A DNA stretch of 54,716 nt from an uncultured Paracoccaceae bacterium (lineage in GTDB: Bacteria > Pseudomonadota > Alphaproteobacteria > Rhodobacterales > Rhodobacteraceae), in assembly GCA_947499715.1 (NCBI GenBank), contig CANMPL010000012.1:1-54716 (forward strand), written 5' to 3'. A program made the position numbers and the translations under genes. Shown here one piece after another: positions 1-54,716 of this stretch (position 1 is its first letter; each line of letters opens with the position of its first letter). Under the pieces are notes generated by a model. That model ran no database searches, was not told where the DNA came from, and saw nothing but the letters and a program-made list of their open reading frames with translations.

Positions 1-152
1 AGCGAGAACTCATAAAACAGTGCCGCCTGTGCTTCCTGCCTTGGACCCATCATCGCCAAATCCCCCAATCAATAGGGTGATTGAATCAGTGAAGAGGAAC
101 CCGAGCAAGGAAGAGTTTTTCAACAAAATAAGCCCTCCCCGCCAACGATGCA

Positions 153-1268
153 CTACACATCCGGTCCTTTAAGCTCTAGCCAGTACCGAGTGTAGCGGCG
201 TTCGCCGGTACGCTTAAGTGCACCAAGCTCGACAAGTTCCTGAAGATCCCTGGTTGCCGTTGCCCGCGATGTCCCGGAGATGGAAATGTAGTTCTCCGCG
301 CTCAGGCCACCTTTGAACCCTTCAGGCCCTTCCCGGAACATCCGCTCGATCACCTTGGCCTGTCTTTCATTCAGCGCTTCGCGATGCCGGTCGTAGAAAT
401 GCGCCTTGGCAATGAAGAAGCCCACGCGGTTGAGGGTGACTTGCTGCGCTTCCAGAACGGCCTCTGCAAACCAGACCAGCCAAGGTGTGACATCTAGCGT
501 CTTCTGGTGCCGCTCAAGTTGATCGTAATAGTCCTTCCGCTTTCGTTCGATGGTGAAGGCGAGGGCGATGAGGCTCGGCTGACCAATGTTCTGAGCAAGG
601 GACTTTTCGGCCAGAGCCCGACCCAAACGACCATTACCGTCCTCAAAGGGATGGATGCTTTCGAAGTAAAGATGGCTGAGACCGGCGCGCGTCAATGCTG
701 GTAAGGCCCCTTCCTTATTCGGCCCGGTCCGATTGAACCAGTCGACATACCGATCCATCTCATCCGGAACCTGCGCAGATGGCGGCGCCTCAAAATGTAC
801 AACCGGGCGATCAAGACGACCCGAGACGATCTGCATGGCATCCTCGTGCCGGCGATAGGACCCGATGGCCTCCAACCGTTTATCGAAAGACAAGAGCATT
901 TCGTGCCACCGGAAGAGCGTGTTGTGCTCGAGGGGCTCGGCATGGGTCGAGTATACGTCGACCATCATTTCGGCCACGCCCTGTTCCCGGGGTTTGTTCG
1001 GATAGTTGTCAGGTTCCAATCCGAGATGTCGGCGCAGCGAGGATTGCACACTGCGCCGGTCCAGCATCTCGCCTTCAATAGCACTGGTTTTCATGGCCTC
1101 ATCGCTCAGCAGGTCGATGCGGAGTTGATCACGTTCTGACGGGCCAACATGCTGAACGGCACCCAGGACTTCGCCTGACGACATCAGGAAGCGCTGCTCG
1201 AACGGTGCCAGTGATGCTGCGTCGTACCGGAAATCCGGCCAACCCGATATCTGCCAGTTCCATGCCAT
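153..1268 (-). CDS. Fic-domain protein (probable AMP transferase, class II)
   Basis: The 371-residue protein carries the canonical Fic motif HPFEDGNGRLGR at residues 206-217. His206 is the expected catalytic base for transfer of AMP (or another nucleotide monophosphate) to a protein target. An N-terminal inhibitory motif of the (S/T)xxxE(G/N) type is seen as TSAIEG at residues 61-66. That places it in the class where an N-terminal helix blocks ATP binding. The N-terminus resembles the DUF4172 domain that often precedes Fic, and the last ~70 residues look like a winged helix DNA-binding domain. The ATG overlaps the first arm of an inverted repeat, which suggests self-repression. It stands alone, convergent with nothing inside the window. 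The target is unknown. Family call is firm; the role (signalling, toxin-like, plasmid maintenance) is inference. Confidence 0.93.
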   Translation of the reverse strand: MAWNWQISGWPDFRYDAASLAPFEQRFLMSSGEVLGAVQHVGPSERDQLRIDLLSDEAMKTSAIEGEMLDRRSVQSSLRRHLGLEPDNYPNKPREQGVAEMMVDVYSTHAEPLEHNTLFRWHEMLLSFDKRLEAIGSYRRHEDAMQIVSGRLDRPVVHFEAPPSAQVPDEMDRYVDWFNRTGPNKEGALPALTRAGLSHLYFESIHPFEDGNGRLGRALAEKSLAQNIGQPSLIALAFTIERKRKDYYDQLERHQKTLDVTPWLVWFAEAVLEAQQVTLNRVGFFIAKAHFYDRHREALNERQAKVIERMFREGPEGFKGGLSAENYISISGTSRATATRDLQELVELGALKRTGERRYTRYWLELKGPDV

Positions 1269-1321
1269 GAGTTATAGGAGCCCTTTCTATAACTCATATA
1301 TTGATCATCTATGAGCTATAG
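1267..1321. promoter_or_regulatory. Operator-like repeats upstream of the fic gene
   Basis: ATGAGTTATAG at 1267-1277 is the exact reverse complement of CTATAACTCAT at 1287-1297. A third near copy, ATGAGCTATAG, sits at 1311-1321. The first arm includes the start codon of the Fic gene. Three half-sites with ~20-nt spacing are typical of a repressor operator. The winged-helix C-terminus of the Fic protein is the obvious candidate binder, but that is inference. Confidence 0.6.
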
Positions 1322-1424
1322 AAGTCAATCCTATACCTCAGAGGAGTGCAATCACACATAAACTCTGCGGTGCATTTTCACGTAAAACCTGCTCACATCT
1401 CCGACTGATTGAAAGCGAAGAGCC

Positions 1425-2057
1425 TCAGACCTGCGCTGTCCGCGTCTTCTCATCTGCGTTTCCAACAGCCAAATCCAACTCAGGCAAATCCCGCAACGAC
1501 TGCAGATCAAACGTCTTCAAAAACGTCTCCGTCGTCACGAAGGTATGCGGCGCGCCCGGCCGCGGCGACCGCGGGCCGCTGGCAATCATATCCTTGTAGC
1601 GCAGCCGTGCCAGCAGATCGCGGCTGACGTCCTTCCCGAAGATGTCCTTCAGACCGGCCCGATCGATGGGCTGATGATAGGCAATGGCACAGAGCACGCC
1701 CATTTCCATCTCGGTGAAGGCAAGCGACTGGTCGCCGAGATCGGCGGCCGCCTTGATGGCATCGGCGAACTGGGTCTTCGTTCGAAACATCCAGCCGCCG
1801 GAGACCTGCGCCAGCTCGTAGGGTCGGCCAACCACCTCGGACTGGATGTCGTCGATCAGCATCTCGACGGACGCCCCCTGCCCGACCACGCGTGCGAGAT
1901 CGTCGCGACTAACCGGCGTCGCACTGGCAAAGAGCACCGCCTCGATCCGCCCCATCCACTCGCGCCAGCGCAGCTCCTGCGGCAGCTCGTCGAGCTCGCG
2001 ATCAAAGACAGCCTCGCCCTCCTCCACGGGTTTCCGATTCTTGGTCGAGACCGTCAT
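1425..2057 (-). CDS. scpB: ScpB-like SMC-complex accessory protein
   Basis: The 210-residue protein has the tandem winged-helix layout of ScpB. The recognisable stretches are WREWMGRIEAVLFAS near residue 30, AFTEMEMGVLCAIAYHQPIDRAGL in the middle, and a second winged helix with VSRDLLARLRYKDMI. It ends in the usual PGAPHTFVTT segment. ScpB normally pairs with the kleisin ScpA and an SMC ATPase in chromosome condensation. No scpA or smc is in this window, so this plasmid copy may serve another partner. Its start overlaps the end of the upstream DUF1403 gene by 4 bp (ATGA), so the two are almost certainly co-translated. Length is close to chromosomal ScpB. Confidence 0.85.
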   Translation of the reverse strand: MTVSTKNRKPVEEGEAVFDRELDELPQELRWREWMGRIEAVLFASATPVSRDDLARVVGQGASVEMLIDDIQSEVVGRPYELAQVSGGWMFRTKTQFADAIKAAADLGDQSLAFTEMEMGVLCAIAYHQPIDRAGLKDIFGKDVSRDLLARLRYKDMIASGPRSPRPGAPHTFVTTETFLKTFDLQSLRDLPELDLAVGNADEKTRTAQV

Positions 2058-3007
2058 GGCGCAATCCCATAGAGCCTGAAGGTTGATCGCCCGGTGAGTT
2101 CCTGCGCCACCCCCAGTTCGACCAACCGGTCGCAGAACCGCCGCGCGGCGCGGTCGGTCATGGGGATCGTGGTTCCCCGAATGCGCGGCGAGAGCATCGT
2201 TGAGGGCGCCACGGCATCCTCAGAAAGGAACAGTGCGACGGCCGCGTCTGATCCTTTTGCCCGGAGCTTCGGAGCGACGCCGCGAAGCGCCTCCGCGCGG
2301 CGGGCGAGGTCCCGCGCCACCCGGATCGTCTCTTCGATGGACTCGAGGACACGCACCTGGACCGCCAGCTCGGCCCCCTGCCCGTCTGCGACCAGGTCCC
2401 GCAGCGCCGCCTTCGTCAGCCGCCGTGCCGAAACCGGCAGCACTGACGTCCAGTTCAATGCCCGCGCCAGAACGATGTCCGAGAGCAGGCAGGCGACCCG
2501 TTCCGCTCGGTCGTCCGTTTCCAAAACGGCACGCAGGACGGCCACGCAGCCCGCCAGTGGTCCGTGGGTTCGGGTCCGCTCCAAACCCGCATCGAGCCAG
2601 ACGCCCACCTCGCTCACGAAGTCCACACCAACCAAGTCAACGATCTCACCCGTCCCGCCTGGTCGCAACCGGACAGCTCCGCGCCAGAAAGCCAGAATAT
2701 CACCATCCGGTCCCCGCGCTTCGCCCGGCGGCGTCAGATGATAGGCATCGCGGATATCCGCCTCCCGCGCCAACCGTCCTTCCAGCTTCGAGGTCGCCGT
2801 GGCCGCGCTCAGCGCCAACTTGTTGGCCAGCAGTTTCACGGGCACATGATTGGTCAGGTCGGTGATCAGTTGATCCAGCACAGTCAGGGCCGCCCCGGAC
2901 CGAAATGCCACAGTTTCAAAGGTTTCCGCACGTCCGGAGGTGACCCACAAAGGCAGCTTCGGTAAGTTGTTAAGGTCGTCGGAGATAGCTGTGGGGTGGT
3001 AGGTCAT
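2054..3007 (-). CDS. DUF1403 family protein
   Basis: The 317-residue protein matches the pattern I associate with DUF1403. It has a LPLWVTSGRAETFETVAFRSGAAL N-terminal block, a helical middle with the ANKLALSAATATSKLEGR segment, and a C-terminal winged-helix-like block (DRAARRFCDRLVELGVAQELTGRSTFRLYGI). No signal peptide or membrane segment is visible. The biochemical role is unknown. It is translationally coupled to the ScpB-like gene and divergent from a tyrosine recombinase. Family knowledge is that these three genes tend to travel together on alphaproteobacterial plasmids. The C-terminal block suggests DNA binding, which is inference. Confidence 0.8.
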   Translation of the reverse strand: MTYHPTAISDDLNNLPKLPLWVTSGRAETFETVAFRSGAALTVLDQLITDLTNHVPVKLLANKLALSAATATSKLEGRLAREADIRDAYHLTPPGEARGPDGDILAFWRGAVRLRPGGTGEIVDLVGVDFVSEVGVWLDAGLERTRTHGPLAGCVAVLRAVLETDDRAERVACLLSDIVLARALNWTSVLPVSARRLTKAALRDLVADGQGAELAVQVRVLESIEETIRVARDLARRAEALRGVAPKLRAKGSDAAVALFLSEDAVAPSTMLSPRIRGTTIPMTDRAARRFCDRLVELGVAQELTGRSTFRLYGIAP

Positions 3008-3082
3008 ACCACAAGACTATCCTGTCGCGGCGCTTTCGTCCACATTACGATGTGCAAACCGCCCCACCTTACCGGTCTTTTT

Positions 3083-3115
3083 TACGTCCAATAAGTTTGC
3101 CATTTATCGGACATA
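3083..3115. promoter_or_regulatory. Lox/dif-like inverted repeat between DUF1403 and the recombinase
   Basis: TACGTCCAATAA (3083-3094) and TTATCGGACATA (3104-3115) are inverted arms matching at 10 of 12 positions, separated by 9 nt. The symmetry extends outward as T-rich/A-rich flanks. Two ~12-bp arms around a short spacer are the architecture of a tyrosine recombinase core site. It lies in the divergent intergenic region next to the recombinase gene. An operator for either gene is the main alternative. Confidence 0.5.
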
Positions 3116-3135
3116 AAAAGAGTATGCTCAGATAC

Positions 3136-4254
3136 ATGACCAAAACATACAAACATCAGGCCCAACAGACTGAGAAATCGCGCGCAGCCTCTGTAGATGC
3201 GACGCATGATGACGCGCGCGACGAGAGAAGACATACTGGAACCGATGCGATCGCCCTGCCCTCTCACGTCGCAGGGTCCGGCACGCTCGATCGGTTGGTT
3301 GAGACTGCACGCGACTACGCAAAAGCCGCGACAGCCGAGAACACCAACAAGGCTTATGCCGCGGACTGGAAACACTTCGCGCTTTGGTGCCGGTTGAAAG
3401 GTACGGCCCCCCTGCCCCCGTCAACAGAATTGATCGGCCTTTATCTGACCGATCTCGCTGCTCCAAACGACGCGACCCCTGCCCTTTCCGTTTCTACAAT
3501 CGACCGGCGGCTTTCCGGCCTTGCATGGAACTATGCGCAGCGCGGTTTCGCTTTGGATCGTAAAGACCGCCATATCGCAACCGTGCTTGCTGGGGTCAAA
3601 CGCAAGCACGCGCGCCCACCAGTACAGAAAGAAGCCATTATGGCGGACGATATTCTCGCCATGGTAGCCACCCTGCCCCACGACCTACGCGGGTTGCGGG
3701 ATCGCGCCATTTTGCTTTTGGGCTATGCGGGCGGGCTGCGGCGTTCCGAGATTGTTGGTCTCGACCATGGCAAGGACGACACCATCGACAGCAGCGGCTG
3801 GGTCGACATCCTCGACGATGGAGCAGTTCTGACCCTGAATGCCAAGACCGGCTGGCGCGAGGTCGAGATCGGGCACGGATCGTCCGATCAGACCTGCCCC
3901 GTGAATGCCCTGGAACAATGGCTGCATTTTGCAAAAATCGACTTTGGGCCGGTCTTTGTGAGGACATCCCGCGATGGCAAACGCGCGTTGGAGACTCGGC
4001 TGAATGACAAATATGTTGCTCGTTTGATCAAGCAGACGGTACTGGATGCCGGCATTCGCTCCGACCTGCCCACGAAAGATCGCCTTGCCTTGTTCTCTGG
4101 CCATAGCTTGCGGGCTGGACTTGCCAGCTCTGTCGAAGTGGACGAGCGCTACCTGCAAAAGCACCTTGGCCATGCCTCGGCAGAGATGACTCGCCGCTAT
4201 CAACGGCGCAGGGATCGCTTCCGAGTAAATTTGACAAAGGCCGCGGGACTCTAA
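3136..4254 (+). CDS. Tyrosine-type site-specific recombinase/integrase
   Basis: The protein has an N-terminal SAM-like core-binding domain (TAENTNKAYAADWKHFALWC) and a C-terminal catalytic domain. With the ATG at 3136 (372 residues) the catalytic set reads Arg202 (GLRRSE), His323 and Arg326 (HSLRAG), His346 (HLGH) and the nucleophile Tyr355. All canonical residues except the poorly conserved Lys are visible. The reading frame stays open back to a GTG at 3052. That start would place the intergenic inverted repeat inside the gene, so 3124 or 3136 is preferred. It faces away from the DUF1403-ScpB pair and precedes repA. It could resolve plasmid multimers or integrate the element; neither can be decided from sequence. 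Confidence 0.92.
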   Translation: MTKTYKHQAQQTEKSRAASVDATHDDARDERRHTGTDAIALPSHVAGSGTLDRLVETARDYAKAATAENTNKAYAADWKHFALWCRLKGTAPLPPSTELIGLYLTDLAAPNDATPALSVSTIDRRLSGLAWNYAQRGFALDRKDRHIATVLAGVKRKHARPPVQKEAIMADDILAMVATLPHDLRGLRDRAILLLGYAGGLRRSEIVGLDHGKDDTIDSSGWVDILDDGAVLTLNAKTGWREVEIGHGSSDQTCPVNALEQWLHFAKIDFGPVFVRTSRDGKRALETRLNDKYVARLIKQTVLDAGIRSDLPTKDRLALFSGHSLRAGLASSVEVDERYLQKHLGHASAEMTRRYQRRRDRFRVNLTKAAGL

Positions 4255-4322
4255 GCCCAGATCAAATACTGAACAGAATCATTGTATGAGGAGCGGAACT
4301 CGATGCCCTAGCCATTTGGGGG

Positions 4323-4331
4323 TGTGGATAA
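4323..4331 (-). promoter_or_regulatory. DnaA box upstream of repA
   Basis: TGTGGATAA is the exact complement of the consensus DnaA box TTATCCACA. It lies 143 bp before repA, directly followed by a T-rich run. The 219-bp stretch 4255-4473 holds no gene. A host DnaA contribution to replication or to repA expression is plausible. Confidence 0.5.
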
Positions 4332-4390
4332 CTTTTTCACAACATATCGATTTCTCTTGCCGGAATCGGCCGTTCATGGCATTTCATCGT

Positions 4391-4408
4391 TGACGGCAAA
4401 TTGCGTCA
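4391..4408. promoter_or_regulatory. Inverted repeat in the repA promoter region
   Basis: TGACG(G)CAA and TTGCGTCA form 8-bp arms with a one-base bulge. The CGTCAGA half recurs at 4422-4428. RepA proteins of repABC plasmids autorepress by binding such sites upstream of repA, so this is a candidate RepA operator. Confidence 0.4.
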
Positions 4409-4473
4409 GACACGCTGTATGTCGTCAGAATGACAAAGAGCCTTAACTAAAGGCCATAAGCGGGCGGCATTAG

Positions 4474-5673
4474 ATGGACAATCATAACCTTGGATTAGTA
4501 CAGGGCATAGGGTCATCAGATATCGGAGCATTCGCCGACAATTTGGCTGAGTCTCTCGATCGGCAAATGAAAGTTGCCTTTGAGCCCGAAGAACGCAAGT
4601 CCCTGCGCCGGTTTAGTTCGTCTGAAGTCGCAGAATTTCTACGGGTTAGTACTTCAAACCTACGCAACCGCCATAAAGACGGTAGTTTTCCGGATGTTTA
4701 CACGGACAATCGCGGTCATCGGTCATACACCACCGACGAGGTAGATACTTTGCGCGGCATTCTGAGCCGTACAGGCAAAAACGCCGAAAGCTATTTACCG
4801 GGTCGCCGCGATGGTGACCGCCTTCAGGTCATTTCCGTTGTAAATTTCAAAGGCGGCTCTTCAAAAACCACGGCTACGATTCATCTCGCACAACGATATG
4901 CCCTGCGCGGCTATCGCGTATTAGTGCTCGACCTTGATCCGCAAGCCAGCCTGACGACATTTTTCGGGTTTCGGCCTGAGCTTGAGTTCGCCGAAGGTGG
5001 CACGATCTACGACGCCCTCAGATATGAGGACCAAGTCCCACTCTCCTCTGTCATCCAGAAAACCTACTTCCATAAGCTTGATATGGTTCCGGCTGGTTTG
5101 ATGCTCTCCGAATACGAGACTGAAACGGCTAACGCCCTTGCAAACCGAATACAGCCAATTTTCGCTGAGCGTCTCTCGCAAGCTCTGGAGGAGGTCGAAG
5201 CGGACTACGACATCGTCTTGATCGACTGTCCACCACAGTTAGGCTTTCTAACCTTAACCGCGCTTTCCGCATCGACAGGTCTGCTGGTGACTGTGGTGCC
5301 AGGCATGTTGGACATTGCATCGATGAGCCAATTCCTCAAGCTGGCCTCGGAAACAGTAAAGGCCGTTGAAGAAGCCATCGGACGGCGCGTGACATGGGAT
5401 TTTGTCAAATTCCTAATAACCAGATATGAGCCGTCGGACGGCCCACAGACGCAAATGGCCGGTTACCTTAGATCTATTCTTGCAGGCCAAGTTATGACTG
5501 AGCCGATGCTAAAATCAACGGCCATATCGGACGCGGGGATGACGCAACAAACCGTCTATGAGGTTGATCCAAGTCAGTTCATTCGAAAAACGATCGATCG
5601 TGCACTGACTAGTGTGAACGGAGTTGCCGACGAGCTTGAGCAGACAATTCAAATGGCATGGGGGCGCCGGTAA
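4474..5673 (+). CDS. repA: Plasmid partitioning ATPase RepA (ParA family)
   Basis: The 399-residue protein starts with a ~110-residue N-terminal region containing a MerR-like helix-turn-helix (SSSEVAEFLRVSTSNLRNRHKDG). A ParA ATPase domain follows, opening with a deviant Walker A motif (FKGGSSKTT) near residues 126-134. Further motifs are LVLDLDPQASLTTFFG and DIVLIDCPPQLGFLT. This is the usual architecture and length of RepA in repABC replicons. RepA powers plasmid segregation on the nucleoid with RepB and represses the operon. Its stop overlaps the repB start (TAATG), which supports co-translation. Confidence 0.95.
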   Translation: MDNHNLGLVQGIGSSDIGAFADNLAESLDRQMKVAFEPEERKSLRRFSSSEVAEFLRVSTSNLRNRHKDGSFPDVYTDNRGHRSYTTDEVDTLRGILSRTGKNAESYLPGRRDGDRLQVISVVNFKGGSSKTTATIHLAQRYALRGYRVLVLDLDPQASLTTFFGFRPELEFAEGGTIYDALRYEDQVPLSSVIQKTYFHKLDMVPAGLMLSEYETETANALANRIQPIFAERLSQALEEVEADYDIVLIDCPPQLGFLTLTALSASTGLLVTVVPGMLDIASMSQFLKLASETVKAVEEAIGRRVTWDFVKFLITRYEPSDGPQTQMAGYLRSILAGQVMTEPMLKSTAISDAGMTQQTVYEVDPSQFIRKTIDRALTSVNGVADELEQTIQMAWGRR

Positions 5674-6641
5674 TGGCACGCAATATTTTCAACCAGCCCC
5701 CAAAAGAAAATGATCAAGCGATCGCCGCACCCCCTGCCCCATCAAAAGCAGCAAAACTACCTGGATCCGTTGGCGGGTTGCGTGACTCACTTCGTGAGAT
5801 CACTGCAAATTCGATCCGCGATATCGATCCTTCTCAGATCGACATGGATGGCCTGCGAGATCGTCTCGTTCTAGAGGACGGCGGCATTGATGAGTTAGCC
5901 AAAAGTATCGGAAAACATGGGCAGCAGGTCCCCATCATGGTCCGGCCATCGAGCCAGCCTGATCGGTATCGGGTTGTCTACGGTCGACGGAGGCTTGCTG
6001 CGATCCGAAAAACTGGCGGGATGGTCAAAGCTATCGTTCGAACGCTAGATGACGAAGCATCGCTCTTGGCTCAAGGCCAAGAGAATAACCTTCGCCTGGA
6101 TCCATCATTCATTGAAAAATCGTTATTTATCAAAGATATGCAGGAAGCTGGGTACAAACCTAGCGTGATTCAGGATGCGCTCGGGCTTACGAGGCAAGGC
6201 GTATCCAACCACCGAGTTGTTCTGGATCAGCTGCCGCTAAAGGTAGTCGAGATCATCGGACCTGCCCATGGGATTGGGCGGCGTCAGTGGGGTGAGCTGG
6301 CGACGCTCTCAAAAAGAGTTGATATAGTTAGAGTTGCCAAAGAAACCCTTTCTAGGCTCCCCAGCGAGACCTCCAGTGCAGAGAAGTTTCAGGCAGCCTA
6401 CCTAGCTTGTTCAAGCAAGGCTCGTGTGGCCAAAAAACCAGCAAAGCAGCAAAAGACAACCCTAATCAAGACAAGAGATGATGCCGCCATTGGGACGCTC
6501 TCCGTCACTGAAAAGGCAATAGCCGTAAAGATCGTCCGAAAAGACAACCAAGAATTCAGCCAATGGTTTGAACAGCATGCCGAAGCATCGCTAATCAAGC
6601 TCTTCGACCAATGGCAGGATGAAAACGGTTCGGGAAAATAG
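5673..6641 (+). CDS. repB: Plasmid partitioning protein RepB (ParB family)
   Basis: The frame is open from 5658, but the ATG at 5673 overlaps the repA stop as TAATG and gives the natural N-terminus MARNIF (322 residues). The ParB N-terminal domain shows GKHGQQVPIMVRPS, the YGRRRLAAIRKTG arginine patch and the QGQENNLR box around residues 90-145. A helix-turn-helix follows (KPSVIQDALGLTRQGVSNHRVVL). RepB binds parS-like palindromes and links the plasmid to RepA. The perfect palindromes just downstream of repC are the probable binding sites. Confidence 0.94.
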   Translation: MARNIFNQPPKENDQAIAAPPAPSKAAKLPGSVGGLRDSLREITANSIRDIDPSQIDMDGLRDRLVLEDGGIDELAKSIGKHGQQVPIMVRPSSQPDRYRVVYGRRRLAAIRKTGGMVKAIVRTLDDEASLLAQGQENNLRLDPSFIEKSLFIKDMQEAGYKPSVIQDALGLTRQGVSNHRVVLDQLPLKVVEIIGPAHGIGRRQWGELATLSKRVDIVRVAKETLSRLPSETSSAEKFQAAYLACSSKARVAKKPAKQQKTTLIKTRDDAAIGTLSVTEKAIAVKIVRKDNQEFSQWFEQHAEASLIKLFDQWQDENGSGK

Positions 6642-6689
6642 CCCAAACCACACCTAGAAACACAAACTGAGGAGATACGAGAAGACCAG

Positions 6690-6743
6690 AAAGAAAAGAG
6701 CCCCCCAAAGTTTCCCCTGGAGAGCCCTCATCGTTTGATTAGC
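6690..6743 (-). ncRNA. Candidate counter-transcribed RNA (incompatibility RNA) of repABC
   Basis: The repB-repC gap carries a good promoter on the minus strand (separate entry) firing back toward repB. The predicted transcript runs ~55 nt and ends in a G-rich stem, GAG(GG)CTCTCC pairing with GGGGGGCTC, followed by TTTTCTTTCT. A small antisense RNA here is a universal feature of repABC plasmids and limits repC expression by pairing with its leader. The ends are estimated by eye. Confidence 0.5.
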
Positions 6744-6749
6744 ATCTAA

Positions 6750-6778
6750 GATGTAGCAACCTCCAACATTACCGTCAA
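6750..6778 (-). promoter_or_regulatory. Promoter of the repB-repC antisense RNA
   Basis: Read on the minus strand the region gives TTGACG, exactly 17 nt, then TACATC. This is a close match to a housekeeping -35/-10 pair with optimal spacing. Confidence 0.55.
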
Positions 6779-6870
6779 GAGTCACCGATTCGGTGGACGT
6801 CTTTTTGTTGCCTTTTCTCGTGTTTATTCGCGTGAAAAGCTGGGAAAGCTATGGGCCAAACGGTCCTCGT

Positions 6871-7935
6871 ATGCAGAGCATGGCATTTACAAAACTATCA
6901 ATCGGAACTGGTGGCCCTGGTTCAGTGTCGAAAACCACGTCAGAGCCCGCAAAAGACATCTGGACAATTTTCAGAGCACTTCGGGACGCACGCAAACAGT
7001 TCGACCTACGCCCAGCCCACCTACAGACGCTACAAGCAATGTTGAGTTTCCTGAGACCCGGCCAAGGCGACACCGTCTTTGCATCCAATCAATCGATTTG
7101 TCAGCGTGTCGGTGGCATCGACGAGCGAACCCTCCGTCGGCACATTAACCGGTTCATAGAGACCGGACTTATCGAACGGAATGACAGCTCAAACCGCAAA
7201 CGCTACCGTGTAAGGTCCTCGGACGGCGAGTGCATCAGCTATGGACTATCATTGACACCGCTGCTTCAACGCGCATCCGAACTCATATCGCTTGCCAAAA
7301 AAATCGAAGAAGCTCGCCGAGACCAAATCTTCCTGAGAAAACAAATCCTGACAGGGTTGGCACACCTAGATTCGGTCGACCCAGGAAACACCTTTGCGAT
7401 ATCTACTCGAAAGGTTCTCAGAAGGAAACTTAGCGTCACCGAATACCGAGCAGTTCTCAACAAAACGAAGGCAGAATGCAGCTCTCAATCGCAAACAATA
7501 AAAGCTCCAAAAACAACAAAAGTGTCCGTCAATGACGGTCAAACTGTCCGGCATCTATCTAAGTCTGTAAAAGAACAAAAGGATTCAAGAGACCAAGTTA
7601 GTGAGAACAAGATTGCTCCAAGTCAACTAACAGCAGTTTGTGATCAGGCAACTTCGTTCAGTAATAGAGAACTTAGAAACTGGACTGAGATTGAATGCCA
7701 CGCTCATACACTCGCCCCAATGATGGGCATTCACAAAGAAACCTTTAACAAGGCAAGAGCAACTGTTGGCTCAATAAAGGCGTCCTGCGCTATCTTCATC
7801 ATGTTGCAGCTGGGAAATAGCATTAGGGATTTCAGTGCATACTTCCATAGCATCACTTTAGGTAATCGCCGAGATCAGTTTGATCCGGCCATCCTACTAA
7901 GGCGACTGTCAAAAACACATGAGGCGATAGCATGA
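6871..7935 (+). CDS. repC: Replication initiator RepC
   Basis: The sequence follows RepC: KDIWTIFRALRDARKQFDLRPAHLQTLQAMLSFL near the N-terminus, then the winged-helix block SNQSICQRVGGIDERTLRRHINRFIETGLIERNDSSNRKRY and GYGLSL-like GECISYGLSL. A variable linker with charged and serine-rich stretches leads to a C-terminal ETFNKARATVGSIKASCAIFIMLQ block. RepC initiates replication, and the origin usually lies inside its own gene. The frame is open from a GTG at 6793, but that lies in the antisense-controlled leader. ATG 6871 (354 residues) or 6880 is more likely; neither has a clear Shine-Dalgarno, as expected for a tightly limited initiator. Confidence 0.9.
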   Translation: MQSMAFTKLSIGTGGPGSVSKTTSEPAKDIWTIFRALRDARKQFDLRPAHLQTLQAMLSFLRPGQGDTVFASNQSICQRVGGIDERTLRRHINRFIETGLIERNDSSNRKRYRVRSSDGECISYGLSLTPLLQRASELISLAKKIEEARRDQIFLRKQILTGLAHLDSVDPGNTFAISTRKVLRRKLSVTEYRAVLNKTKAECSSQSQTIKAPKTTKVSVNDGQTVRHLSKSVKEQKDSRDQVSENKIAPSQLTAVCDQATSFSNRELRNWTEIECHAHTLAPMMGIHKETFNKARATVGSIKASCAIFIMLQLGNSIRDFSAYFHSITLGNRRDQFDPAILLRRLSKTHEAIA

Positions 7936-7936
7936 C

Positions 7937-7952
7937 GTCCACCGCGGTGGAC
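7937..7952. promoter_or_regulatory. Palindrome just after repC, candidate parS copy 1
   Basis: GTCCACCGCGGTGGAC is a perfect 16-bp palindrome beginning 2 nt after the repC stop codon. The same palindrome recurs 120 bp away. ParB-family proteins such as RepB bind 14-16-bp perfect palindromes next to their operon. RepB binding is inferred. Confidence 0.65.
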
Positions 7953-8043
7953 AACGCGCCTCATAGTGGCTCAACCATTGAGTTTAGATCTCTAACCCTC
8001 CGTACGTCACGACCCACAGTATTCCTTTGCCTGGCGGTAAACT

Positions 8044-8107
8044 TGGTAGCCCGTAGTGTTTGTCCACCGCGGTGGACAAATGCCATTAATGGCGAAACGG
8101 GCTACCA
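8044..8107. promoter_or_regulatory. Candidate parS copy 2 inside a larger inverted repeat
   Basis: At 8059-8080 lies a perfect 22-bp palindrome with half-site TTTGTCCACCG, an extended version of copy 1. It is itself bracketed by the 11-bp perfect inverted repeat TGGTAGCCCGT (8044-8054) and ACGGGCTACCA (8097-8107). The nested symmetry suggests a folded or multi-protein partition complex site. Confidence 0.65.
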
Positions 8108-8513
8108 TGAAAGCATGAACATGAAGAAGGACGCATTGTGCAATATTCAAACCTACGCGAAATCCTTCAAGTATAAAACTGAAGTGACCCAAAGGCTTCA
8201 CGGACACCAAATACGCATAACTAAAACATTTAGGCGTCATTTGCGCCGCGAAATTAATGTAAGTTATTGATATAACTTAGCTAATAGCCAATATGTTGTC
8301 TGGTGGGCCATATTCTGGTCACCCTGCAGAATTTTAAGGTGAAAGTTTCCTTTTTGCTTTGGAACTATCTGATTGAAGGAAGCCTTGTGGGGTATTCCTG
8401 ATCGGTCAGGGTCAGTTTCCGACCTGTCTCTCCAGACAAAGAACCTCTCATCCAAACAAAAGGAGTCTGTCGAATTATTCTTAGGGCTTAGCCAGTTTTA
8501 GCCTTTTGAGGTT
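8108..8513. other. Non-coding stretch between parS-like sites and IS remnant
   Basis: No credible gene is visible. The only structure noted is AAGTTAT-TGAT-ATAACTT at 8261-8278, a 7-bp hairpin. The DNA is more AT-rich than its neighbours. Confidence 0.5.
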
Positions 8514-9201
8514 ATGGCGCCACGCAAGTCTTCATTCAAACACCATCGCTTTCAGCGTGATATCATTTTGTGCGCTGTCCGGTGGTATTTACTCTATCCG
8601 CTGTCCTACTAGGACTTGGTCGATCTGCTCGCGGAGCGCGGCATCATCATCGATCGGTCAATCGCATATCGCTGGGTCCAGAAGTTTGGACCCTAACTCA
8701 CCAAGCGAACAGAGAAACATCAGCGCCGCGCACGCGTTGATTGGCGTGTCGACGGCAAATGGCGCTACGTGTGGCGCGCCACTGACACAAACGTTCAAAA
8801 GATCGACTTCCGCCCCACTGCAAGTCGGGATGTAAAGGCGGCAAAGGCTATTCTGAACAAGGCAATCGAGCGCGTGAGGCTCCATCGACCTGTCACAATC
8901 TTCACCGACAAAGCCCCCACCTTTCGCCGCGTTACTCGCGAGACTAATCATCGATATGACCCACATTTTGATAGCATCAAGCACATTGATCACAAGTAGC
9001 GGAATAACCTGATTGAAAGCGATCATGCTGCGATGAAACGGCTGCTCGGCTATCGTCAAGGTTTCTGGTCATTGCGAACAGCCAAGGCGACCCTTAGCGG
9101 GATCGAAACCATCCGAACCATCAAACGCGGTAACATCCACAACATGTAAACAGGCGTCAAAGGCGAAATCGCGTTCATCCGTCAGCTAAGCGCAGGGACG
9201 C
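8514..9201 (+). pseudogene. Decayed IS6-family transposase
   Basis: Translation from ATG 8514 gives an IS6/IS26-type DDE transposase in a single frame. The matching blocks are RDIILCAVRWYLLYPLSY, DLLAERGIIIDRSIAYRWVQKFGP, VDGKWRYVWRATD, the DVKAAKAILNKAIE block, and the terminal NLIESDHAAMKRLLGYRQGFWSLRTAKATLSGIETIRTIKRG. Four in-frame stops interrupt it, at 8610, 8694, 8997 and 9147. No frameshift is needed. The catalytic region has also drifted (FTDKAPTF where the second Asp should sit). Terminal inverted repeats could not be identified. It separates the replicon from the accessory block and marks an old insertion. Confidence 0.8.
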
Positions 9202-9656
9202 GAACGTGGTGCTGGCAAATAGAGCTTAGAAGAACTGGCACCTTGATAAGGCACGACTGACAAAGTGTTTGTCAGCTTCGGTAGGGGAGGGACCAATCTT
9301 CACCTAAATCTGACATGACTCCCGCTACTATCGCTCCAAACACCTGTCGGCCGCTCCCTATCGCCACCTTGACGGTACGCTCAGAGTTCCCCTGATCGAC
9401 TATTCCACATCCGTGACATTATCGTCTTCGCAAACCTACGGTCGGTCACAACGGATGGTCAGATCAATCCAGAATCCTGAGCTACTGCAAACAAGGTCTC
9501 TCGCTTCACGTACGAAGATGCCAGCGTAACTCAACCACACACCCTGTCCGCCATGAGAATTTTTAAGGACAAATTGAACTGTTCCTGGCGGTTTGTGGTT
9601 TCCGCTGTGGTGAAGGGAATACCTGTGTCGAGTTACGATGGCGCGTGTCGGAAAGT
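9202..9656. other. Non-coding stretch after the IS6 remnant
   Basis: No gene is supported. A perfect 8-bp inverted repeat CTGACAAA-GTG-TTTGTCAG lies at 9257-9275 and may be a terminator relic or the old IS boundary. Confidence 0.45.
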
Positions 9657-9697
9657 AAAAGAGGGCTTTTTTTGTTGTGATCCTGACTTGAGGGATC
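9657..9697 (+). promoter_or_regulatory. Twin hairpin upstream of the ParB-domain gene (recurrent element a)
   Basis: AAAAG-AGGG-CTTTT (9657-9670) runs into more T residues, and a second stem GATCC/GGATC follows at 9679-9697. The Shine-Dalgarno and ATG of the next gene come ~20 nt later. The same two-hairpin order occurs at 18584 and 19865, with a partial form at 17469. Confidence 0.5.
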
Positions 9698-9718
9698 GGT
9701 TAAACAACAGGAAATCCT

Positions 9719-11686
9719 ATGACACATGCTTTGAACTCTGCCTTGATTGCGATCGCAAACCTGGTTGATCACCCTGCGAATGTTCGCGCCAAATCCACCG
9801 AAGACCTTTCTCCAGAAAACCTATCTGACCTCATCGGTACGTTGCCGGTCTTGGGATTGCTGCAACCTCTGTTGGTGCAAGAAATCGACGGCAAATACGG
9901 TGTGTTGGCGGGCCGCCGCCGTTGTGCAGCACTCAAGCTTCTCGCCAGCGACAAGACACAGAAGGGCTTCAACAGTAAGACCAAGATCGATTGCCGGATT
10001 GTTCCAGCAGATTGTGATCTTACAACGGCCATGTCACTGGCCGAGAATGTGACCCAGAAGCAGATGGGCGCGATTGACGAATTTGAAGCCTTCGCACGGA
10101 TGATGGAGGTTGATGAACAGACCCCGGAAACCATCGCAACCATTTTTGGAACGACAGTCGCCGCGGTCAAAGGCCGCCTCCGCTACGGCCTTGTTCACCC
10201 CGATATCCGGGAAGCAGCGCGGGCCAAATCAATCACACTGGATGTGATGAAGGCCTTCGCAGACCACCCAAGCCAGGACGTCCAGAAGGAGGTCTTCGAC
10301 GCTCTCATCAAAGACGATGGCTACATCCAAGCGTACACCGTTCGCTCCGCGTTAAAGTCACGGGGCATCCAGGTGAGCGATGCGGCTGGTGCCTTTGTGC
10401 GCGAGGAGTATGAAGCCCGTGGCGGGACGGTTGCCGCTGATTTGCTGGAAGAACATTCTGTCCTTGAGGATAACGCTCTTGTCGAGACGATCATGACCGA
10501 ACAACTCTTGGCCGCCGCCGAGAGCAAGCGCGATGAGCTCGGTTTTTCGTGGGCTGACGCTGTCATCCGCTATGACTACGGTGACATGGCAGATTTTGGT
10601 CGCGTCTACCCGTCGCCGATTGAGCCGGACGAAGATGGGCAAAAGCGATTGACGGCGATCGACACTGAACTGGAGAAGCTCGCAACGGAGATGGAAGACG
10701 AGTCCATTGATGACGAGACCTACAACGCGCTCTCTGATCGTGTCGACGCACTCGAAACTGAAGCCAGCGATCTGCAAGAGGCCTACAGTTCGGAAGACCA
10801 GGGGAGGGCAGGGGTCATTGCCTCCTGGAACGGGCGAGACATCACTCTGCACATCGGCATGGTCCGTCCCGAAGATAAGCCGGGCGCAACACCAAGCGCC
10901 GATGCAACGAACGGTGGAACTGATGAGCAGGACACAGATGAGATTGTCTATCCAGCTTCACTCAGTGCTGATCTCAAAACGGAACGGGCCATGGCCCTTG
11001 GCGCCGCGATGACGATGAGCCCTGAGGCGACATTGGATCTAACCCTCTTCAAGCTGGTCAGCGATGTCATTTGCAGCAGAACTGTCACCCGCGCGGTTTC
11101 GGTCGATGCGCGCAAGCAATATCGCAGCCACGCCAAAATGGACGACATCGATGCGACCTCCCTGGAACAATTTGCAGCGGCCCAGGACGAGCTCGACATG
11201 ACATGGGCTGACGATGCCAAGTCACCGGCTGAGCAATTCAAGATCTTCCGGGGTCTCGACCAGGCGGAGAAGGCCAAGCTTGTTGCTTTTGCCACTGCCT
11301 CAACAACGGAATCCTGTTTTGCGCGGTCACGGAATATCGACAGCCTCATGCACGACTTTGAAATCGAAGTCATGCCCAACATCCGGGATCACTGGACGCC
11401 CAACGCGGCATTGTTCAACCGCTTCAAGAAAGCATGGTTGCTCAAGATCCTGAATGAGGAGCTCGGATTGACGCAAGAGGCTCTGACGTTGGCCTCTTCC
11501 AGCAAGAAAGACATCGTGGCGTTTTGCGACAAATTGTTCGCTGAGCCGTTTGCGACGCTCACAGACGCGCAGCGGGACGCTGTGGCCACGTGGTGCCCTC
11601 CCATGCTGCAAACGACGGGCGGATACGCCCCAGAGCGCCTCACAGCCCCTGAAAGCGCCCCTGAGGCCGTCTCTGAGGCTGCCTAA
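9719..11686 (+). CDS. Large ParB/Spo0J-domain protein
   Basis: The 655-residue protein opens with a ParB N-terminal domain: IANLVDHPANVRA, LPVLGLLQPLLVQEIDGKYGVLAGRRRCAALKLL and AENVTQKQMGAIDEF (residues ~12-120). A helix-turn-helix follows (QTPETIATIFGTTVAAVKGRLRYGLVHPDIREAARAKSI). The remaining ~450 residues are acidic, partly coiled-coil, and not recognised. It is twice the length of RepB and not paired with a ParA gene, so a partition role is unlikely. ParB folds are CTP-binding switches or nucleases, and orphan members act in DNA modification or transfer control. AGGA precedes ATG 9719. It heads the accessory block and ends before a strong hairpin. Confidence 0.85.
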   Translation: MTHALNSALIAIANLVDHPANVRAKSTEDLSPENLSDLIGTLPVLGLLQPLLVQEIDGKYGVLAGRRRCAALKLLASDKTQKGFNSKTKIDCRIVPADCDLTTAMSLAENVTQKQMGAIDEFEAFARMMEVDEQTPETIATIFGTTVAAVKGRLRYGLVHPDIREAARAKSITLDVMKAFADHPSQDVQKEVFDALIKDDGYIQAYTVRSALKSRGIQVSDAAGAFVREEYEARGGTVAADLLEEHSVLEDNALVETIMTEQLLAAAESKRDELGFSWADAVIRYDYGDMADFGRVYPSPIEPDEDGQKRLTAIDTELEKLATEMEDESIDDETYNALSDRVDALETEASDLQEAYSSEDQGRAGVIASWNGRDITLHIGMVRPEDKPGATPSADATNGGTDEQDTDEIVYPASLSADLKTERAMALGAAMTMSPEATLDLTLFKLVSDVICSRTVTRAVSVDARKQYRSHAKMDDIDATSLEQFAAAQDELDMTWADDAKSPAEQFKIFRGLDQAEKAKLVAFATASTTESCFARSRNIDSLMHDFEIEVMPNIRDHWTPNAALFNRFKKAWLLKILNEELGLTQEALTLASSSKKDIVAFCDKLFAEPFATLTDAQRDAVATWCPPMLQTTGGYAPERLTAPESAPEAVSEAA

Positions 11687-11694
11687 GGCCCTTG

Positions 11695-11730
11695 GGCTCC
11701 CTGAGATCCCCTGACGGGGCTCAGGGAGCC
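11695..11730 (+). terminator. Strong hairpin after the ParB-domain gene
   Basis: GGCTCCCTGAG (11695-11705) pairs perfectly with CTCAGGGAGCC (11720-11730). There is no T-tract, so it may be a factor-assisted terminator or an mRNA-stability structure rather than an intrinsic terminator. Confidence 0.5.
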
Positions 11731-11762
11731 TCCCAGCACTCTTCCAACCGAAAGAACATGCA

Positions 11763-12356
11763 ATGACCATCTTAACGTTTGCCGCTTCCGAAGTGGCCGC
11801 GCAGATTGCGCACGCCCAATCCTGCTCGAAATTCCTGCCCAACTGGAACGGGCCGGTCGGATCTCCGGCCTTGATCCTCATCGTCGGCCACGGCGTCCAA
11901 CTGATCTCAAATGGGATCGACAACAGCACAACACGCATCGTCGCTGGTGCCACTTCCGCCAGATCCGCTCCGTTTGCCGCAGGGCTCAATCCATTCACTG
12001 ACCCAGATTGGGCGACAGAACGTCAATCAGTGTTCCGCGATCTCGCGGGGCAATTTTACACGGACATTCTCGATGACGCCCAAGCCCTGATCGACCGGGG
12101 CAGGGACCAACTCCGGCTCGCGACCGACGGTCATACCGTGCGTGTATTTGCCAATCAGACATCAGACTACCTTCTGGGGGGTACGTACAAAGTCCCGTCA
12201 GGACTGGGCGGGGTGTTCCACGTCACGCTCAAAGACATCTCCGAGACATATGCCCTGGTCCAGAACACGGGCAATTGTGAGGACTTTGATGATATGAAGC
12301 CCTACCGCGTCCCGCTTGATGACCTCAAGGAGATCGAGACAAGGAGGGCTGCGTAA
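11763..12356 (+). CDS. Protein of unknown function (197 aa)
   Basis: I do not recognise this protein. It has no signal peptide or obvious membrane segment. Its N-terminal half is rich in short hydrophobic strands (GSPALILIVGHGVQLISNG) and its C-terminal half contains YKVPSGLGGVFHVTLKDISETYALVQNTG followed by a charged tail. Start at 11763 follows an AAAGAACATGCA spacer with a weak purine-rich stretch. The stop overlaps the next ATG (TAATG), so it is co-translated with the 219-residue gene. It sits between the ParB-domain protein and the methyltransferase-helicase, which suggests a role in the same process. Confidence 0.75.
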   Translation: MTILTFAASEVAAQIAHAQSCSKFLPNWNGPVGSPALILIVGHGVQLISNGIDNSTTRIVAGATSARSAPFAAGLNPFTDPDWATERQSVFRDLAGQFYTDILDDAQALIDRGRDQLRLATDGHTVRVFANQTSDYLLGGTYKVPSGLGGVFHVTLKDISETYALVQNTGNCEDFDDMKPYRVPLDDLKEIETRRAA

Positions 12357-13015
12357 TGGGCTGGCTCTTCTACACTGATCGCCGCATCCGCTCCTACGCC
12401 GATGAAAAGGCCGAGATCACCCGACTTTGCACCTTCGAAAATGACGAGCGCAGAAACACGCTACTCAAATGCAGCAAGGTCGGGTCCGTTTGGTACGCTG
12501 CGGTCCAAAGCAGTCGCCCGGACGGCAAACCCCTTGAAAACCGATCCTTTGTCACCTCTGAAGACGGATCCTTCGTCTTCGGAGGTGTGTTTCTGATCCG
12601 ATATGACGATGGGTGCTTTGGGTACAAGGACATGGACGAAACCATGGGGCCAGCTGAAGCGCGGGCACCTGTCAGCATCCTGGATCTTCGGTCTGACCTC
12701 AAAGACCCCGATTGCTACGCACACGACTGGCGTGCACGATGCCGTGCTTGGGCCGGCATCCCAACCTACGACGAAGGCGACACCATCAGATTAGCCAATC
12801 CTGTCACGCTGACGGACGGCTCAACCTGCCAGATCGTGCAGGCATCTCACTACATGCGCGGTCGACGTCAAATGCGTTGCTACCGCGTTGTAGACTCCGG
12901 CGTTCTCGTGCGGCTCTCCAAAGCCAGCCTGATGGGATCAGAACTCGTCGAAGCCGCTGCAAGCCATGCATCGCCAGTGTTAGCTGAGTTCTTCGCCGGG
13001 CAGGGGAGTGGGTAA
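12356..13015 (+). CDS. Protein of unknown function (219 aa), coupled to the previous gene
   Basis: This protein is not recognised. It begins MGWLFYTDRRIRSYADEKAEITRLCTFEND and contains two segments that read as beta-rich RNA/DNA-binding-like folds: GSVWYAAVQ and a later block with LANPVTLTDGSTCQIVQASHYMRGRRQMRCYRVV. Cysteines (CTFEN, CFGYKD, CYAHDWRARC, CQIVQ, CYR) are numerous, but no clean zinc motif is formed. The start overlaps the upstream stop by one base, and its own stop is again TAATG, opening a tiny ORF. Confidence 0.75.
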   Translation: MGWLFYTDRRIRSYADEKAEITRLCTFENDERRNTLLKCSKVGSVWYAAVQSSRPDGKPLENRSFVTSEDGSFVFGGVFLIRYDDGCFGYKDMDETMGPAEARAPVSILDLRSDLKDPDCYAHDWRARCRAWAGIPTYDEGDTIRLANPVTLTDGSTCQIVQASHYMRGRRQMRCYRVVDSGVLVRLSKASLMGSELVEAAASHASPVLAEFFAGQGSG

Positions 13016-13101
13016 TGGCACAAAGAGTCCAGCGAATTGTGGTCCCCGCTGACCTCTTGGTGCTGGTGCAACAAAACCAGTCGAAGTTGTCACCGGTTTG
13101 A
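13015..13101 (+). CDS. Possible 28-codon ORF in a TAATG chain
   Basis: ATG 13015 overlaps the previous stop (TAATG) and reads MAQRVQRIVVPADLLVLVQQ and eight more residues before TGA. The coupling geometry copies that of the two genes before it, which is the only support. It may be a leader-type or vestigial reading frame. Confidence 0.3.
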   Translation: MAQRVQRIVVPADLLVLVQQNQSKLSPV

Positions 13102-13133
13102 AGATCGGGACTTCGAGAGGATCGCATCCGTTC

Positions 13134-13170
13134 GCCGCCTTTGCACCCAAAAGTGTAGAGGCGGCTTTTT
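13134..13170 (+). terminator. Intrinsic terminator before the methyltransferase-helicase gene
   Basis: GCCGCCT (13134-13140) pairs with AGGCGGC (13159-13165), immediately followed by TTTTTC. This is a good rho-independent terminator and separates the large gene from the three-ORF chain upstream. Confidence 0.65.
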
Positions 13171-13206
13171 CTTTGGGGAAATTCACTTTGACCGGAGATG
13201 ATCCCT

Positions 13207-16200
13207 ATGACGACAGCTTTCGCAAATGCAGGCACCGCAGCTATCTCGAACGCCGAGCTCGCAGCTTTGATTCAGGAGGTATCGCCTCTCATCACGCAAG
13301 GAGATTTGCGCAGTTCATCGCTTGCAAATCTCATGCGCGACACATTTGGTGGCACTGATGCATCAGGCGCTTGGACATGGCGGATGGCATACGACGTCAT
13401 GCAATCCGCGGCGGTCTCGTCAATGCGGGACCTATCAGCGCCGAATGCCACGGGCCTTGCCGCCGGCCTGATGACGGAAACCCGTCGCTCCGAGCAGCAA
13501 ATCCGCTTGCAGCAGTTCTCCACACCTTTGCCTTACGCAGTTCTCGTCGCTCGCGCGGCTCAGATCAAACCGGGCACGCTTGTGCTGGAACCCTCGGCCG
13601 GCACAGGCAACATCGCAGTCATGGCCCAGTTATCCGGTGCTGATCTCATCCTCAACGAAATCGACCCCTTTCGCCGCCAACTTCTCCAAGTTGTGTTCCG
13701 ATCTGAGGTGACAAACCATGATGGCGAACACATCGACGATCTCTTGCAAGATCCGCGCGCACCCGAAGTCATTGTCATGAACCCGCCATTCTCGTCATCT
13801 ATCGACCGGTCGCGCGATACACATATCGCTGCCAAACACCTGATTGCCGCCGCAAAGCGCCTCGCGCCGGGCGGGCGTCTCGCCGCGATCATGCCGATGA
13901 GCTTCGATCCGCTCCGCGACGCGGCCCATTGGAAGCGCGCGTGTGGCATTCTCACTCCGCGCCTTGCAATGTCCGTACCTGGTGCCGTCTATCGCAAGCT
14001 CGGCACCAGCGTTGAGACGCAACTGGTTGTCATGGACAAAGTGCAAGACGACCAAGATATGCGCAGGGCTTCTGCCGGTAGTCTCGATGAAGCTGCTGAT
14101 ATCATTGCAACAATTCCAATTCGTGGACAGATTTGTCCGGCGCGAAGGTCGCCGATTCCTGCAATGCCACAGTCGGTAACACGTCCAGCTCGGCCCGCCA
14201 TCACCTCGCGAGCGCCATCACAACCTGCGCGCACCAAACACGCAACGATCCCGCTGACATTCAAGCCTCTTGAGACTGCACGGGCAAATGAACCTGTGTC
14301 CGAGATCTATGCGCGCTACAAACCACAGCGGATCGAAATCACCGGCGCGAAAGAACACCCGACGCCCCTGGTCGAAAGCATCGCGATGGCATCTGTTGCA
14401 CCGCCGCTCCCCGCAGTCGCTTCTGCCGAAGGGCTGAAGCTGCCCGGACGTCTGATCCATGATGGCCACCTGTCTGACGCACAGCTTGAAACCATCATCA
14501 TGGCAAATGACGCCCATGAACGTGATCTTCCGGGACGCTTCACCATCAATGACGATCAAACCCAGATGTTGCGGCGCGATGACGATCCAGACGCGCGGGC
14601 CTATCGCCTCGGATACTTTCTTGGCGATGGAACCGGTTGTGGAAAAGGCAGAGAGTGCGCCGGGCTAATTTTGGTTAACTGGTTGAAAAATCGCAGGAAA
14701 GCGGTCTGGGTGTCAAAATCGGCGACGCTGATCGAGGACGCGATCCGCGACTGGACCGACCTGGGAGGCTCCCCTGCGGACATTCAAAGTCTATCAAAAT
14801 GGAAACCTGACCAACCTGTCACGATGGGCGACGGCATCATGTTTGTCACCTATGCGACGCTTCGGTCAGCGGGCAAGGACGGCACGACCCGCCTCAGCCA
14901 GTTGCTCGATTGGATGGGTCCGGACTTTGATGGTGTCGTTGCCTTTGATGAAGCCCACGCCATGCAAAATGCGGCCGGGTCAGAGCAGGGCAGGGGGGTC
15001 AAACCTTCGCAACAAGGTCTGGCTGGTCTGCGCCTGCAGCTTGCCGCACCGCGGGCGCGCGTCTTCTATGTTTCTGCGACCGGCGCCACGACAGTTCACA
15101 ACCTGGCATATGCCTCACGTCTCGGCCTATGGGGACAAGGCCCCGAATACCCATTTCCAACCCGCGCAAGCTTTGTGTCGGCCATGGAGGCCGGCGGGGT
15201 GGCTGCGATGGAGGTTGTTGCGCGCGATCTCAAGACGCTCGGGTTCTATACCGCACGTGCTCTCAGCTTCGATGGCGTCGAATACGACGTGCTTGAGCAT
15301 AAACTGACGCCCGCACAAATCGAGATATATGACGCCTATGCCGAGGCGTTTCGGACGATACATCAAAATCTTGATGCCGCACTCATGGCCACCGGCGTGA
15401 GCGACGCAGATGGCAACACGAACGCTTCCGCTGCAAAAGCAGCCGCACGCTCCAGATTTGAAAGCACGAAGCAACGCTTCTTCAATCACCTGCTGATGGG
15501 TATGAAATGCCCCTCGATCATCGCCGCGATGCAACAGGACATCGCGGACGGCTTTGCCTGCGTTGTGCAAGTGGTCTCGACAGGTGAAAGCCTGCTTAAG
15601 CGGCGATTGGAAACGATGGATCCAGATGACGAGCTTGTTGAAGGCGCGCTGACACCACGGGACTATGTGCTGAGCTATCTTGAACAAGCGTTCCCGATCC
15701 ATGCGCAAAAGCTCGTTGAGATCGACGGCAATATTGTCGCCGAACCCCTACGCGACGCCAATGGCGCAATGGTCGTATCACGCGAGGCGATGACATTGCG
15801 CGACGACGCCATGATCACGTTGATGTCCCTCGCGCCAATCCCGGCCGCGCTCGATCAGATCCTCTGGGCCTTCGGCGCGGATCACGTGTCCGAGGTCACA
15901 GGCCGCTCAATTCGGCCTCTGAAAACCGAAGAGGGCGGCCTCTATATCGAGAAGCGCAGCGCAAGCAGCAACTCCGCTGAAACCACAGCCTTTATGGATG
16001 GCGAGAAGGACATTCTGATATTTTCGGACGCTGGCGGCACCGGGCGGTCCTATCATGCCGCGCAAACAGCCAAAAACCAGAAACGCCGTCGACATTATCT
16101 TTTGGAGCCCGGTTGGCGAGCGGACGCTGCCATTCAGGGTTTGGGTCGCACTCATCGCTCGGCACAGGTCAGCGCGCCGTTTTTTCGGGTCTGCACATCT

Positions 16201-17445
16201 GACGTTCACGGCGAGAAGCGCTTCACCTCGACAATCGCACGTCGGCTGGACCAGCTTGGCGCTCTCACCAAAGGCCAGCGGGAAACAGGCTCTCAAGGCA
16301 TGTTCCGCGAAGAAGACAATCTGGAAAGCGCAATCGCACGCAGCGCTTTGCGCGGCTATTATGCCGATCTCGCGTGCGGGCGTGCTGAAGCGATGGGATA
16401 TGAGACCTTTACGGACTGGACGGCCCTTCGCCTGATCGATCAGGAAGGCATTCTTCTCGAAGAGCTGCCGCCAATCCAGCGTTTCCTCAACCGTGTCCTG
16501 GCACTTCCTATTCATATGCAAAATGCGTTGTTTGAGGAGTTCATGGCGCGGATTTCTGACCAGACCGAGCAGGCGCGTCAGGCCGGCACACTCGATCTGG
16601 GCGTTGAGACACTGCGCGGCGACAAGATCGTGCAAACATCGGCTGAAGATCTCTGGACCTGCCCGACCTCGGGTGCTGTCACACGCATCATCGGACTAGA
16701 AGTCACTGATCCGGTGCGGATTCGATTTGCGAATGAAGCCTTAGAAATGTCCGGCAATCGCATCCCGATGATTAATCGCGCATCTGAGCGCGTTGCTCTC
16801 ATCAGCAAGCGGCCCATGCAAATGTATGATGAAGATACCGTAACGCTGATGCGCAAAGTCACGCGTCCAACAGGCTCGAACTATATGGCAGAAGAAACGT
16901 TCGAAAAATCCGCATGGGAACGGATCCCGGATGAGCAATTCACGCGCTTATGGGATGTTGAAGCTGAAGCGCTTTCCAAAACCTCTGTCACAAAGCTGTT
17001 CTTGCTGACAGGTTTACTCTTGCCGATCTGGAAAAACATTCCAGCCAACAACGAACGCATCTACCGCGTTACACCCGAAGGCCACGCGGCCATGATCGGG
17101 CGGACCGTCAGTGAAGATGGAGCGGCGGCTCTGCGGGCGCGCTTTATGGTGCACACTCCCCAAACACCTGCTGACATGCTGACAGTTGCCACAGGCACGA
17201 CCAAGACAGTTGATATTGGGCAAGGTTTGACACTCACACGCAGGCGCGTGGCGGGAGAGGCGCGTCTGGAAATCAACGGTGCAGATGCCGTCATGGTTGC
17301 AAACCTTAAAGCACTTGGTTGCTTTACAGAGATCATCGCGTATCAGCTGCGGCTCTTCATTCCTTTTGGCGACAATGTCGACAGCGCTGCGATCCTGACA
17401 CGGATCGTGGGGCAGGGCGGGGTCGTCATGTCGCAAGCGGCTTAA
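13207..17445 (+). CDS. Giant N6-type DNA methyltransferase fused to Strawberry-notch-like SF2 helicase
   Basis: The frame opens at ATG 13198, but GGAG at 13193 is better spaced to ATG 13207 (1412 residues). Positions below are counted from 13198. An N-terminal Rossmann methyltransferase shows LEPSAGTGN (from residue 130) and the catalytic NPPF (195-198), the signature of amino-group DNA methylation. After a linker comes an SF2 helicase: Walker A-like GDGTGCGKGRE at ~476, DEAH at 584-587, YVSATGATTVHNL as motif III. A Strawberry-notch-type C-terminal half follows (IFSDAGGTGRSYHA, GLGRTHRSAQ). The family name follows the fly Sno protein. Bacterial members are plasmid- and phage-borne, and their job is poorly defined; protection or remodelling of incoming DNA is plausible. 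Confidence 0.9.
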   Translation: MTTAFANAGTAAISNAELAALIQEVSPLITQGDLRSSSLANLMRDTFGGTDASGAWTWRMAYDVMQSAAVSSMRDLSAPNATGLAAGLMTETRRSEQQIRLQQFSTPLPYAVLVARAAQIKPGTLVLEPSAGTGNIAVMAQLSGADLILNEIDPFRRQLLQVVFRSEVTNHDGEHIDDLLQDPRAPEVIVMNPPFSSSIDRSRDTHIAAKHLIAAAKRLAPGGRLAAIMPMSFDPLRDAAHWKRACGILTPRLAMSVPGAVYRKLGTSVETQLVVMDKVQDDQDMRRASAGSLDEAADIIATIPIRGQICPARRSPIPAMPQSVTRPARPAITSRAPSQPARTKHATIPLTFKPLETARANEPVSEIYARYKPQRIEITGAKEHPTPLVESIAMASVAPPLPAVASAEGLKLPGRLIHDGHLSDAQLETIIMANDAHERDLPGRFTINDDQTQMLRRDDDPDARAYRLGYFLGDGTGCGKGRECAGLILVNWLKNRRKAVWVSKSATLIEDAIRDWTDLGGSPADIQSLSKWKPDQPVTMGDGIMFVTYATLRSAGKDGTTRLSQLLDWMGPDFDGVVAFDEAHAMQNAAGSEQGRGVKPSQQGLAGLRLQLAAPRARVFYVSATGATTVHNLAYASRLGLWGQGPEYPFPTRASFVSAMEAGGVAAMEVVARDLKTLGFYTARALSFDGVEYDVLEHKLTPAQIEIYDAYAEAFRTIHQNLDAALMATGVSDADGNTNASAAKAAARSRFESTKQRFFNHLLMGMKCPSIIAAMQQDIADGFACVVQVVSTGESLLKRRLETMDPDDELVEGALTPRDYVLSYLEQAFPIHAQKLVEIDGNIVAEPLRDANGAMVVSREAMTLRDDAMITLMSLAPIPAALDQILWAFGADHVSEVTGRSIRPLKTEEGGLYIEKRSASSNSAETTAFMDGEKDILIFSDAGGTGRSYHAAQTAKNQKRRRHYLLEPGWRADAAIQGLGRTHRSAQVSAPFFRVCTSDVHGEKRFTSTIARRLDQLGALTKGQRETGSQGMFREEDNLESAIARSALRGYYADLACGRAEAMGYETFTDWTALRLIDQEGILLEELPPIQRFLNRVLALPIHMQNALFEEFMARISDQTEQARQAGTLDLGVETLRGDKIVQTSAEDLWTCPTSGAVTRIIGLEVTDPVRIRFANEALEMSGNRIPMINRASERVALISKRPMQMYDEDTVTLMRKVTRPTGSNYMAEETFEKSAWERIPDEQFTRLWDVEAEALSKTSVTKLFLLTGLLLPIWKNIPANNERIYRVTPEGHAAMIGRTVSEDGAAALRARFMVHTPQTPADMLTVATGTTKTVDIGQGLTLTRRRVAGEARLEINGADAVMVANLKALGCFTEIIAYQLRLFIPFGDNVDSAAILTRIVGQGGVVMSQAA

Positions 17446-17468
17446 CGGCCGCGCCATAGGTCAAAGAG

Positions 17469-17485
17469 AAAGGAGGCTTCCTTTT
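17469..17485 (+). terminator. Short hairpin after the methyltransferase-helicase gene (recurrent element, partial)
   Basis: AAAGGA-GGCT-TCCTTT plus one more T (17469-17485). It resembles the A-rich first hairpin of the recurrent intergenic element at 9657, 18584 and 19865, but no convincing second stem follows. Confidence 0.45.
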
Positions 17486-17519
17486 GGGTTGAGACATCGA
17501 CCATTGAAAGGAACCTCCA

Positions 17520-17903
17520 ATGTCACACTCCGAAGCAACCTATGTTCCAGATCCCGTTCTGATTGCCGCTCAGAACGATGACTTTCGCAAATCGCAATGC
17601 CTAGGCACGCCGGCATCGCTTCCCTTGCGCGGCCGCACCGTGGCGACACATGCACTGCAGGCCAAGGGCACCGAATTTATCAAAGCTGCTGTCCAGACTG
17701 TGGGCATGTTTGATAGTTTTGAGCCGGACAACGATCCCGACGGCTACCATGACTTCGGCGCGTTTGACGTCGCCGATGAGCGTCTGTTCTTCAAGATCGA
17801 TCTTTTTGAAGCCGGATCTCAGTATCGGTGGGGCGCAGAACAGCCAGATGATCCCGACACGACCGTGCGTGTGTTGACCATCATGCTGGCGTCAGACTGG
17901 TAA
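17520..17903 (+). CDS. DUF3768 family protein
   Basis: The 127-residue protein fits DUF3768. IAAQNDDFRKSQCLG is followed by the GRTVATHAL strand, then the conserved core FDSFEPDNDPDGYHDFGAFDV and LFFKIDLFEAGSQYRWGAEQPDDPDTTVRVLTIMLASDW. The acidic, tryptophan/tyrosine-containing C-terminal third is the most typical part. Function is unknown; the family is common on alphaproteobacterial plasmids. GAAAGGAA 5' of the ATG serves as ribosome-binding site. Confidence 0.85.
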   Translation: MSHSEATYVPDPVLIAAQNDDFRKSQCLGTPASLPLRGRTVATHALQAKGTEFIKAAVQTVGMFDSFEPDNDPDGYHDFGAFDVADERLFFKIDLFEAGSQYRWGAEQPDDPDTTVRVLTIMLASDW

Positions 17904-17975
17904 CGGGAGCGGTCATCGCAACCCCACCGCAATGGAAAATTGAACAACCATATGCTATGTGAAAGGAAGTCTCCT

Positions 17976-18554
17976 ATGTCAGGACAAGCTATGAACAAGA
18001 TGACCCGCCCCGTTGGCACCGCGACGTATCAGGACATTCTTGATGCGCCCGAAGATGTTACGGCCGAAATCATCTATGGTGCTTTGCAAACGCATCCCAA
18101 GCCAGCGCCACGACATGCCCATGTGGGATCGAGCCTTGGACATGAGATAGTCGGGCCATTTCACAAGGGCCGCGGTGGGCCCGGTGGTTGGTTGATCCTT
18201 GGTGAGGTTGAGGTTCAGTTCGGCACTGATATCCTTGTGCCAGATATCTCTGGCTGGCGTCGCGAACGGATCCCCCATCTACCTGAAACAAACTGGATCG
18301 AGACGACCCCCGACTGGATTTGCGAAATCCACTCGCCCTCGACGAAGAAACTCGACCAGATCGACAAGAGCGAGATCTACGCCGATTTTGGTGTGAAACA
18401 TCTCTGGTTCGTCGACCCAGAGCTACGAACACTCGTGGCCTATGAGAACCGCGACGGTATGTGGACGACCATTGCCACACTCAAGGACGATGACCCCGTC
18501 TGCGTTGCACCATTCGACGCCATCACCTTCGCATTGGATGATCTCTGGGCCTAA
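17976..18554 (+). CDS. Uma2-family (DUF820) PD-(D/E)XK-like protein
   Basis: The frame opens at a TTG at 17940, but AAGGAAG at 17963 sets ATG 17976 as the start (192 residues). The features are typical of Uma2/DUF820: TYQDILDAPEDVTAEIIYGAL, PRHAHVGSSLGHEI, then the nuclease core EVEVQFGTDILVPDISGWRRERIP and PDWICEIHSPSTKKLDQIDKSEIYADFGVKHLWFVDPE. The D-I-x-G and E-I-x-S-P-S motifs with a following Lys form the PD-(D/E)XK-like active site. Members are predicted endonucleases, widespread in cyanobacteria and mobile elements, with no confirmed role. It is monocistronic between hairpins. Confidence 0.85.
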   Translation: MSGQAMNKMTRPVGTATYQDILDAPEDVTAEIIYGALQTHPKPAPRHAHVGSSLGHEIVGPFHKGRGGPGGWLILGEVEVQFGTDILVPDISGWRRERIPHLPETNWIETTPDWICEIHSPSTKKLDQIDKSEIYADFGVKHLWFVDPELRTLVAYENRDGMWTTIATLKDDDPVCVAPFDAITFALDDLWA

Positions 18555-18583
18555 GCCTGCCGGTCATCCCAATTCCCAAAGTC

Positions 18584-18627
18584 AAAGACAGCTTTTTGTC
18601 GTTGTGACCTCGATGGAGGTTGCAACG
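18584..18627 (+). promoter_or_regulatory. Twin hairpin upstream of the 160-aa gene (recurrent element d)
   Basis: AAAG-ACAG-CTTT with extra T residues (18584-18597) is followed by a 12-bp stem. CGTTGTGACCTC (18600-18611) pairs with GAGGTTGCAACG (18616-18627) with two G-U pairs and a GATG loop. Confidence 0.55.
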
Positions 18628-18674
18628 CAATTCCGCGTGGCCTGACAGGCTGCGCGCGCAACAAGGACACCCCC

Positions 18675-19157
18675 ATGAACATCTCAGAAATCAAGGCCGC
18701 CATTGACGCAGGCCAAATCGTGCATTGGTCCCACACCGGATACGTCGTCAGCCGCGACAATGCGGGCCAATATCTCATCACATACACCCGCAATGGCAGT
18801 ACCATTGGCCTCACGAACAAGGCAGGCACGAAACTCAACGGAAACGAAGGCGACTTTTTTATCGCAGAACCGTCAGAGCCTGTCGTGAAGTGCTGCTGGA
18901 TGTGCTTGGGCACAAACGTCCAATTGGACGCATGGTTGGCATGGGATCTCACACTGCAAACGTGGACATTTGCGCCAAAGATCGGATCTGCGGTTTGCAA
19001 TGATTGCGACATCGAGACGGTCATTGTCGAACGGCCTGCCAGTGAGCGGAATATACCCGAAGCAGAAACCGAATCCGAGGGCGCAGCCAATGAGCAAGCT
19101 GCAATTGCCGAAGATCAACAGGCCTTGCAGCGCGCCTACTTTGCAGGAGGCGTATGA
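18675..19157 (+). CDS. Unknown protein with a possible four-cysteine zinc site (160 aa)
   Basis: The protein is not recognised. The N-terminal 70 residues look like a small beta-barrel-type domain (GQIVHWSHTGYVVSRDNAGQYLITYTRNGSTIGLT). A CCWMC segment near residue 75 and CNDC near residue 113 give a CxxC...CxxC pair that could bind zinc. The tail is acidic and alanine-rich. Its stop lies 1 nt before the next ATG (TGAGATG), so translation is coupled. Context is the accessory block. Confidence 0.72.
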   Translation: MNISEIKAAIDAGQIVHWSHTGYVVSRDNAGQYLITYTRNGSTIGLTNKAGTKLNGNEGDFFIAEPSEPVVKCCWMCLGTNVQLDAWLAWDLTLQTWTFAPKIGSAVCNDCDIETVIVERPASERNIPEAETESEGAANEQAAIAEDQQALQRAYFAGGV

Positions 19158-19158
19158 G

Positions 19159-19797
19159 ATGTCCGGTATTCCCCACCAGGTTCGCACGACGGCGGAGGCG
19201 ATCAGTGCAGAGCGCTTAAAGGGCATCACACCGCTCGGAACAAACGACGGATATATCGCACGGTTCGCCGGATCAGATGAATTGCGCTGCTTTGGTCAAA
19301 ATCTCATTGATCATGGCGATGACACCTTCAGCCTGCTGATCCTGCCATGTGGGCGCATCCCGGAGGAAGGCGAGGCAAGCCGCATCCTGAGCCCAAGTCT
19401 GGATCACCCTGAAGAGATCACGGCAACTGTTCAGCTGATCTACAACTGCCCAATGGAGGCATCATTAGCGGCGCAATCCGACATGATCCACGGGGATCTC
19501 AGCCGCCTTCTCGATCATGACAGCACCATCGAAGCCCAATGCTGTGGGTTCACCATCACACATGTAGCGCCAGAAGCCGAAACCTACGGCAACATTGAAT
19601 CAGGTAATGTGCCGCAGATCCAGGCTGACCGAATGCGCGACGCCCTCGCGGGCCTCTATCTGGACGCAGACAGCGAAGCCGAACAGCTTCGTTCTGCACT
19701 TTGCGACTTGCGGCACTTCGCCGATGCGAAGGGTCTTGATTTTACTCTCTCAGATAAGACCGCCCAACAATTCTACCTTGCTGAAAAAGCGGGGTAG
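19159..19797 (+). CDS. Unknown protein (212 aa) coupled to the cysteine-rich protein
   Basis: The open frame extends upstream to 18970, inside the preceding gene. The AGGAGG at 19145-19150 lies 8 nt before ATG 19159, which fixes the start. The protein contains RLKGITPLGTNDGYIARFAGSDELRCFGQNLIDHGDDTFSLLILPCGRIPEEGEASRIL and later a helical C-terminus (AEQLRSALCDLRHFADAKGLDF). It has no signal peptide or membrane segment. I could not assign a family. It is paired with the 160-aa gene by a one-base gap. Confidence 0.75.
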   Translation: MSGIPHQVRTTAEAISAERLKGITPLGTNDGYIARFAGSDELRCFGQNLIDHGDDTFSLLILPCGRIPEEGEASRILSPSLDHPEEITATVQLIYNCPMEASLAAQSDMIHGDLSRLLDHDSTIEAQCCGFTITHVAPEAETYGNIESGNVPQIQADRMRDALAGLYLDADSEAEQLRSALCDLRHFADAKGLDFTLSDKTAQQFYLAEKAG

Positions 19798-19864
19798 GCG
19801 GGGAGGGTGGACCGCGGGCCTCGAACGCAGGTCGCGCCATCGTCGAGCGCTGCAATCCAGAGAG

Positions 19865-19903
19865 AAAAGAAGGCTTTTGGTTTTTCGATCCCATGAGGGG
19901 TCG
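19865..19903 (+). promoter_or_regulatory. Twin hairpin upstream of the DUF736 gene (recurrent element e)
   Basis: AAAAG-AAGG-CTTTT (19865-19878), then GGTTTTT, then CGATCCC-ATGA-GGGGTCG (19886-19903). It closely matches the element at 9657-9697. Confidence 0.55.
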
Positions 19904-19963
19904 GAAAGCAATCACGCGTGACCTGACCGGATGGCAGGCACCGACAACCCGAAGGAAAACACC

Positions 19964-20689
19964 ATGTTCGCAGGAACCATCACACTGAGCCCAGAAACCG
20001 CGACAACAGCATTCTCTGGCATAATCCACAGCACCAAGTTTGACATCTCCATTCAGCTGGAGGCGCGCAACAAAATGTCTGAGCGCAGCCCCGATTTTGA
20101 TGTCACGGCCAAGAACAACGCAGGCCGCACCGTACGGATCGGCACCGCTTGGGATGAGCGCAGCCAGTCGGGCAACCGTTACATCTCTATGCAGATCGAC
20201 GTTGGTCTCGGTCCATTCCGCGTCAACGCCGTGCAGACCAATGAAGCCCGCAAAGCCAAGAGCGCTGACTTTGACATCATTCCGTTTGTGGCCACCGGCG
20301 CAATGCCATCTGGGTCCATCGCTGGTGAGCTGACAGCCATGGACGCCGACAACGCATTCACGGGCTACGTCGCCAATATGATGTTCGACCTCGACTTCAT
20401 GCTGATCGAAAACGAGTACAAGTCCGAGGAAAGCCACCCAGAATACCGTATCGAGACGAGTTCACCACGGGGCGTGCCGATCCGCGTTGGATCCGCCTGG
20501 ATGGCAAAAAGCCTCAACACCGGTAACGAATATCTGTCTTTGCTGATCAACACGCCCGATGGCGAACTGCGCGTGAACGCGGTCCAGAACGAAGATCAGC
20601 GCGGCGGCAATACATTCTCGATCATCCCCTTTGTGAACGCGGGCGATCAGGACCGGAACGCCAACACAGGCTTCGGCCTGGTCGCTTGA
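19964..20689 (+). CDS. Protein with two tandem DUF736-like domains
   Basis: GAAGGAAAA precedes ATG 19964, giving 241 residues although the frame is open from 19931. Residues ~1-105 and ~118-230 repeat the same pattern. The first copy has FSGIIHSTKFDISIQLEARNKMSERSPDF...RIGTAWDERSQSGNRYISMQID...FRVNAVQ...FDIIPF. The second has FTGYVANMMFDLDFMLIENEYKSEESHPEY...RVGSAWMAKSLNTGNEYLSLLIN...LRVNAVQ...FSIIPF. Single DUF736 proteins (~100 aa) are very common on alphaproteobacterial plasmids and have no known function. The tandem form is less usual. The AWxxxSxxGxxYxS core is kept in both halves. Confidence 0.8.
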   Translation: MFAGTITLSPETATTAFSGIIHSTKFDISIQLEARNKMSERSPDFDVTAKNNAGRTVRIGTAWDERSQSGNRYISMQIDVGLGPFRVNAVQTNEARKAKSADFDIIPFVATGAMPSGSIAGELTAMDADNAFTGYVANMMFDLDFMLIENEYKSEESHPEYRIETSSPRGVPIRVGSAWMAKSLNTGNEYLSLLINTPDGELRVNAVQNEDQRGGNTFSIIPFVNAGDQDRNANTGFGLVA

Positions 20690-20751
20690 GCCATAACGAC
20701 CCCCCACCGAAAGGAGGTGATCCCGCATCTCGTCACATGACGGCGCAACAC

Positions 20752-20780
20752 AGGCGTCCCCGCAAACGGGGGCGCCTTTT
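20752..20780 (+). terminator. Intrinsic terminator after the tandem DUF736 gene
   Basis: AGGCGTCCCCG and CGGGGGCGCCT pair around CAAA and are followed by TTTT. This is a strong rho-independent terminator 40 nt before the ArdC gene. Confidence 0.75.
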
Positions 20781-20821
20781 GCACATGTGAACCCACAAAC
20801 ACAGCCCAGGAGAACAACATC

Positions 20822-21736
20822 ATGGCCAAGCGCAAAACATCAAAATTCGACGCAGCACAGGTCATCACCAACGATCTCATCAAGATCATTGAGCGCGGTG
20901 TCCTTCCCTGGCGCAAGCCGTGGCGGGGTGGCAGCGCGATGACACCCCTGCGTCACAGTGGCGAAGCATACCAAGGCGTCAACAATTTCCTCCTGACCAT
21001 CAAAACCATGATGGCAGGATACGCGTCGCCCTTTTGGATGACCTTCAATCAAGCCAAGGAGCTGGGCGCTTGTGTGCGCAAAGGCGAGACCTCATCCCTT
21101 GTGGTCTACTATGGTACAGCGGAGCGGAGCGACGATGATCTGGACAATGACACGAATGTCTATCGGTTCATGAAATCCTATCGCGTCTTCAACGCCGATC
21201 AGATCGATGGACTGGACGCCAAGTACCACCCCTCAGAACCCGACGAAGGCGTCTCATACACGCCGTGCGAGCCGATCCCGCACATGCAGGACTTCTTTGA
21301 CGCCATTGGCGGCAACGTCTGTTTCACGGGCCGCGACGCTTACTACATGCCCGCTGTCGATCGCATCTACATGCCGGAGATATCGCTCTTTAACACGCCG
21401 CAGAATTTCTATTCGGTCTGGTGTCACGAATATGCCCATTGGACCAAGGCGCGGCACCGGTTGAACCGAGACTTTGGCCACGCCCGCTTTGGAAATACAG
21501 CCTATGCGCGCGAAGAGATCGTCGCAGAAATCACATCTGTACTGGTCGGCCAGATGCTTGGGTTCACGGCCCACACATTGGAGCTCAATGCGTCCTACCT
21601 CGATAACTGGCTGAATGTGTTGCGTGCCGACAAGACAGCCATCTTCAAACATGCCGCCGACGCCCAAAAGGCCTGTGACTATCTGGTCGCAGCTTCGCAA
21701 GCCGGCCAAGCGACAACTCTCCCACAAGCTGCCTAA
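20822..21736 (+). CDS. ardC: ArdC-like antirestriction protein (ssDNA-binding domain plus zincin)
   Basis: The 304-residue protein starts with the ArdC N-terminal ssDNA-binding domain (DUF1738): ITNDLIKIIERGVLPWRKPWRGG, GEAYQGVNNFLL, WMTFNQAKELGACVRKGE. The C-terminal zincin-like domain has the metal motif HEYAH at residues 202-206 (His202, Glu203, His206), then ARFGNTAYAREEIVAEITSVLVG, whose Glu residues include the third ligand. ArdC proteins protect incoming plasmid DNA from restriction during conjugation. AGGAGAA precedes the ATG. It is flanked by intrinsic terminators on both sides, so it is a single-gene unit. Confidence 0.92.
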   Translation: MAKRKTSKFDAAQVITNDLIKIIERGVLPWRKPWRGGSAMTPLRHSGEAYQGVNNFLLTIKTMMAGYASPFWMTFNQAKELGACVRKGETSSLVVYYGTAERSDDDLDNDTNVYRFMKSYRVFNADQIDGLDAKYHPSEPDEGVSYTPCEPIPHMQDFFDAIGGNVCFTGRDAYYMPAVDRIYMPEISLFNTPQNFYSVWCHEYAHWTKARHRLNRDFGHARFGNTAYAREEIVAEITSVLVGQMLGFTAHTLELNASYLDNWLNVLRADKTAIFKHAADAQKACDYLVAASQAGQATTLPQAA

Positions 21737-21759
21737 CGCCACTCACGGCCGCAGCAACA

Positions 21760-21787
21760 AGGCGTCCCGGATCTCCGGGGCGCCTTT
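21760..21787 (+). terminator. Intrinsic terminator after ardC
   Basis: AGGCGTCCCGG-ATCT-CCGGGGCGCCT followed by TT. The stem base is nearly the same as that of the terminator before ardC. Confidence 0.65.
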
Positions 21788-21891
21788 CAGACGTGAAGGC
21801 TCGTCTCACCCTCCCACGGATGAGCCTCATAAGAGCGCGGGGGCGTATCCTCTCCTGTCGCCTCACGCGCCCGACCTGCGAGGCAGGTTGC

Positions 21892-21924
21892 GAGGGGAAC
21901 CGGCACACAACGGTTCCCCTCTTT
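21892..21924 (+). terminator. Second strong hairpin between ardC and the 130-aa gene
   Basis: GAGGGGAACCG (21892-21902) pairs perfectly with CGGTTCCCCTC (21911-21921), followed by TTT. An additional weaker stem AGGCTC/GAGCCT lies upstream. Two terminators in a row within 170 bp isolate the next gene. Confidence 0.65.
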
Positions 21925-21954
21925 CCATTTCCAACCCACCGAAAGGACGTCAAC

Positions 21955-22347
21955 ATGGCAAACTACACAGCGCAATTCCGTTCCAACTACTTCTGGGTCA
22001 AAGACGATAAAGCTTTTCTTGCATGGGTGGCATCCTTACCCGGTATTGAAGCGCTTCGTCATGATCCATCACGCGAAGTTACCCCATTCGCACTATTTGC
22101 TGACGATGGTATCCCCAGCTTCGATACGAACGACCAAGAGGTTCATTTCTCCACCGATCTTGCCCCACACCTGGTCGAAGATCAGGTCGCCATTCTCATT
22201 GAGATAGGCAATGAAAAGCTCCGCTACCTAATCGGCCATGCAACAGCTGTTCATTCCTCGGGGCGAAGCATCGCGATTTCGCTCAACGATATCTACCGCG
22301 AGGCCAACGAGGCCTTTGGCGTAGATGCCAGTCGCGCGGAATACTGA
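21955..22347 (+). CDS. Unknown protein (130 aa)
   Basis: GAAAGGACG places the start at ATG 21955, although the frame is open from 21793. The protein begins MANYTAQFRSNYFWVKDDKAFLAWVASLPG and is acidic throughout. It contains ALFADDGIPSF and EDQVAILIEIGNEKLRYLIGHATAVHSSGRSIAISLNDIY, an alternating strand pattern. I do not recognise a family. It directly precedes the PP-loop ATPase gene (1-nt gap to the GTG at 22349), so it probably belongs to the same three-gene unit with RadC. Confidence 0.75.
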   Translation: MANYTAQFRSNYFWVKDDKAFLAWVASLPGIEALRHDPSREVTPFALFADDGIPSFDTNDQEVHFSTDLAPHLVEDQVAILIEIGNEKLRYLIGHATAVHSSGRSIAISLNDIYREANEAFGVDASRAEY

Positions 22348-22348
22348 C

Positions 22349-23113
22349 GTGGATCGCTTGTTCATCCCGGCAATCATCGCTGACCAGATTGCGCAAGGCG
22401 CACTGGTCGCCATCAATACCTCGGGCGGCAAAGATAGTCAGGCGATGACCATCAAGCTGATAAACGCCGGCATTCCGAGATCGCAATTGCTTCTCATCCA
22501 CGCATCTCTTGGAAATATCGAATGGCCCGGTACGATCGCGCATATACAACGATCCGGTTATGGCCTTCCGCTCATCATCGCGAAGCCCCGGCGCAGCTTC
22601 TTTGACATGGTGCGCGCACGCGGCATGTTTCCATCGCCCAAGTATCGGCAATGCACATCTGACCAAAAACGGGGCCCGATCGAACGCGAACTTCGGCGGC
22701 ACCTGAAGCAAAACCCACAGCATGGCGGTCGGATCATAAATGCCATGGGAATGAGGGCAGAGGAGAGCGCCGCGCGATCAACAAGATCAATCGCCAAGCT
22801 CAATGCGCGCAACAGCGTCGCGGGGCGGACATGGATCGATTGGCTGCCCATCCATCAGATGCGCACCGACGAAGTCTTCCAGACCATCGCGGACGCAGGC
22901 CAGCAGCCACATTGGGCCTATGGCGCCGGGATGAGCCGGCTGTCTTGCAGCTTCTGCATCATGTCCTCCCTTGCCGACCTGCAATGCGCTGCGCGCCTTC
23001 GGCCCGCGCTTTTGCGCCAATACATGAATCTTGAGCGCCAGATCGGACACACCCTCCGAACCGACGGCATCACGCTCCGCGAAACCCTCAAACGACTAAA
23101 GGCGACCCAATGA
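22349..23113 (+). CDS. PP-loop ATPase of the PAPS-reductase/DndC-like superfamily
   Basis: The PP-loop motif is explicit: INTSGGKDSQAM around residues 22-33 from the GTG at 22349. A start at ATG 22325 is also possible and would overlap the previous gene. Downstream are LLIHASLGNIEWPGT, KYRQCTSDQKRGPIERELR (nucleotide/substrate site), MGMRAEESAAR and a cysteine-bearing SRLSCSFCIMSS. This order is shared by PAPS reductases and by DndC, the sulfur-transfer enzyme of DNA phosphorothioation. The C-x-x-C is compatible with an Fe-S cluster or sulfur relay. No other dnd gene is present here. The 4-bp ATGA overlap with radC implies joint translation. Confidence 0.85.
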   Translation: MDRLFIPAIIADQIAQGALVAINTSGGKDSQAMTIKLINAGIPRSQLLLIHASLGNIEWPGTIAHIQRSGYGLPLIIAKPRRSFFDMVRARGMFPSPKYRQCTSDQKRGPIERELRRHLKQNPQHGGRIINAMGMRAEESAARSTRSIAKLNARNSVAGRTWIDWLPIHQMRTDEVFQTIADAGQQPHWAYGAGMSRLSCSFCIMSSLADLQCAARLRPALLRQYMNLERQIGHTLRTDGITLRETLKRLKATQ

Positions 23114-23610
23114 CAGCACTTAAAACACGTGACCAAACTGCCCCAAGATTAGGGCGATTTTCTGAAGCCGACTTGGCCACGCTCGATGCAGCACGGCAGC
23201 TATTGAAACAACACCTCGTCGCGCGACCTGTCATCACATCTTGGCAGATGCTCACCGACTATCTCGCTCTGATGAATGTGGACGAGCGGGTTGAGGTGTT
23301 TCGGGTCCTGTTTCTGGACACCAAAAACAGATTGATCTGTGACGAAACCATGAGCCGTGGAACAATCGACCAAACTTCCGTGTATGTTCGGGAAGTTATG
23401 CGCCGCGCGTTGGAGCTCGATGCTTCTGCACTGATCCTATGTCATGATCACCCTTCAGGTGACCCAACACCCAGCAACTCCGACATCATCGAAACGAAGA
23501 AGATTCAGGACGCTTGCAACGTGCTCGGACTCACTCTGCACGACCACGTTATCGTCGCCTTTGGACGAGAATCCGACGCCTACAGCATGAAGTCCAAGGG
23601 TGACTTTTGA
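23110..23610 (+). CDS. radC: RadC-family JAMM/MPN+ protein
   Basis: The 166-residue protein has the complete JAMM metal site: Glu62 (DERVEVF), then HDHPSGDPTPSNSD with His112, His114 and Asp125. The N-terminal helix-hairpin-helix domain of longer RadC proteins is missing or reduced to ~45 residues, as in many plasmid and phage copies. Despite its name the family has no proven repair role. Such short RadC proteins cluster with antirestriction and mobile-element genes. It overlaps the PP-loop ATPase gene by 4 bp. JAMM proteins can process sulfur-carrier or ubiquitin-like tails, which makes the pairing notable. Confidence 0.92.
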   Translation: MTALKTRDQTAPRLGRFSEADLATLDAARQLLKQHLVARPVITSWQMLTDYLALMNVDERVEVFRVLFLDTKNRLICDETMSRGTIDQTSVYVREVMRRALELDASALILCHDHPSGDPTPSNSDIIETKKIQDACNVLGLTLHDHVIVAFGRESDAYSMKSKGDF

Positions 23611-23794
23611 GAGACGCGGCTAAACACGCTAGGCGGACTTTCCGGACATTCGCTGCAGGTATTTCAACGACAGCTAAGGGAAATTCCGAACCTGACAACG
23701 AAGATGGGTTTCGTTTTAGAACGCTACCGTCTTGAACACTGTTTCTAGCATTGATTTGAGAAATTCAGATGTGGTCGGTTAAAATGGCCTACAA

Positions 23795-24454
23795 CTAGAT
23801 AGAGCGTTTCTTCCGGAATTTGAGGCCGAAGGCCCCTATGAGGCCAGACAGCAGAAGTAGCCCGCCCGCGGGCAAAGGAACGGCAGCTACACCCGGAACC
23901 GATAACGACCCAGTGGATAGGTCAGAGGAAACGATGGCGTTATTGGCATCTCGAAATGACAAACCATCAAAATTCTCATTCGTCGCGCTTAGCATCAGCG
24001 GCAGATCAAGTGTGCTCAAATCAGAATAATCAGTAGCTAGGTCTACCCCGTCGAAGGCAGCCGCGAAAAAACCTGAAGTGGCGACACTGCCCGAAAAAAT
24101 AGGATCGTTTATATCAAAATTGGCCACAATGATTATCCGATCGGAGCTTACAATTAACCTACTATCCAAGTTTGAGGTTTCCGACAGAGCAACCGAGTTC
24201 CCATCTAGGGAAAAGTTAATACCCGGGTTAGAGGTCGGGGTAAGTTCGAAGGTTGCGAATGTTCCATCATCCAATAGTGCAACTGCGCTGTCGTCTATTG
24301 AAAATGAGAACGACCAGTTGGTTGGTGACCCGGCACCCGGCACTCCTGAAATTGAACCGCCTGCTAACGTTCCCGCCGCAGAAAAATCGAGTGTCGCGGC
24401 GTTAGCGCCAACGCCAAAAACGGCAGCAAATATCGCACCAAAGATAATTCTCAT
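23795..24454 (-). CDS. VPLPA-CTERM exported protein
   Basis: GGAGG lies ~8 nt before ATG 24454 (219 residues), although the frame is open to 24511. The signal peptide is MRIIFGAIFAAVFGVGANA. The mature part is serine/threonine/asparagine-rich and predicted beta-structured (LDFSAAGTLAGGSISGVPGAG...NWSFSFSIDDSAVALLDDGTFATFEL). The C-terminus has the sorting signal VPLPAGG, then a hydrophobic helix, then FRKKRSI. VPLPA-CTERM proteins are substrates of an exosortase/EPS-linked sorting system in Rhodobacteraceae. No exosortase is in the window, so the host chromosome must supply it. It is transcribed against its neighbours. Confidence 0.9.
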   Translation of the reverse strand: MRIIFGAIFAAVFGVGANAATLDFSAAGTLAGGSISGVPGAGSPTNWSFSFSIDDSAVALLDDGTFATFELTPTSNPGINFSLDGNSVALSETSNLDSRLIVSSDRIIIVANFDINDPIFSGSVATSGFFAAAFDGVDLATDYSDLSTLDLPLMLSATNENFDGLSFRDANNAIVSSDLSTGSLSVPGVAAVPLPAGGLLLLSGLIGAFGLKFRKKRSI

Positions 24455-24612
24455 ACAAAATACCTCCATTTTACAGGCCATCAGTGTTCTGCGAGAAACT
24501 AATTTTGTCAAGTTTCTGAGTTTCTTTGTTTGTCCAAGAGTCCGAAGCAGGCGGCCATTCCCGCATTTCTTAGCACCGGTAACTTTGGGCTCAGTGCAGA
24601 TGTTGCCCTCAC

Positions 24613-24894
24613 CTACGATTGTGCCGACACATCATGCAAGACAGTCTGCGCGGAATAGATCGTCCAACGCGCACCGTGCTTGGGACGACCGCGCCACTCA
24701 CATTTCCGACAGTGAAACCGTTCTGTGATCGTGTCCAAGTGCGTATATGGTCGAAAACGCTCCAACAATTGATACGGCGCCATCATATACCGATGCTGGC
24801 ATTGCGGGCAGACCACCTCCAAGACATCAGCCGGACCCAGCGTCTCCAGGCGCATGTCAAAACGGAATCCGATTGTCTTTGGGACGAGGGCCAT
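24613..24894 (-). CDS. Small zinc-ribbon protein
   Basis: From ATG 24894 the 93-residue protein has CPQC near residue 29 and CRKC near residue 63. They are separated by a helical QHRYMMAPYQLLERFRPYTHLDTITERFH segment and form a four-cysteine zinc ribbon. The N-terminus contains MRLETLGPADVLEVVCPQCQHR. No family name is assigned. It resembles small single-gene zinc-ribbon proteins found near mobile DNA. It lies between the VPLPA-CTERM gene and the first long repeat. Confidence 0.65.
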   Translation of the reverse strand: MALVPKTIGFRFDMRLETLGPADVLEVVCPQCQHRYMMAPYQLLERFRPYTHLDTITERFHCRKCEWRGRPKHGARWTIYSAQTVLHDVSAQS

Positions 24895-24970
24895 ACCCAC
24901 GTTCTATGAGATTCCCAGCGAAATAAGCAAGAACGGAAAGTGAACATCGGGGCGCTCTCCAGTCGATAAC

Positions 24971-25456
24971 AGCCTGACGGCCTCACAAACTCGGCTGCGC
25001 GTGTCGTTTGCGAGAACAGGCCCATGGCCTGTCGCACATGCGGGCTAAAGCCCTTAGAGCGGCGATGGCGCTTGCATCCCGGTTTGCCCGTCTCGCGAGC
25101 ACGGATCGCCTCGGCCACGCCTGCGGTTTCCGCTCTGGTCTGTTTTGCTCTGCAAAACGATCCCGACACTCCATCCGCCTGCGTGTCCGGTCCATCCGCT
25201 TGCCTGCTCGTCGCGGCCAAACCTACCCAAATCACACACACACATGACTGTGGAAGCATATCCTCCGGATGGCCCCCAAATCAGCCCGCGTCAAGGATCG
25301 CACGGGCATCACAAAAAGACGGTTTCCACACCTGCGGCGCGGACCCTCCGCATTTTTGCAATCCCCGCACGCCCAGCAAGCTGGCGGCTACGCCGTCCCT
25401 GACCCAGGCAGATTCGGTGAACCAGAAATTCGGCCATGCCACCACAATCACGTGGG
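24971..25456 (+). repeat. Long direct repeat, copy A (structured non-coding leader)
   Basis: This 486-bp stretch recurs at 37707-38194 with only three substitutions and one 2-bp CA indel, ~99% identity by eye. Long open frames cross it in several phases but none has a coding signature. It is rich in compact perfect hairpins: ACAGGCC-CAT-GGCCTGT (25016-25032), GGGCT-AA-AGCCC (25042-25053) and GTTTTGC-TCT-GCAAAAC (25142-25158). The DUF2493 gene starts 33 bp after its end. A long regulatory leader, ncRNA gene or single-strand promoter are candidate roles. Confidence 0.9.
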
Positions 25457-25488
25457 TGGACAAGAAAACGAACAACTGGAGAACAACA

Positions 25489-26418
25489 ATGCCATACGAT
25501 ACAGCCAACACATACGAAACAATCGAACTCTTCGGCCTCACAGAGAAAGACGCAGTTCTCCCCATCCCGCACGATGACATCCTCAAAGACGCCATCGTCC
25601 GCGAAACATTCGAGGCGATGCTCGGCCAGCTGCGCGGCACAGGTCTCGAAGCAGAAATCGAACCACTCGCCCATGGTCTGGCAACTATCCTGCAACGGCG
25701 CAAAGTCGCACTGAGCAAAGAACTTGATCGCACGGGCGACAAGATCAAAGCCCTCGCAAAGAGCCATGATGGATCCGAGATCGCAGAAACGGCTCTGGAA
25801 GATGCGCAGGCGCGCTTCCTGCAGATCCGCGAGACAGTCGGCGCCATCGAGACAATGAGCGAGCAAGCAGCTGAATGCTACGAGGTAGAAACCGGCAACG
25901 CTTTCATCCCAGCATCAGGATCCCGCGCAAGCGTCCGCGCAAAAGAAACCGGCGCAGTTTTCGAAGCGCAGCAGCTCCTAGAGCAGCACGATCGCGAAAC
26001 AGCCGCCAAGTCCAAAGTCGAAGGCGTACCCCTGATCGTATCAGGCGGAACCGACTGGACCGACATCGATCTGATCTTCTCGACACTCGATAAATGCCGG
26101 GAGCGCATCAAACAAAACCGCAATCAGGACATCTTCCTCTGCCACAAAGGTGCAAAGCACGGTGCCGAGATGATTGCCGCACGTTGGGCTCGTGCCCGCG
26201 GCATCAGCCAAGCCCGCTTCGATCCCCGCTGGTCAGCGCATGGGCGAGCTGCGCCCTTCAAGTGCAACGATGAGATGCTCGACGACAAGTTCGCCGCGGC
26301 CGGCGTTGTCCTCTTTGGAGGCAATGGTGTAGCTCTGAACCTTGGTCAGAAAGCTGAGGACAAGGGCATCAAGGTCATGCGGGTCGCGGATCCAGCAAAG
26401 TCAGCGCCACAGGGATAA
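25489..26418 (+). CDS. DUF2493 domain protein (YspA/SLOG-like Rossmann fold)
   Basis: CTGGAG precedes ATG 25489 (309 residues). The frame upstream of this runs through the long repeat and is not coding. Residues 1-170 are helical and alanine-rich, including two coiled-coil-like stretches. The C-terminal ~125 residues form the DUF2493 domain: VPLIVSGGTDWTDIDLIFSTLDKCRERI, IFLCHKGAKHGAEMIAARWARARGI, and a final glycine-rich strand with GVVLFGGNGVALNLGQKAEDKGIKVMRV. The VSGGxDWTD and HKGAKHGAE motifs match SLOG-type nucleotide- or ligand-sensing folds. Function is unknown; related proteins are common on alphaproteobacterial plasmids. Confidence 0.88.
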   Translation: MPYDTANTYETIELFGLTEKDAVLPIPHDDILKDAIVRETFEAMLGQLRGTGLEAEIEPLAHGLATILQRRKVALSKELDRTGDKIKALAKSHDGSEIAETALEDAQARFLQIRETVGAIETMSEQAAECYEVETGNAFIPASGSRASVRAKETGAVFEAQQLLEQHDRETAAKSKVEGVPLIVSGGTDWTDIDLIFSTLDKCRERIKQNRNQDIFLCHKGAKHGAEMIAARWARARGISQARFDPRWSAHGRAAPFKCNDEMLDDKFAAAGVVLFGGNGVALNLGQKAEDKGIKVMRVADPAKSAPQG

Positions 26419-26431
26419 GATTTCTCCCAAC

Positions 26432-26459
26432 TGGGTCGCCTTCGGGCGGCCCATTTTTG
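26432..26459 (+). terminator. Terminator of the DUF2493 gene
   Basis: The 20-base stem-loop GGGTCGCCTTCGGGCGGCCC is followed by ATTTTTG. The identical 20 bases end the gene downstream of repeat copy B (38613-38634). Confidence 0.8.
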
Positions 26460-26478
26460 TTGCTAGATTTCAAAAAGC

Positions 26479-26495
26479 TGTCCGCAATGCGGACA
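26479..26495. promoter_or_regulatory. Short palindrome at the left edge of the sugar cassette
   Basis: TGTCCGC-AAT-GCGGACA is a 7-bp perfect inverted repeat between the DUF2493 terminator and the dgoD stop codon. It may be a bidirectional terminator element or mark the old junction of the cassette. Confidence 0.35.
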
Positions 26496-26536
26496 AAGCA
26501 GCCGATCTGTTCTTGGAACTGAATGGCGGGTTTGGG

Positions 26537-27685
26537 CTACCACTCGGCCACTGAGCCGTCCCTATGCCGCCAGACGGGGTTGCGCCAGCGGTGGCCTTCA
26601 TCCGAACGCGACATGACGTAGTCTTCGTCAATCTCAACCCCAAGTCCCGGGCCGTCCGGGATAGCAACTGCTCCGTCCTCGTATTTGAAGACATCCTTGT
26701 TCACCAAGTAGTCCAGAATGTCGTTTGATTTGTTGTAATGGATGCCAAGCGATTGCTCTTGAATGAAGGCGTTGTGGGATACTGCGTCGACTTGAAGGCA
26801 GGCAGCGAGCGCGATGGGTCCCAGTGGACAGTGCGGTGCAAGTGCCACGTCGTAGGCCTCGGCCATCGACGCGATCTTGCGGCACTCGGTAATCCCCGCC
26901 GCATGTGAGAGATCAGGTTGGATGATGTCCACATAGCCGTCTTGCAAAATACTTTTGAAATCCCAGCGGGAGTAGAGCCGTTCGCCGAGGGCAATTGGTG
27001 TAGCGATGTGATTTGCGATATCGCGGAGAGCTTCCTTATTTTCAGACAAGACCGGCTCTTCGATGAACATCAGACGGAACGGCTCGAGCTCCTTTGCAAG
27101 GACCTTGGCCATCGGCTTTTGAACGCGGCCGTGGAAATCGACGCCAATGCCCAGATCATAGCCAACAGCGTCCCGGATCGTGGCGATGGTCGCAACGGCG
27201 GCATCCACTTTCGCATTGGTATCGACAATCTGCATTTCTTCGCAGCCATTGAGTTTGATCGCCTCAAAGCCGCGCGCCATGACGTCCTTTGCATTCTGAG
27301 CAACGTCCGCAGGCCGGTCACCGCCGATCCAGGAATAGACCTTGATGCTGTCCCGGCATTTGCCACCCAACAGAGCATGGACCGGCAAGCCTGCGGCTTT
27401 GCCTTTGATGTCCCAGAGGGCCTGATCGATGCCTGCAATGGCTGACATGTGCACGCCGCCGCCTCGGTAGAAGCCCGCGCGGTACATCACCTGCCAATGA
27501 TCTTCGATCAATAGGGGGTCTTTCCCGATCAGATAGTCGCTCAGTTCATGCACCATCGCCTCAACCGACAGCGCTTTGCCTTCGAGGACGGGCTCACCCC
27601 AGCCAGAAATCCCTGCGTCGGTTTCGATTTTCAGAAAACACCAGCGTGGCGGGACGAGATAGGTCGTGAGTTTGGTTATTTTCAT
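26537..27685 (-). CDS. dgoD: D-galactonate dehydratase
   Basis: From ATG 27685 the enzyme is 382 residues, the same length as E. coli DgoD. It is collinear throughout: [82 protein letters not shown]-type [57 protein letters not shown] and the terminal [16 protein letters not shown]. This is an enolase-superfamily (mandelate racemase subgroup) enzyme. It dehydrates D-galactonate to 2-keto-3-deoxygalactonate in the cytoplasm. It is the last gene of the operon, 16 bp after dgoA. The frame extends upstream of the ATG without coding sense. Confidence 0.96.
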
Positions 27686-27701
27686 GGGTATGCTCGACGG
27701 G

Positions 27702-28289
27702 TTAGCGGATCTGTGCAGCAAAGGCTTTTGCGTTTTCGATGGTCGTTTGGACACTTTGACCAGCTCGGTAGAGTGCCGAGCCGAGGCCAACGCCCGCAAC
27801 ACCCGCGTCTGTCCATTCGTGCAGGGTTGTCGGCGAAACGCCCCCGACCGCGAAGAGAGGCGTACCGACCGGAAGGACGGCGGATAGTGCCTTGAGCCCT
27901 CCGGGGCCAAGCAATTCGGCCGGGAAGAGCTTCAGCCCATCAGCGCCCGCCTCCAAGGCGGCGAAGCAGTCTGTTGGTGTCATCACGCCTGGAAGGGCCC
28001 TCAGGCCCAATTTCTTAGAACTCTTGATCACGGTAGGGTTGGCGTTTGGGGAGACAATGATCGTGCCTCCGGCATCTAAGACCCTTTGGACATCGGCCTC
28101 GGTCGTGACCGTGCCTGCACCAATCTGGACCTCGCCGGGGTACCGATTTGAAAGCAGTTCAATACTGTCGAATGCCTTGGGTGAGTTCAGCGGCACCTCA
28201 ATTGTCTTAATGCCTTGCTCCACCAGCGCGTCAGCATGGGAGCAGACTTCTTCTGGGTGAATGCCCCGAAGTATCGCGATTATCTCCAT
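27702..28289 (-). CDS. dgoA: 2-dehydro-3-deoxy-6-phosphogalactonate aldolase
   Basis: The 195-residue class I aldolase is collinear with Dgo[83 protein letters not shown] and [13 protein letters not shown]. The Lys of LKLFPAE is the Schiff-base residue and the Glu of IEVPL the general acid/base. It splits KDPGal into pyruvate and glyceraldehyde 3-phosphate. It is 1 nt from the kinase gene upstream. Confidence 0.95.
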
Positions 28290-28290
28290 G

Positions 28291-29199
28291 TCAGATGGCC
28301 TCCGCCAGTTCGTTGGCGACCATGCTGAGCCCGTGCAGCGTGACCGATTGCGTGTCCACGCGAGTTACGTCGACACCCACGGCAGACAGCGCATCGACAT
28401 AGAGGGGGGCAGTTGACGCTGAGCCAATGATCGCAACTTTTCGACCGCTCCACCATTTCTTGGCCAATCCGATTTCCTGACCAATCAGCATGCCTGACAG
28501 TTGTGCCTTTGCTTGCGGGGCTGAGCCGTCAAGGACCAACCCACCAGCCCGAACAGAGAAGAGGTTTGCTGTGACATTGGCTGGATCAGAGATGGCATCA
28601 CGGGCTGCCTGCACAAAGGCCCCTTGGTCCCAGCCCGTGTCTGTCATACTGTGTTTCAGCACGGAGGTTTTCGAGAGCAGTTCAAACATCTCGCCGGTCA
28701 TGAAAGTTGAGAATGTCTCAACACGCCCCCCATCAACATTCGCCCATTTTGAATGGGTCCCAGGGAGGCACACTGCACCTTCGAAATCCGGTTCAATCCC
28801 CATGAAGCCTGCGATCTGAGTTTCCTCGCCACGCATGACATCGGCGGGTTCATGTTGGCTGAGGCCGGGAAGAATCCGGACGTCAATCCTTGGGTCTTTC
28901 GTCGGAACCGGTGTTGTCCGATTTGCCGCAATGGGCGCACAGGGGACGGACCGGTAAAGCGCTTCCATCCAGCCCTGTTTCGCGCCCACCATGCCGCAAG
29001 CCAATACGAGCGTCACTTTTTGGGGCTCCAGCCAACCGTCGATAAGTTCCAGCAGGGCTGTCTCGAACTCGTGGGGCTTCAGGCTCGACATCCCCCGCTC
29101 TGAGCTTCGTTCATCAATCACTGAACCATCTGAACCAACGAGAAAAACCCGAAGGTTGGATGTACCCCAATCGACACCGATCCACGAATTTGGCTCCAT
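28291..29199 (-). CDS. dgoK: 2-dehydro-3-deoxygalactonokinase
   Basis: The 302-residue kinase starts WIGVDWGTSNLRVFLVGSDG, the phosphate-1 loop of the DgoK family within the ASKHA fold. Further family blocks are ACGMVGAKQGWMEA, PIAAN, ILPGLSQHEPADVMRGEETQIAGF, CLPGTHSKWANVDGGRVETFSTFMTGEMFELLSKTSVL and the C-terminal IIGSASTAPLYVDALSAVG. It phosphorylates 2-keto-3-deoxygalactonate at C6, feeding DgoA. A GGAGATAG site precedes ATG 29199. Confidence 0.95.
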   Translation of the reverse strand: MEPNSWIGVDWGTSNLRVFLVGSDGSVIDERSSERGMSSLKPHEFETALLELIDGWLEPQKVTLVLACGMVGAKQGWMEALYRSVPCAPIAANRTTPVPTKDPRIDVRILPGLSQHEPADVMRGEETQIAGFMGIEPDFEGAVCLPGTHSKWANVDGGRVETFSTFMTGEMFELLSKTSVLKHSMTDTGWDQGAFVQAARDAISDPANVTANLFSVRAGGLVLDGSAPQAKAQLSGMLIGQEIGLAKKWWSGRKVAIIGSASTAPLYVDALSAVGVDVTRVDTQSVTLHGLSMVANELAEAI

Positions 29200-29302
29200 T
29201 CTCTATCTCCATGTTTCAAACTGCAGGGAAGCTTTAGGCAATACTTTCCAGGTCGCAGAAGTCTGCGTTGCGCCAGAACCTGGCTCCTCATTTTGGTTTC
29301 TT

Positions 29303-30208
29303 TTACGCCTGGGCTTTCTCGACGTTGACGTGAATTGCGTAGACGCTGGTTGATGCGGTTATGAACATGCGGGTGTTTCGTGGCCCACCGAATTCCAGGT
29401 TAGAGACAACTTCTGGAACAAAGATCTTTCCAAGATGGGTTCCATCGGGCGCATAGCATTGCACAGAGTCGGCCGATGACGTCCAAAGGTTTCCAAGGTG
29501 ATCAACACGTAACCCATCCGGGAACCCGGGCGAGACGACCGCAAAGCTACGTTTGTTCGACAAACGGTTGTCCGGGCTAACGTCGAAGGCAAAGATGGTG
29601 GCCTCGACCGCTGGGTCGTGACTGCCGCCAGAGTCTGCGACATAGAGCCGGGTTTCGTCGGGCGAAAAAGCCAAACCATTAGGCTGGGATAGCTCCGCAG
29701 ATACAGAGGTGAGTGCCTCCCCATCAGCGCTCAGACAAAAAACGTTTCTTGCCTCTTGTTCTTGAACACCGCGGTTGCCTTCATAGTTGCCCATGATCCC
29801 GTAGGTGGGATCTGTGAACCAGATACTGCCATCGCTTTTGACAACAACATCATTCGGCGAATTGAGAGGCTTTCCCTCATATTCTGAAGCAAGAGATCCG
29901 ATTGACCCATCCACTTCAACCCGCTCAAGACGTCTACGGCCGTGGCTGCACGTGACCAGCCGCCCATGCGTGTCCAGCGTATTGCCGTTCGCAAAATCTG
30001 TATTTTTGCGAAACAGACTGACGACGTTGTCCGGTGACCAGCGGAACAGTTTCTGGGCCGGAATATCCGAAAAGTAGAGACAGTTCTGCGCCGGAACCCA
30101 AACTGGTCCCTCTGTCCACAGATGACCTGTTGCGATCTGCTGCAGCTGAACATTGGGCAGCACCAGTTCTTTGAACCGGTCATCGAGGATTTCATATTCT
30201 GCCATCAT
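29303..30208 (-). CDS. SMP-30/gluconolactonase-family lactonase
   Basis: Overlapping ATGs at 30208 and 30205 abut the permease stop (ATGATG/TGA overlap), giving ~301 residues. The six-bladed propeller family features are clear: TEGPVWVPAQNCLYFSDIPAQKLFRW (metal-binding Glu), PNDVVVKSDGSIWFTDPTYG, QPNGLAFSPDETRLYVADS and DGLRVDHLGNLWTSSADSV (metal-binding Asn and Asp). In this operon it most likely hydrolyses a galactono-lactone to galactonate ahead of DgoD. The frame extends upstream inside the permease gene and is not real there. No signal peptide is visible, so it acts in the cytoplasm. Confidence 0.9.
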   Translation of the reverse strand: MMAEYEILDDRFKELVLPNVQLQQIATGHLWTEGPVWVPAQNCLYFSDIPAQKLFRWSPDNVVSLFRKNTDFANGNTLDTHGRLVTCSHGRRRLERVEVDGSIGSLASEYEGKPLNSPNDVVVKSDGSIWFTDPTYGIMGNYEGNRGVQEQEARNVFCLSADGEALTSVSAELSQPNGLAFSPDETRLYVADSGGSHDPAVEATIFAFDVSPDNRLSNKRSFAVVSPGFPDGLRVDHLGNLWTSSADSVQCYAPDGTHLGKIFVPEVVSNLEFGGPRNTRMFITASTSVYAIHVNVEKAQA

Positions 30209-31185
30209 GCGGCGTAGCCCTTCTTGCTCGCGAATGCGACGACAGTGACGATGATGAGACCCGTCAGGATCAATCGAACACCCGCACCCAGCCCGTAGCT
30301 GTTCAGCATGGAGACGATGAGGAACATGAACAGCGCGGCTCCCCAAATGCCAGGCACGTTGGAATTGCCGCCAGCGATAGAACTGCCGCCAATGACCACG
30401 ACAGCGATGGACATCAACATGTACTCGGTCCCCATGTTCAAATTGGCGCCGCCCGAGAAATTGGCCAAAAGGAACCCTGTGATGCCCGCCAAAACGGCTG
30501 ACGTTACGTAAACCCCAAATCGTACAAGGTTCACAGGCACGCCACTAAGCTGCGCCGCTCTTAGATTTTGACCGATCGATAGGACCCATCTACCCACAAT
30601 AGCGCGTTCAAGAACCACCCAAGCCACAATGGCTATGAAGATTGCAACCAATGCCACGTTAGGGAGGAAAAACACGCCGCCAGTTGTGAAGTCCGCCAAG
30701 GGCTCGGGTGGTTTGACTCGGATCCCCCGGTTCGACCAAATCGCCAAAGATTGGAAGAGGAACGATGACGACAGGGTTGCGATAATCGGAGGGATACGGA
30801 GCAACAGGATAAGGGCAAAGTTGAAGAGCCCGCAGCCAATCCCTACTCCGATGGCCACGAGCAAACCGGGCACAATCAGAGAGGGATTGCTGTCCATGAA
30901 CTTCAAAGCGAGCGTCGCAGCCAAGGTCATCGACGCGGGGATCGACAGATCGACATTGCCGGGTCCGAGGGTGATGACAAACATCTGTCCCACACCGACG
31001 ATCGCGGAGAAGGCGGCGAAGGTGAGGGCGGCATAGAAGAGAGAACCTGCGCCTTGCCCGCCCGAGATGATCATCGTCGCCCCAAAGGCGGCGGCTGCGG
31101 CCAAGTAGGCCCATATCCATGGCTTTTGAACGAGGTCGCGAAGGCTCATCGCGTGGCTTGAGGTGTTGGTTGTTGTTTGAGACAT
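30205..31185 (-). CDS. Sugar ABC transporter permease (second)
   Basis: The 326-residue protein has ~9-10 hydrophobic segments and the BPD_transp_2/RbsC family blocks: ITLGPGNVDLSIPASMTLAA, GCGLFNFALILLLRIPPIIATLSSSFLFQS, GVYVTSAVLAGITGFLLANFSGGANLNMGTEYMLMSIAVVVIGGSSIAGGNSNVPGIWGAALFMFLIVSMLNSYGLG. The EYMLMSIAVVVIGG loop is the ATPase-coupling region. It heterodimerises with the permease at 31185-32108. Start and stop overlap both neighbours by 1-4 bp. Confidence 0.93.
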   Translation of the reverse strand: MSQTTTNTSSHAMSLRDLVQKPWIWAYLAAAAAFGATMIISGGQGAGSLFYAALTFAAFSAIVGVGQMFVITLGPGNVDLSIPASMTLAATLALKFMDSNPSLIVPGLLVAIGVGIGCGLFNFALILLLRIPPIIATLSSSFLFQSLAIWSNRGIRVKPPEPLADFTTGGVFFLPNVALVAIFIAIVAWVVLERAIVGRWVLSIGQNLRAAQLSGVPVNLVRFGVYVTSAVLAGITGFLLANFSGGANLNMGTEYMLMSIAVVVIGGSSIAGGNSNVPGIWGAALFMFLIVSMLNSYGLGAGVRLILTGLIIVTVVAFASKKGYAA

Positions 31186-32108
31186 CAGTTCGCCTCCCGC
31201 CGTGTCACGAGCAGCCGGATGGCCAGAACAAGGATGAGAATTGCGCCTTGTGCACCAATTTGCCAGTCAGGGGAGAGCCTCAGGAAAGACAGGAAGCTCG
31301 CTGCGAGCGTTAAGGTGAGCGCACCGAGAACAGCGCCAATAGGAGACACGCGCCCGCCGGTGAACTCGCCGCCTCCGAGAATTACACCAGCAATCGAAAG
31401 CAAAGTATAACGTAGAGCGATGTTCGCATCCGCGGAGGTTGTCAGCCCAACAAGCGCCATGCCTGCAAGGACGCCAAACAGCCCCGCGAGGCCATAGGCT
31501 AGCGCCTTTAGCTGAACGATCGACCAGCCAGCCCGTTCCAGTGCGCGCTCATTTCCACCGACGCCTTGAAGCACGACGCCAATCGAAGACCGCTTTATAA
31601 GAAGATGGGTCAGAACACCGATCAAGGTCGCGGCAATGATCGCCATCGGAACGAGCGGGGGCTTAGACTTCATCAAACTCTGCAACCATTCTGGCGATGC
31701 ACCACCGGGGGATGGAAGGACAAGTATGGCCAAGCCACCCCACACAAAGGATGTCCCGAGCGTGACCACAATCGCGGGAAGTCCCCGTAAGTGGATGACC
31801 GCACCAATCCCAGCATAAACTAGAACGGCAGCCAGCAGGACGGCATACCCCAGGACGGGTGTGTCCTGCACCAAAGTGGCGGTCACACAGGCGCAGAAGC
31901 TGACAAATGTTCCGATCGACAGGTCAATATCATTGACCATGATGATCATCATCTGGGCGATTGTCGCCAACGCGACGGGGATTGCCAGATTGAAGAGCAG
32001 GTTCAGGCCGAAGTAGCTCATTGCTCGGGGCTGAAGATAAAACACGGCAGCCAAAAGGATAGCCAGAGATAGGACCGGCAAGAGGATCCGAAGATGTTCG
32101 CGTGTCAT
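31185..32108 (-). CDS. Sugar ABC transporter permease (first)
   Basis: The 307-residue integral membrane protein has the same family layout: MMIIMVNDIDLSIGTFVSFCACVTATL, GLPAIVVTLGTSFVWGGLAILVLPSPGG, YGLAGLFGVLAGMALVGLTTSADANIALRYTLLSIAGVILGGGEFTGGRVSPIGAVLGALTLTLAASFL. It has a short cytoplasmic N-terminus. Its start overlaps the ATPase stop by 4 bp, and its stop shares a base with the next start. Exact substrate cannot be told from permease sequence. Confidence 0.93.
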   Translation of the reverse strand: MTREHLRILLPVLSLAILLAAVFYLQPRAMSYFGLNLLFNLAIPVALATIAQMMIIMVNDIDLSIGTFVSFCACVTATLVQDTPVLGYAVLLAAVLVYAGIGAVIHLRGLPAIVVTLGTSFVWGGLAILVLPSPGGASPEWLQSLMKSKPPLVPMAIIAATLIGVLTHLLIKRSSIGVVLQGVGGNERALERAGWSIVQLKALAYGLAGLFGVLAGMALVGLTTSADANIALRYTLLSIAGVILGGGEFTGGRVSPIGAVLGALTLTLAASFLSFLRLSPDWQIGAQGAILILVLAIRLLVTRREAN

Positions 32109-33583
32109 TCTGCCGCCTCCTGCATTTCAAATGAGGCTCTGAGCATGTTCTCTTCTGTGATGTCTTCCCCGACGAGCTCAGCTGAAATCTCGCCGTCCCG
32201 GAACACAAAGACCCGGTCGCATTCGAGGACCTCATCGGTTTCCGTTGAGTACCAAAGGAATGTCCGACCGTTTTGAGCCTCGGATCGGATCATCTTGTAG
32301 ACTTCTTTCTTTGTGCCGACATCGACACCCCGCATCGGGTCGTCCATCACGACAACCGGCGCAGAAGAGGCCAAAGCCTTTGCGAAGAGTACCTTTTGCT
32401 GGTTACCACCGGAGAGAGACAAAAGCGGGTCCGTGAGTGAGTTTGCTTTGATCTTGATTTTGGCCTTCCAGTCATCGGCCAGTTTTTGTTCGCTCCCCCG
32501 GTCCACAAGACCACGTTTGCTGAATTCCGGTAGCGTGAGCAGGCTCATGTTGCGCAAGATTGACCAAAGCGGCATGACGCCGTCTCGTGCCCGATCCCCT
32601 GCAACAAACGCCGCCTTTGGAGTCTTTGTTGATCTCCACGCGGAGGTTTCTGAGAGATAGTAGTTAGCGAGGGCTTCAGCCTGGCCATGACCAGCCAGCC
32701 CGGCCAATCCAACGATTTCGCCCTTCCGAGCATTCAATCCGTTTGGCAGCTGAACAACAACATCGCCGAGGTTACGCTTGGCATGCGCGTTGGGTCCAGC
32801 TTCTTCGTGGCTGGCCACATGCCCCATCGCATCAACCAACCCTTCGCGAGTAAATCCATCCGTTGGCCGATCTTCCGTGATCTGACCATCTTTCATGACA
32901 ACAATGCGTGTTGCGACATCGAAGATTTCACCAAGCATGTGCGAAATGAAAACCACGGCTCCGCCATTCGTACAGAATGTCCGGATATGCTCCAGAAGTT
33001 GCTGTGCAATGGCCGCGTCAAGCGAAGAGGTCGGTTCATCGAGAATAACAAGGTTCGCCCGCGCATCTCGTGCGGAAAACGCGATGGCAATTTCGACCAT
33101 CTGACGCTCTGCAATCGTTAGATCACCCACAACTGCGTTAGCCGAGATACCATGGTTGGGAAACACCTGATCAAGCGCGGCCATAACCATTTTCTTGGCC
33201 GTCTTGCGCCATCCATTGCGGGGCATCGACCGGTAGGGGATGCGCAGATTTTCCAAGACGGTCAGGTTCGGACAGAGAGACAGCTCCTGAAAAACACTTC
33301 TGACGCCTGAGGCGTGCGCATGTGCATTGTTTCGCGCCGATGCTTTTGCAGCGAGCTCACTATAGCTTACGGCACCACCCGTCGGTGTCAGTCGTCCATT
33401 GACCACATTGACCAATGTGGATTTGCCCGCGCCGTTGTGTCCGACAAGGCCGATGCATTCGCCTCTCCGCACGACTAGGTCGGCCGAAACCAGCGCATGC
33501 ACGGGCCCGAAGGACATCGATGCCTTTTCAAGGGCAACGACCGGCGCCCCATGGGCGCCGGAGATATTTGTATCTGTTTTCAT
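32105..33583 (-). CDS. Sugar ABC transporter ATP-binding protein (duplicated ABC)
   Basis: The 492-residue protein contains two ABC domains. The first has Walker A GHNGAGKSTLVN (~residues 48-59), LTIAERQMVEIAIAFSA in the signature position, and LVILDEPTSSLD as Walker B. The second (from ~residue 270) has a degenerate Walker A (GLAGLAGHGQAEAL), an intact signature LSGGNQQKVLFAKAL and VVVMDDPMRGVDVGTKKEVYK. This asymmetric pattern is usual in RbsA/MglA-type proteins. It energises uptake through the two permeases. Confidence 0.95.
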   Translation of the reverse strand: MKTDTNISGAHGAPVVALEKASMSFGPVHALVSADLVVRRGECIGLVGHNGAGKSTLVNVVNGRLTPTGGAVSYSELAAKASARNNAHAHASGVRSVFQELSLCPNLTVLENLRIPYRSMPRNGWRKTAKKMVMAALDQVFPNHGISANAVVGDLTIAERQMVEIAIAFSARDARANLVILDEPTSSLDAAIAQQLLEHIRTFCTNGGAVVFISHMLGEIFDVATRIVVMKDGQITEDRPTDGFTREGLVDAMGHVASHEEAGPNAHAKRNLGDVVVQLPNGLNARKGEIVGLAGLAGHGQAEALANYYLSETSAWRSTKTPKAAFVAGDRARDGVMPLWSILRNMSLLTLPEFSKRGLVDRGSEQKLADDWKAKIKIKANSLTDPLLSLSGGNQQKVLFAKALASSAPVVVMDDPMRGVDVGTKKEVYKMIRSEAQNGRTFLWYSTETDEVLECDRVFVFRDGEISAELVGEDITEENMLRASFEMQEAAE

Positions 33584-33594
33584 GAACGCTCTAC

Positions 33595-34608
33595 TTAACG
33601 AGCCGCTTCGATCGCCGCCATGGCATCGTCAAGCGAGTAAGACACGTTTGCCACCGAACCTTCGGGCGTGTTTGCCAACGCCTCGTCCAGCCCGTCCTGC
33701 TGAATGGTCAGGAACGGCACACTCAGTTCTTTTGGGACCTCTGCTCCATCGAGGATCTGCTGTGCAACCCAGAAGGCGAGGGTGCTCATCCCAGGCGCCA
33801 CCGACAGCGAAGTCGTTTCATAGCCGTTGGCTGCTTTTTGTTCAGCCCACCATGCCAATTCGTCCTGACGGTTGCCCATTACGATCGTGGGCATGTCGCG
33901 ATCTGTTGCAGCAATCGCTTGCGCCGCACCAAAACCGTCACCGCCTTGGGTCACAACCGCAGTCAGCTCGGGCAGGCTGGGTAGAATACCAGCCACGGCC
34001 TTTTGCGCAACATCCTGCGCCCAGTCACCGTGGACAGAGCCGACAATGGTGAAGTTGGAGCCTTCAACAGCTTCATGGATACCAGCGCTGATTTCGTCAT
34101 CAACGAACACACCAGCAAGACCACGAATTTCGAGGAGGTTTCCGCCGTCTGGGTAGCGTGTGGCAAGGTACTCTACCTGATCGCGGCCCATTTGTTTGAA
34201 GTCGACGGCGATGCGCCATGCGCAAGGCTCTGTCACGATCCCGTCAAAGGAAACGACGATGATACCCGCGTCACAGGCTTCCTTGACCGCGCCGTTCAGC
34301 GCGGTTGGTGACGCCGCGTTTACGACAATCGCATCGTAACCTTGCAGGATCATGTTCTGAATCTGAGCCGCTTGCTCGGTCGCTTGGTTCTCAGACGTCG
34401 TAAACGCGTCTGCAGCCGCGACCGTGCCAGCTTCAACAGCGGCCCCGGTAACGTCGTCCCAAGTTTCAAGCATGGCTTGGCGCCAGCTGTTGCCAGCGTA
34501 GTTGTTCGAAAGAGCGATGCGTGCGTCGGACGTATCCGCCAGTGACGGTGACGCCGCGAGCATTGCAGTAGAAGCAGCTGCGCAAAGCAGCTTGGAAATA
34601 GTAGACAT
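33595..34608 (-). CDS. Periplasmic sugar-binding protein (ribose/galactose-type)
   Basis: GGGAGGAC fixes the start at ATG 34608 (337 residues). The signal peptide is MSTISKLLCAAASTAMLAASPSLA. The mature protein is a class B periplasmic binding protein (Peripla_BP_4): RIALSNNYAGNSWRQAMLETW, NQATEQAAQIQNMILQGYDAIVVNAASPTALNGAVKEACDAGIIVVSFDGIV, GRDQVEYLATRYPDGGNLLEIRGLAGVFVDDEISAGIHEAVE, AVVTQGGDGFGAAQAI. It is the first gene of the eight-gene operon and sets substrate specificity. Galactose, galactono-lactone or galactonate are the likeliest ligands from context. Confidence 0.94.
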   Translation of the reverse strand: MSTISKLLCAAASTAMLAASPSLADTSDARIALSNNYAGNSWRQAMLETWDDVTGAAVEAGTVAAADAFTTSENQATEQAAQIQNMILQGYDAIVVNAASPTALNGAVKEACDAGIIVVSFDGIVTEPCAWRIAVDFKQMGRDQVEYLATRYPDGGNLLEIRGLAGVFVDDEISAGIHEAVEGSNFTIVGSVHGDWAQDVAQKAVAGILPSLPELTAVVTQGGDGFGAAQAIAATDRDMPTIVMGNRQDELAWWAEQKAANGYETTSLSVAPGMSTLAFWVAQQILDGAEVPKELSVPFLTIQQDGLDEALANTPEGSVANVSYSLDDAMAAIEAAR

Positions 34609-34723
34609 CGATGTCCTCCCATATGCGGCATTCACCGCGTTGTTGTGTAGGTGACGACTCCTCTCGTCAGGGACCAGTTTTGAACAACTTAATTTCATTC
34701 GGGCAGAGTATCAGTAGCATACC

Positions 34724-34743
34724 ATTTGCGGGAACCCGCAAAT
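34724..34743. promoter_or_regulatory. Palindrome in the divergent promoter region of the sugar operon
   Basis: ATTTGCGGGAACCCGCAAAT has perfect 9-bp arms around AA. It lies in the 201-bp gap between the sugar-operon start (34608, minus) and the histidine kinase start (34810, plus). This is the natural place for the response regulator to bind. No other regulator gene is near. Confidence 0.6.
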
Positions 34744-34809
34744 CAATAGACCAGTCACGCAAGACGCATTGCGCTTTGCGCGCTATCAGACTTGGTGAAA
34801 GGGAAAAGT

Positions 34810-35994
34810 GTGTCGGAACTTCAATACTATTTGCGTATCTCGAACCATTTGGCAGGAGAATTGGACATTCGCTCTGCGCTTCGGGCCGTAAAGGGCGAGA
34901 TCGACCAGATTATCGACGTTGATCACCTCGACGTTTGCCTCATCGATGATGAAGGGCACGCAAATACATCTTATGAAGTCGGACTTCGAACGACGTGGAG
35001 CACGACACGCGCACTGATCACGGTTTCTCCAATCCGCGATATCCTTCTTGGAAATACCGATGCGATGTTGACCGGAAACGCGCAGACCGACCCAAGATAT
35101 ATATTTCCGGGCGCATATAGCGAACCGATCACGAAGCATGGCCTAAAAAGTCGCGTAAACGTCGCCATGAAGGTCTTGGGCCGAACAATTGGCGCACTTA
35201 ACTGCTCGTCACGAAAAGAAAATTATTACACCGAGGCTAACCTCGCTCAGGTTCAGATTCTTGCAGATATCCTGGCTCCTTATTTCTTCGCGCTTCAGTC
35301 CACAGAATTGGCCAAGAAGGCTGCCGTTGCCAAGGCGCGCGCCGAAACACGACAAGAAGGATTGAGACAAGGCGCTCTTTTGTTGACCCAAGCCTTGGAA
35401 GAGGAACGCCAACGTATCGGGATGGATCTGCACGACCAGACGCTTGGTGAGTTAACCGGGCTGTCCCGACAATTGTCTGGCAACCTTTCACAGGTCTCCG
35501 TCGAAAACATTCAGTCTCAGCTTCAGCTCATCATACAACGGCTGCGCGGGATTATCGACGCCTCTATTCCATCAATCCTCGAACTGTTCGGTTTCGAAGA
35601 GGGGGTCCGTTCGCACTTCGAGTCGGTTGCAGGCGCCGATCCAGAGCTCGAGTTCTCCTTTTTGGACGAGACGGGTGGGGCGCTGGACAGGTTAGCAGAA
35701 TCCAAGAAGACCGCGATCTTTCGGATCTGTCAGGAAGCCATCAACAACGCCGTACGCCATTCTGCTGGCGCAAACCTGTCCATCCACTTTCAGTTGGAGG
35801 AAGATGACAAGCACATCACAATCACTGTTTGTGATGACGGGAACTTCAAACCCGCCAAAAGCAACAAAAAGGGCGGTCTTGAGCACATGAAAACGCGCGC
35901 TGATCTTATCGGAGCTACCTACGAGCTCAAGACGAACAACGGCACATGCGTCACCGTCAGGCTGCCCACGCCGAACATGGAGAAGCTATCATGA
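34810..35994 (+). CDS. GAF-domain sensor histidine kinase (HisKA_3/NarX-like)
   Basis: The frame is open from TTG 34792, but AAAGGGA precedes GTG 34810 (394 residues). Residues ~10-160 form a GAF-type sensor domain (GELDIRSALRAVKGEIDQIIDVDHLDVCLIDDEG...KHGLKSRVNVAMKVLGRTIGALNCSS). A coiled-coil linker follows, then the H-box EEERQRIGMDLHDQTLGEL with phospho-acceptor His208. The ATPase domain has FRICQEAINNAVRHSAG (Asn312/313), VCDDG and GGLEHMKTRADLIGA. It lacks membrane segments, so it senses a cytoplasmic signal. It overlaps the regulator gene by 4 bp and is divergent from the sugar operon, which it probably controls. Confidence 0.93.
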   Translation: MSELQYYLRISNHLAGELDIRSALRAVKGEIDQIIDVDHLDVCLIDDEGHANTSYEVGLRTTWSTTRALITVSPIRDILLGNTDAMLTGNAQTDPRYIFPGAYSEPITKHGLKSRVNVAMKVLGRTIGALNCSSRKENYYTEANLAQVQILADILAPYFFALQSTELAKKAAVAKARAETRQEGLRQGALLLTQALEEERQRIGMDLHDQTLGELTGLSRQLSGNLSQVSVENIQSQLQLIIQRLRGIIDASIPSILELFGFEEGVRSHFESVAGADPELEFSFLDETGGALDRLAESKKTAIFRICQEAINNAVRHSAGANLSIHFQLEEDDKHITITVCDDGNFKPAKSNKKGGLEHMKTRADLIGATYELKTNNGTCVTVRLPTPNMEKLS

Positions 35995-36713
35995 AAGTCC
36001 TGTTGGTCGAAGACGACGAGATGCACCTGACGTATCTCAAAGAGCAGGTCGGGCGCACGTTGGGTGATGACGTTGAGCTGACAGTCGCAAGAAATGGTTC
36101 TGAGGCTGAAGACTTGGCAAGGACGAAACAAATCAATGCGATTGTGATGGACCTCCGCATGCGGGACCGCAACGGCATTGAGGCCGCACGGGTAATCTGG
36201 CGCGAACGACCTGGCACTAGGATCCTCTTCTGGTCGAACTATTCCGATGAGGCCTATCAGCGTGGTATCGCACGGATCGTTCCGCAGAACGCATCATACG
36301 GCTATGTCTTGAAGACAGCCTCTTCCGATCGTCTTTCTCTTGCTCTTCAAGCCGTGCTTGTCGAAGGCCAAGTCATGATCGACCGAGAGGTCTATTCTAT
36401 GCAGAATTCAGCGGCCCGGTCGTCGCAAACACTGACCGAAGTCGAATATGGCATCCTTCTTGATGTCGCGATTGGCCTGCCGGACAAGGTGATTGCCGAG
36501 CGGAAAAACTTGTCGCTGCGAACCGTGCAAAATCGTCTGATTACGCTTTACGAAAAACTCGAAGAGCTCGATCAGGATGTGCTGGTTTCGGAAGTTCCCA
36601 TGAACAAGCGGGTTCGAACGGTGGCGAATGCTCTGACTCGGAAACTGATCAATCAAGAGCTTTTGGCCCAAACAAACCAGGACTTTCGCCAGTGGCTTGC
36701 TTCCAAAAGATGA
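35991..36713 (+). CDS. NarL/LuxR-type response regulator
   Basis: ATG 35991 overlaps the kinase stop as ATGA (240 residues). The receiver domain has KVLLVEDDEMHL (acidic pair), phospho-acceptor Asp54 in AIVMDLRMRD, and ILFWSNY and YVLKTAS for the conserved Ser and Lys. The C-terminal part has an unusual LuxR-like helix-turn-helix (LTEVEYGILLDVAIGLPDKVIAERKNLSLRTVQNRLITLYEKL), followed by a ~50-residue charged extension. The likely target is the palindrome at 34724-34743. This two-component pair replaces the GntR-type DgoR repressor usually found with dgo genes. Confidence 0.92.
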   Translation: MKVLLVEDDEMHLTYLKEQVGRTLGDDVELTVARNGSEAEDLARTKQINAIVMDLRMRDRNGIEAARVIWRERPGTRILFWSNYSDEAYQRGIARIVPQNASYGYVLKTASSDRLSLALQAVLVEGQVMIDREVYSMQNSAARSSQTLTEVEYGILLDVAIGLPDKVIAERKNLSLRTVQNRLITLYEKLEELDQDVLVSEVPMNKRVRTVANALTRKLINQELLAQTNQDFRQWLASKR

Positions 36714-37413
36714 AAATAGCCTTTCGCGTAGTCAATGTCTTTGGCGCCTTACAAATGAAATGTCTGCTTCGTGAAAACAGGAGTGCGGCTTGCTTGGGAA
36801 GACCAGAGAGCGGTTCAGCGTTTCCGTTGCCGAACCAAATGTCCGCAACTTTGCGTTTTGCTGCCACTGGTGCATCGCGCAGCATCGGTCAAAGTGGGCT
36901 CAAAGCTGACTTGCGGTAGAGCAGCATCAAAGCGCAGCGCATCCTGCCCCGTAACAGCAACCCAAACCACGAGGGCAGGGCACACCGCTCCGCACAAACG
37001 GGCCGCCCCGCAGCAGCACAATCCCAAGTGGATGGCAGTCAGATACCAGACGTAGCCGGAAACATCCCCATCCCATCAGCTGAAACGCGAACCGCCCAAA
37101 GTCGAAGAACACCACGCCAATCAAGCCGCAACAGAACAGCACACCGACGCTCCAAATCGGAAATCACAATCGGCCATTTGTGAATCTGGACAAAACGATT
37201 GCTGCCCTGTGCAATCCAAGTCATTGGCCTGCCGCCTTGTTTCTTCAGAGATGGGCATCGCACGAGGACGGGCAGTCCGTTCCCTCAGCTGCGCCTCGGC
37301 AAGAATAAATACGGCTTCCACCCCCTGCGGGCGCGGACCCTCCGCATTTCTCCTTGCGGACTGCCCTCAAGCCTCGTGCTGGAAGATCCCCATCGAAACA
37401 AGGAGACAAGCAA
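36714..37413. other. Non-coding stretch with a diverged third leader
   Basis: Several short open frames cross this 700-bp stretch on both strands, but none has family similarity I can see. At 37312-37349 lies the block TTCCAC-CCCCTGCGGGCGCGGACCCTCCGCATTT (interrupted here by hyphen), which matches the core of the long repeats at 25324 and 38063. So this stretch is probably a distant relative of the duplicated leader, serving the 66-aa gene. The first 200 bp may hold the right edge of the sugar cassette. Confidence 0.5.
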
Positions 37414-37614
37414 ATGACAACTTACACAGCAACCGTTCCCGTCAAGTTCACCAAAGATGGCCAAGAGAAAGTTACCTTCCGCCGCGTCGGTGCAATGTTC
37501 CGCAACACCCGCAACGAAAGCGGCGAGGAGTTCTTCACCCTCAAGCTCGACTTCCCCGTCGCCGTCGACGAACTGGTCATGTTCCCAAAGAACAACGACC
37601 AGTCCGAAGACTAA
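37414..37614 (+). CDS. Small unknown protein (66 aa)
   Basis: AAGGAGA precedes ATG 37414. The protein reads as a single small beta-rich domain: MTTYTATVPVKFTKDGQEKV followed by FRRVGAMFRNTRNESGEEFFTLKLDFPVAVDELVMFPKN and an acidic tail. The alternation of strand and turn loosely recalls DUF736-type proteins. It is followed by a strong terminator and is a single-gene unit. Confidence 0.75.
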   Translation: MTTYTATVPVKFTKDGQEKVTFRRVGAMFRNTRNESGEEFFTLKLDFPVAVDELVMFPKNNDQSED

Positions 37615-37630
37615 ATCCTCCCAGAGGATT

Positions 37631-37653
37631 GGGCCGCCGCAAGGCGGCCCTTT
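37631..37653 (+). terminator. Intrinsic terminator after the 66-aa gene
   Basis: GGGCCGCC-GCAA-GGCGGCCC followed by TTT. It is a perfect 8-bp GC stem. Confidence 0.75.
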
Positions 37654-37706
37654 CCCTGTTCCAGGGAACGCTCCGCGACAACACGCGTTCGGCAGGCCAA
37701 CCCACA

Positions 37707-38194
37707 AGCCTGACGGCCTCACAAACTCGGCTGCGCGTGTCGTTTGCGAGAACAGGCCCATGGCCTGTCGCACATGCGGGCTAAAGCCCTTAGAGCGGCG
37801 ATGGCACTTGCATCCCGGTTTGCCCGTCTCGCGAGCACGGATCGCCTCGGCCACGCCTGCGGTTTCCGCTCTGGTCTGTTTTGCTCTGCAAAACGATCCC
37901 GACACTCCATCCGCCTGCGTGTCCGGTCCATCCGCTTGCCTGCTCGTCGCGGCCAAACCTACCCAAATCACACACACACACATGACTGTGGAAGCATATC
38001 CTCCGGATGGCCCCCAAATCAGCCCGCGTCAAGGATCGCACGGGCATCACAAAAAGACGGTTTCCACACCTGCGGTGCGGACCCTCCGCATTTTTGCAAT
38101 CCCCGCACGCTCAGCAAGCTGGCGGCTACGCCGTCCCTGACCCAGGCAGATTCGGTGAACCAGAAATTCGGCCATGCCACCACAATCACGTGGG
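37707..38194 (+). repeat. Long direct repeat, copy B (structured non-coding leader)
   Basis: This is the 488-bp partner of 24971-25456. Differences are G/A in the GATGGC(G/A)CTTG stretch, one extra CA in the CACACA run, C/T in CTGCGG(C/T)GCGG and C/T in GCACGC(C/T)CAG. It ends 25 bp before the start of the 124-aa gene. All hairpins of copy A are conserved. Confidence 0.9.
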
Positions 38195-38219
38195 CGCCAA
38201 CACAATCTGGAGACACATC

Positions 38220-38594
38220 ATGATCAACAACATCGACGCCGAAATCCCCTTCGAACCGCAACAAGCTCCTCTCGACCCGTCACAGCAAAGCTACTGGGAC
38301 AACGTCAAGACGAGGGCGCGGCTCCGCAAGGCGAAGCGCCTCGCACAGCACAGCCTCAAGACGATGCGTCTCTCGCAAGTCTACGAACAATACGTCTACG
38401 ATTGCTGCGGCATCGTCAGCGACGCAATGGCAGAGGCGAAGATCACAGCGATGCAAGAGATCATCACCTTCCGCGCCGACTGCGCCGAATGGATGCAGCT
38501 CCCAGAACTCGCTGATCTGACTTTTGACGAAATCGCCGCGCAATCAGCCGAAGCTGTCACAGAAGCACGTCGCAATCTCTACGGACATAGCTGA
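38220..38594 (+). CDS. Unknown helical protein (124 aa)
   Basis: CTGGAGA sits 10 nt before ATG 38220; the upstream frame through the repeat is non-coding. The protein is almost entirely helical and charged (DNVKTRARLRKAKRLAQHSLKTMRLSQVYEQYVYDCCGIVSDAMAEAKITAMQEIITF). No membrane segment or known domain is seen. The leader repeat, Shine-Dalgarno context and terminator are shared with the DUF2493 gene, so both are likely expressed under the same condition. Confidence 0.75.
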   Translation: MINNIDAEIPFEPQQAPLDPSQQSYWDNVKTRARLRKAKRLAQHSLKTMRLSQVYEQYVYDCCGIVSDAMAEAKITAMQEIITFRADCAEWMQLPELADLTFDEIAAQSAEAVTEARRNLYGHS

Positions 38595-38612
38595 ATAACG
38601 ACCAGCTCTGTC

Positions 38613-38634
38613 AGGGTCGCCTTCGGGCGGCCCT
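38613..38634 (+). terminator. Terminator of the 124-aa gene
   Basis: It contains the same 20 bases, GGGTCGCCTTCGGGCGGCCC, as the DUF2493 terminator at 26432, plus a flanking A-T pair. The following bases are CAAATC, so the T-tract is lost here. Confidence 0.65.
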
Positions 38635-38681
38635 CAAATCTGTCGTCATCACATGTCTCGAAACTTTGCGCACTACCATTG

Positions 38682-38711
38682 CCGCAATCGGACCGAACGG
38701 TCCGATTGCGG
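38682..38711. repeat. Perfect 13-bp inverted repeat
   Basis: CCGCAATCGGACC and GGTCCGATTGCGG flank GAAC. There is no T-tract on either strand. It could be a regulator site or a transcript-stabilising stem; it has no gene within 400 bp on its right. Confidence 0.55.
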
Positions 38712-39506
38712 GGTTGAGGATGAATGAAAACAAGGCCTTCGCATTTTGAGCCTCTTAAGCACTCTTCACCGATTTCCCACCTCACTACGAAGCGCCCCGA
38801 TAGTCAGGTTCCATGAGGCAGATTTGCGAAAAGAAGAGCCATGGAGGACGGTGGCACTCGGGATGGATTCGAGCTTGACCTCACGTGATTTTTGAAGAAA
38901 CTTGAAATACCGGTCGCAGTGATCGAAACTTCCAAAGAGGCTCACGTGTTGGTGCACGTGGGCTTTTTTGTTTGTGTAACATGATCAGTTGGGCCCCTGC
39001 CTACGGCACCGCGCCCTAGGCTGCGCCCAGAACGTCACGGTCCTGCCTCGCTGATTGGATAGTCGGCCATGCGTCTCCTCCGGAGCCACAGACCATCCTT
39101 CCAATCATGCTCGGACAGAACCGCGCCGATCTGCCCTACGGGTCACGGTCGCTGGGGCAATCGCTACGCCAAATTTTTGAAGCCGCGTCCAAATCAAACC
39201 GTTGCCGGACATGCGGTGCAGACGCACCTTAACGGACCGTCAAGATGTGTCCTCTCTCGGCCTATGGCCTCGCTGCGGGCCAGCTTGACCGTCCGGCACA
39301 GGACCGCTCGCCGCGGAGCAGTCCCTGCGAAGACAAAAGTCTTCACAGGGATGCCTCCGGACGATAGCGGCCAGTTGGAGTAAGATTTGGGCTGGGTAGG
39401 GAAAAAGCAGGAAACACCCTAATGACGGTTTTTGTCGCTTGGGGGTATGACTGCAACCGTCGATTTGGTATGATAAGTCACTGCAATTTGCATGAAAAGG
39501 CAAGCA
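38712..39506. other. Non-coding stretch
   Basis: No convincing gene is seen. It contains the terminator-like hairpin at 38939-38970 and repeated hairpin-prone GC-rich DNA. The 104-codon plus-strand frame at 39069 has a composition typical of chance frames (Arg, Pro, Ser, Thr rich). Confidence 0.5.
38939..38970 (+). terminator. Intrinsic terminator without an assigned gene
   Basis: GCTCACGTG-TTGGTG-CACGTGGGC followed by TTTTTTG. It is a well-formed rho-independent terminator with no recognisable plus-strand gene in front of it. It may end an unannotated small RNA. Confidence 0.6.
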
Positions 39507-39776
39507 ATGAGAGACACTAATCCCCAAGGTATCTCAGCATCGGTTCAGGTTGCCGGAGGATTTGTCCCGGCAATCCTCCATGCTGATGGTGGAAAATCAC
39601 CAATCTCAAAAACTGTGTACGCAGATGAAGGATTAGCTGAAACGCGCGCCCTTTCAATACTCAATGAAAGATCCAACGCTGCCAAGCTCAATACACGGGA
39701 GGTCGGCTATATCGTGTTGACGCTGGCACTCGTCCTTTTCATTGGACATACCTTCGGCCTCACTAGTTTGCACTAG
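39507..39776 (+). CDS. Small tail-anchored-like membrane protein (89 aa)
   Basis: AAGG lies ~10 nt before ATG 39507; an in-frame ATG at 39492 is the alternative. The first 65 residues are soluble and polar (ISASVQVAGGFVPAILHADGGKSPISKTVYADEGLAETRALSILNERS). The C-terminus is one clear hydrophobic helix, GYIVLTLALVLFIGHTFGL. No family is recognised. Confidence 0.55.
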   Translation: MRDTNPQGISASVQVAGGFVPAILHADGGKSPISKTVYADEGLAETRALSILNERSNAAKLNTREVGYIVLTLALVLFIGHTFGLTSLH

Positions 39777-39886
39777 CAATCATCCCAACCCGACCTTTCA
39801 GACAAATATCGCTAAATCGGATGACCATGCTGGTAACGCTGGGGACCTTTGAATGACGGGTCAGGAAGAAGGGGAGGGGTCGTATG

Positions 39887-40177
39887 CTATTCGATCGCGT
39901 CAGCTGATACCCAATAGCTGACGGCGATAAGCTCAGGAAGATCATCGTCTGAAACGACGGTCATAAAAACGGGCGCCGACGTCGCTGCAACCGCTTCCCA
40001 GAAGAACCCAATGCCACTGTCCAATACTACAAACTCAGGTGGCCGATTTTTGTTGTCGAAAAAAACCCTCGCCGTTGCCTGTTCAATCCACTTGCGATGG
40101 CTTGACGTGCCAGCGAGCCGCTCGGACATACCCAAGTAGCGTGCGGCGCCATCAAGATTGTTTGGGTCGTAAGACAT
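39887..40177 (-). CDS. Unknown protein (96 aa)
   Basis: ATG 40177 (MSYDPNNLDGAARYLGMSERLAG) is preferred over the frame start at 40273; AGAGGA lies ~14 nt upstream. The sequence includes RKWIEQATARVFFDNKNRPPEFVVLDSGIGFFWEAVAATSAPVFMTVVSDDDLPELIAVSYWVSADAIE. It is compact and soluble, with no recognised motif. Confidence 0.55.
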   Translation of the reverse strand: MSYDPNNLDGAARYLGMSERLAGTSSHRKWIEQATARVFFDNKNRPPEFVVLDSGIGFFWEAVAATSAPVFMTVVSDDDLPELIAVSYWVSADAIE

Positions 40178-40375
40178 TTTCAATTTGCTAGTCCTCTCGT
40201 GAGGGTTGCGCCCTCTACCCTCCTTTCCGTCCGAAAACAATGTTTTCAGAAGGAAGGTCAGGAAGAGGCACACCCGCTCGCGGAACAGAAATCAATGCCT
40301 CAGATCCCGCGCAAGACAGCAGACTTTGCAAACGGCAGCAATGAGCCCAGACCTGCCAGAATTTCTCATGTTGAT

Positions 40376-41053
40376 TCAGTCGAACTCCGCAACAAAATCC
40401 AAGATGAGTTTGGAGGATTCAGCTGCTTTTGCCTGAAGCAGAAAATGCGGCCCTTCAATCTCAAGAACACGCGAAGGGGTATGGTCGAAATCGGCTGCCA
40501 TTCTCGACGGGACCAATCTATCGTTTCGCGCGGACAAATAGACGGTCGGAACTTTGATGGCGGTGAGGTGTTTGCCCACATTGACCTTCAGAATTTCTCG
40601 TAATCGCCCTGCCAATGTCGAAGCTGGAACCGCGTGCATCGCCTTTTGAAACCTCATGGTGAACTCTGGCGACGCCCACCTTCCCATAAGAAGCGGTTGA
40701 GCCATTCGTGCAAGCAGGCGGGACTTCGTTGGAGCGATATCAATAAGATAGGTTAAGAATTTTGGCACCGTGATCGGTGTCCGAGCAAACGTCGCCACGA
40801 ATACCACCCCTCGCAGTCCTGCTGGGCTCTCAGAAGCAATCAAAACAGCAATCGGACCCGAAAAAGACTCAGCGACGATGATGTAGTCGTCGGAAGGCAA
40901 GGAAGCTTGTACACCCGATTTTAGGTCTTGGTAGTTATATAGCTCTGGGGCGTATCGAACGACTGTTACGTCATGGTTGGACGTCAGCAGTTCTGCAACC
41001 TCAGACAGCAAAGTCCCCGTACCATCTAGGCCAGGCAAAATAAGTATCTTCAT
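40376..41053 (-). CDS. Alpha/beta-hydrolase family protein
   Basis: The 225-residue protein has the fold's landmarks: ILILPGLDGTGTLLSEVAELL with the oxyanion region, nucleophile elbow VAESFSGPIAVLIA (Ser63 in A-E-S-F-S rather than G-x-S-x-G), LSARNDRLVPSR with the acidic residue, and EGPHFLLQA with the histidine. The whole triad is therefore present. The cap region PKFLTYLIDIAPTKSRLLARMAQPLLMG is helical. Substrate is unknown; BioH-like or lipase-like esterase activity is plausible. It is monocistronic. Confidence 0.85.
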   Translation of the reverse strand: MKILILPGLDGTGTLLSEVAELLTSNHDVTVVRYAPELYNYQDLKSGVQASLPSDDYIIVAESFSGPIAVLIASESPAGLRGVVFVATFARTPITVPKFLTYLIDIAPTKSRLLARMAQPLLMGRWASPEFTMRFQKAMHAVPASTLAGRLREILKVNVGKHLTAIKVPTVYLSARNDRLVPSRMAADFDHTPSRVLEIEGPHFLLQAKAAESSKLILDFVAEFD

Positions 41054-41138
41054 CCAGATTCATTACCGCTCTAAGGCCCCGATCGCCAGTCTATGTCAAA
41101 GGTCAGCAATGTCCGCGTTGCAGACTTTAGCTACCAGA

Positions 41139-41654
41139 TCATCGCGACTTTGCTAAGACACCGTCCTCAGAGATCTTCGCGATCGTGGTAGGCGTCCTGC
41201 GTGACAGCTCGACCCCATCACCCGACATCATTGCATCGACATACTCAGTCTTCTTCAGTACAGCGCCATCAGATTCAACGTAGGTCATGTCGCCATCCAA
41301 ATCATGCGCGACCGATCCGTCTGCGTTGATGTTGATCCAGATGCCATTCACATGAACGGCGACGGAATGCTCTTTCAACATGATGCCTTCCCAGCCGACA
41401 GATTCATCACGGCGCAATACGATGCGATCAGGATGCAGCTTGATCTGGACGTCTTCCGTCTTGGTCTTGTCGGCTGCCTTCACAACAACGAACGCCTCCT
41501 GATCCGTCGGATCCGGGTTGATTGTTGCGCGCGCATTCTTGGGCGGCCAAACTCTGGCTTGCGACCTCTGATTGCCCTGTTGGTCTCGATGGAAGCCAAT
41601 GTAGAGCTGCGCGGAACGCCAAACTCGTTGAGCGGCTTTTGCAATATCAGTCAT
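41139..41654 (-). CDS. Unknown protein (171 aa)
   Basis: AGGA lies 10 nt before ATG 41654 (MTDIAKAAQRVWRSAQ); the frame opens at 41771. The C-terminal 90 residues are regular short strands, HPDRIVLRRDESVGWEGIMLKEHSVAVHVNGIWININADGSVAHDLDGDMTYVESDG, like a solenoid or small beta-domain. It overlaps the end of the upstream 66-aa gene by 8 bp, so the two are translated together. No family is recognised. Confidence 0.65.
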   Translation of the reverse strand: MTDIAKAAQRVWRSAQLYIGFHRDQQGNQRSQARVWPPKNARATINPDPTDQEAFVVVKAADKTKTEDVQIKLHPDRIVLRRDESVGWEGIMLKEHSVAVHVNGIWININADGSVAHDLDGDMTYVESDGAVLKKTEYVDAMMSGDGVELSRRTPTTIAKISEDGVLAKSR

Positions 41655-41847
41655 TTTCAAATTCCTGATTGTTGTGGACATATGGCTTTGCGGGACCGTA
41701 GGAGATGTCGTCTTCTCGAAAGAACCCAAGCAGACCGAGGAGCCAAGCTCTGTGCAATTGACTGCCGGCAATCACACGACGGACTGTTTTGGGCATCAGC
41801 CATTGCCCATACCCGGCGAGGTAAACGAATTGATGGAAACGGCTCAT
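41647..41847 (-). CDS. Small unknown protein (66 aa) coupled to the 171-aa gene
   Basis: CAGGAG lies 9 nt before ATG 41847. The sequence MSRFHQFVYLAGYGQWLMPK, then TVRRVIAGSQLHRAWLLGLLGFFREDDISYGPAKPYVHN, is basic and aromatic. The 8-bp overlap with the next start is the main support for it being real. Confidence 0.5.
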   Translation of the reverse strand: MSRFHQFVYLAGYGQWLMPKTVRRVIAGSQLHRAWLLGLLGFFREDDISYGPAKPYVHNNQEFEND

Positions 41848-41975
41848 CAGATGGGCTCCTGGAACGGGGTTAGAGGACGGCAAGAGAGCAACAGCAGCGG
41901 GGCCTCTCGATTGGAACAAACATAGAACATTAGTGCAGTCTTTTCAAGTGCTTGCGACGTTGACGCGATCATTTA

Positions 41976-42359
41976 TTACGTCCCTGGCTTAAGGTCGTCG
42001 GCGGTCTTGTTGAGCAGGGGCGTGTAGTCCAGCCACTCACCTTCGTCATCTCGACAGGCATCCAGCGCTGCCCAGATCAAACTGGCATCTTGAAGCAGTT
42101 CGGCGAGGAAAACGAAATCATCGACCGACAAAGTGAGATAGTCCATTGCACCGGGATCGAGCCTCAGATGGGTGCGGTCGACTTCAAATACGACCTTGAA
42201 CAGATCCCCTTCTGCGTCACGAAGGAAGGCGACAACCTCTGGCTCGGCCCCAGGTTCCTCTTCATTCAGAAACACAAATGGCATGTCGATCGGATAGCCT
42301 CCGGCCACGATGTCATCGGGAATGAATCTGGTATCAGCATTAAGGTTTATCTTGGGCAT
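41976..42359 (-). CDS. Unknown acidic protein (127 aa)
   Basis: AGAGGTC precedes ATG 42359. The protein is strongly acidic: MPKINLNADTRFIPDDIVAGGYPIDMPFVFLNEEEPGAEPEVVAFLRDAEGDLFKVVFEVDRTHLRLD, with a helical C-terminus. It resembles small immunity- or chaperone-like acidic proteins only in composition; no family is assigned. Confidence 0.65.
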   Translation of the reverse strand: MPKINLNADTRFIPDDIVAGGYPIDMPFVFLNEEEPGAEPEVVAFLRDAEGDLFKVVFEVDRTHLRLDPGAMDYLTLSVDDFVFLAELLQDASLIWAALDACRDDEGEWLDYTPLLNKTADDLKPGT

Positions 42360-42474
42360 TACTCGGACCTCTCATGGCGGCGAACTTGGAACGTCTCAGG
42401 ACTCGCTGAGCGGCCCATCCGACGCACGTCCCGCCTCCGCGCGATACTGGGTAGCGCTCGAACCAAAGCGCCTC

Positions 42475-43362
42475 TCATGCGCCAAAAATCGCAGCCATCG
42501 CCGCATCAAAATTCGCCCGCGTAATCGTCGCCCGATTGCCCGCAGTGTTGTGATATTTTGACCGTCCATTTTGGAGCGGCAAACCGGCCCAGATTGCGGC
42601 CAAACGATCTTGGAATTGTGCGCGCGTCAAACGGCCATTTGCGAAGTCGTGGTAGCCACCATCCACCATCAATCTGAAGGCCAACCGCTTCTGCAATTCC
42701 GGAGTATAAACGGCCCCCGAATTGATCCCTTCAACGCGGACCAAATAGGCCAGTGTCGAGGGGATGATCTGGTAACGTCCGATGGCGTGGTGCTGACCGG
42801 GTGTCTCACGGATCCATGCGAAGATCTCGCCAATGGTCATCTGGCTAGGAGGTTTCGCTGGCAGCCGTGTCGCGGAGTAATGGATTGCATCGTAGCCTTT
42901 CGATCCCGCCTCGGCAGCGGCAATCACATCGAGCAACCGGTCGATTTTTGATCCCGTTCCGATCCTGATCTGAGGAGCAGGGGAGGGGCCACGGCCGGGA
43001 CGTGACAGCTCGAAACTATCGAGGGCCGTCCATTCGTTTGACGGACGGGACCATGACGACGAGCTGGTGAAGGAGTTGTTCAGGGTGAAGTCACCAGACG
43101 ATGACCACGAGGCCTTCTCGAACCCTTGGGCCGAGACCATCGCGGGCAGGACGACGAGGGCCAATGCGGGGAGTTGAAGACCCCGCCGCCCAAAAACGGT
43201 CCAGGTCAAACCGGTTCCCGAACCGGAGACCTGGAAAGGTATTTCATTGTTGTTCGGTCTGATCGACCTCACGAAGTGACACACGCCACGCAGCAAGCTG
43301 CAAACGGCCTCAAAGGCCTTTTTTTTATGACGATTGTTGCGATTTTTCTTCCAATTTTGCAT
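42475..43362 (-). CDS. Exported lysozyme-like (lambda-R-type) muramidase
   Basis: AGGA lies 10 nt before ATG 43362 (295 residues). A basic N-terminus and a hydrophobic segment with AMVSAQG give a delayed signal peptide around residue 75. The Ser-rich linker leads to the catalytic domain: KIDRLLDVIAAAEAGSKGYDAIHYSA, MTIGEIFAWIRETPGQHHAIGRYQIIPSTLAYLVR, LAFRLMVDGGYHDFANGRLTRAQFQDRLAAIWAGLP. The Glu in IAAAEAGSKGYD is the expected catalytic acid. Such enzymes open peptidoglycan for a conjugation channel. It lies just past the mobilisation genes. Confidence 0.82.
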   Translation of the reverse strand: MQNWKKNRNNRHKKKAFEAVCSLLRGVCHFVRSIRPNNNEIPFQVSGSGTGLTWTVFGRRGLQLPALALVVLPAMVSAQGFEKASWSSSGDFTLNNSFTSSSSWSRPSNEWTALDSFELSRPGRGPSPAPQIRIGTGSKIDRLLDVIAAAEAGSKGYDAIHYSATRLPAKPPSQMTIGEIFAWIRETPGQHHAIGRYQIIPSTLAYLVRVEGINSGAVYTPELQKRLAFRLMVDGGYHDFANGRLTRAQFQDRLAAIWAGLPLQNGRSKYHNTAGNRATITRANFDAAMAAIFGA

Positions 43363-43423
43363 AAGGTTTTTTCCTGAACTGTGGCGTCTAATTTTTACGT
43401 TTGTTATCAATGTGTTACGGTTT

Positions 43424-43506
43424 ACGTGGCCAAGTCGAGCCACATTGATTTGAGCCATTGGCTCGACTTGGCCACGTACTTTCGTCAATTGGCTCGACTT
43501 GGCCAC
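43424..43506. repeat. 19-bp perfect inverted repeat plus a third copy (oriT candidate)
   Basis: ACGTGGCCAAGTCGAGCCA (43424-43442) is the exact reverse complement of 43459-43477. The first 17 bases of the latter are repeated directly at 43490-43506. The array lies between the lysozyme-like gene and the last gene of the relaxase operon. Large inverted repeats next to a relaxase gene are typical of oriT; an operator array or a bidirectional terminator are alternatives. Confidence 0.7.
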
Positions 43507-43513
43507 CGACAAA

Positions 43514-43924
43514 TCACCGTTCACGGTCTGCAATTTCACGGTCTTTGGCTTTCGGCGTTGCCACGATTTCGACGACCCTACGCTCAAGCACTTCTTGCAG
43601 TTCGGGCAACTTCGGGTCGTGCATTCTGGTGTCTTGCGTTGCCGTCTTGATCTCACCCATGATGGCTTGCTGAAGTTCCTTGAGGGCTTCGTTGACTTCG
43701 TCTTCTTCGGTCATGACGTGTGCCAAGATCATGGAGGACAATCGGGCCATGTTGCGGTTCATCGTTTTGAGGCTGCCCACAATAGCAGGATCAACTGCTT
43801 CAAGTTTGGCGATTGCGGTTTCGAGATGTTGTGCCGTTGGCCGGTCATCTCCGGCTTCAGCTTCCATCAAGGCGTTTGCTCGCACGCCAAGTCGGATACG
43901 TGCTGTCTGGTCGTTCTGTGTCAT
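43514..43924 (-). CDS. Unknown mobilisation-operon protein (136 aa)
   Basis: It overlaps the relaxase stop by 4 bp (ATGA), so it is the third gene of the coupling-protein/relaxase operon. The sequence is helical and charged: IRLGVRANALMEAEAGDD, then LETAIAKLEAVDPAIVGSLKTMNRNMARLSSMILAHVMTEEDEVNEALKELQQAIMGEIK. No DNA-binding motif or membrane segment is clear. Size and position suggest a relaxosome accessory protein, which is inference. Confidence 0.75.
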   Translation of the reverse strand: MTQNDQTARIRLGVRANALMEAEAGDDRPTAQHLETAIAKLEAVDPAIVGSLKTMNRNMARLSSMILAHVMTEEDEVNEALKELQQAIMGEIKTATQDTRMHDPKLPELQEVLERRVVEIVATPKAKDREIADRER

Positions 43925-46900
43925 CGTTCAAAATCTCCACGTTGTTTCTGTTGCATTTGATCGACCAGATCCCTGGCCATCTCGCGCGCCTCTGGCGTTG
44001 CGATGGACAGCAAGACATCGGCCTTCGTCTTGGTGTTTTTGGGGTCGGTTTGAATGGTTGGTTCGTGCTCCTTTTCGGCATCCGGTTTTTCTGTTTTCTG
44101 AGGTTCGTCTTTCGCGGCATTTCGCTCCGCGTCAGCATTTGGTTTGGGGCTCTCAGATGACGGTGCCTGAGGCTCGGATTCCCGCTCCAGCCGGGCCGCC
44201 AACCAAGCCTCCAAGGCAGGCAATGTTTGACCCGTTTGTTTTGTCAGTCTGTCGGCCAGTTGATGCGCGTCATCTGTGTTCAAATGCACGTCGTCTCTGG
44301 CCCGTGAGACAGCCACGTAAAACGACTTCTGATCGGCCAATGTCTCGTTCGAAGACATCGCCACGATAATGCGATCGACGGTCGCGCCCTGAAAGTCGTG
44401 ACCGGTCAGAGCATAGGCATGATCCATGCCGGAAGCCGCCAGACTGCGTTGGCTGATTTCGGCTTTTGACTTGTCGGCAAATTCGAGTTGGACGTAGCCA
44501 AGATCAAGGCCGCGCACGGTCGCAGTTTGTCCGTTTTTGATCTCGCTTGATTTATCCGAGATCCGAAACTTGACCTGCTCGCCGATGGCGATCTCGCGGT
44601 TGCCGCTTTCAAAGAGTTCGATCGAGGACGTCGCCTTGCCGGACTGAGAAAGGGGCAGGGACACCGCCTCATCTGTCGCCCGATCCTTCAGCAATACGGT
44701 CGCAGTTTGGCGGTCTGAAGAAAGGACCTCATAGCTATGGCCCTTCACGAGGCCAGCCGACTTAAAGGACTGATAGGCGATGGCCACATCGCCGGTGCGC
44801 CAGCTTGATGGATCGGCAAGCTCGGCACGCGTCATGCGAAGCGGCGTCAGACTCGGTACAACAGTATCGATGTCTGAAAGCGTCCCCTCCATCTTGAGAC
44901 CCTCCCGCACGTGGCGGTTGATGTCTTCCCGCGCCGCGTTGGTTGGGGTCAGCAGGCCCGTCGTCTCGCGCGAGGCTTCCGAAAGGCTGAGATAGTGCTG
45001 TGCAGCTGCCTTGGTATGGTTCTCGCCTGACGAGATGTTGCTGCCGATCTTTTCAAACGCGGCTGACACTTCACCCGCGATGGCGTGCTTGACGATGGAG
45101 AGTGAGGTCTCATTCCGTTGCCGCTGAATGTCGTCCATGATTGCCGTCGGCATTCCGATCTTCTGCAAGAATGCGAAGGGTGTGCCAGCGGCCACAGAGT
45201 CGAGCTGTTGAACGTCTCCGACGAGCACAACCCGAGCCACACCTTGCTCGGCTGACAGCCGCATCAGGTCGCGCATCTGGGTGTTGCTGACCATCGAGGC
45301 TTCATCGACGACATAGATCGTCTTGGTAGGATCAGGTTGATCGGCGGATCCACGGCGCAGGAGGTGAGATTGCAGCGTTTCAGAGCCGGGCAATGCGTCC
45401 TGCAGCTGCGTGACAGCTTGGTTGGAGGGCGCAAGGCCGCGCACTTCATATCCGGCCCGATCCGCCTCTTTGCGCAGATGTGACAGCATGAACGTCTTAC
45501 CCGTCCCGGCGTAACCCTGAACACCGACCACACGGCCCGTTTCAGACAGGGACATCGTGACCGCGTCCTTTTGACCCTCACTAAGGGTCGTGTAAGCGAG
45601 GCGGTTTTGAAGGGCGGTTACGCCGGGTATGTTTTTCTGGCGTCCTCCCGACGCATAGTCCGGTAGATGAACGTCGCGGCGGTTGAGGCCCCGCCGAAAT
45701 TCTGTCCCGATCTCCTTTTCGACCAGCAGGGTTGCTGCATCCGTCAACATGGTCTGCGTTTCACCGGGGATCTTGACCAGGGCCAGCTCACCAGACCTAA
45801 GGGAGGACTGATATGCTTCTTGTAGTTCTTCAGGGCCAGCCGATTTTGCAAAAGCAAGCGCAGTGGTCATAAGATCGACTTCGGAATAGTGCAGACGTGT
45901 TTCCGAGATATGTGAGATTGCGGTTGCGAGCGTTTGTCGCGCATCGGAGAGGGCAGGGGTATCAGTTCCTGATCTGGTTTGGCCGGGAACATGAAAGCGT
46001 GATCTTTGCTGGAGCTGCGCGATGTGCTGATTCATGTCATCACGCGTGATGCCGAGATTGGCGGCTTCCTTCTCCCAAGCATTGCTCAGTTCGGCGCGAT
46101 CGATGCCTTGGTTTTTGGTGGCTCGGGTTGCAAGGGCTGCGAGTTCGGCCGTTTTTGCATTTTCAGGCATCTTGCGTTCAGCAAGTGCCGTCTCGATTTC
46201 TTGGCGTCGTTTGGAGAAGTTCGTGACGAGCTCTTCAGGAACGTCTCGAAGAACAATGAGCCGGTCCTTGCCCTCGCGTTCGACCTGATAGCCCAAGGAT
46301 TGGGCCGCACGAGACAACTCGTTGCGATAAATTTCAGAACCAAGCTTCTGGGCTTTGAAGATGAGGTCGTTGTGGAGGGCCGTTGTCGAACCATCTGGAT
46401 GATAGACCTGATTGGCAATCACCGCATGGGTGTGAAGTTGGGGGTCGAGAAGACGCGATGTGTCATGCCGAAACAAGCCGGCAATAATGTCGCCACCGGT
46501 TTGCATCTTCATTTGACCATTCACGTGATAACGCGTTTGGACCAAATGATCCTGCACATGTGTCATCGCGGTCTTCACCGCGGCATCGTGTGCCTCGATC
46601 AATCGGTCGTCTTGGTAGACCAAGGCTGCAACGGAGACAGATTTGGGAGCGGAGAATGTCAGATCGAGACCTGCCCTGTGCTGGCGCTCGCCATCAATGA
46701 TACGACCCATGAGCCGTCCCGGTTCTAATGCATCGCCTTTACGATGAAACGTCTGGCCGTCGAGAAGCTGCGTGAAGAGAGCGTCGTCAACCTGACCTTT
46801 GAGCCCCATCGTCTCCGCCGCGCGTCCGAACCAGGTCGCAGCTTGCTCAGCTTCCTTGCTCCCGGCGGCATAGTATCCCTCAGCCTTATAGTAGCCGCTT

Positions 46901-46938
46901 GAAGCGGCCCCGGCGCTCACCAATGTTGCGGACATCAT
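43921..46938 (-). CDS. traI: MobF-family relaxase-helicase (TraI/TrwC-like)
   Basis: The 1005-residue protein has an N-terminal TrwC relaxase domain. The tyrosines are in SSGYYKAEGYYAAG (Tyr16/17, Tyr22/23). HRAGLDLTFSAPKSVS is the family motif, and the metal histidines are His158, His169 and His171 (QLHTH). The RecD-like helicase follows: Walker A GYAGTGKTF with Lys481, VDEASMV, and the C-terminal ALTGHDFQGATVDRIIV and FYVAVSRARDDVH motifs. The last ~110 residues are a charged, low-complexity tail. It nicks oriT and unwinds the plasmid for transfer. It overlaps both neighbours by 4 bp. Confidence 0.96.
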   Translation of the reverse strand: MMSATLVSAGAASSGYYKAEGYYAAGSKEAEQAATWFGRAAETMGLKGQVDDALFTQLLDGQTFHRKGDALEPGRLMGRIIDGERQHRAGLDLTFSAPKSVSVAALVYQDDRLIEAHDAAVKTAMTHVQDHLVQTRYHVNGQMKMQTGGDIIAGLFRHDTSRLLDPQLHTHAVIANQVYHPDGSTTALHNDLIFKAQKLGSEIYRNELSRAAQSLGYQVEREGKDRLIVLRDVPEELVTNFSKRRQEIETALAERKMPENAKTAELAALATRATKNQGIDRAELSNAWEKEAANLGITRDDMNQHIAQLQQRSRFHVPGQTRSGTDTPALSDARQTLATAISHISETRLHYSEVDLMTTALAFAKSAGPEELQEAYQSSLRSGELALVKIPGETQTMLTDAATLLVEKEIGTEFRRGLNRRDVHLPDYASGGRQKNIPGVTALQNRLAYTTLSEGQKDAVTMSLSETGRVVGVQGYAGTGKTFMLSHLRKEADRAGYEVRGLAPSNQAVTQLQDALPGSETLQSHLLRRGSADQPDPTKTIYVVDEASMVSNTQMRDLMRLSAEQGVARVVLVGDVQQLDSVAAGTPFAFLQKIGMPTAIMDDIQRQRNETSLSIVKHAIAGEVSAAFEKIGSNISSGENHTKAAAQHYLSLSEASRETTGLLTPTNAAREDINRHVREGLKMEGTLSDIDTVVPSLTPLRMTRAELADPSSWRTGDVAIAYQSFKSAGLVKGHSYEVLSSDRQTATVLLKDRATDEAVSLPLSQSGKATSSIELFESGNREIAIGEQVKFRISDKSSEIKNGQTATVRGLDLGYVQLEFADKSKAEISQRSLAASGMDHAYALTGHDFQGATVDRIIVAMSSNETLADQKSFYVAVSRARDDVHLNTDDAHQLADRLTKQTGQTLPALEAWLAARLERESEPQAPSSESPKPNADAERNAAKDEPQKTEKPDAEKEHEPTIQTDPKNTKTKADVLLSIATPEAREMARDLVDQMQQKQRGDFER

Positions 46939-49232
46939 TGGTCAACATCCAACAACAGATCTTTGTATCGGGCAGTCAGTTTAGACGGTTGGCGTGTATC
47001 TACGTCAGCGAAAAGATCCGGAACCTCATCATCACCGACAGGGTAGCGGTCAGTCGTTCTATGATCGATCGCTTCGCAATTCGAGGGCAGGCTTGGCGCG
47101 ATGTCCTTGCTCTCGGTTGAGTCTGGTCGTGTGGGATCTTGCTCCTGGGTGGTTTTGAAATTTGGTGGAATGATAATAGCCGGCCCTGAATGTCTTGCGG
47201 CCCCCATCTGGTTCTCAAACTCAAAAATATAGGGCCGGATCTTTTCTGTGGGTTTGCCAAGCCGCCGTTCTGAGAAGAAGTGTTGCCGATGCTCTTCCTT
47301 GGCGTCGCCCTCGTCGGCAAGGAACGGGAAACCTGCCGCGACCATCTTTGCCCGCCACGCTTCAAATTGGGCGTTCTTGGTTGCGATGTCGAGCTTGTCA
47401 AAGGGCAGGCGGGTTGGTGTTTCACCAAAGCTTACGGCCGCCACAGCGGCTTTTTCGTCCATCGCGCCTTCAGCAAAGCCCTTGCCTTGATACGGGATAA
47501 ACGGTCGCGCAATGGGTTCGACATCGTAGGGTTCAAAACGCACAAAGGCCGTTGGCGCGTCATACGCGAAGCGCACATAGCCTTCGAACTGGGGAAGAGA
47601 CTGGATTTGGGACGCCGTCACAATCCGCCGCTCAACACGTTGTTTGGAGAATCCAACACCGTCACGCGCTTCATGTGCACCAACTGTGATGCTTTCACGC
47701 TGTTCGTCGACGTCTTCTGACCCAAGAGATTTCGAGAACCGCTCAGCTGTATCTGCATCAGGCGTGTTCAAAACGATGCGGTTGTTGAGGTTACCCACGA
47801 TCGTTTGAGCTGCTTTATCTCCGTAGGTGTCTTCAAGCTGAGAGTAGACCTGATATCCAACCACAAAGGCCCCGCCAAACTGCCGGATCTCAGCAAGGCT
47901 CTTGGGAAGAAACGGCATGCGATTGAGCGTTGGCACCTCATCCATGAAGAACCAGATCTTGGGATCATGGCTCTCTTCGCAGGTCATCAGGGCGTTTGCG
48001 CCGATCTCAAAGATTGTCGAGATAATATTCCGTGTTGCCGCCGCCCGTTCTGCATCACCGGAAAGGAAGACGAATCCCCTATCGGCATTCTTGACCCAAT
48101 CGCGAATGGAGAACTGTTTTCCATCGTCCCGGAGGAACTCAAGAAACCGCAACTCGGAGACAAGGTTTGCACGGATGGAGCCAGCCGTCTTGGCGATATC
48201 TTTGTTGAGGAAATGCCGACCCGGTGTTTGTTCCAGCAAGGTGGCGAGCTCTTCGCTTGGAATAGATAGAATAGCATCGCGCAGTGCTGCGTTGCTATGT
48301 TCCCCACGTTTGTGAAGCTCGCGGGCGGCATAGTCGAAGACGATGCGAGCAGCTTGCGACCAGAACGGGTCAGGCGAACCAGCACGGTCAGGGATGAGTA
48401 CCTCAGCCATTTGGGTGAAGATTTCGGGGCGCTCTGCTTCGTTAAACGGCGCCCACGAGACCGAGCGTTGGTCAAACGGATTGAGAATGATGTCTGTTTC
48501 TGGATCATAGAAGTCGCGGATCAGTGATCCCATCCGATCATAGATAATCGCACGACCGCTGTTTTCGCGGACTCCGGCCAGCATTTCCTTGATCGCGTTG
48601 GACTTACCTGTACCAACCGTCCCCGAGATGGCTGTTTGGGCTTCGACCGCGTTTGGTGGAAACGGGATGTCGGAAATCGTGTAGCGCGGGGCCGTCTTGA
48701 AGCTTTTGCCGAAGCGCTTTTCATAAGCCCTCCATTTGCGCAAAGACCATTTCTTGAGATCTTTGGCAGAGACCAGGTAAGTGCCGCGTACGTGGTCGTC
48801 GCCGTCCAAACGGCGGCCAGCGACATAAAAAACGATGCAGACCAGGAAATAGGCAATGGTTGTGGGGATCGCCGCCCACCATGCAAATACCTTGGCTTTC
48901 GCATGATAATCTACCGAAACCGCCTCAAAGGCTTGATCCGTGTAGATCTCATGAGCCGGGCGCTCCAGCCAGTCGCCTTGGGGGTCCTTGTACCGAACGG
49001 GCCGTTCTGGAAGCCCACGATTCTCAACAAAGAATGTCGCAACGTAGTACGCCCAGGTCATATGGACCTGAGGCATCCGATAGTAGTTCGCGCATAAGGC
49101 CGCATAGGAAAGAAAGAAGACCAAAGCCGCTGCGGCCGTCGCTCCTTTGAAAACCTGTGCTGCCATTCGCAGCCAGTGCTGAGTGGTTTGCCCACCACGG
49201 ATAAACAGGTCTGATTGAGTTTTGTTGCCCAC
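46935..49232 (-). CDS. traD: TraD/VirD4-type conjugative coupling ATPase
   Basis: The 765-residue protein has two N-terminal membrane segments (residues ~28-50 and ~114-138). A FtsK/TraD-like ATPase follows: Walker A GTVGTGKSNA with Lys210, IIYDRMGSLIRDFYDPETDIILNPFD, and Walker B IWFFMDEVPTL. QVYSQLEDTYGDKAAQTIVGNLNNRIVL is the sensor region. Domain order is that of F/R388-type coupling proteins. It links the relaxosome to the secretion channel; no other mating-channel genes are in this window. Its start is 89 bp from the divergent DsbA-like gene. Confidence 0.95.
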   Translation of the reverse strand: MGNKTQSDLFIRGGQTTQHWLRMAAQVFKGATAAAALVFFLSYAALCANYYRMPQVHMTWAYYVATFFVENRGLPERPVRYKDPQGDWLERPAHEIYTDQAFEAVSVDYHAKAKVFAWWAAIPTTIAYFLVCIVFYVAGRRLDGDDHVRGTYLVSAKDLKKWSLRKWRAYEKRFGKSFKTAPRYTISDIPFPPNAVEAQTAISGTVGTGKSNAIKEMLAGVRENSGRAIIYDRMGSLIRDFYDPETDIILNPFDQRSVSWAPFNEAERPEIFTQMAEVLIPDRAGSPDPFWSQAARIVFDYAARELHKRGEHSNAALRDAILSIPSEELATLLEQTPGRHFLNKDIAKTAGSIRANLVSELRFLEFLRDDGKQFSIRDWVKNADRGFVFLSGDAERAAATRNIISTIFEIGANALMTCEESHDPKIWFFMDEVPTLNRMPFLPKSLAEIRQFGGAFVVGYQVYSQLEDTYGDKAAQTIVGNLNNRIVLNTPDADTAERFSKSLGSEDVDEQRESITVGAHEARDGVGFSKQRVERRIVTASQIQSLPQFEGYVRFAYDAPTAFVRFEPYDVEPIARPFIPYQGKGFAEGAMDEKAAVAAVSFGETPTRLPFDKLDIATKNAQFEAWRAKMVAAGFPFLADEGDAKEEHRQHFFSERRLGKPTEKIRPYIFEFENQMGAARHSGPAIIIPPNFKTTQEQDPTRPDSTESKDIAPSLPSNCEAIDHRTTDRYPVGDDEVPDLFADVDTRQPSKLTARYKDLLLDVDQ

Positions 49233-49321
49233 GTTTCATGTCTCCGCAAAATGACTTGATTTGCATTCTGGCACAATATAGACCAAATTTGCAAAACATA
49301 GCAAAGAAGCGAAATAGCATA

Positions 49322-50077
49322 ATGCGGCAGAAACTCCAGTATCTCATCGGCGCACCCATTTTTGCCGCTACCGTTGCTTTGGGCGCGGCCACAGGAGCAG
49401 AAGGTCTGGAAGACGACCAAGCAATCTTTGACCAACGGGTGAGGGACGTCTTGATTCGAAACCCGGAGATCGTTTTGGAGGTCTTCGCAATCCTTGAAGC
49501 AAAGAACGATGCACGCGAGCGCCAAAGGGACGCCGCGTTGATCGCGACCAGCCGCGAGGCATTGTTCAAACCGGCCATAGACGAAGCAGGGCAGATCAAG
49601 CCGGTTGTTGTTGAGTTTGTGGACTACAACTGTGCGTACTGCAGACGGGCCGAGGCCGAGGTAGCAACCACGCTGGAGGCAAACCCCGACATTGAGCTCG
49701 TCATCTTGCAGTACCCAATCCTCGGTGAGCAAAGCGTTGACGCCGCAAGAATCGCATTGGCGGCAAAGCTGCTCTACGGAGACGCGGAATACCTTCGTCT
49801 CAATGAGGCACTTTTACAGGGTGGTGCGCCGGCAATGGAGCGGATCGACCACTTCTTGTCGGCGATGGGCTTCAATGTGGCCGAGTTGCGCGCCAAGGCG
49901 GGTTCACCTGAAATCGACGACATTCTAACGACCACTCACGAACTGGCCCGGCGTCTCAATATTAGCGGGACGCCGGGTTTCGTCACAAGAACACAAATTC
50001 ATCGAGGTTTCGTACCGGCGGACGCCTTAACTGAATCTGCTCTGAGACATGTCAATGCGGAGGACATGAATCAGTAG
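49322..50077 (+). CDS. Periplasmic DsbA-family thiol oxidoreductase
   Basis: ATG 49322 (251 residues) gives a signal-like N-terminus, MRQKLQYLIGAPIFAATVAL then GAATGAEG; the frame opens at 49238. The thioredoxin-fold motif is VVEFVDYNCAYCRRAE with Cys104 and Cys107. A helical N-terminal extension precedes it (VRDVLIRNPEIVLEVFAILE), typical of Com1/DsbA-like proteins. The cis-Pro is in ISGTPGFVT. It probably oxidises or isomerises extracytoplasmic conjugation proteins, judged by the neighbourhood. Confidence 0.9.
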   Translation: MRQKLQYLIGAPIFAATVALGAATGAEGLEDDQAIFDQRVRDVLIRNPEIVLEVFAILEAKNDARERQRDAALIATSREALFKPAIDEAGQIKPVVVEFVDYNCAYCRRAEAEVATTLEANPDIELVILQYPILGEQSVDAARIALAAKLLYGDAEYLRLNEALLQGGAPAMERIDHFLSAMGFNVAELRAKAGSPEIDDILTTTHELARRLNISGTPGFVTRTQIHRGFVPADALTESALRHVNAEDMNQ

Positions 50078-50088
50078 CGAGCAGGCTT

Positions 50089-50156
50089 CCCGGATTTTTG
50101 TTGTTCTTCCGGGAGACAGCTGAGGGCCCAATATCCGCAAATTTTGGGCCCTCAGC
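50089..50156 (+). terminator. Two hairpins after the DsbA-like gene
   Basis: CCCGGA/TTCCGGG encloses a T-rich loop at 50089-50113. It is followed by a perfect 13-bp stem GCTGAGGGCCCAA (50119-50131) with TTGGGCCCTCAGC (50144-50156). No T-tract follows the second stem. Confidence 0.55.
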
Positions 50157-50222
50157 AACACCAACGCGAATGCGCGTAATGAGAATTATGTTACAAAACC
50201 ACGATTGAAAGCGGATATCATC

Positions 50223-50651
50223 ATGAAAATCAAATACTTAGGACTCGTTGTTGCCCTGGCTGTTGCTGCCGGGTGTATGGAAAGCCAACCACTTGGAGAA
50301 GCGCCTCCGGCTGCGGAAATCGAACGAGTGGCAAAACTCGCCCACCAAAAGGCATACGGAGGAACCCCTGTCGGGCTTCAGATCGGGCAGGTTCACCGCG
50401 CCCCGGTTTTCTTCGATAGCGATGAGTTTCTCATTTGCGTGACGACCCGCGAGAAGACACTTGGGCCGACATATGACGATGCGGGGGCGCTGCTTGCCCC
50501 GTCCGGCACTTCTTTCCGTCAGAGCCATGCGATGCTGATGAAGGTCTACGGATCCACATGGGGATCGGGGATCTATCGCAATGTTGAAGCTGGCAAGATC
50601 GGCCAGGTTCAAATGCGCGATTACTGTCCTGCATCTGAACGATCATGGTAG
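50223..50651 (+). CDS. Small lipoprotein (142 aa)
   Basis: ATG 50223 gives MKIKYLGLVVALAVAAGC, a lipoprotein signal with a lipobox at VAAG-Cys18. The remainder has no known domain: a beta-rich segment QIGQVHRAPVFFDSDEFLICVTTREK then SHAMLMKVYGSTWGSGIYRNVEAGKIGQVQMRDYC. It overlaps the TraB-like gene by 7 bp, so it belongs to the conjugation-linked operon. Confidence 0.8.
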   Translation: MKIKYLGLVVALAVAAGCMESQPLGEAPPAAEIERVAKLAHQKAYGGTPVGLQIGQVHRAPVFFDSDEFLICVTTREKTLGPTYDDAGALLAPSGTSFRQSHAMLMKVYGSTWGSGIYRNVEAGKIGQVQMRDYCPASERSW

Positions 50652-51862
50652 CGCTCGATGCATCGAGCGGCGTTGAATTTGCCCGACGCCATTCAATCCC
50701 AACTGCGTTCGCAGGCATACCATTGGGCGCCATCGCTGGCATAGGAATGATCCTGCACTTCGAGATCGCGGTTCTCACATCACTTCTGACCCTTGCTTGC
50801 CTCGTAAAGCGAGCCGGCTGGACGGCCGTTGCGGCATGGGGTGCATCTTACGTGTTAGTCACCGGCGTTTGGCTCTTTCCTGCAGCAAATGGGATGCGCG
50901 AAGCTCTGATGTTGGCATGTGGCCTGCCGCTTCTCGGCGCAATCTTTTATGGCGGCGCGGGTTTCCTGCTTTCATACTTGCTGCGGTCAAATTTTACCTT
51001 GGCGTTCGGCTTGACCTTCGGTCTTGGTGAACTGGGCGCTGCACAGATTGGATTAAGTCAGGCCCCTATCGGCTTAGCCGTCATCGGATATGGCGCAGAA
51101 TGGGCCATTGTTGCTTTGGGCGTCTACGGAACCGGTTTTTTGATCGCCATATTGGCCGCATTGCTTAGTCGTTTTGGAACGCAGGGGCTTGCAGCCTGCA
51201 TTCCAATCGCCGTCCTTGCCCTCGCCATTCCAGGCGTCGAACGACCCGCATACGCCGGCCCCGAAGTCCAACTCATCGCCCACGATCCCGATGCTTTTCA
51301 GAAATGGACACCCAGCGGATCCATGGAGGCGATGGAGAAACTGGTGGCGCTTAGTCGCGAAACACCCGGCAAACTCCATCTCTGGCCCGAAAACGCTGTA
51401 ACCTCCTCGATGCGCGTCGATGAGGCGGTCAGACATATCCCGCCCGATGTCACGCCCGTCTTATTTGGGATGACAAGACTTGATCCCAAGACAGGGACCT
51501 ATCACAACGCCGCCGTCTTCGTTGATGAAGGCGGTACGTATCAGATCAGCGAGAAAGAGCATCTTTTGCCTGTAGCCGAAACCGGCACGAGCCTCAGCAA
51601 CCGCATACCATTGAGCGTGGGTGAGCGTCGTGTCATGACCTCGCGTGACGGCTCAAACCTGTTGGTTTTGATCTGTTATGACATTGCCTTCGGGCTCGGG
51701 GACCTCACCGATCTTGGCCCACTTGATGCAATCTACTTGCTGACAGCGGAAACAGGCTTTTGGCAGCCCGTCGGCTCAGGCATAACGGATCGCCACATTC
51801 GCGCCCGCGAAATCGAGACCGGTTTACATATCGTGAAGGTATCCGACTGGAATGCCGATTGA
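50645..51862 (+). CDS. traB: TraB-like conjugation protein (Lnt/nitrilase fold)
   Basis: The 405-residue protein has ~6-7 N-terminal membrane helices (residues ~20-190) and a C-terminal nitrilase-like domain. The triad Glu249 (LWPENAV), Lys304 (SEKEHLLP) and Cys344 (LICYDIAF) is intact. This is the architecture of apolipoprotein N-acyltransferase and of TraB from Ti-type plasmids, which aids conjugation. A lipoprotein gene overlaps its start, so a local lipid-modification partner is a reasonable idea. Length is shorter than Lnt. Confidence 0.85.
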   Translation: MVALDASSGVEFARRHSIPTAFAGIPLGAIAGIGMILHFEIAVLTSLLTLACLVKRAGWTAVAAWGASYVLVTGVWLFPAANGMREALMLACGLPLLGAIFYGGAGFLLSYLLRSNFTLAFGLTFGLGELGAAQIGLSQAPIGLAVIGYGAEWAIVALGVYGTGFLIAILAALLSRFGTQGLAACIPIAVLALAIPGVERPAYAGPEVQLIAHDPDAFQKWTPSGSMEAMEKLVALSRETPGKLHLWPENAVTSSMRVDEAVRHIPPDVTPVLFGMTRLDPKTGTYHNAAVFVDEGGTYQISEKEHLLPVAETGTSLSNRIPLSVGERRVMTSRDGSNLLVLICYDIAFGLGDLTDLGPLDAIYLLTAETGFWQPVGSGITDRHIRAREIETGLHIVKVSDWNAD

Positions 51863-51895
51863 AGCCTGCGGAACGACCACATGGAGAACGCAAGA

Positions 51896-52228
51896 ATGAT
51901 TGGACAATCATCAAGTGACAACGATCCGATACTCTACACATCAAATGGGGAACCTCGATCCGTCGAAGATATAGAAACGATCGTAAGGGGCCTCTTGGTC
52001 AAGATTGAAACTCAACATTCTGCGCGCCCAGATCACGTGTCGGCTCAGGCGGACATCAATGAAATACTCGACACCCAATCAACCTGGCTGAGACAGGCGA
52101 AGGCCGACCTCTCGCGCCGAGATCCCGTAGACGCGATCAATGATGCCGAAGCTCTATTGGATTTTGCACAAAGGCGTCTCACGTCGGTGTTTCATGGATC
52201 GCATTGTCCTGACACAATCAGCAGATGA
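51896..52228 (+). CDS. Unknown protein (110 aa)
   Basis: GGAG precedes ATG 51896; the in-frame ATG at 51881 has no ribosome-binding site. The protein is helical and acidic (VEDIETIVRGLLVKIETQHSARPDHVSAQADINEILDTQSTWLRQAKADLSRRDPVDAINDAEALLDFAQRRL). Its stop overlaps the DUF2726 start by 4 bp. Confidence 0.65.
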   Translation: MIGQSSSDNDPILYTSNGEPRSVEDIETIVRGLLVKIETQHSARPDHVSAQADINEILDTQSTWLRQAKADLSRRDPVDAINDAEALLDFAQRRLTSVFHGSHCPDTISR

Positions 52229-52710
52229 ATTTCCATGGCATACCTCTGTCAGTAACGACGGCCATCGCAATTGGCGCTGGCGCGGCCACAGCTGTCTGGA
52301 TCCTCAGCTTGCTTCTGAAGCCGCGGTTCCAACGAAAGCCACTGTTGAATAAGAGCGAGATCAAATTACGATCTCTTCTCTTGCGGCACATCCCAAGGGG
52401 TTTGCACCTGCTCAGTCAGGTCTCCTATGGCGAAATGCTGACGAACCGGAGCTACCGCCGCTTTCTCATCATCAACGCAAAACGGGCTGATTTTGTCATA
52501 TGTGATAGAGAGTTCAATCCGGTGGCCGTTGTCGAATATCAGGGCGCGGGCCACTACGGATCCGGTTGGCACGCGCGCCAAAACGCAAAACGAAGAGATC
52601 GTCAGAAACGTAGCGCACTTAGAGAGGCCGGCATCCCTTTGGTGGAGGTGCCTGCGCATTTTACGTCAAGAGGCGTTCAGCAGCTGCTAGTTCGGGTAAG
52701 CCTTGAATGA
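52225..52710 (+). CDS. DUF2726 protein with N-terminal membrane anchor
   Basis: The 161-residue protein has one N-terminal membrane helix (SVTTAIAIGAGAATAVWILSLLL). A DUF2726 domain follows: LLNKSEIKLRSLLLRHIP, LLSQVSYGEMLTN, KRADFVICDREFNPVAVVEYQGAGHYGSG, DRQKRSALREAGIPLVEVPA. This is a PD-(D/E)XK-like nuclease-related fold; the E-Y-Q and D-F-V-I-C-D strands carry the expected acidic residues. It is a member of the overlapping operon 50223-53140. Confidence 0.82.
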   Translation: MNFHGIPLSVTTAIAIGAGAATAVWILSLLLKPRFQRKPLLNKSEIKLRSLLLRHIPRGLHLLSQVSYGEMLTNRSYRRFLIINAKRADFVICDREFNPVAVVEYQGAGHYGSGWHARQNAKRRDRQKRSALREAGIPLVEVPAHFTSRGVQQLLVRVSLE

Positions 52711-52738
52711 GAATCGAAGGTCGGGAAGATTATCAGGT

Positions 52739-53140
52739 ATGTTGAGAGGTCTCATCATCCCTGCGCTATTCGGTTTTGCGGTGATCACTTACCTGGTGTT
52801 TCAAGCGGTTGAACGGTTCCCCTCGTTGCTAGGACCTGTCGTCGAAATGACGGCAATGAGGTCAGTCGAAGGGACCGTCACCCGAGTCAGAGATGGCGAT
52901 ACGATTGAGGTTCAAGGTGTCCCAATTCGGCTTGGTTCATTGGACTGCGCTGAGGCCGATACTATCGACGGAGAGCGGGCGACAGCAAGGATGAGAACCC
53001 TTGTGTCCAACCAAGTGCTCACTTGTCATCTGAACGGCCGTAAGAGCTATGACAGAGCCATCGGAAGCTGCAATCTAAGCGACGGCCGAAACCTCGGATC
53101 GATCATGATATCAGAACAGTATTGTCACCGGTTCTGGTGA
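52739..53140 (+). CDS. Membrane-anchored thermonuclease-like protein
   Basis: ATG 52739 is chosen over the overlapping TTG at 52703. A membrane helix (GLIIPALFGFAVITYLVF) is followed by the staphylococcal-nuclease core: GTVTRVRDGDTIEVQGVPIRLGSLDCAEADTIDGERATARMRTLV, then SYDRAIGSCNLSDGRNLGSIMISEQYCHRFW. The DGDTI and IRLGSLDCAE motifs contain the Asp, Arg and Glu used for metal and phosphate binding. A third catalytic Arg is probable in YDRAIG. It would cut DNA or RNA outside the inner membrane. Confidence 0.82.
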   Translation: MLRGLIIPALFGFAVITYLVFQAVERFPSLLGPVVEMTAMRSVEGTVTRVRDGDTIEVQGVPIRLGSLDCAEADTIDGERATARMRTLVSNQVLTCHLNGRKSYDRAIGSCNLSDGRNLGSIMISEQYCHRFW

Positions 53141-53164
53141 GATGTCAGTCAGCGGAACAACGAA

Positions 53165-53371
53165 ATGAAGAATGAATCCATCACTGCCGTTAGTGCGATC
53201 GCCACGTTGGAGGGCGGCAATCAAGTCAGTTTGTCCGATGGCGAAGTCAACCACGTCCTATATGGACTAACGCGATTGGAGACGACATCCCTCGGCTCAC
53301 ACATGAACGTCGCGAAAGTTGAAACATGCGACGGGCTTTTGCTTTGGTGTAAGGAACCCGTCTCTAGTTAA
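53165..53371 (+). CDS. Small unknown protein (68 aa)
   Basis: GGAA lies before ATG 53165. The sequence MKNESITAVSAIATLEGGNQ, then VSLSDGEVNHVLYGLTRLETTSLGSHMNVAKVETCDGLLLWCKEP, looks like a small beta-domain. It follows the thermonuclease gene after 24 bp and may be the last gene of the operon. Confidence 0.5.
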   Translation: MKNESITAVSAIATLEGGNQVSLSDGEVNHVLYGLTRLETTSLGSHMNVAKVETCDGLLLWCKEPVSS

Positions 53372-53612
53372 GGTATTGTCGAGAGGTGACGTTGTTAGAA
53401 CGCGCGGTCAGAGCCGCCCCAAAATGAAGAAGCTTGAACTACGGTCACCTCATGCTGAACGTCACACGAATCTGACCTTCGCGTCACAAACTGACCCAAT
53501 TGCAAAAGTGACAGTTACCCGTAGGGCGAAGACACGCTGCCCTGGGCGACCATGTGGCCGCTTTTCAATCTGGCTCAAAGAGACTGATTTAACGCTTTAG
53601 GGTAAGCGTTGA

Positions 53613-53774
53613 GTCAGCCTCAAGCAGGAGGCGATTTATTTCGAAGAAATCCGGGACGGCTTCCAGGCACAAAGGGTCGTCAATAACTGGATGGCATTCT
53701 ACAACACCGAGCGGCCACATTCCGCGCTTGATCGGAGAGCGGGATCTAGCCCGACGTTCCTCGTGCGTCTTTGA
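53613..53774 (+). pseudogene. C-terminal remnant of an IS3-family transposase
   Basis: The frame ending at TGA 53774 reads KQEAIYFEEIRDGFQAQRVV, then NNWMAFYNTERPHSALDRRAGSSP. The W-x-x-FYNTERPHSAL block and the final DDE-domain Glu region are diagnostic of IS3-type OrfB. Everything upstream of the last ~50 codons is missing. Confidence 0.8.
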
Positions 53775-53867
53775 TCTGCGATTCCGTCCCTAGTCGTTAT
53801 ACTGCGGGGTTTCTCCATCGAGATACCCGCTGAGTTTCTTACGGACGACCGACCAGATTGACTTAAT

Positions 53868-53881
53868 GTCTGACGTCAGAC
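53868..53881. promoter_or_regulatory. 14-bp perfect palindrome
   Basis: GTCTGACGTCAGAC is fully symmetric. It lies in non-coding DNA 50 bp beyond the end of the small minus-strand membrane-protein gene. The CGTCAGA half also occurs upstream of repA (4404-4410 and 4422-4428). Confidence 0.35.
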
Positions 53882-53936
53882 GGCAACATACTGCTAACCC
53901 TGATCAAATCATCGACCGGAATGACATTGACACATC

Positions 53937-54116
53937 TCAATTGTTTAAATCCGTAAAGTAATTGTCTGGCGGAGCTTTTCCAATAGTGGTCGGATCCTGT
54001 TCGCTCTTGATCCTCCCCTTTCCACCAAGAAAGGATGGTATCTTAAACACTACGAAGACAACCAACGCAATTAGCGTCCAGCCAAAAACGCTGATGGATC
54101 CCAAGAATTCAAGCAT
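53937..54116 (-). CDS. Small single-pass membrane protein (59 aa)
   Basis: GGGAG lies 8 nt before ATG 54116. The N-terminus MLEFLGSISVFGWTLIALVV then FVVFKIPSFL forms one hydrophobic helix, followed by a charged tail with GGKGRIKSEQDPTTIG. Too short for a family call; support is the ribosome-binding site and the helix. Confidence 0.4.
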   Translation of the reverse strand: MLEFLGSISVFGWTLIALVVFVVFKIPSFLGGKGRIKSEQDPTTIGKAPPDNYFTDLNN

Positions 54117-54702
54117 TCCACAGCTCCCAAGATGGACCAGACAAGTCAATTTGAGCGGATCTAGTCCCAATTTGATAACGAAAACCATTTGCGACATGGT
54201 GCGTCGACGTCAAGATTTTTTAGTAATACCATAAGTTGTCTTCATCTTCAATTGACGTTCACGCTGAGATCGACAAGTGGGGCAATCTGATCAAGGGTAG
54301 CGGGTGGTACTGCCTCATGATGCAGTCCCTCCACCACAGGTCCGAAATCGATGAAGATGGCGATCTTAGCGAATCCCTTCAAGTCAGGGTTCAGGACTTC
54401 ACGGACACCTATGACCCGGACAGGGCCCCTACTTTTCAACGGGGTTTTTGGTAGCGTCAATCGGGGTAGTTTGCGACTGTGCCAAAAAGGAGCGTTTTTG
54501 GAAAAGTGATTACTTTGGCATCGCTGACACGATGGCATAGGCGACTTGTCCCGATTGAGCTTTAAGATCATCAAGCTCGACACTCATCATTGCTTTACCT
54601 ATCTGGTCGCCCTGTTCTGTAGGGCTTACGCTTTGAAGGTGGACCTGTCGCGGTTTGATGCCGCTCCTTTGATAGCATTTACTGCAACAAAGGAGACTGA
54701 CT
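54117..54702. other. Non-coding or degenerate stretch before the window edge
   Basis: Open frames of 72 (plus) and 111 codons (minus) cross here in opposite directions, and neither shows a family motif. No repeats or terminators were seen. Confidence 0.4.
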
Positions 54703-54716
54703 ATGGGACTGAAACG
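54703..54716 (+). CDS. Start of a gene cut by the window edge
   Basis: AAAGGAGA sits 8-9 nt before an ATG that opens MGLK and runs off the end. The ribosome-binding site is excellent, but only five codons are visible, so no product can be named. Confidence 0.35.

Follow-up and report, generated by a model that had tools for sequence, protein, structure and literature searches.

A tyrosine recombinase gene that diverges from a DUF1403-scpB gene pair, with two inverted repeats in between, forms a conserved module in the window (the whole 54.7-kb stretch analyzed here, which is an entire contig, C12, of a 4.0-Mb genome in 44 contigs). The module recurs among relatives with the same predicted crossover site (the core), located at a fixed distance from a second inverted repeat (IR2); pairs of relatives switch from alike to unlike sequence at the core; and the DUF1403 protein has a Fic-like fold without the Fic motif. 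On balance, this is probably a plasmid-borne site-specific recombination module, in which DUF1403 and ScpB would serve as an IR2-bound autoregulator and helper.

All these genes lie in the left part of C12 (Table 1). The gene set, its orientation and the neighboring repABC genes, all proposed in a first-pass annotation, are borne out by profile matches, including those to PF04079, PF07183, and PF00589. That annotation had also described DUF1403 and ScpB as fused, which is not the case: these are two open reading frames, with a 4-nt overlap (ATGA) between the scpB frame and the DUF1403 stop, an arrangement that fits translational coupling. The inverted repeat noted between the divergent genes is real, with 16-nt arms that are 88% complementary and 9 nt apart (3079-3094/3104-3119); if the recombinase started at GTG 3052, this repeat would fall within the gene. 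An intact-looking Fic gene (DUF4172-Fic, motif HPFEDGNGR; positions 153-1268, minus strand) adjoins the DUF1403-ScpB module, and a Fic gene likewise flanks the module in Mesorhizobium huakuii (L122). Contig C17 of the same genome carries a second DUF1403-ScpB module (L002, G000:C17:34990-37990), with no recombinase in the 3 kb examined; the only recombinase match in the genome at E ≤ 1e-10 is the one in the window.

Table 1. Features of the module and its surroundings in the window, and Tni-type genes near the module in related loci
Feature	Position	Strand	Remarks
Plasmid ScpB gene	1425..2057	-	210 aa; PF04079, E 3.3e-32
DUF1403 gene	2054..3007	-	317 aa; PF07183, E 4.5e-95; in the model, Fic-like fold (no Fic motif) with a winged helix at the C terminus
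IR2, second inverted repeat, GGCGGTTT-N19-AAAGCGCC	3029..3063	-	Putative operator, possible accessory site
Core, predicted crossover site, arms ACGTCCAATAA / TTATCGGACAT, 9-nt center	3084..3114		Extended inverted repeat 3079-3119
Tyrosine recombinase gene	3124..4254	+	PF00589, E 3.8e-13; start ATG 3124 or 3136
repA, repB, repC	4474..7935	+	TIGR03453, TIGR03454, NF040974 above cut-off; replication and partition context
Tni-type genes (related loci)	L016:4305-7853, L127:4919-7729, L005:7568-10085, L126:1-1749, L129:1-401, L009:374-4115		

The conservation of the module was assessed in a set of 102 loci, comprising 80 contig loci, 20 plasmid regions, the window, and the C17 module. The contig loci are the best 80 of at least 559 confirmed ones, picked by likeness to the window DUF1403 and mostly from Rhodobacterales. 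L006, taken as a duplicate of L035 with the same sites, was left out of the module counts and kept in the core and IR2 counts, and L080, whose recombinase is in two weak fragments, was scored as lacking one. ScpB directly follows DUF1403 in 97 of the 99 loci with enough downstream sequence, and a recombinase is present in 74 of the 92 with enough upstream sequence, being divergent and within 600 nt in 65 of these 92. The core is found in 91 of 101 loci and a rep gene in the examined flank of 64 of 102. Thus, the three genes and the inverted repeat, whose co-occurrence had been put forward for checking, make up one conserved module, and homologous loci do not as a rule lack the repeat. The core is missing in 8 of the 18 loci without a recombinase versus 1 of the 74 with one.

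A separate sample of 295 genomes of the family, in which DUF1403 was called at its cut-off (dropping G445, G475, G483, G618, and G642, whose DUF1403 matches fall below it) and the recombinase at E ≤ 1e-60, gives a similar picture. DUF1403 is encoded in 57 genomes, the recombinase in 57, and both in 54 (Fisher P = 1.4e-51, the genomes being related). The exact core occurs in 43 of the 57 genomes with the recombinase, leaving 14 without it, and in 0 of the 238 without the recombinase; the core pattern read backwards occurs in none of the 295. Among ten genomes chosen for their recombinase-less modules, 7 have a recombinase match, and two, G387 and G389, have an exact site and no recombinase at E ≤ 1e-60. 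In G420, G527, and G636, exact sites are on contigs other than those of DUF1403 and the recombinase. With these exceptions, the core travels with the recombinase.

DUF1403 matches are found in 637 of 72,556 plasmid records. One locus holds a damaged, fused copy, in which DUF1403 and ScpB matches share one open frame and part of DUF1403 lies in another (L071:5992-7464). A repABC plasmid with the module (L014; CP070277.1) is labeled Dysgonomonadaceae (Bacteroidota), possibly in error; this record aside, repABC and the module are alphaproteobacterial in the data examined. Gene pairs of the toxin-antitoxin type lie between recombinase and core in three loci (L015:3074-3888, L122:2584-3256, and L128:2348-3006); such pairs have been reported near the resolution sites of Tn3-family transposons (PMC7157771). 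In addition, Tni-type transposition genes (Mu-type transposase, TniB, and TniQ) are close to the module in six loci (Table 1), perhaps because these elements target resolution sites.

The window contains a single copy of the core pattern GTCCRATA-N5..15-TATYGGAC, and 100 shuffles give none; with N7..11 the pattern occurs in only two places genome-wide, in the window and upstream of the C17 DUF1403 module. The family consensus is WYGTCCGATAA-N7-TTATYGGACRT; in most aligned loci the core begins 105 nt before the DUF1403 ATG, and the centers include TGCAAAC, GGCAAAC, and TGCAAGA. The window and C17 cores have a common 9-nt center, ATGGCAAAC, whereas the other full sites of the locus set have 7 nt there, as do 53 of the 55 exact sites in the family genomes, the two exceptions being those of the window's own genome. 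Since its center is 9 and not 7 nt long, the window copy may be altered in activity. Five low-scoring fits (spacers of 6, 8, 10, 10, and 10) in loci without a full site were treated as chance fits. At L059:5896-5924, alone among the fitted sites, the common center GGCAAAC appears in reverse complement, as GTTTGCC. Two loci have displaced recombinases (L038:2169 and L081:about 4372), each with a second, half-degenerate site beside it and separated from the intact core by over 1 kb of other DNA. Centers are shared within genomes in 4 of 7 pairs versus 0.19 expected (by eye, 6 of 12), a weak and confounded signal that was set aside. In all 12 genomes with two exact sites (draft assemblies) these are on different contigs.

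Relatives bear traces of crossover at the core. Where all three genes are present (68 loci), the correlation of pairwise identities is 0.96 between DUF1403 and ScpB, compared with 0.48 between recombinase and DUF1403, and among the 32 pairs whose recombinases are 90% identical or more, 11 have DUF1403 proteins below 60% (pairs are not independent in either count). In DNA comparisons, the recombinase side falls below 85% identity in 7 of the 15 pairs whose DUF1403 sides are nearly identical, and 8 show no contrast; the reverse contrast, an alike recombinase side with an unlike DUF1403 side, is seen in 1 of 6 pairs. From the core rightwards, all of the 7056 bp examined match at 100% between L029 and L031; the first kilobase to the left is 74% identical, and on that side 2531 bp align at 83% and, farther out, 466 bp at 94%. 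Compared base by base, L029 and L030 become identical at the left edge of the core. In L005 and L088 the 120 nt left of the core, the left arm, and the center are identical and divergence sets in from the right arm on; overall, the left side is 95% identical (1268 bp) and the right side 70-74%. Because the arms are conserved anyway, the switch point can be placed no finer than the core. L003, L071, and L089 retain the center or the right arm and have lost the left arm. A further pair, L038 and L092, which match at 100% along 2103 bp of the recombinase side, was rejected as a clean switch, as the L038 recombinase is displaced. The junctions in relatives thus appear to match what strand exchange in the core center predicts, which suggests that relatives use the core as a crossover site. 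The candidate crossover site nominated in the first-pass annotation is supported in that the repeat carries such traces in relatives. What the data reveal most directly is exchange between plasmids.

Judged by its sequence, the window enzyme qualifies as a tyrosine recombinase, having a Phage_integrase domain and the predicted catalytic residues. Enzymes of this class use the set R-K-H-R-H/W-Y, and R231, K265, H351, R354, H374, and Y383 are invariant in 10 of 10 aligned homologs. Its nearest solved relative is Cre, the enzyme of the Cre/loxP system, which needs no helper, followed by XerC-like proteins and XerD. The arms of the core are also those of SloxP (GTCCGATAA/TTATCGGAC) of the SCre/SloxP system, which is matched 100% over 34 nt in the Shewanella ANA-3 plasmid NC_008573 and in which 6 nt separate ATAA and TTAT, versus 7 in the module family and 9 in the window.

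Two described systems come close to the module. IntA of Rhizobium etli is likewise a tyrosine recombinase encoded on a plasmid, and its gene is preceded by a palindromic site (attA on p42a, attD on p42d); the 23-bp att site with a 7-nt center recombines in vivo and fuses p42a and p42d (PMC4928290). We located att-type sites in both plasmids. The attA arms TCCGATAA/TTATCGGA are the same as the family core arms, and the 7-nt center is that of the family, whereas the window center has 9 nt; with this center and an A in one arm, the window core does not match TCCGATAA-N7-TTATCGGA. Where they align, IntA and the window enzyme share 29% identity. Neither DUF1403 nor ScpB was found in the 9 kb of p42a examined, so enzymes of this kind can act without these helpers. 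The second system is that of the Tn4651-type transposons, in which tnpS is divergent from tnpT with two inverted repeat pairs (rst) in between (PMC7157771). The likeness is one of arrangement, a recombinase diverging from a helper with two inverted repeat pairs between them; the module instead has two helper genes, DUF1403 and scpB, and lies beside repABC rather than a transposase.

IR2 matches a strict pattern in 83 of 92 sites (10 of 16 outside Rhodobacterales), with its left arm at offset 20 from the core in 83 of 83 and its right arm at 47 in 82; a looser fit is found in 89 of 91 sites. L073, which begins inside DUF1403, was excluded from this analysis. By arithmetic, 52 bp (53 in the window) separate the centers of core and IR2, which corresponds to roughly five helical turns. 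Inspected by eye, the IR2 consensus could be read as a promoter (TTGTGG, 17 nt, GATAGT) with elements overlapping IR2. In three of the six loci without a recombinase or core remnant (L067, L070, and L077), IR2 occupies its usual position and scores 13-15 out of 16; in L068 it scores 12 and is two bases off, and in L064 and L076 it was not found. In the loci with half cores (L003, L071, and L089) it scores 16, and 6 of 500 control stretches reach a score of 13. IR2 therefore tends to accompany DUF1403-ScpB and not the core. It is probably the operator of the DUF1403-scpB operon. It is also a possible accessory site of recombination, and the fixed distance to the core may stem from the descent of the promoter and not from a synapse.

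The structure model of DUF1403 has a Fic-like fold followed by a C-terminal winged helix. The Fic motif H.F..GN(G/K)R is found in 0 of 77 DUF1403 proteins, whereas the neighboring Fic gene has it. Sequence comparisons of DUF1403 with the neighboring Fic protein are not significant (E of 0.061 and 0.17), although one of them aligned VLETDDRAER with the Fic motif stretch; the link between DUF1403 and Fic therefore rests on fold. Apparently, DUF1403 is a dead Fic fold with a DNA-binding domain. Fic proteins with a C-terminal winged helix are known (e.g., Shewanella SO_4266), from which DUF1403 differs in having neither the Fic motif nor a significant sequence link. Of the two roles offered earlier for DUF1403, the kleisin-like one finds no support in the model, as Fic structures lead among the matches listed and no kleisin is there, and the DNA-binding one is consistent with the winged helix. 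No DUF1403 relatives were confirmed among 41 pattern matches in viral contigs, and no entry of a viral structure library matched DUF1403 at E ≤ 0.001.

The window scpB product is clearly a member of the ScpB family and matches solved ScpB structures, although its TIGR00281 match is below the cut-off (75.1 versus 89.2 bits). It is one of three ScpB matches in the genome, two of plasmid type and one on C8. The N-terminal motif D.EL..LP...RWREW is invariant in 12 of 12 aligned plasmid copies and absent from the host's other ScpB, the two types differing at their N termini. Family membership is its likeness to the bacterial condensin SMC-ScpA-ScpB; in the module, ScpB is instead paired with DUF1403, and the genome's only ScpA match is elsewhere, adjoining the chromosomal-type scpB of C8. 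An inverted repeat, GTCCGAAATATG..TTCGGAC, lies 4 nt past the scpB stop in L032, L034, L036, L040, and L057, which makes 5 of 90 loci with it in this position; within 1.04 Mb the pattern matches 8 times in all.

In the mechanism that we favor, the recombinase would bind both arms of the core and exchange strands in its center, recombining two core copies, whether these belong to a dimer or to separate plasmids in the same cell, whereby dimers and cointegrates would be resolved or formed. DUF1403 and ScpB would be produced together from the putative promoter overlapping IR2, and we infer that their complex binds IR2 via winged helices and represses its own operon. Because IR2 is fixed at 52-53 bp from the core, the same complex may be an architectural helper that biases recombination, a role modeled on that of TnpT for TnpS at rst. 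The C17 site, with its same rare 9-nt center, could use the window recombinase in trans. Resolution of multimers and cointegrates is a plausible benefit, given that the two exact sites of a genome are on different contigs in all 12 such cases. Against a helper role, DUF1403-ScpB persists in loci without a recombinase or core and may have another job.

This persistence fits a division of labor in which the recombinase and core serve mainly plasmid fusion and replicon exchange, and DUF1403-ScpB is a separate, autoregulated maintenance operon that shares the intergenic region. The visible traces are indeed exchanges between replicons, IntA/attA fuses p42a and p42d (PMC4928290), and the C17 module, with no recombinase in the 3 kb examined, shares the 9-nt center of the window. 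We nevertheless regard such a division as possible but doubtful, given that the rates at which DUF1403 and the recombinase co-occur (54 of 57 genomes) and lie divergently side by side (65 of 92 loci) are high for unrelated neighbors and that one site per contig has the look of a resolution site. A purely regulatory repeat, that is, an operator between divergent promoters and no crossover site, would suit a position between divergent genes, where it could overlap the recombinase promoter. It is very improbable, and we reject it because sequence identity switches at the core in pairs of relatives; half-sites also remain in three loci, and the arms match attA and SloxP, both of them known recombination sites.

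ScpB might also join host ScpA and SMC, with DUF1403 making IR2 a condensin loading point and condensation bringing both sites of a dimer into proximity; the first-pass annotation had proposed such a coupling, there with a possible kleisin-like DUF1403, which has no part here. The plasmid ScpB matches solved structures of its family, some of which are ScpA-ScpB entries, and the host has a chromosomal scpA adjoining scpB. Arguing against this, scpA has no match on the window's contig, the plasmid ScpB has an N terminus unlike that of the host ScpB, and the model of DUF1403 and ScpB joined by read-through (pLDDT 78.4, pTM 0.57) gives no confident relative placement, so that we consider condensin loading unlikely. 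Equally speculative is its fullest form, SMC-guided plasmid dimer resolution, in which a dead Fic protein would be the sequence-specific DNA platform that loads plasmid ScpB and, through it, host ScpA-SMC beside the recombinase site, so that condensin would align both sites of a dimer.

In the literature searched, whose coverage leaves out most subscription papers, DUF1403 is named in no paper, and none was found on ScpB, or segregation and condensation protein, with plasmid repABC or a site-specific recombinase, Rhizobium included. The general design, a divergent site served by a recombinase and a helper, is known, and the DUF1403-ScpB helper pair appears to be new. The module, which is widespread on plasmids of marine and soil bacteria, gives the orphan family DUF1403 a testable role, and provides a ScpB that has no ScpA of its own with a partner, DUF1403, and a place. 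It also suggests a way in which halves are exchanged among the repABC plasmids found in Rhodobacterales and Hyphomicrobiales, and in which their multimers may be resolved.
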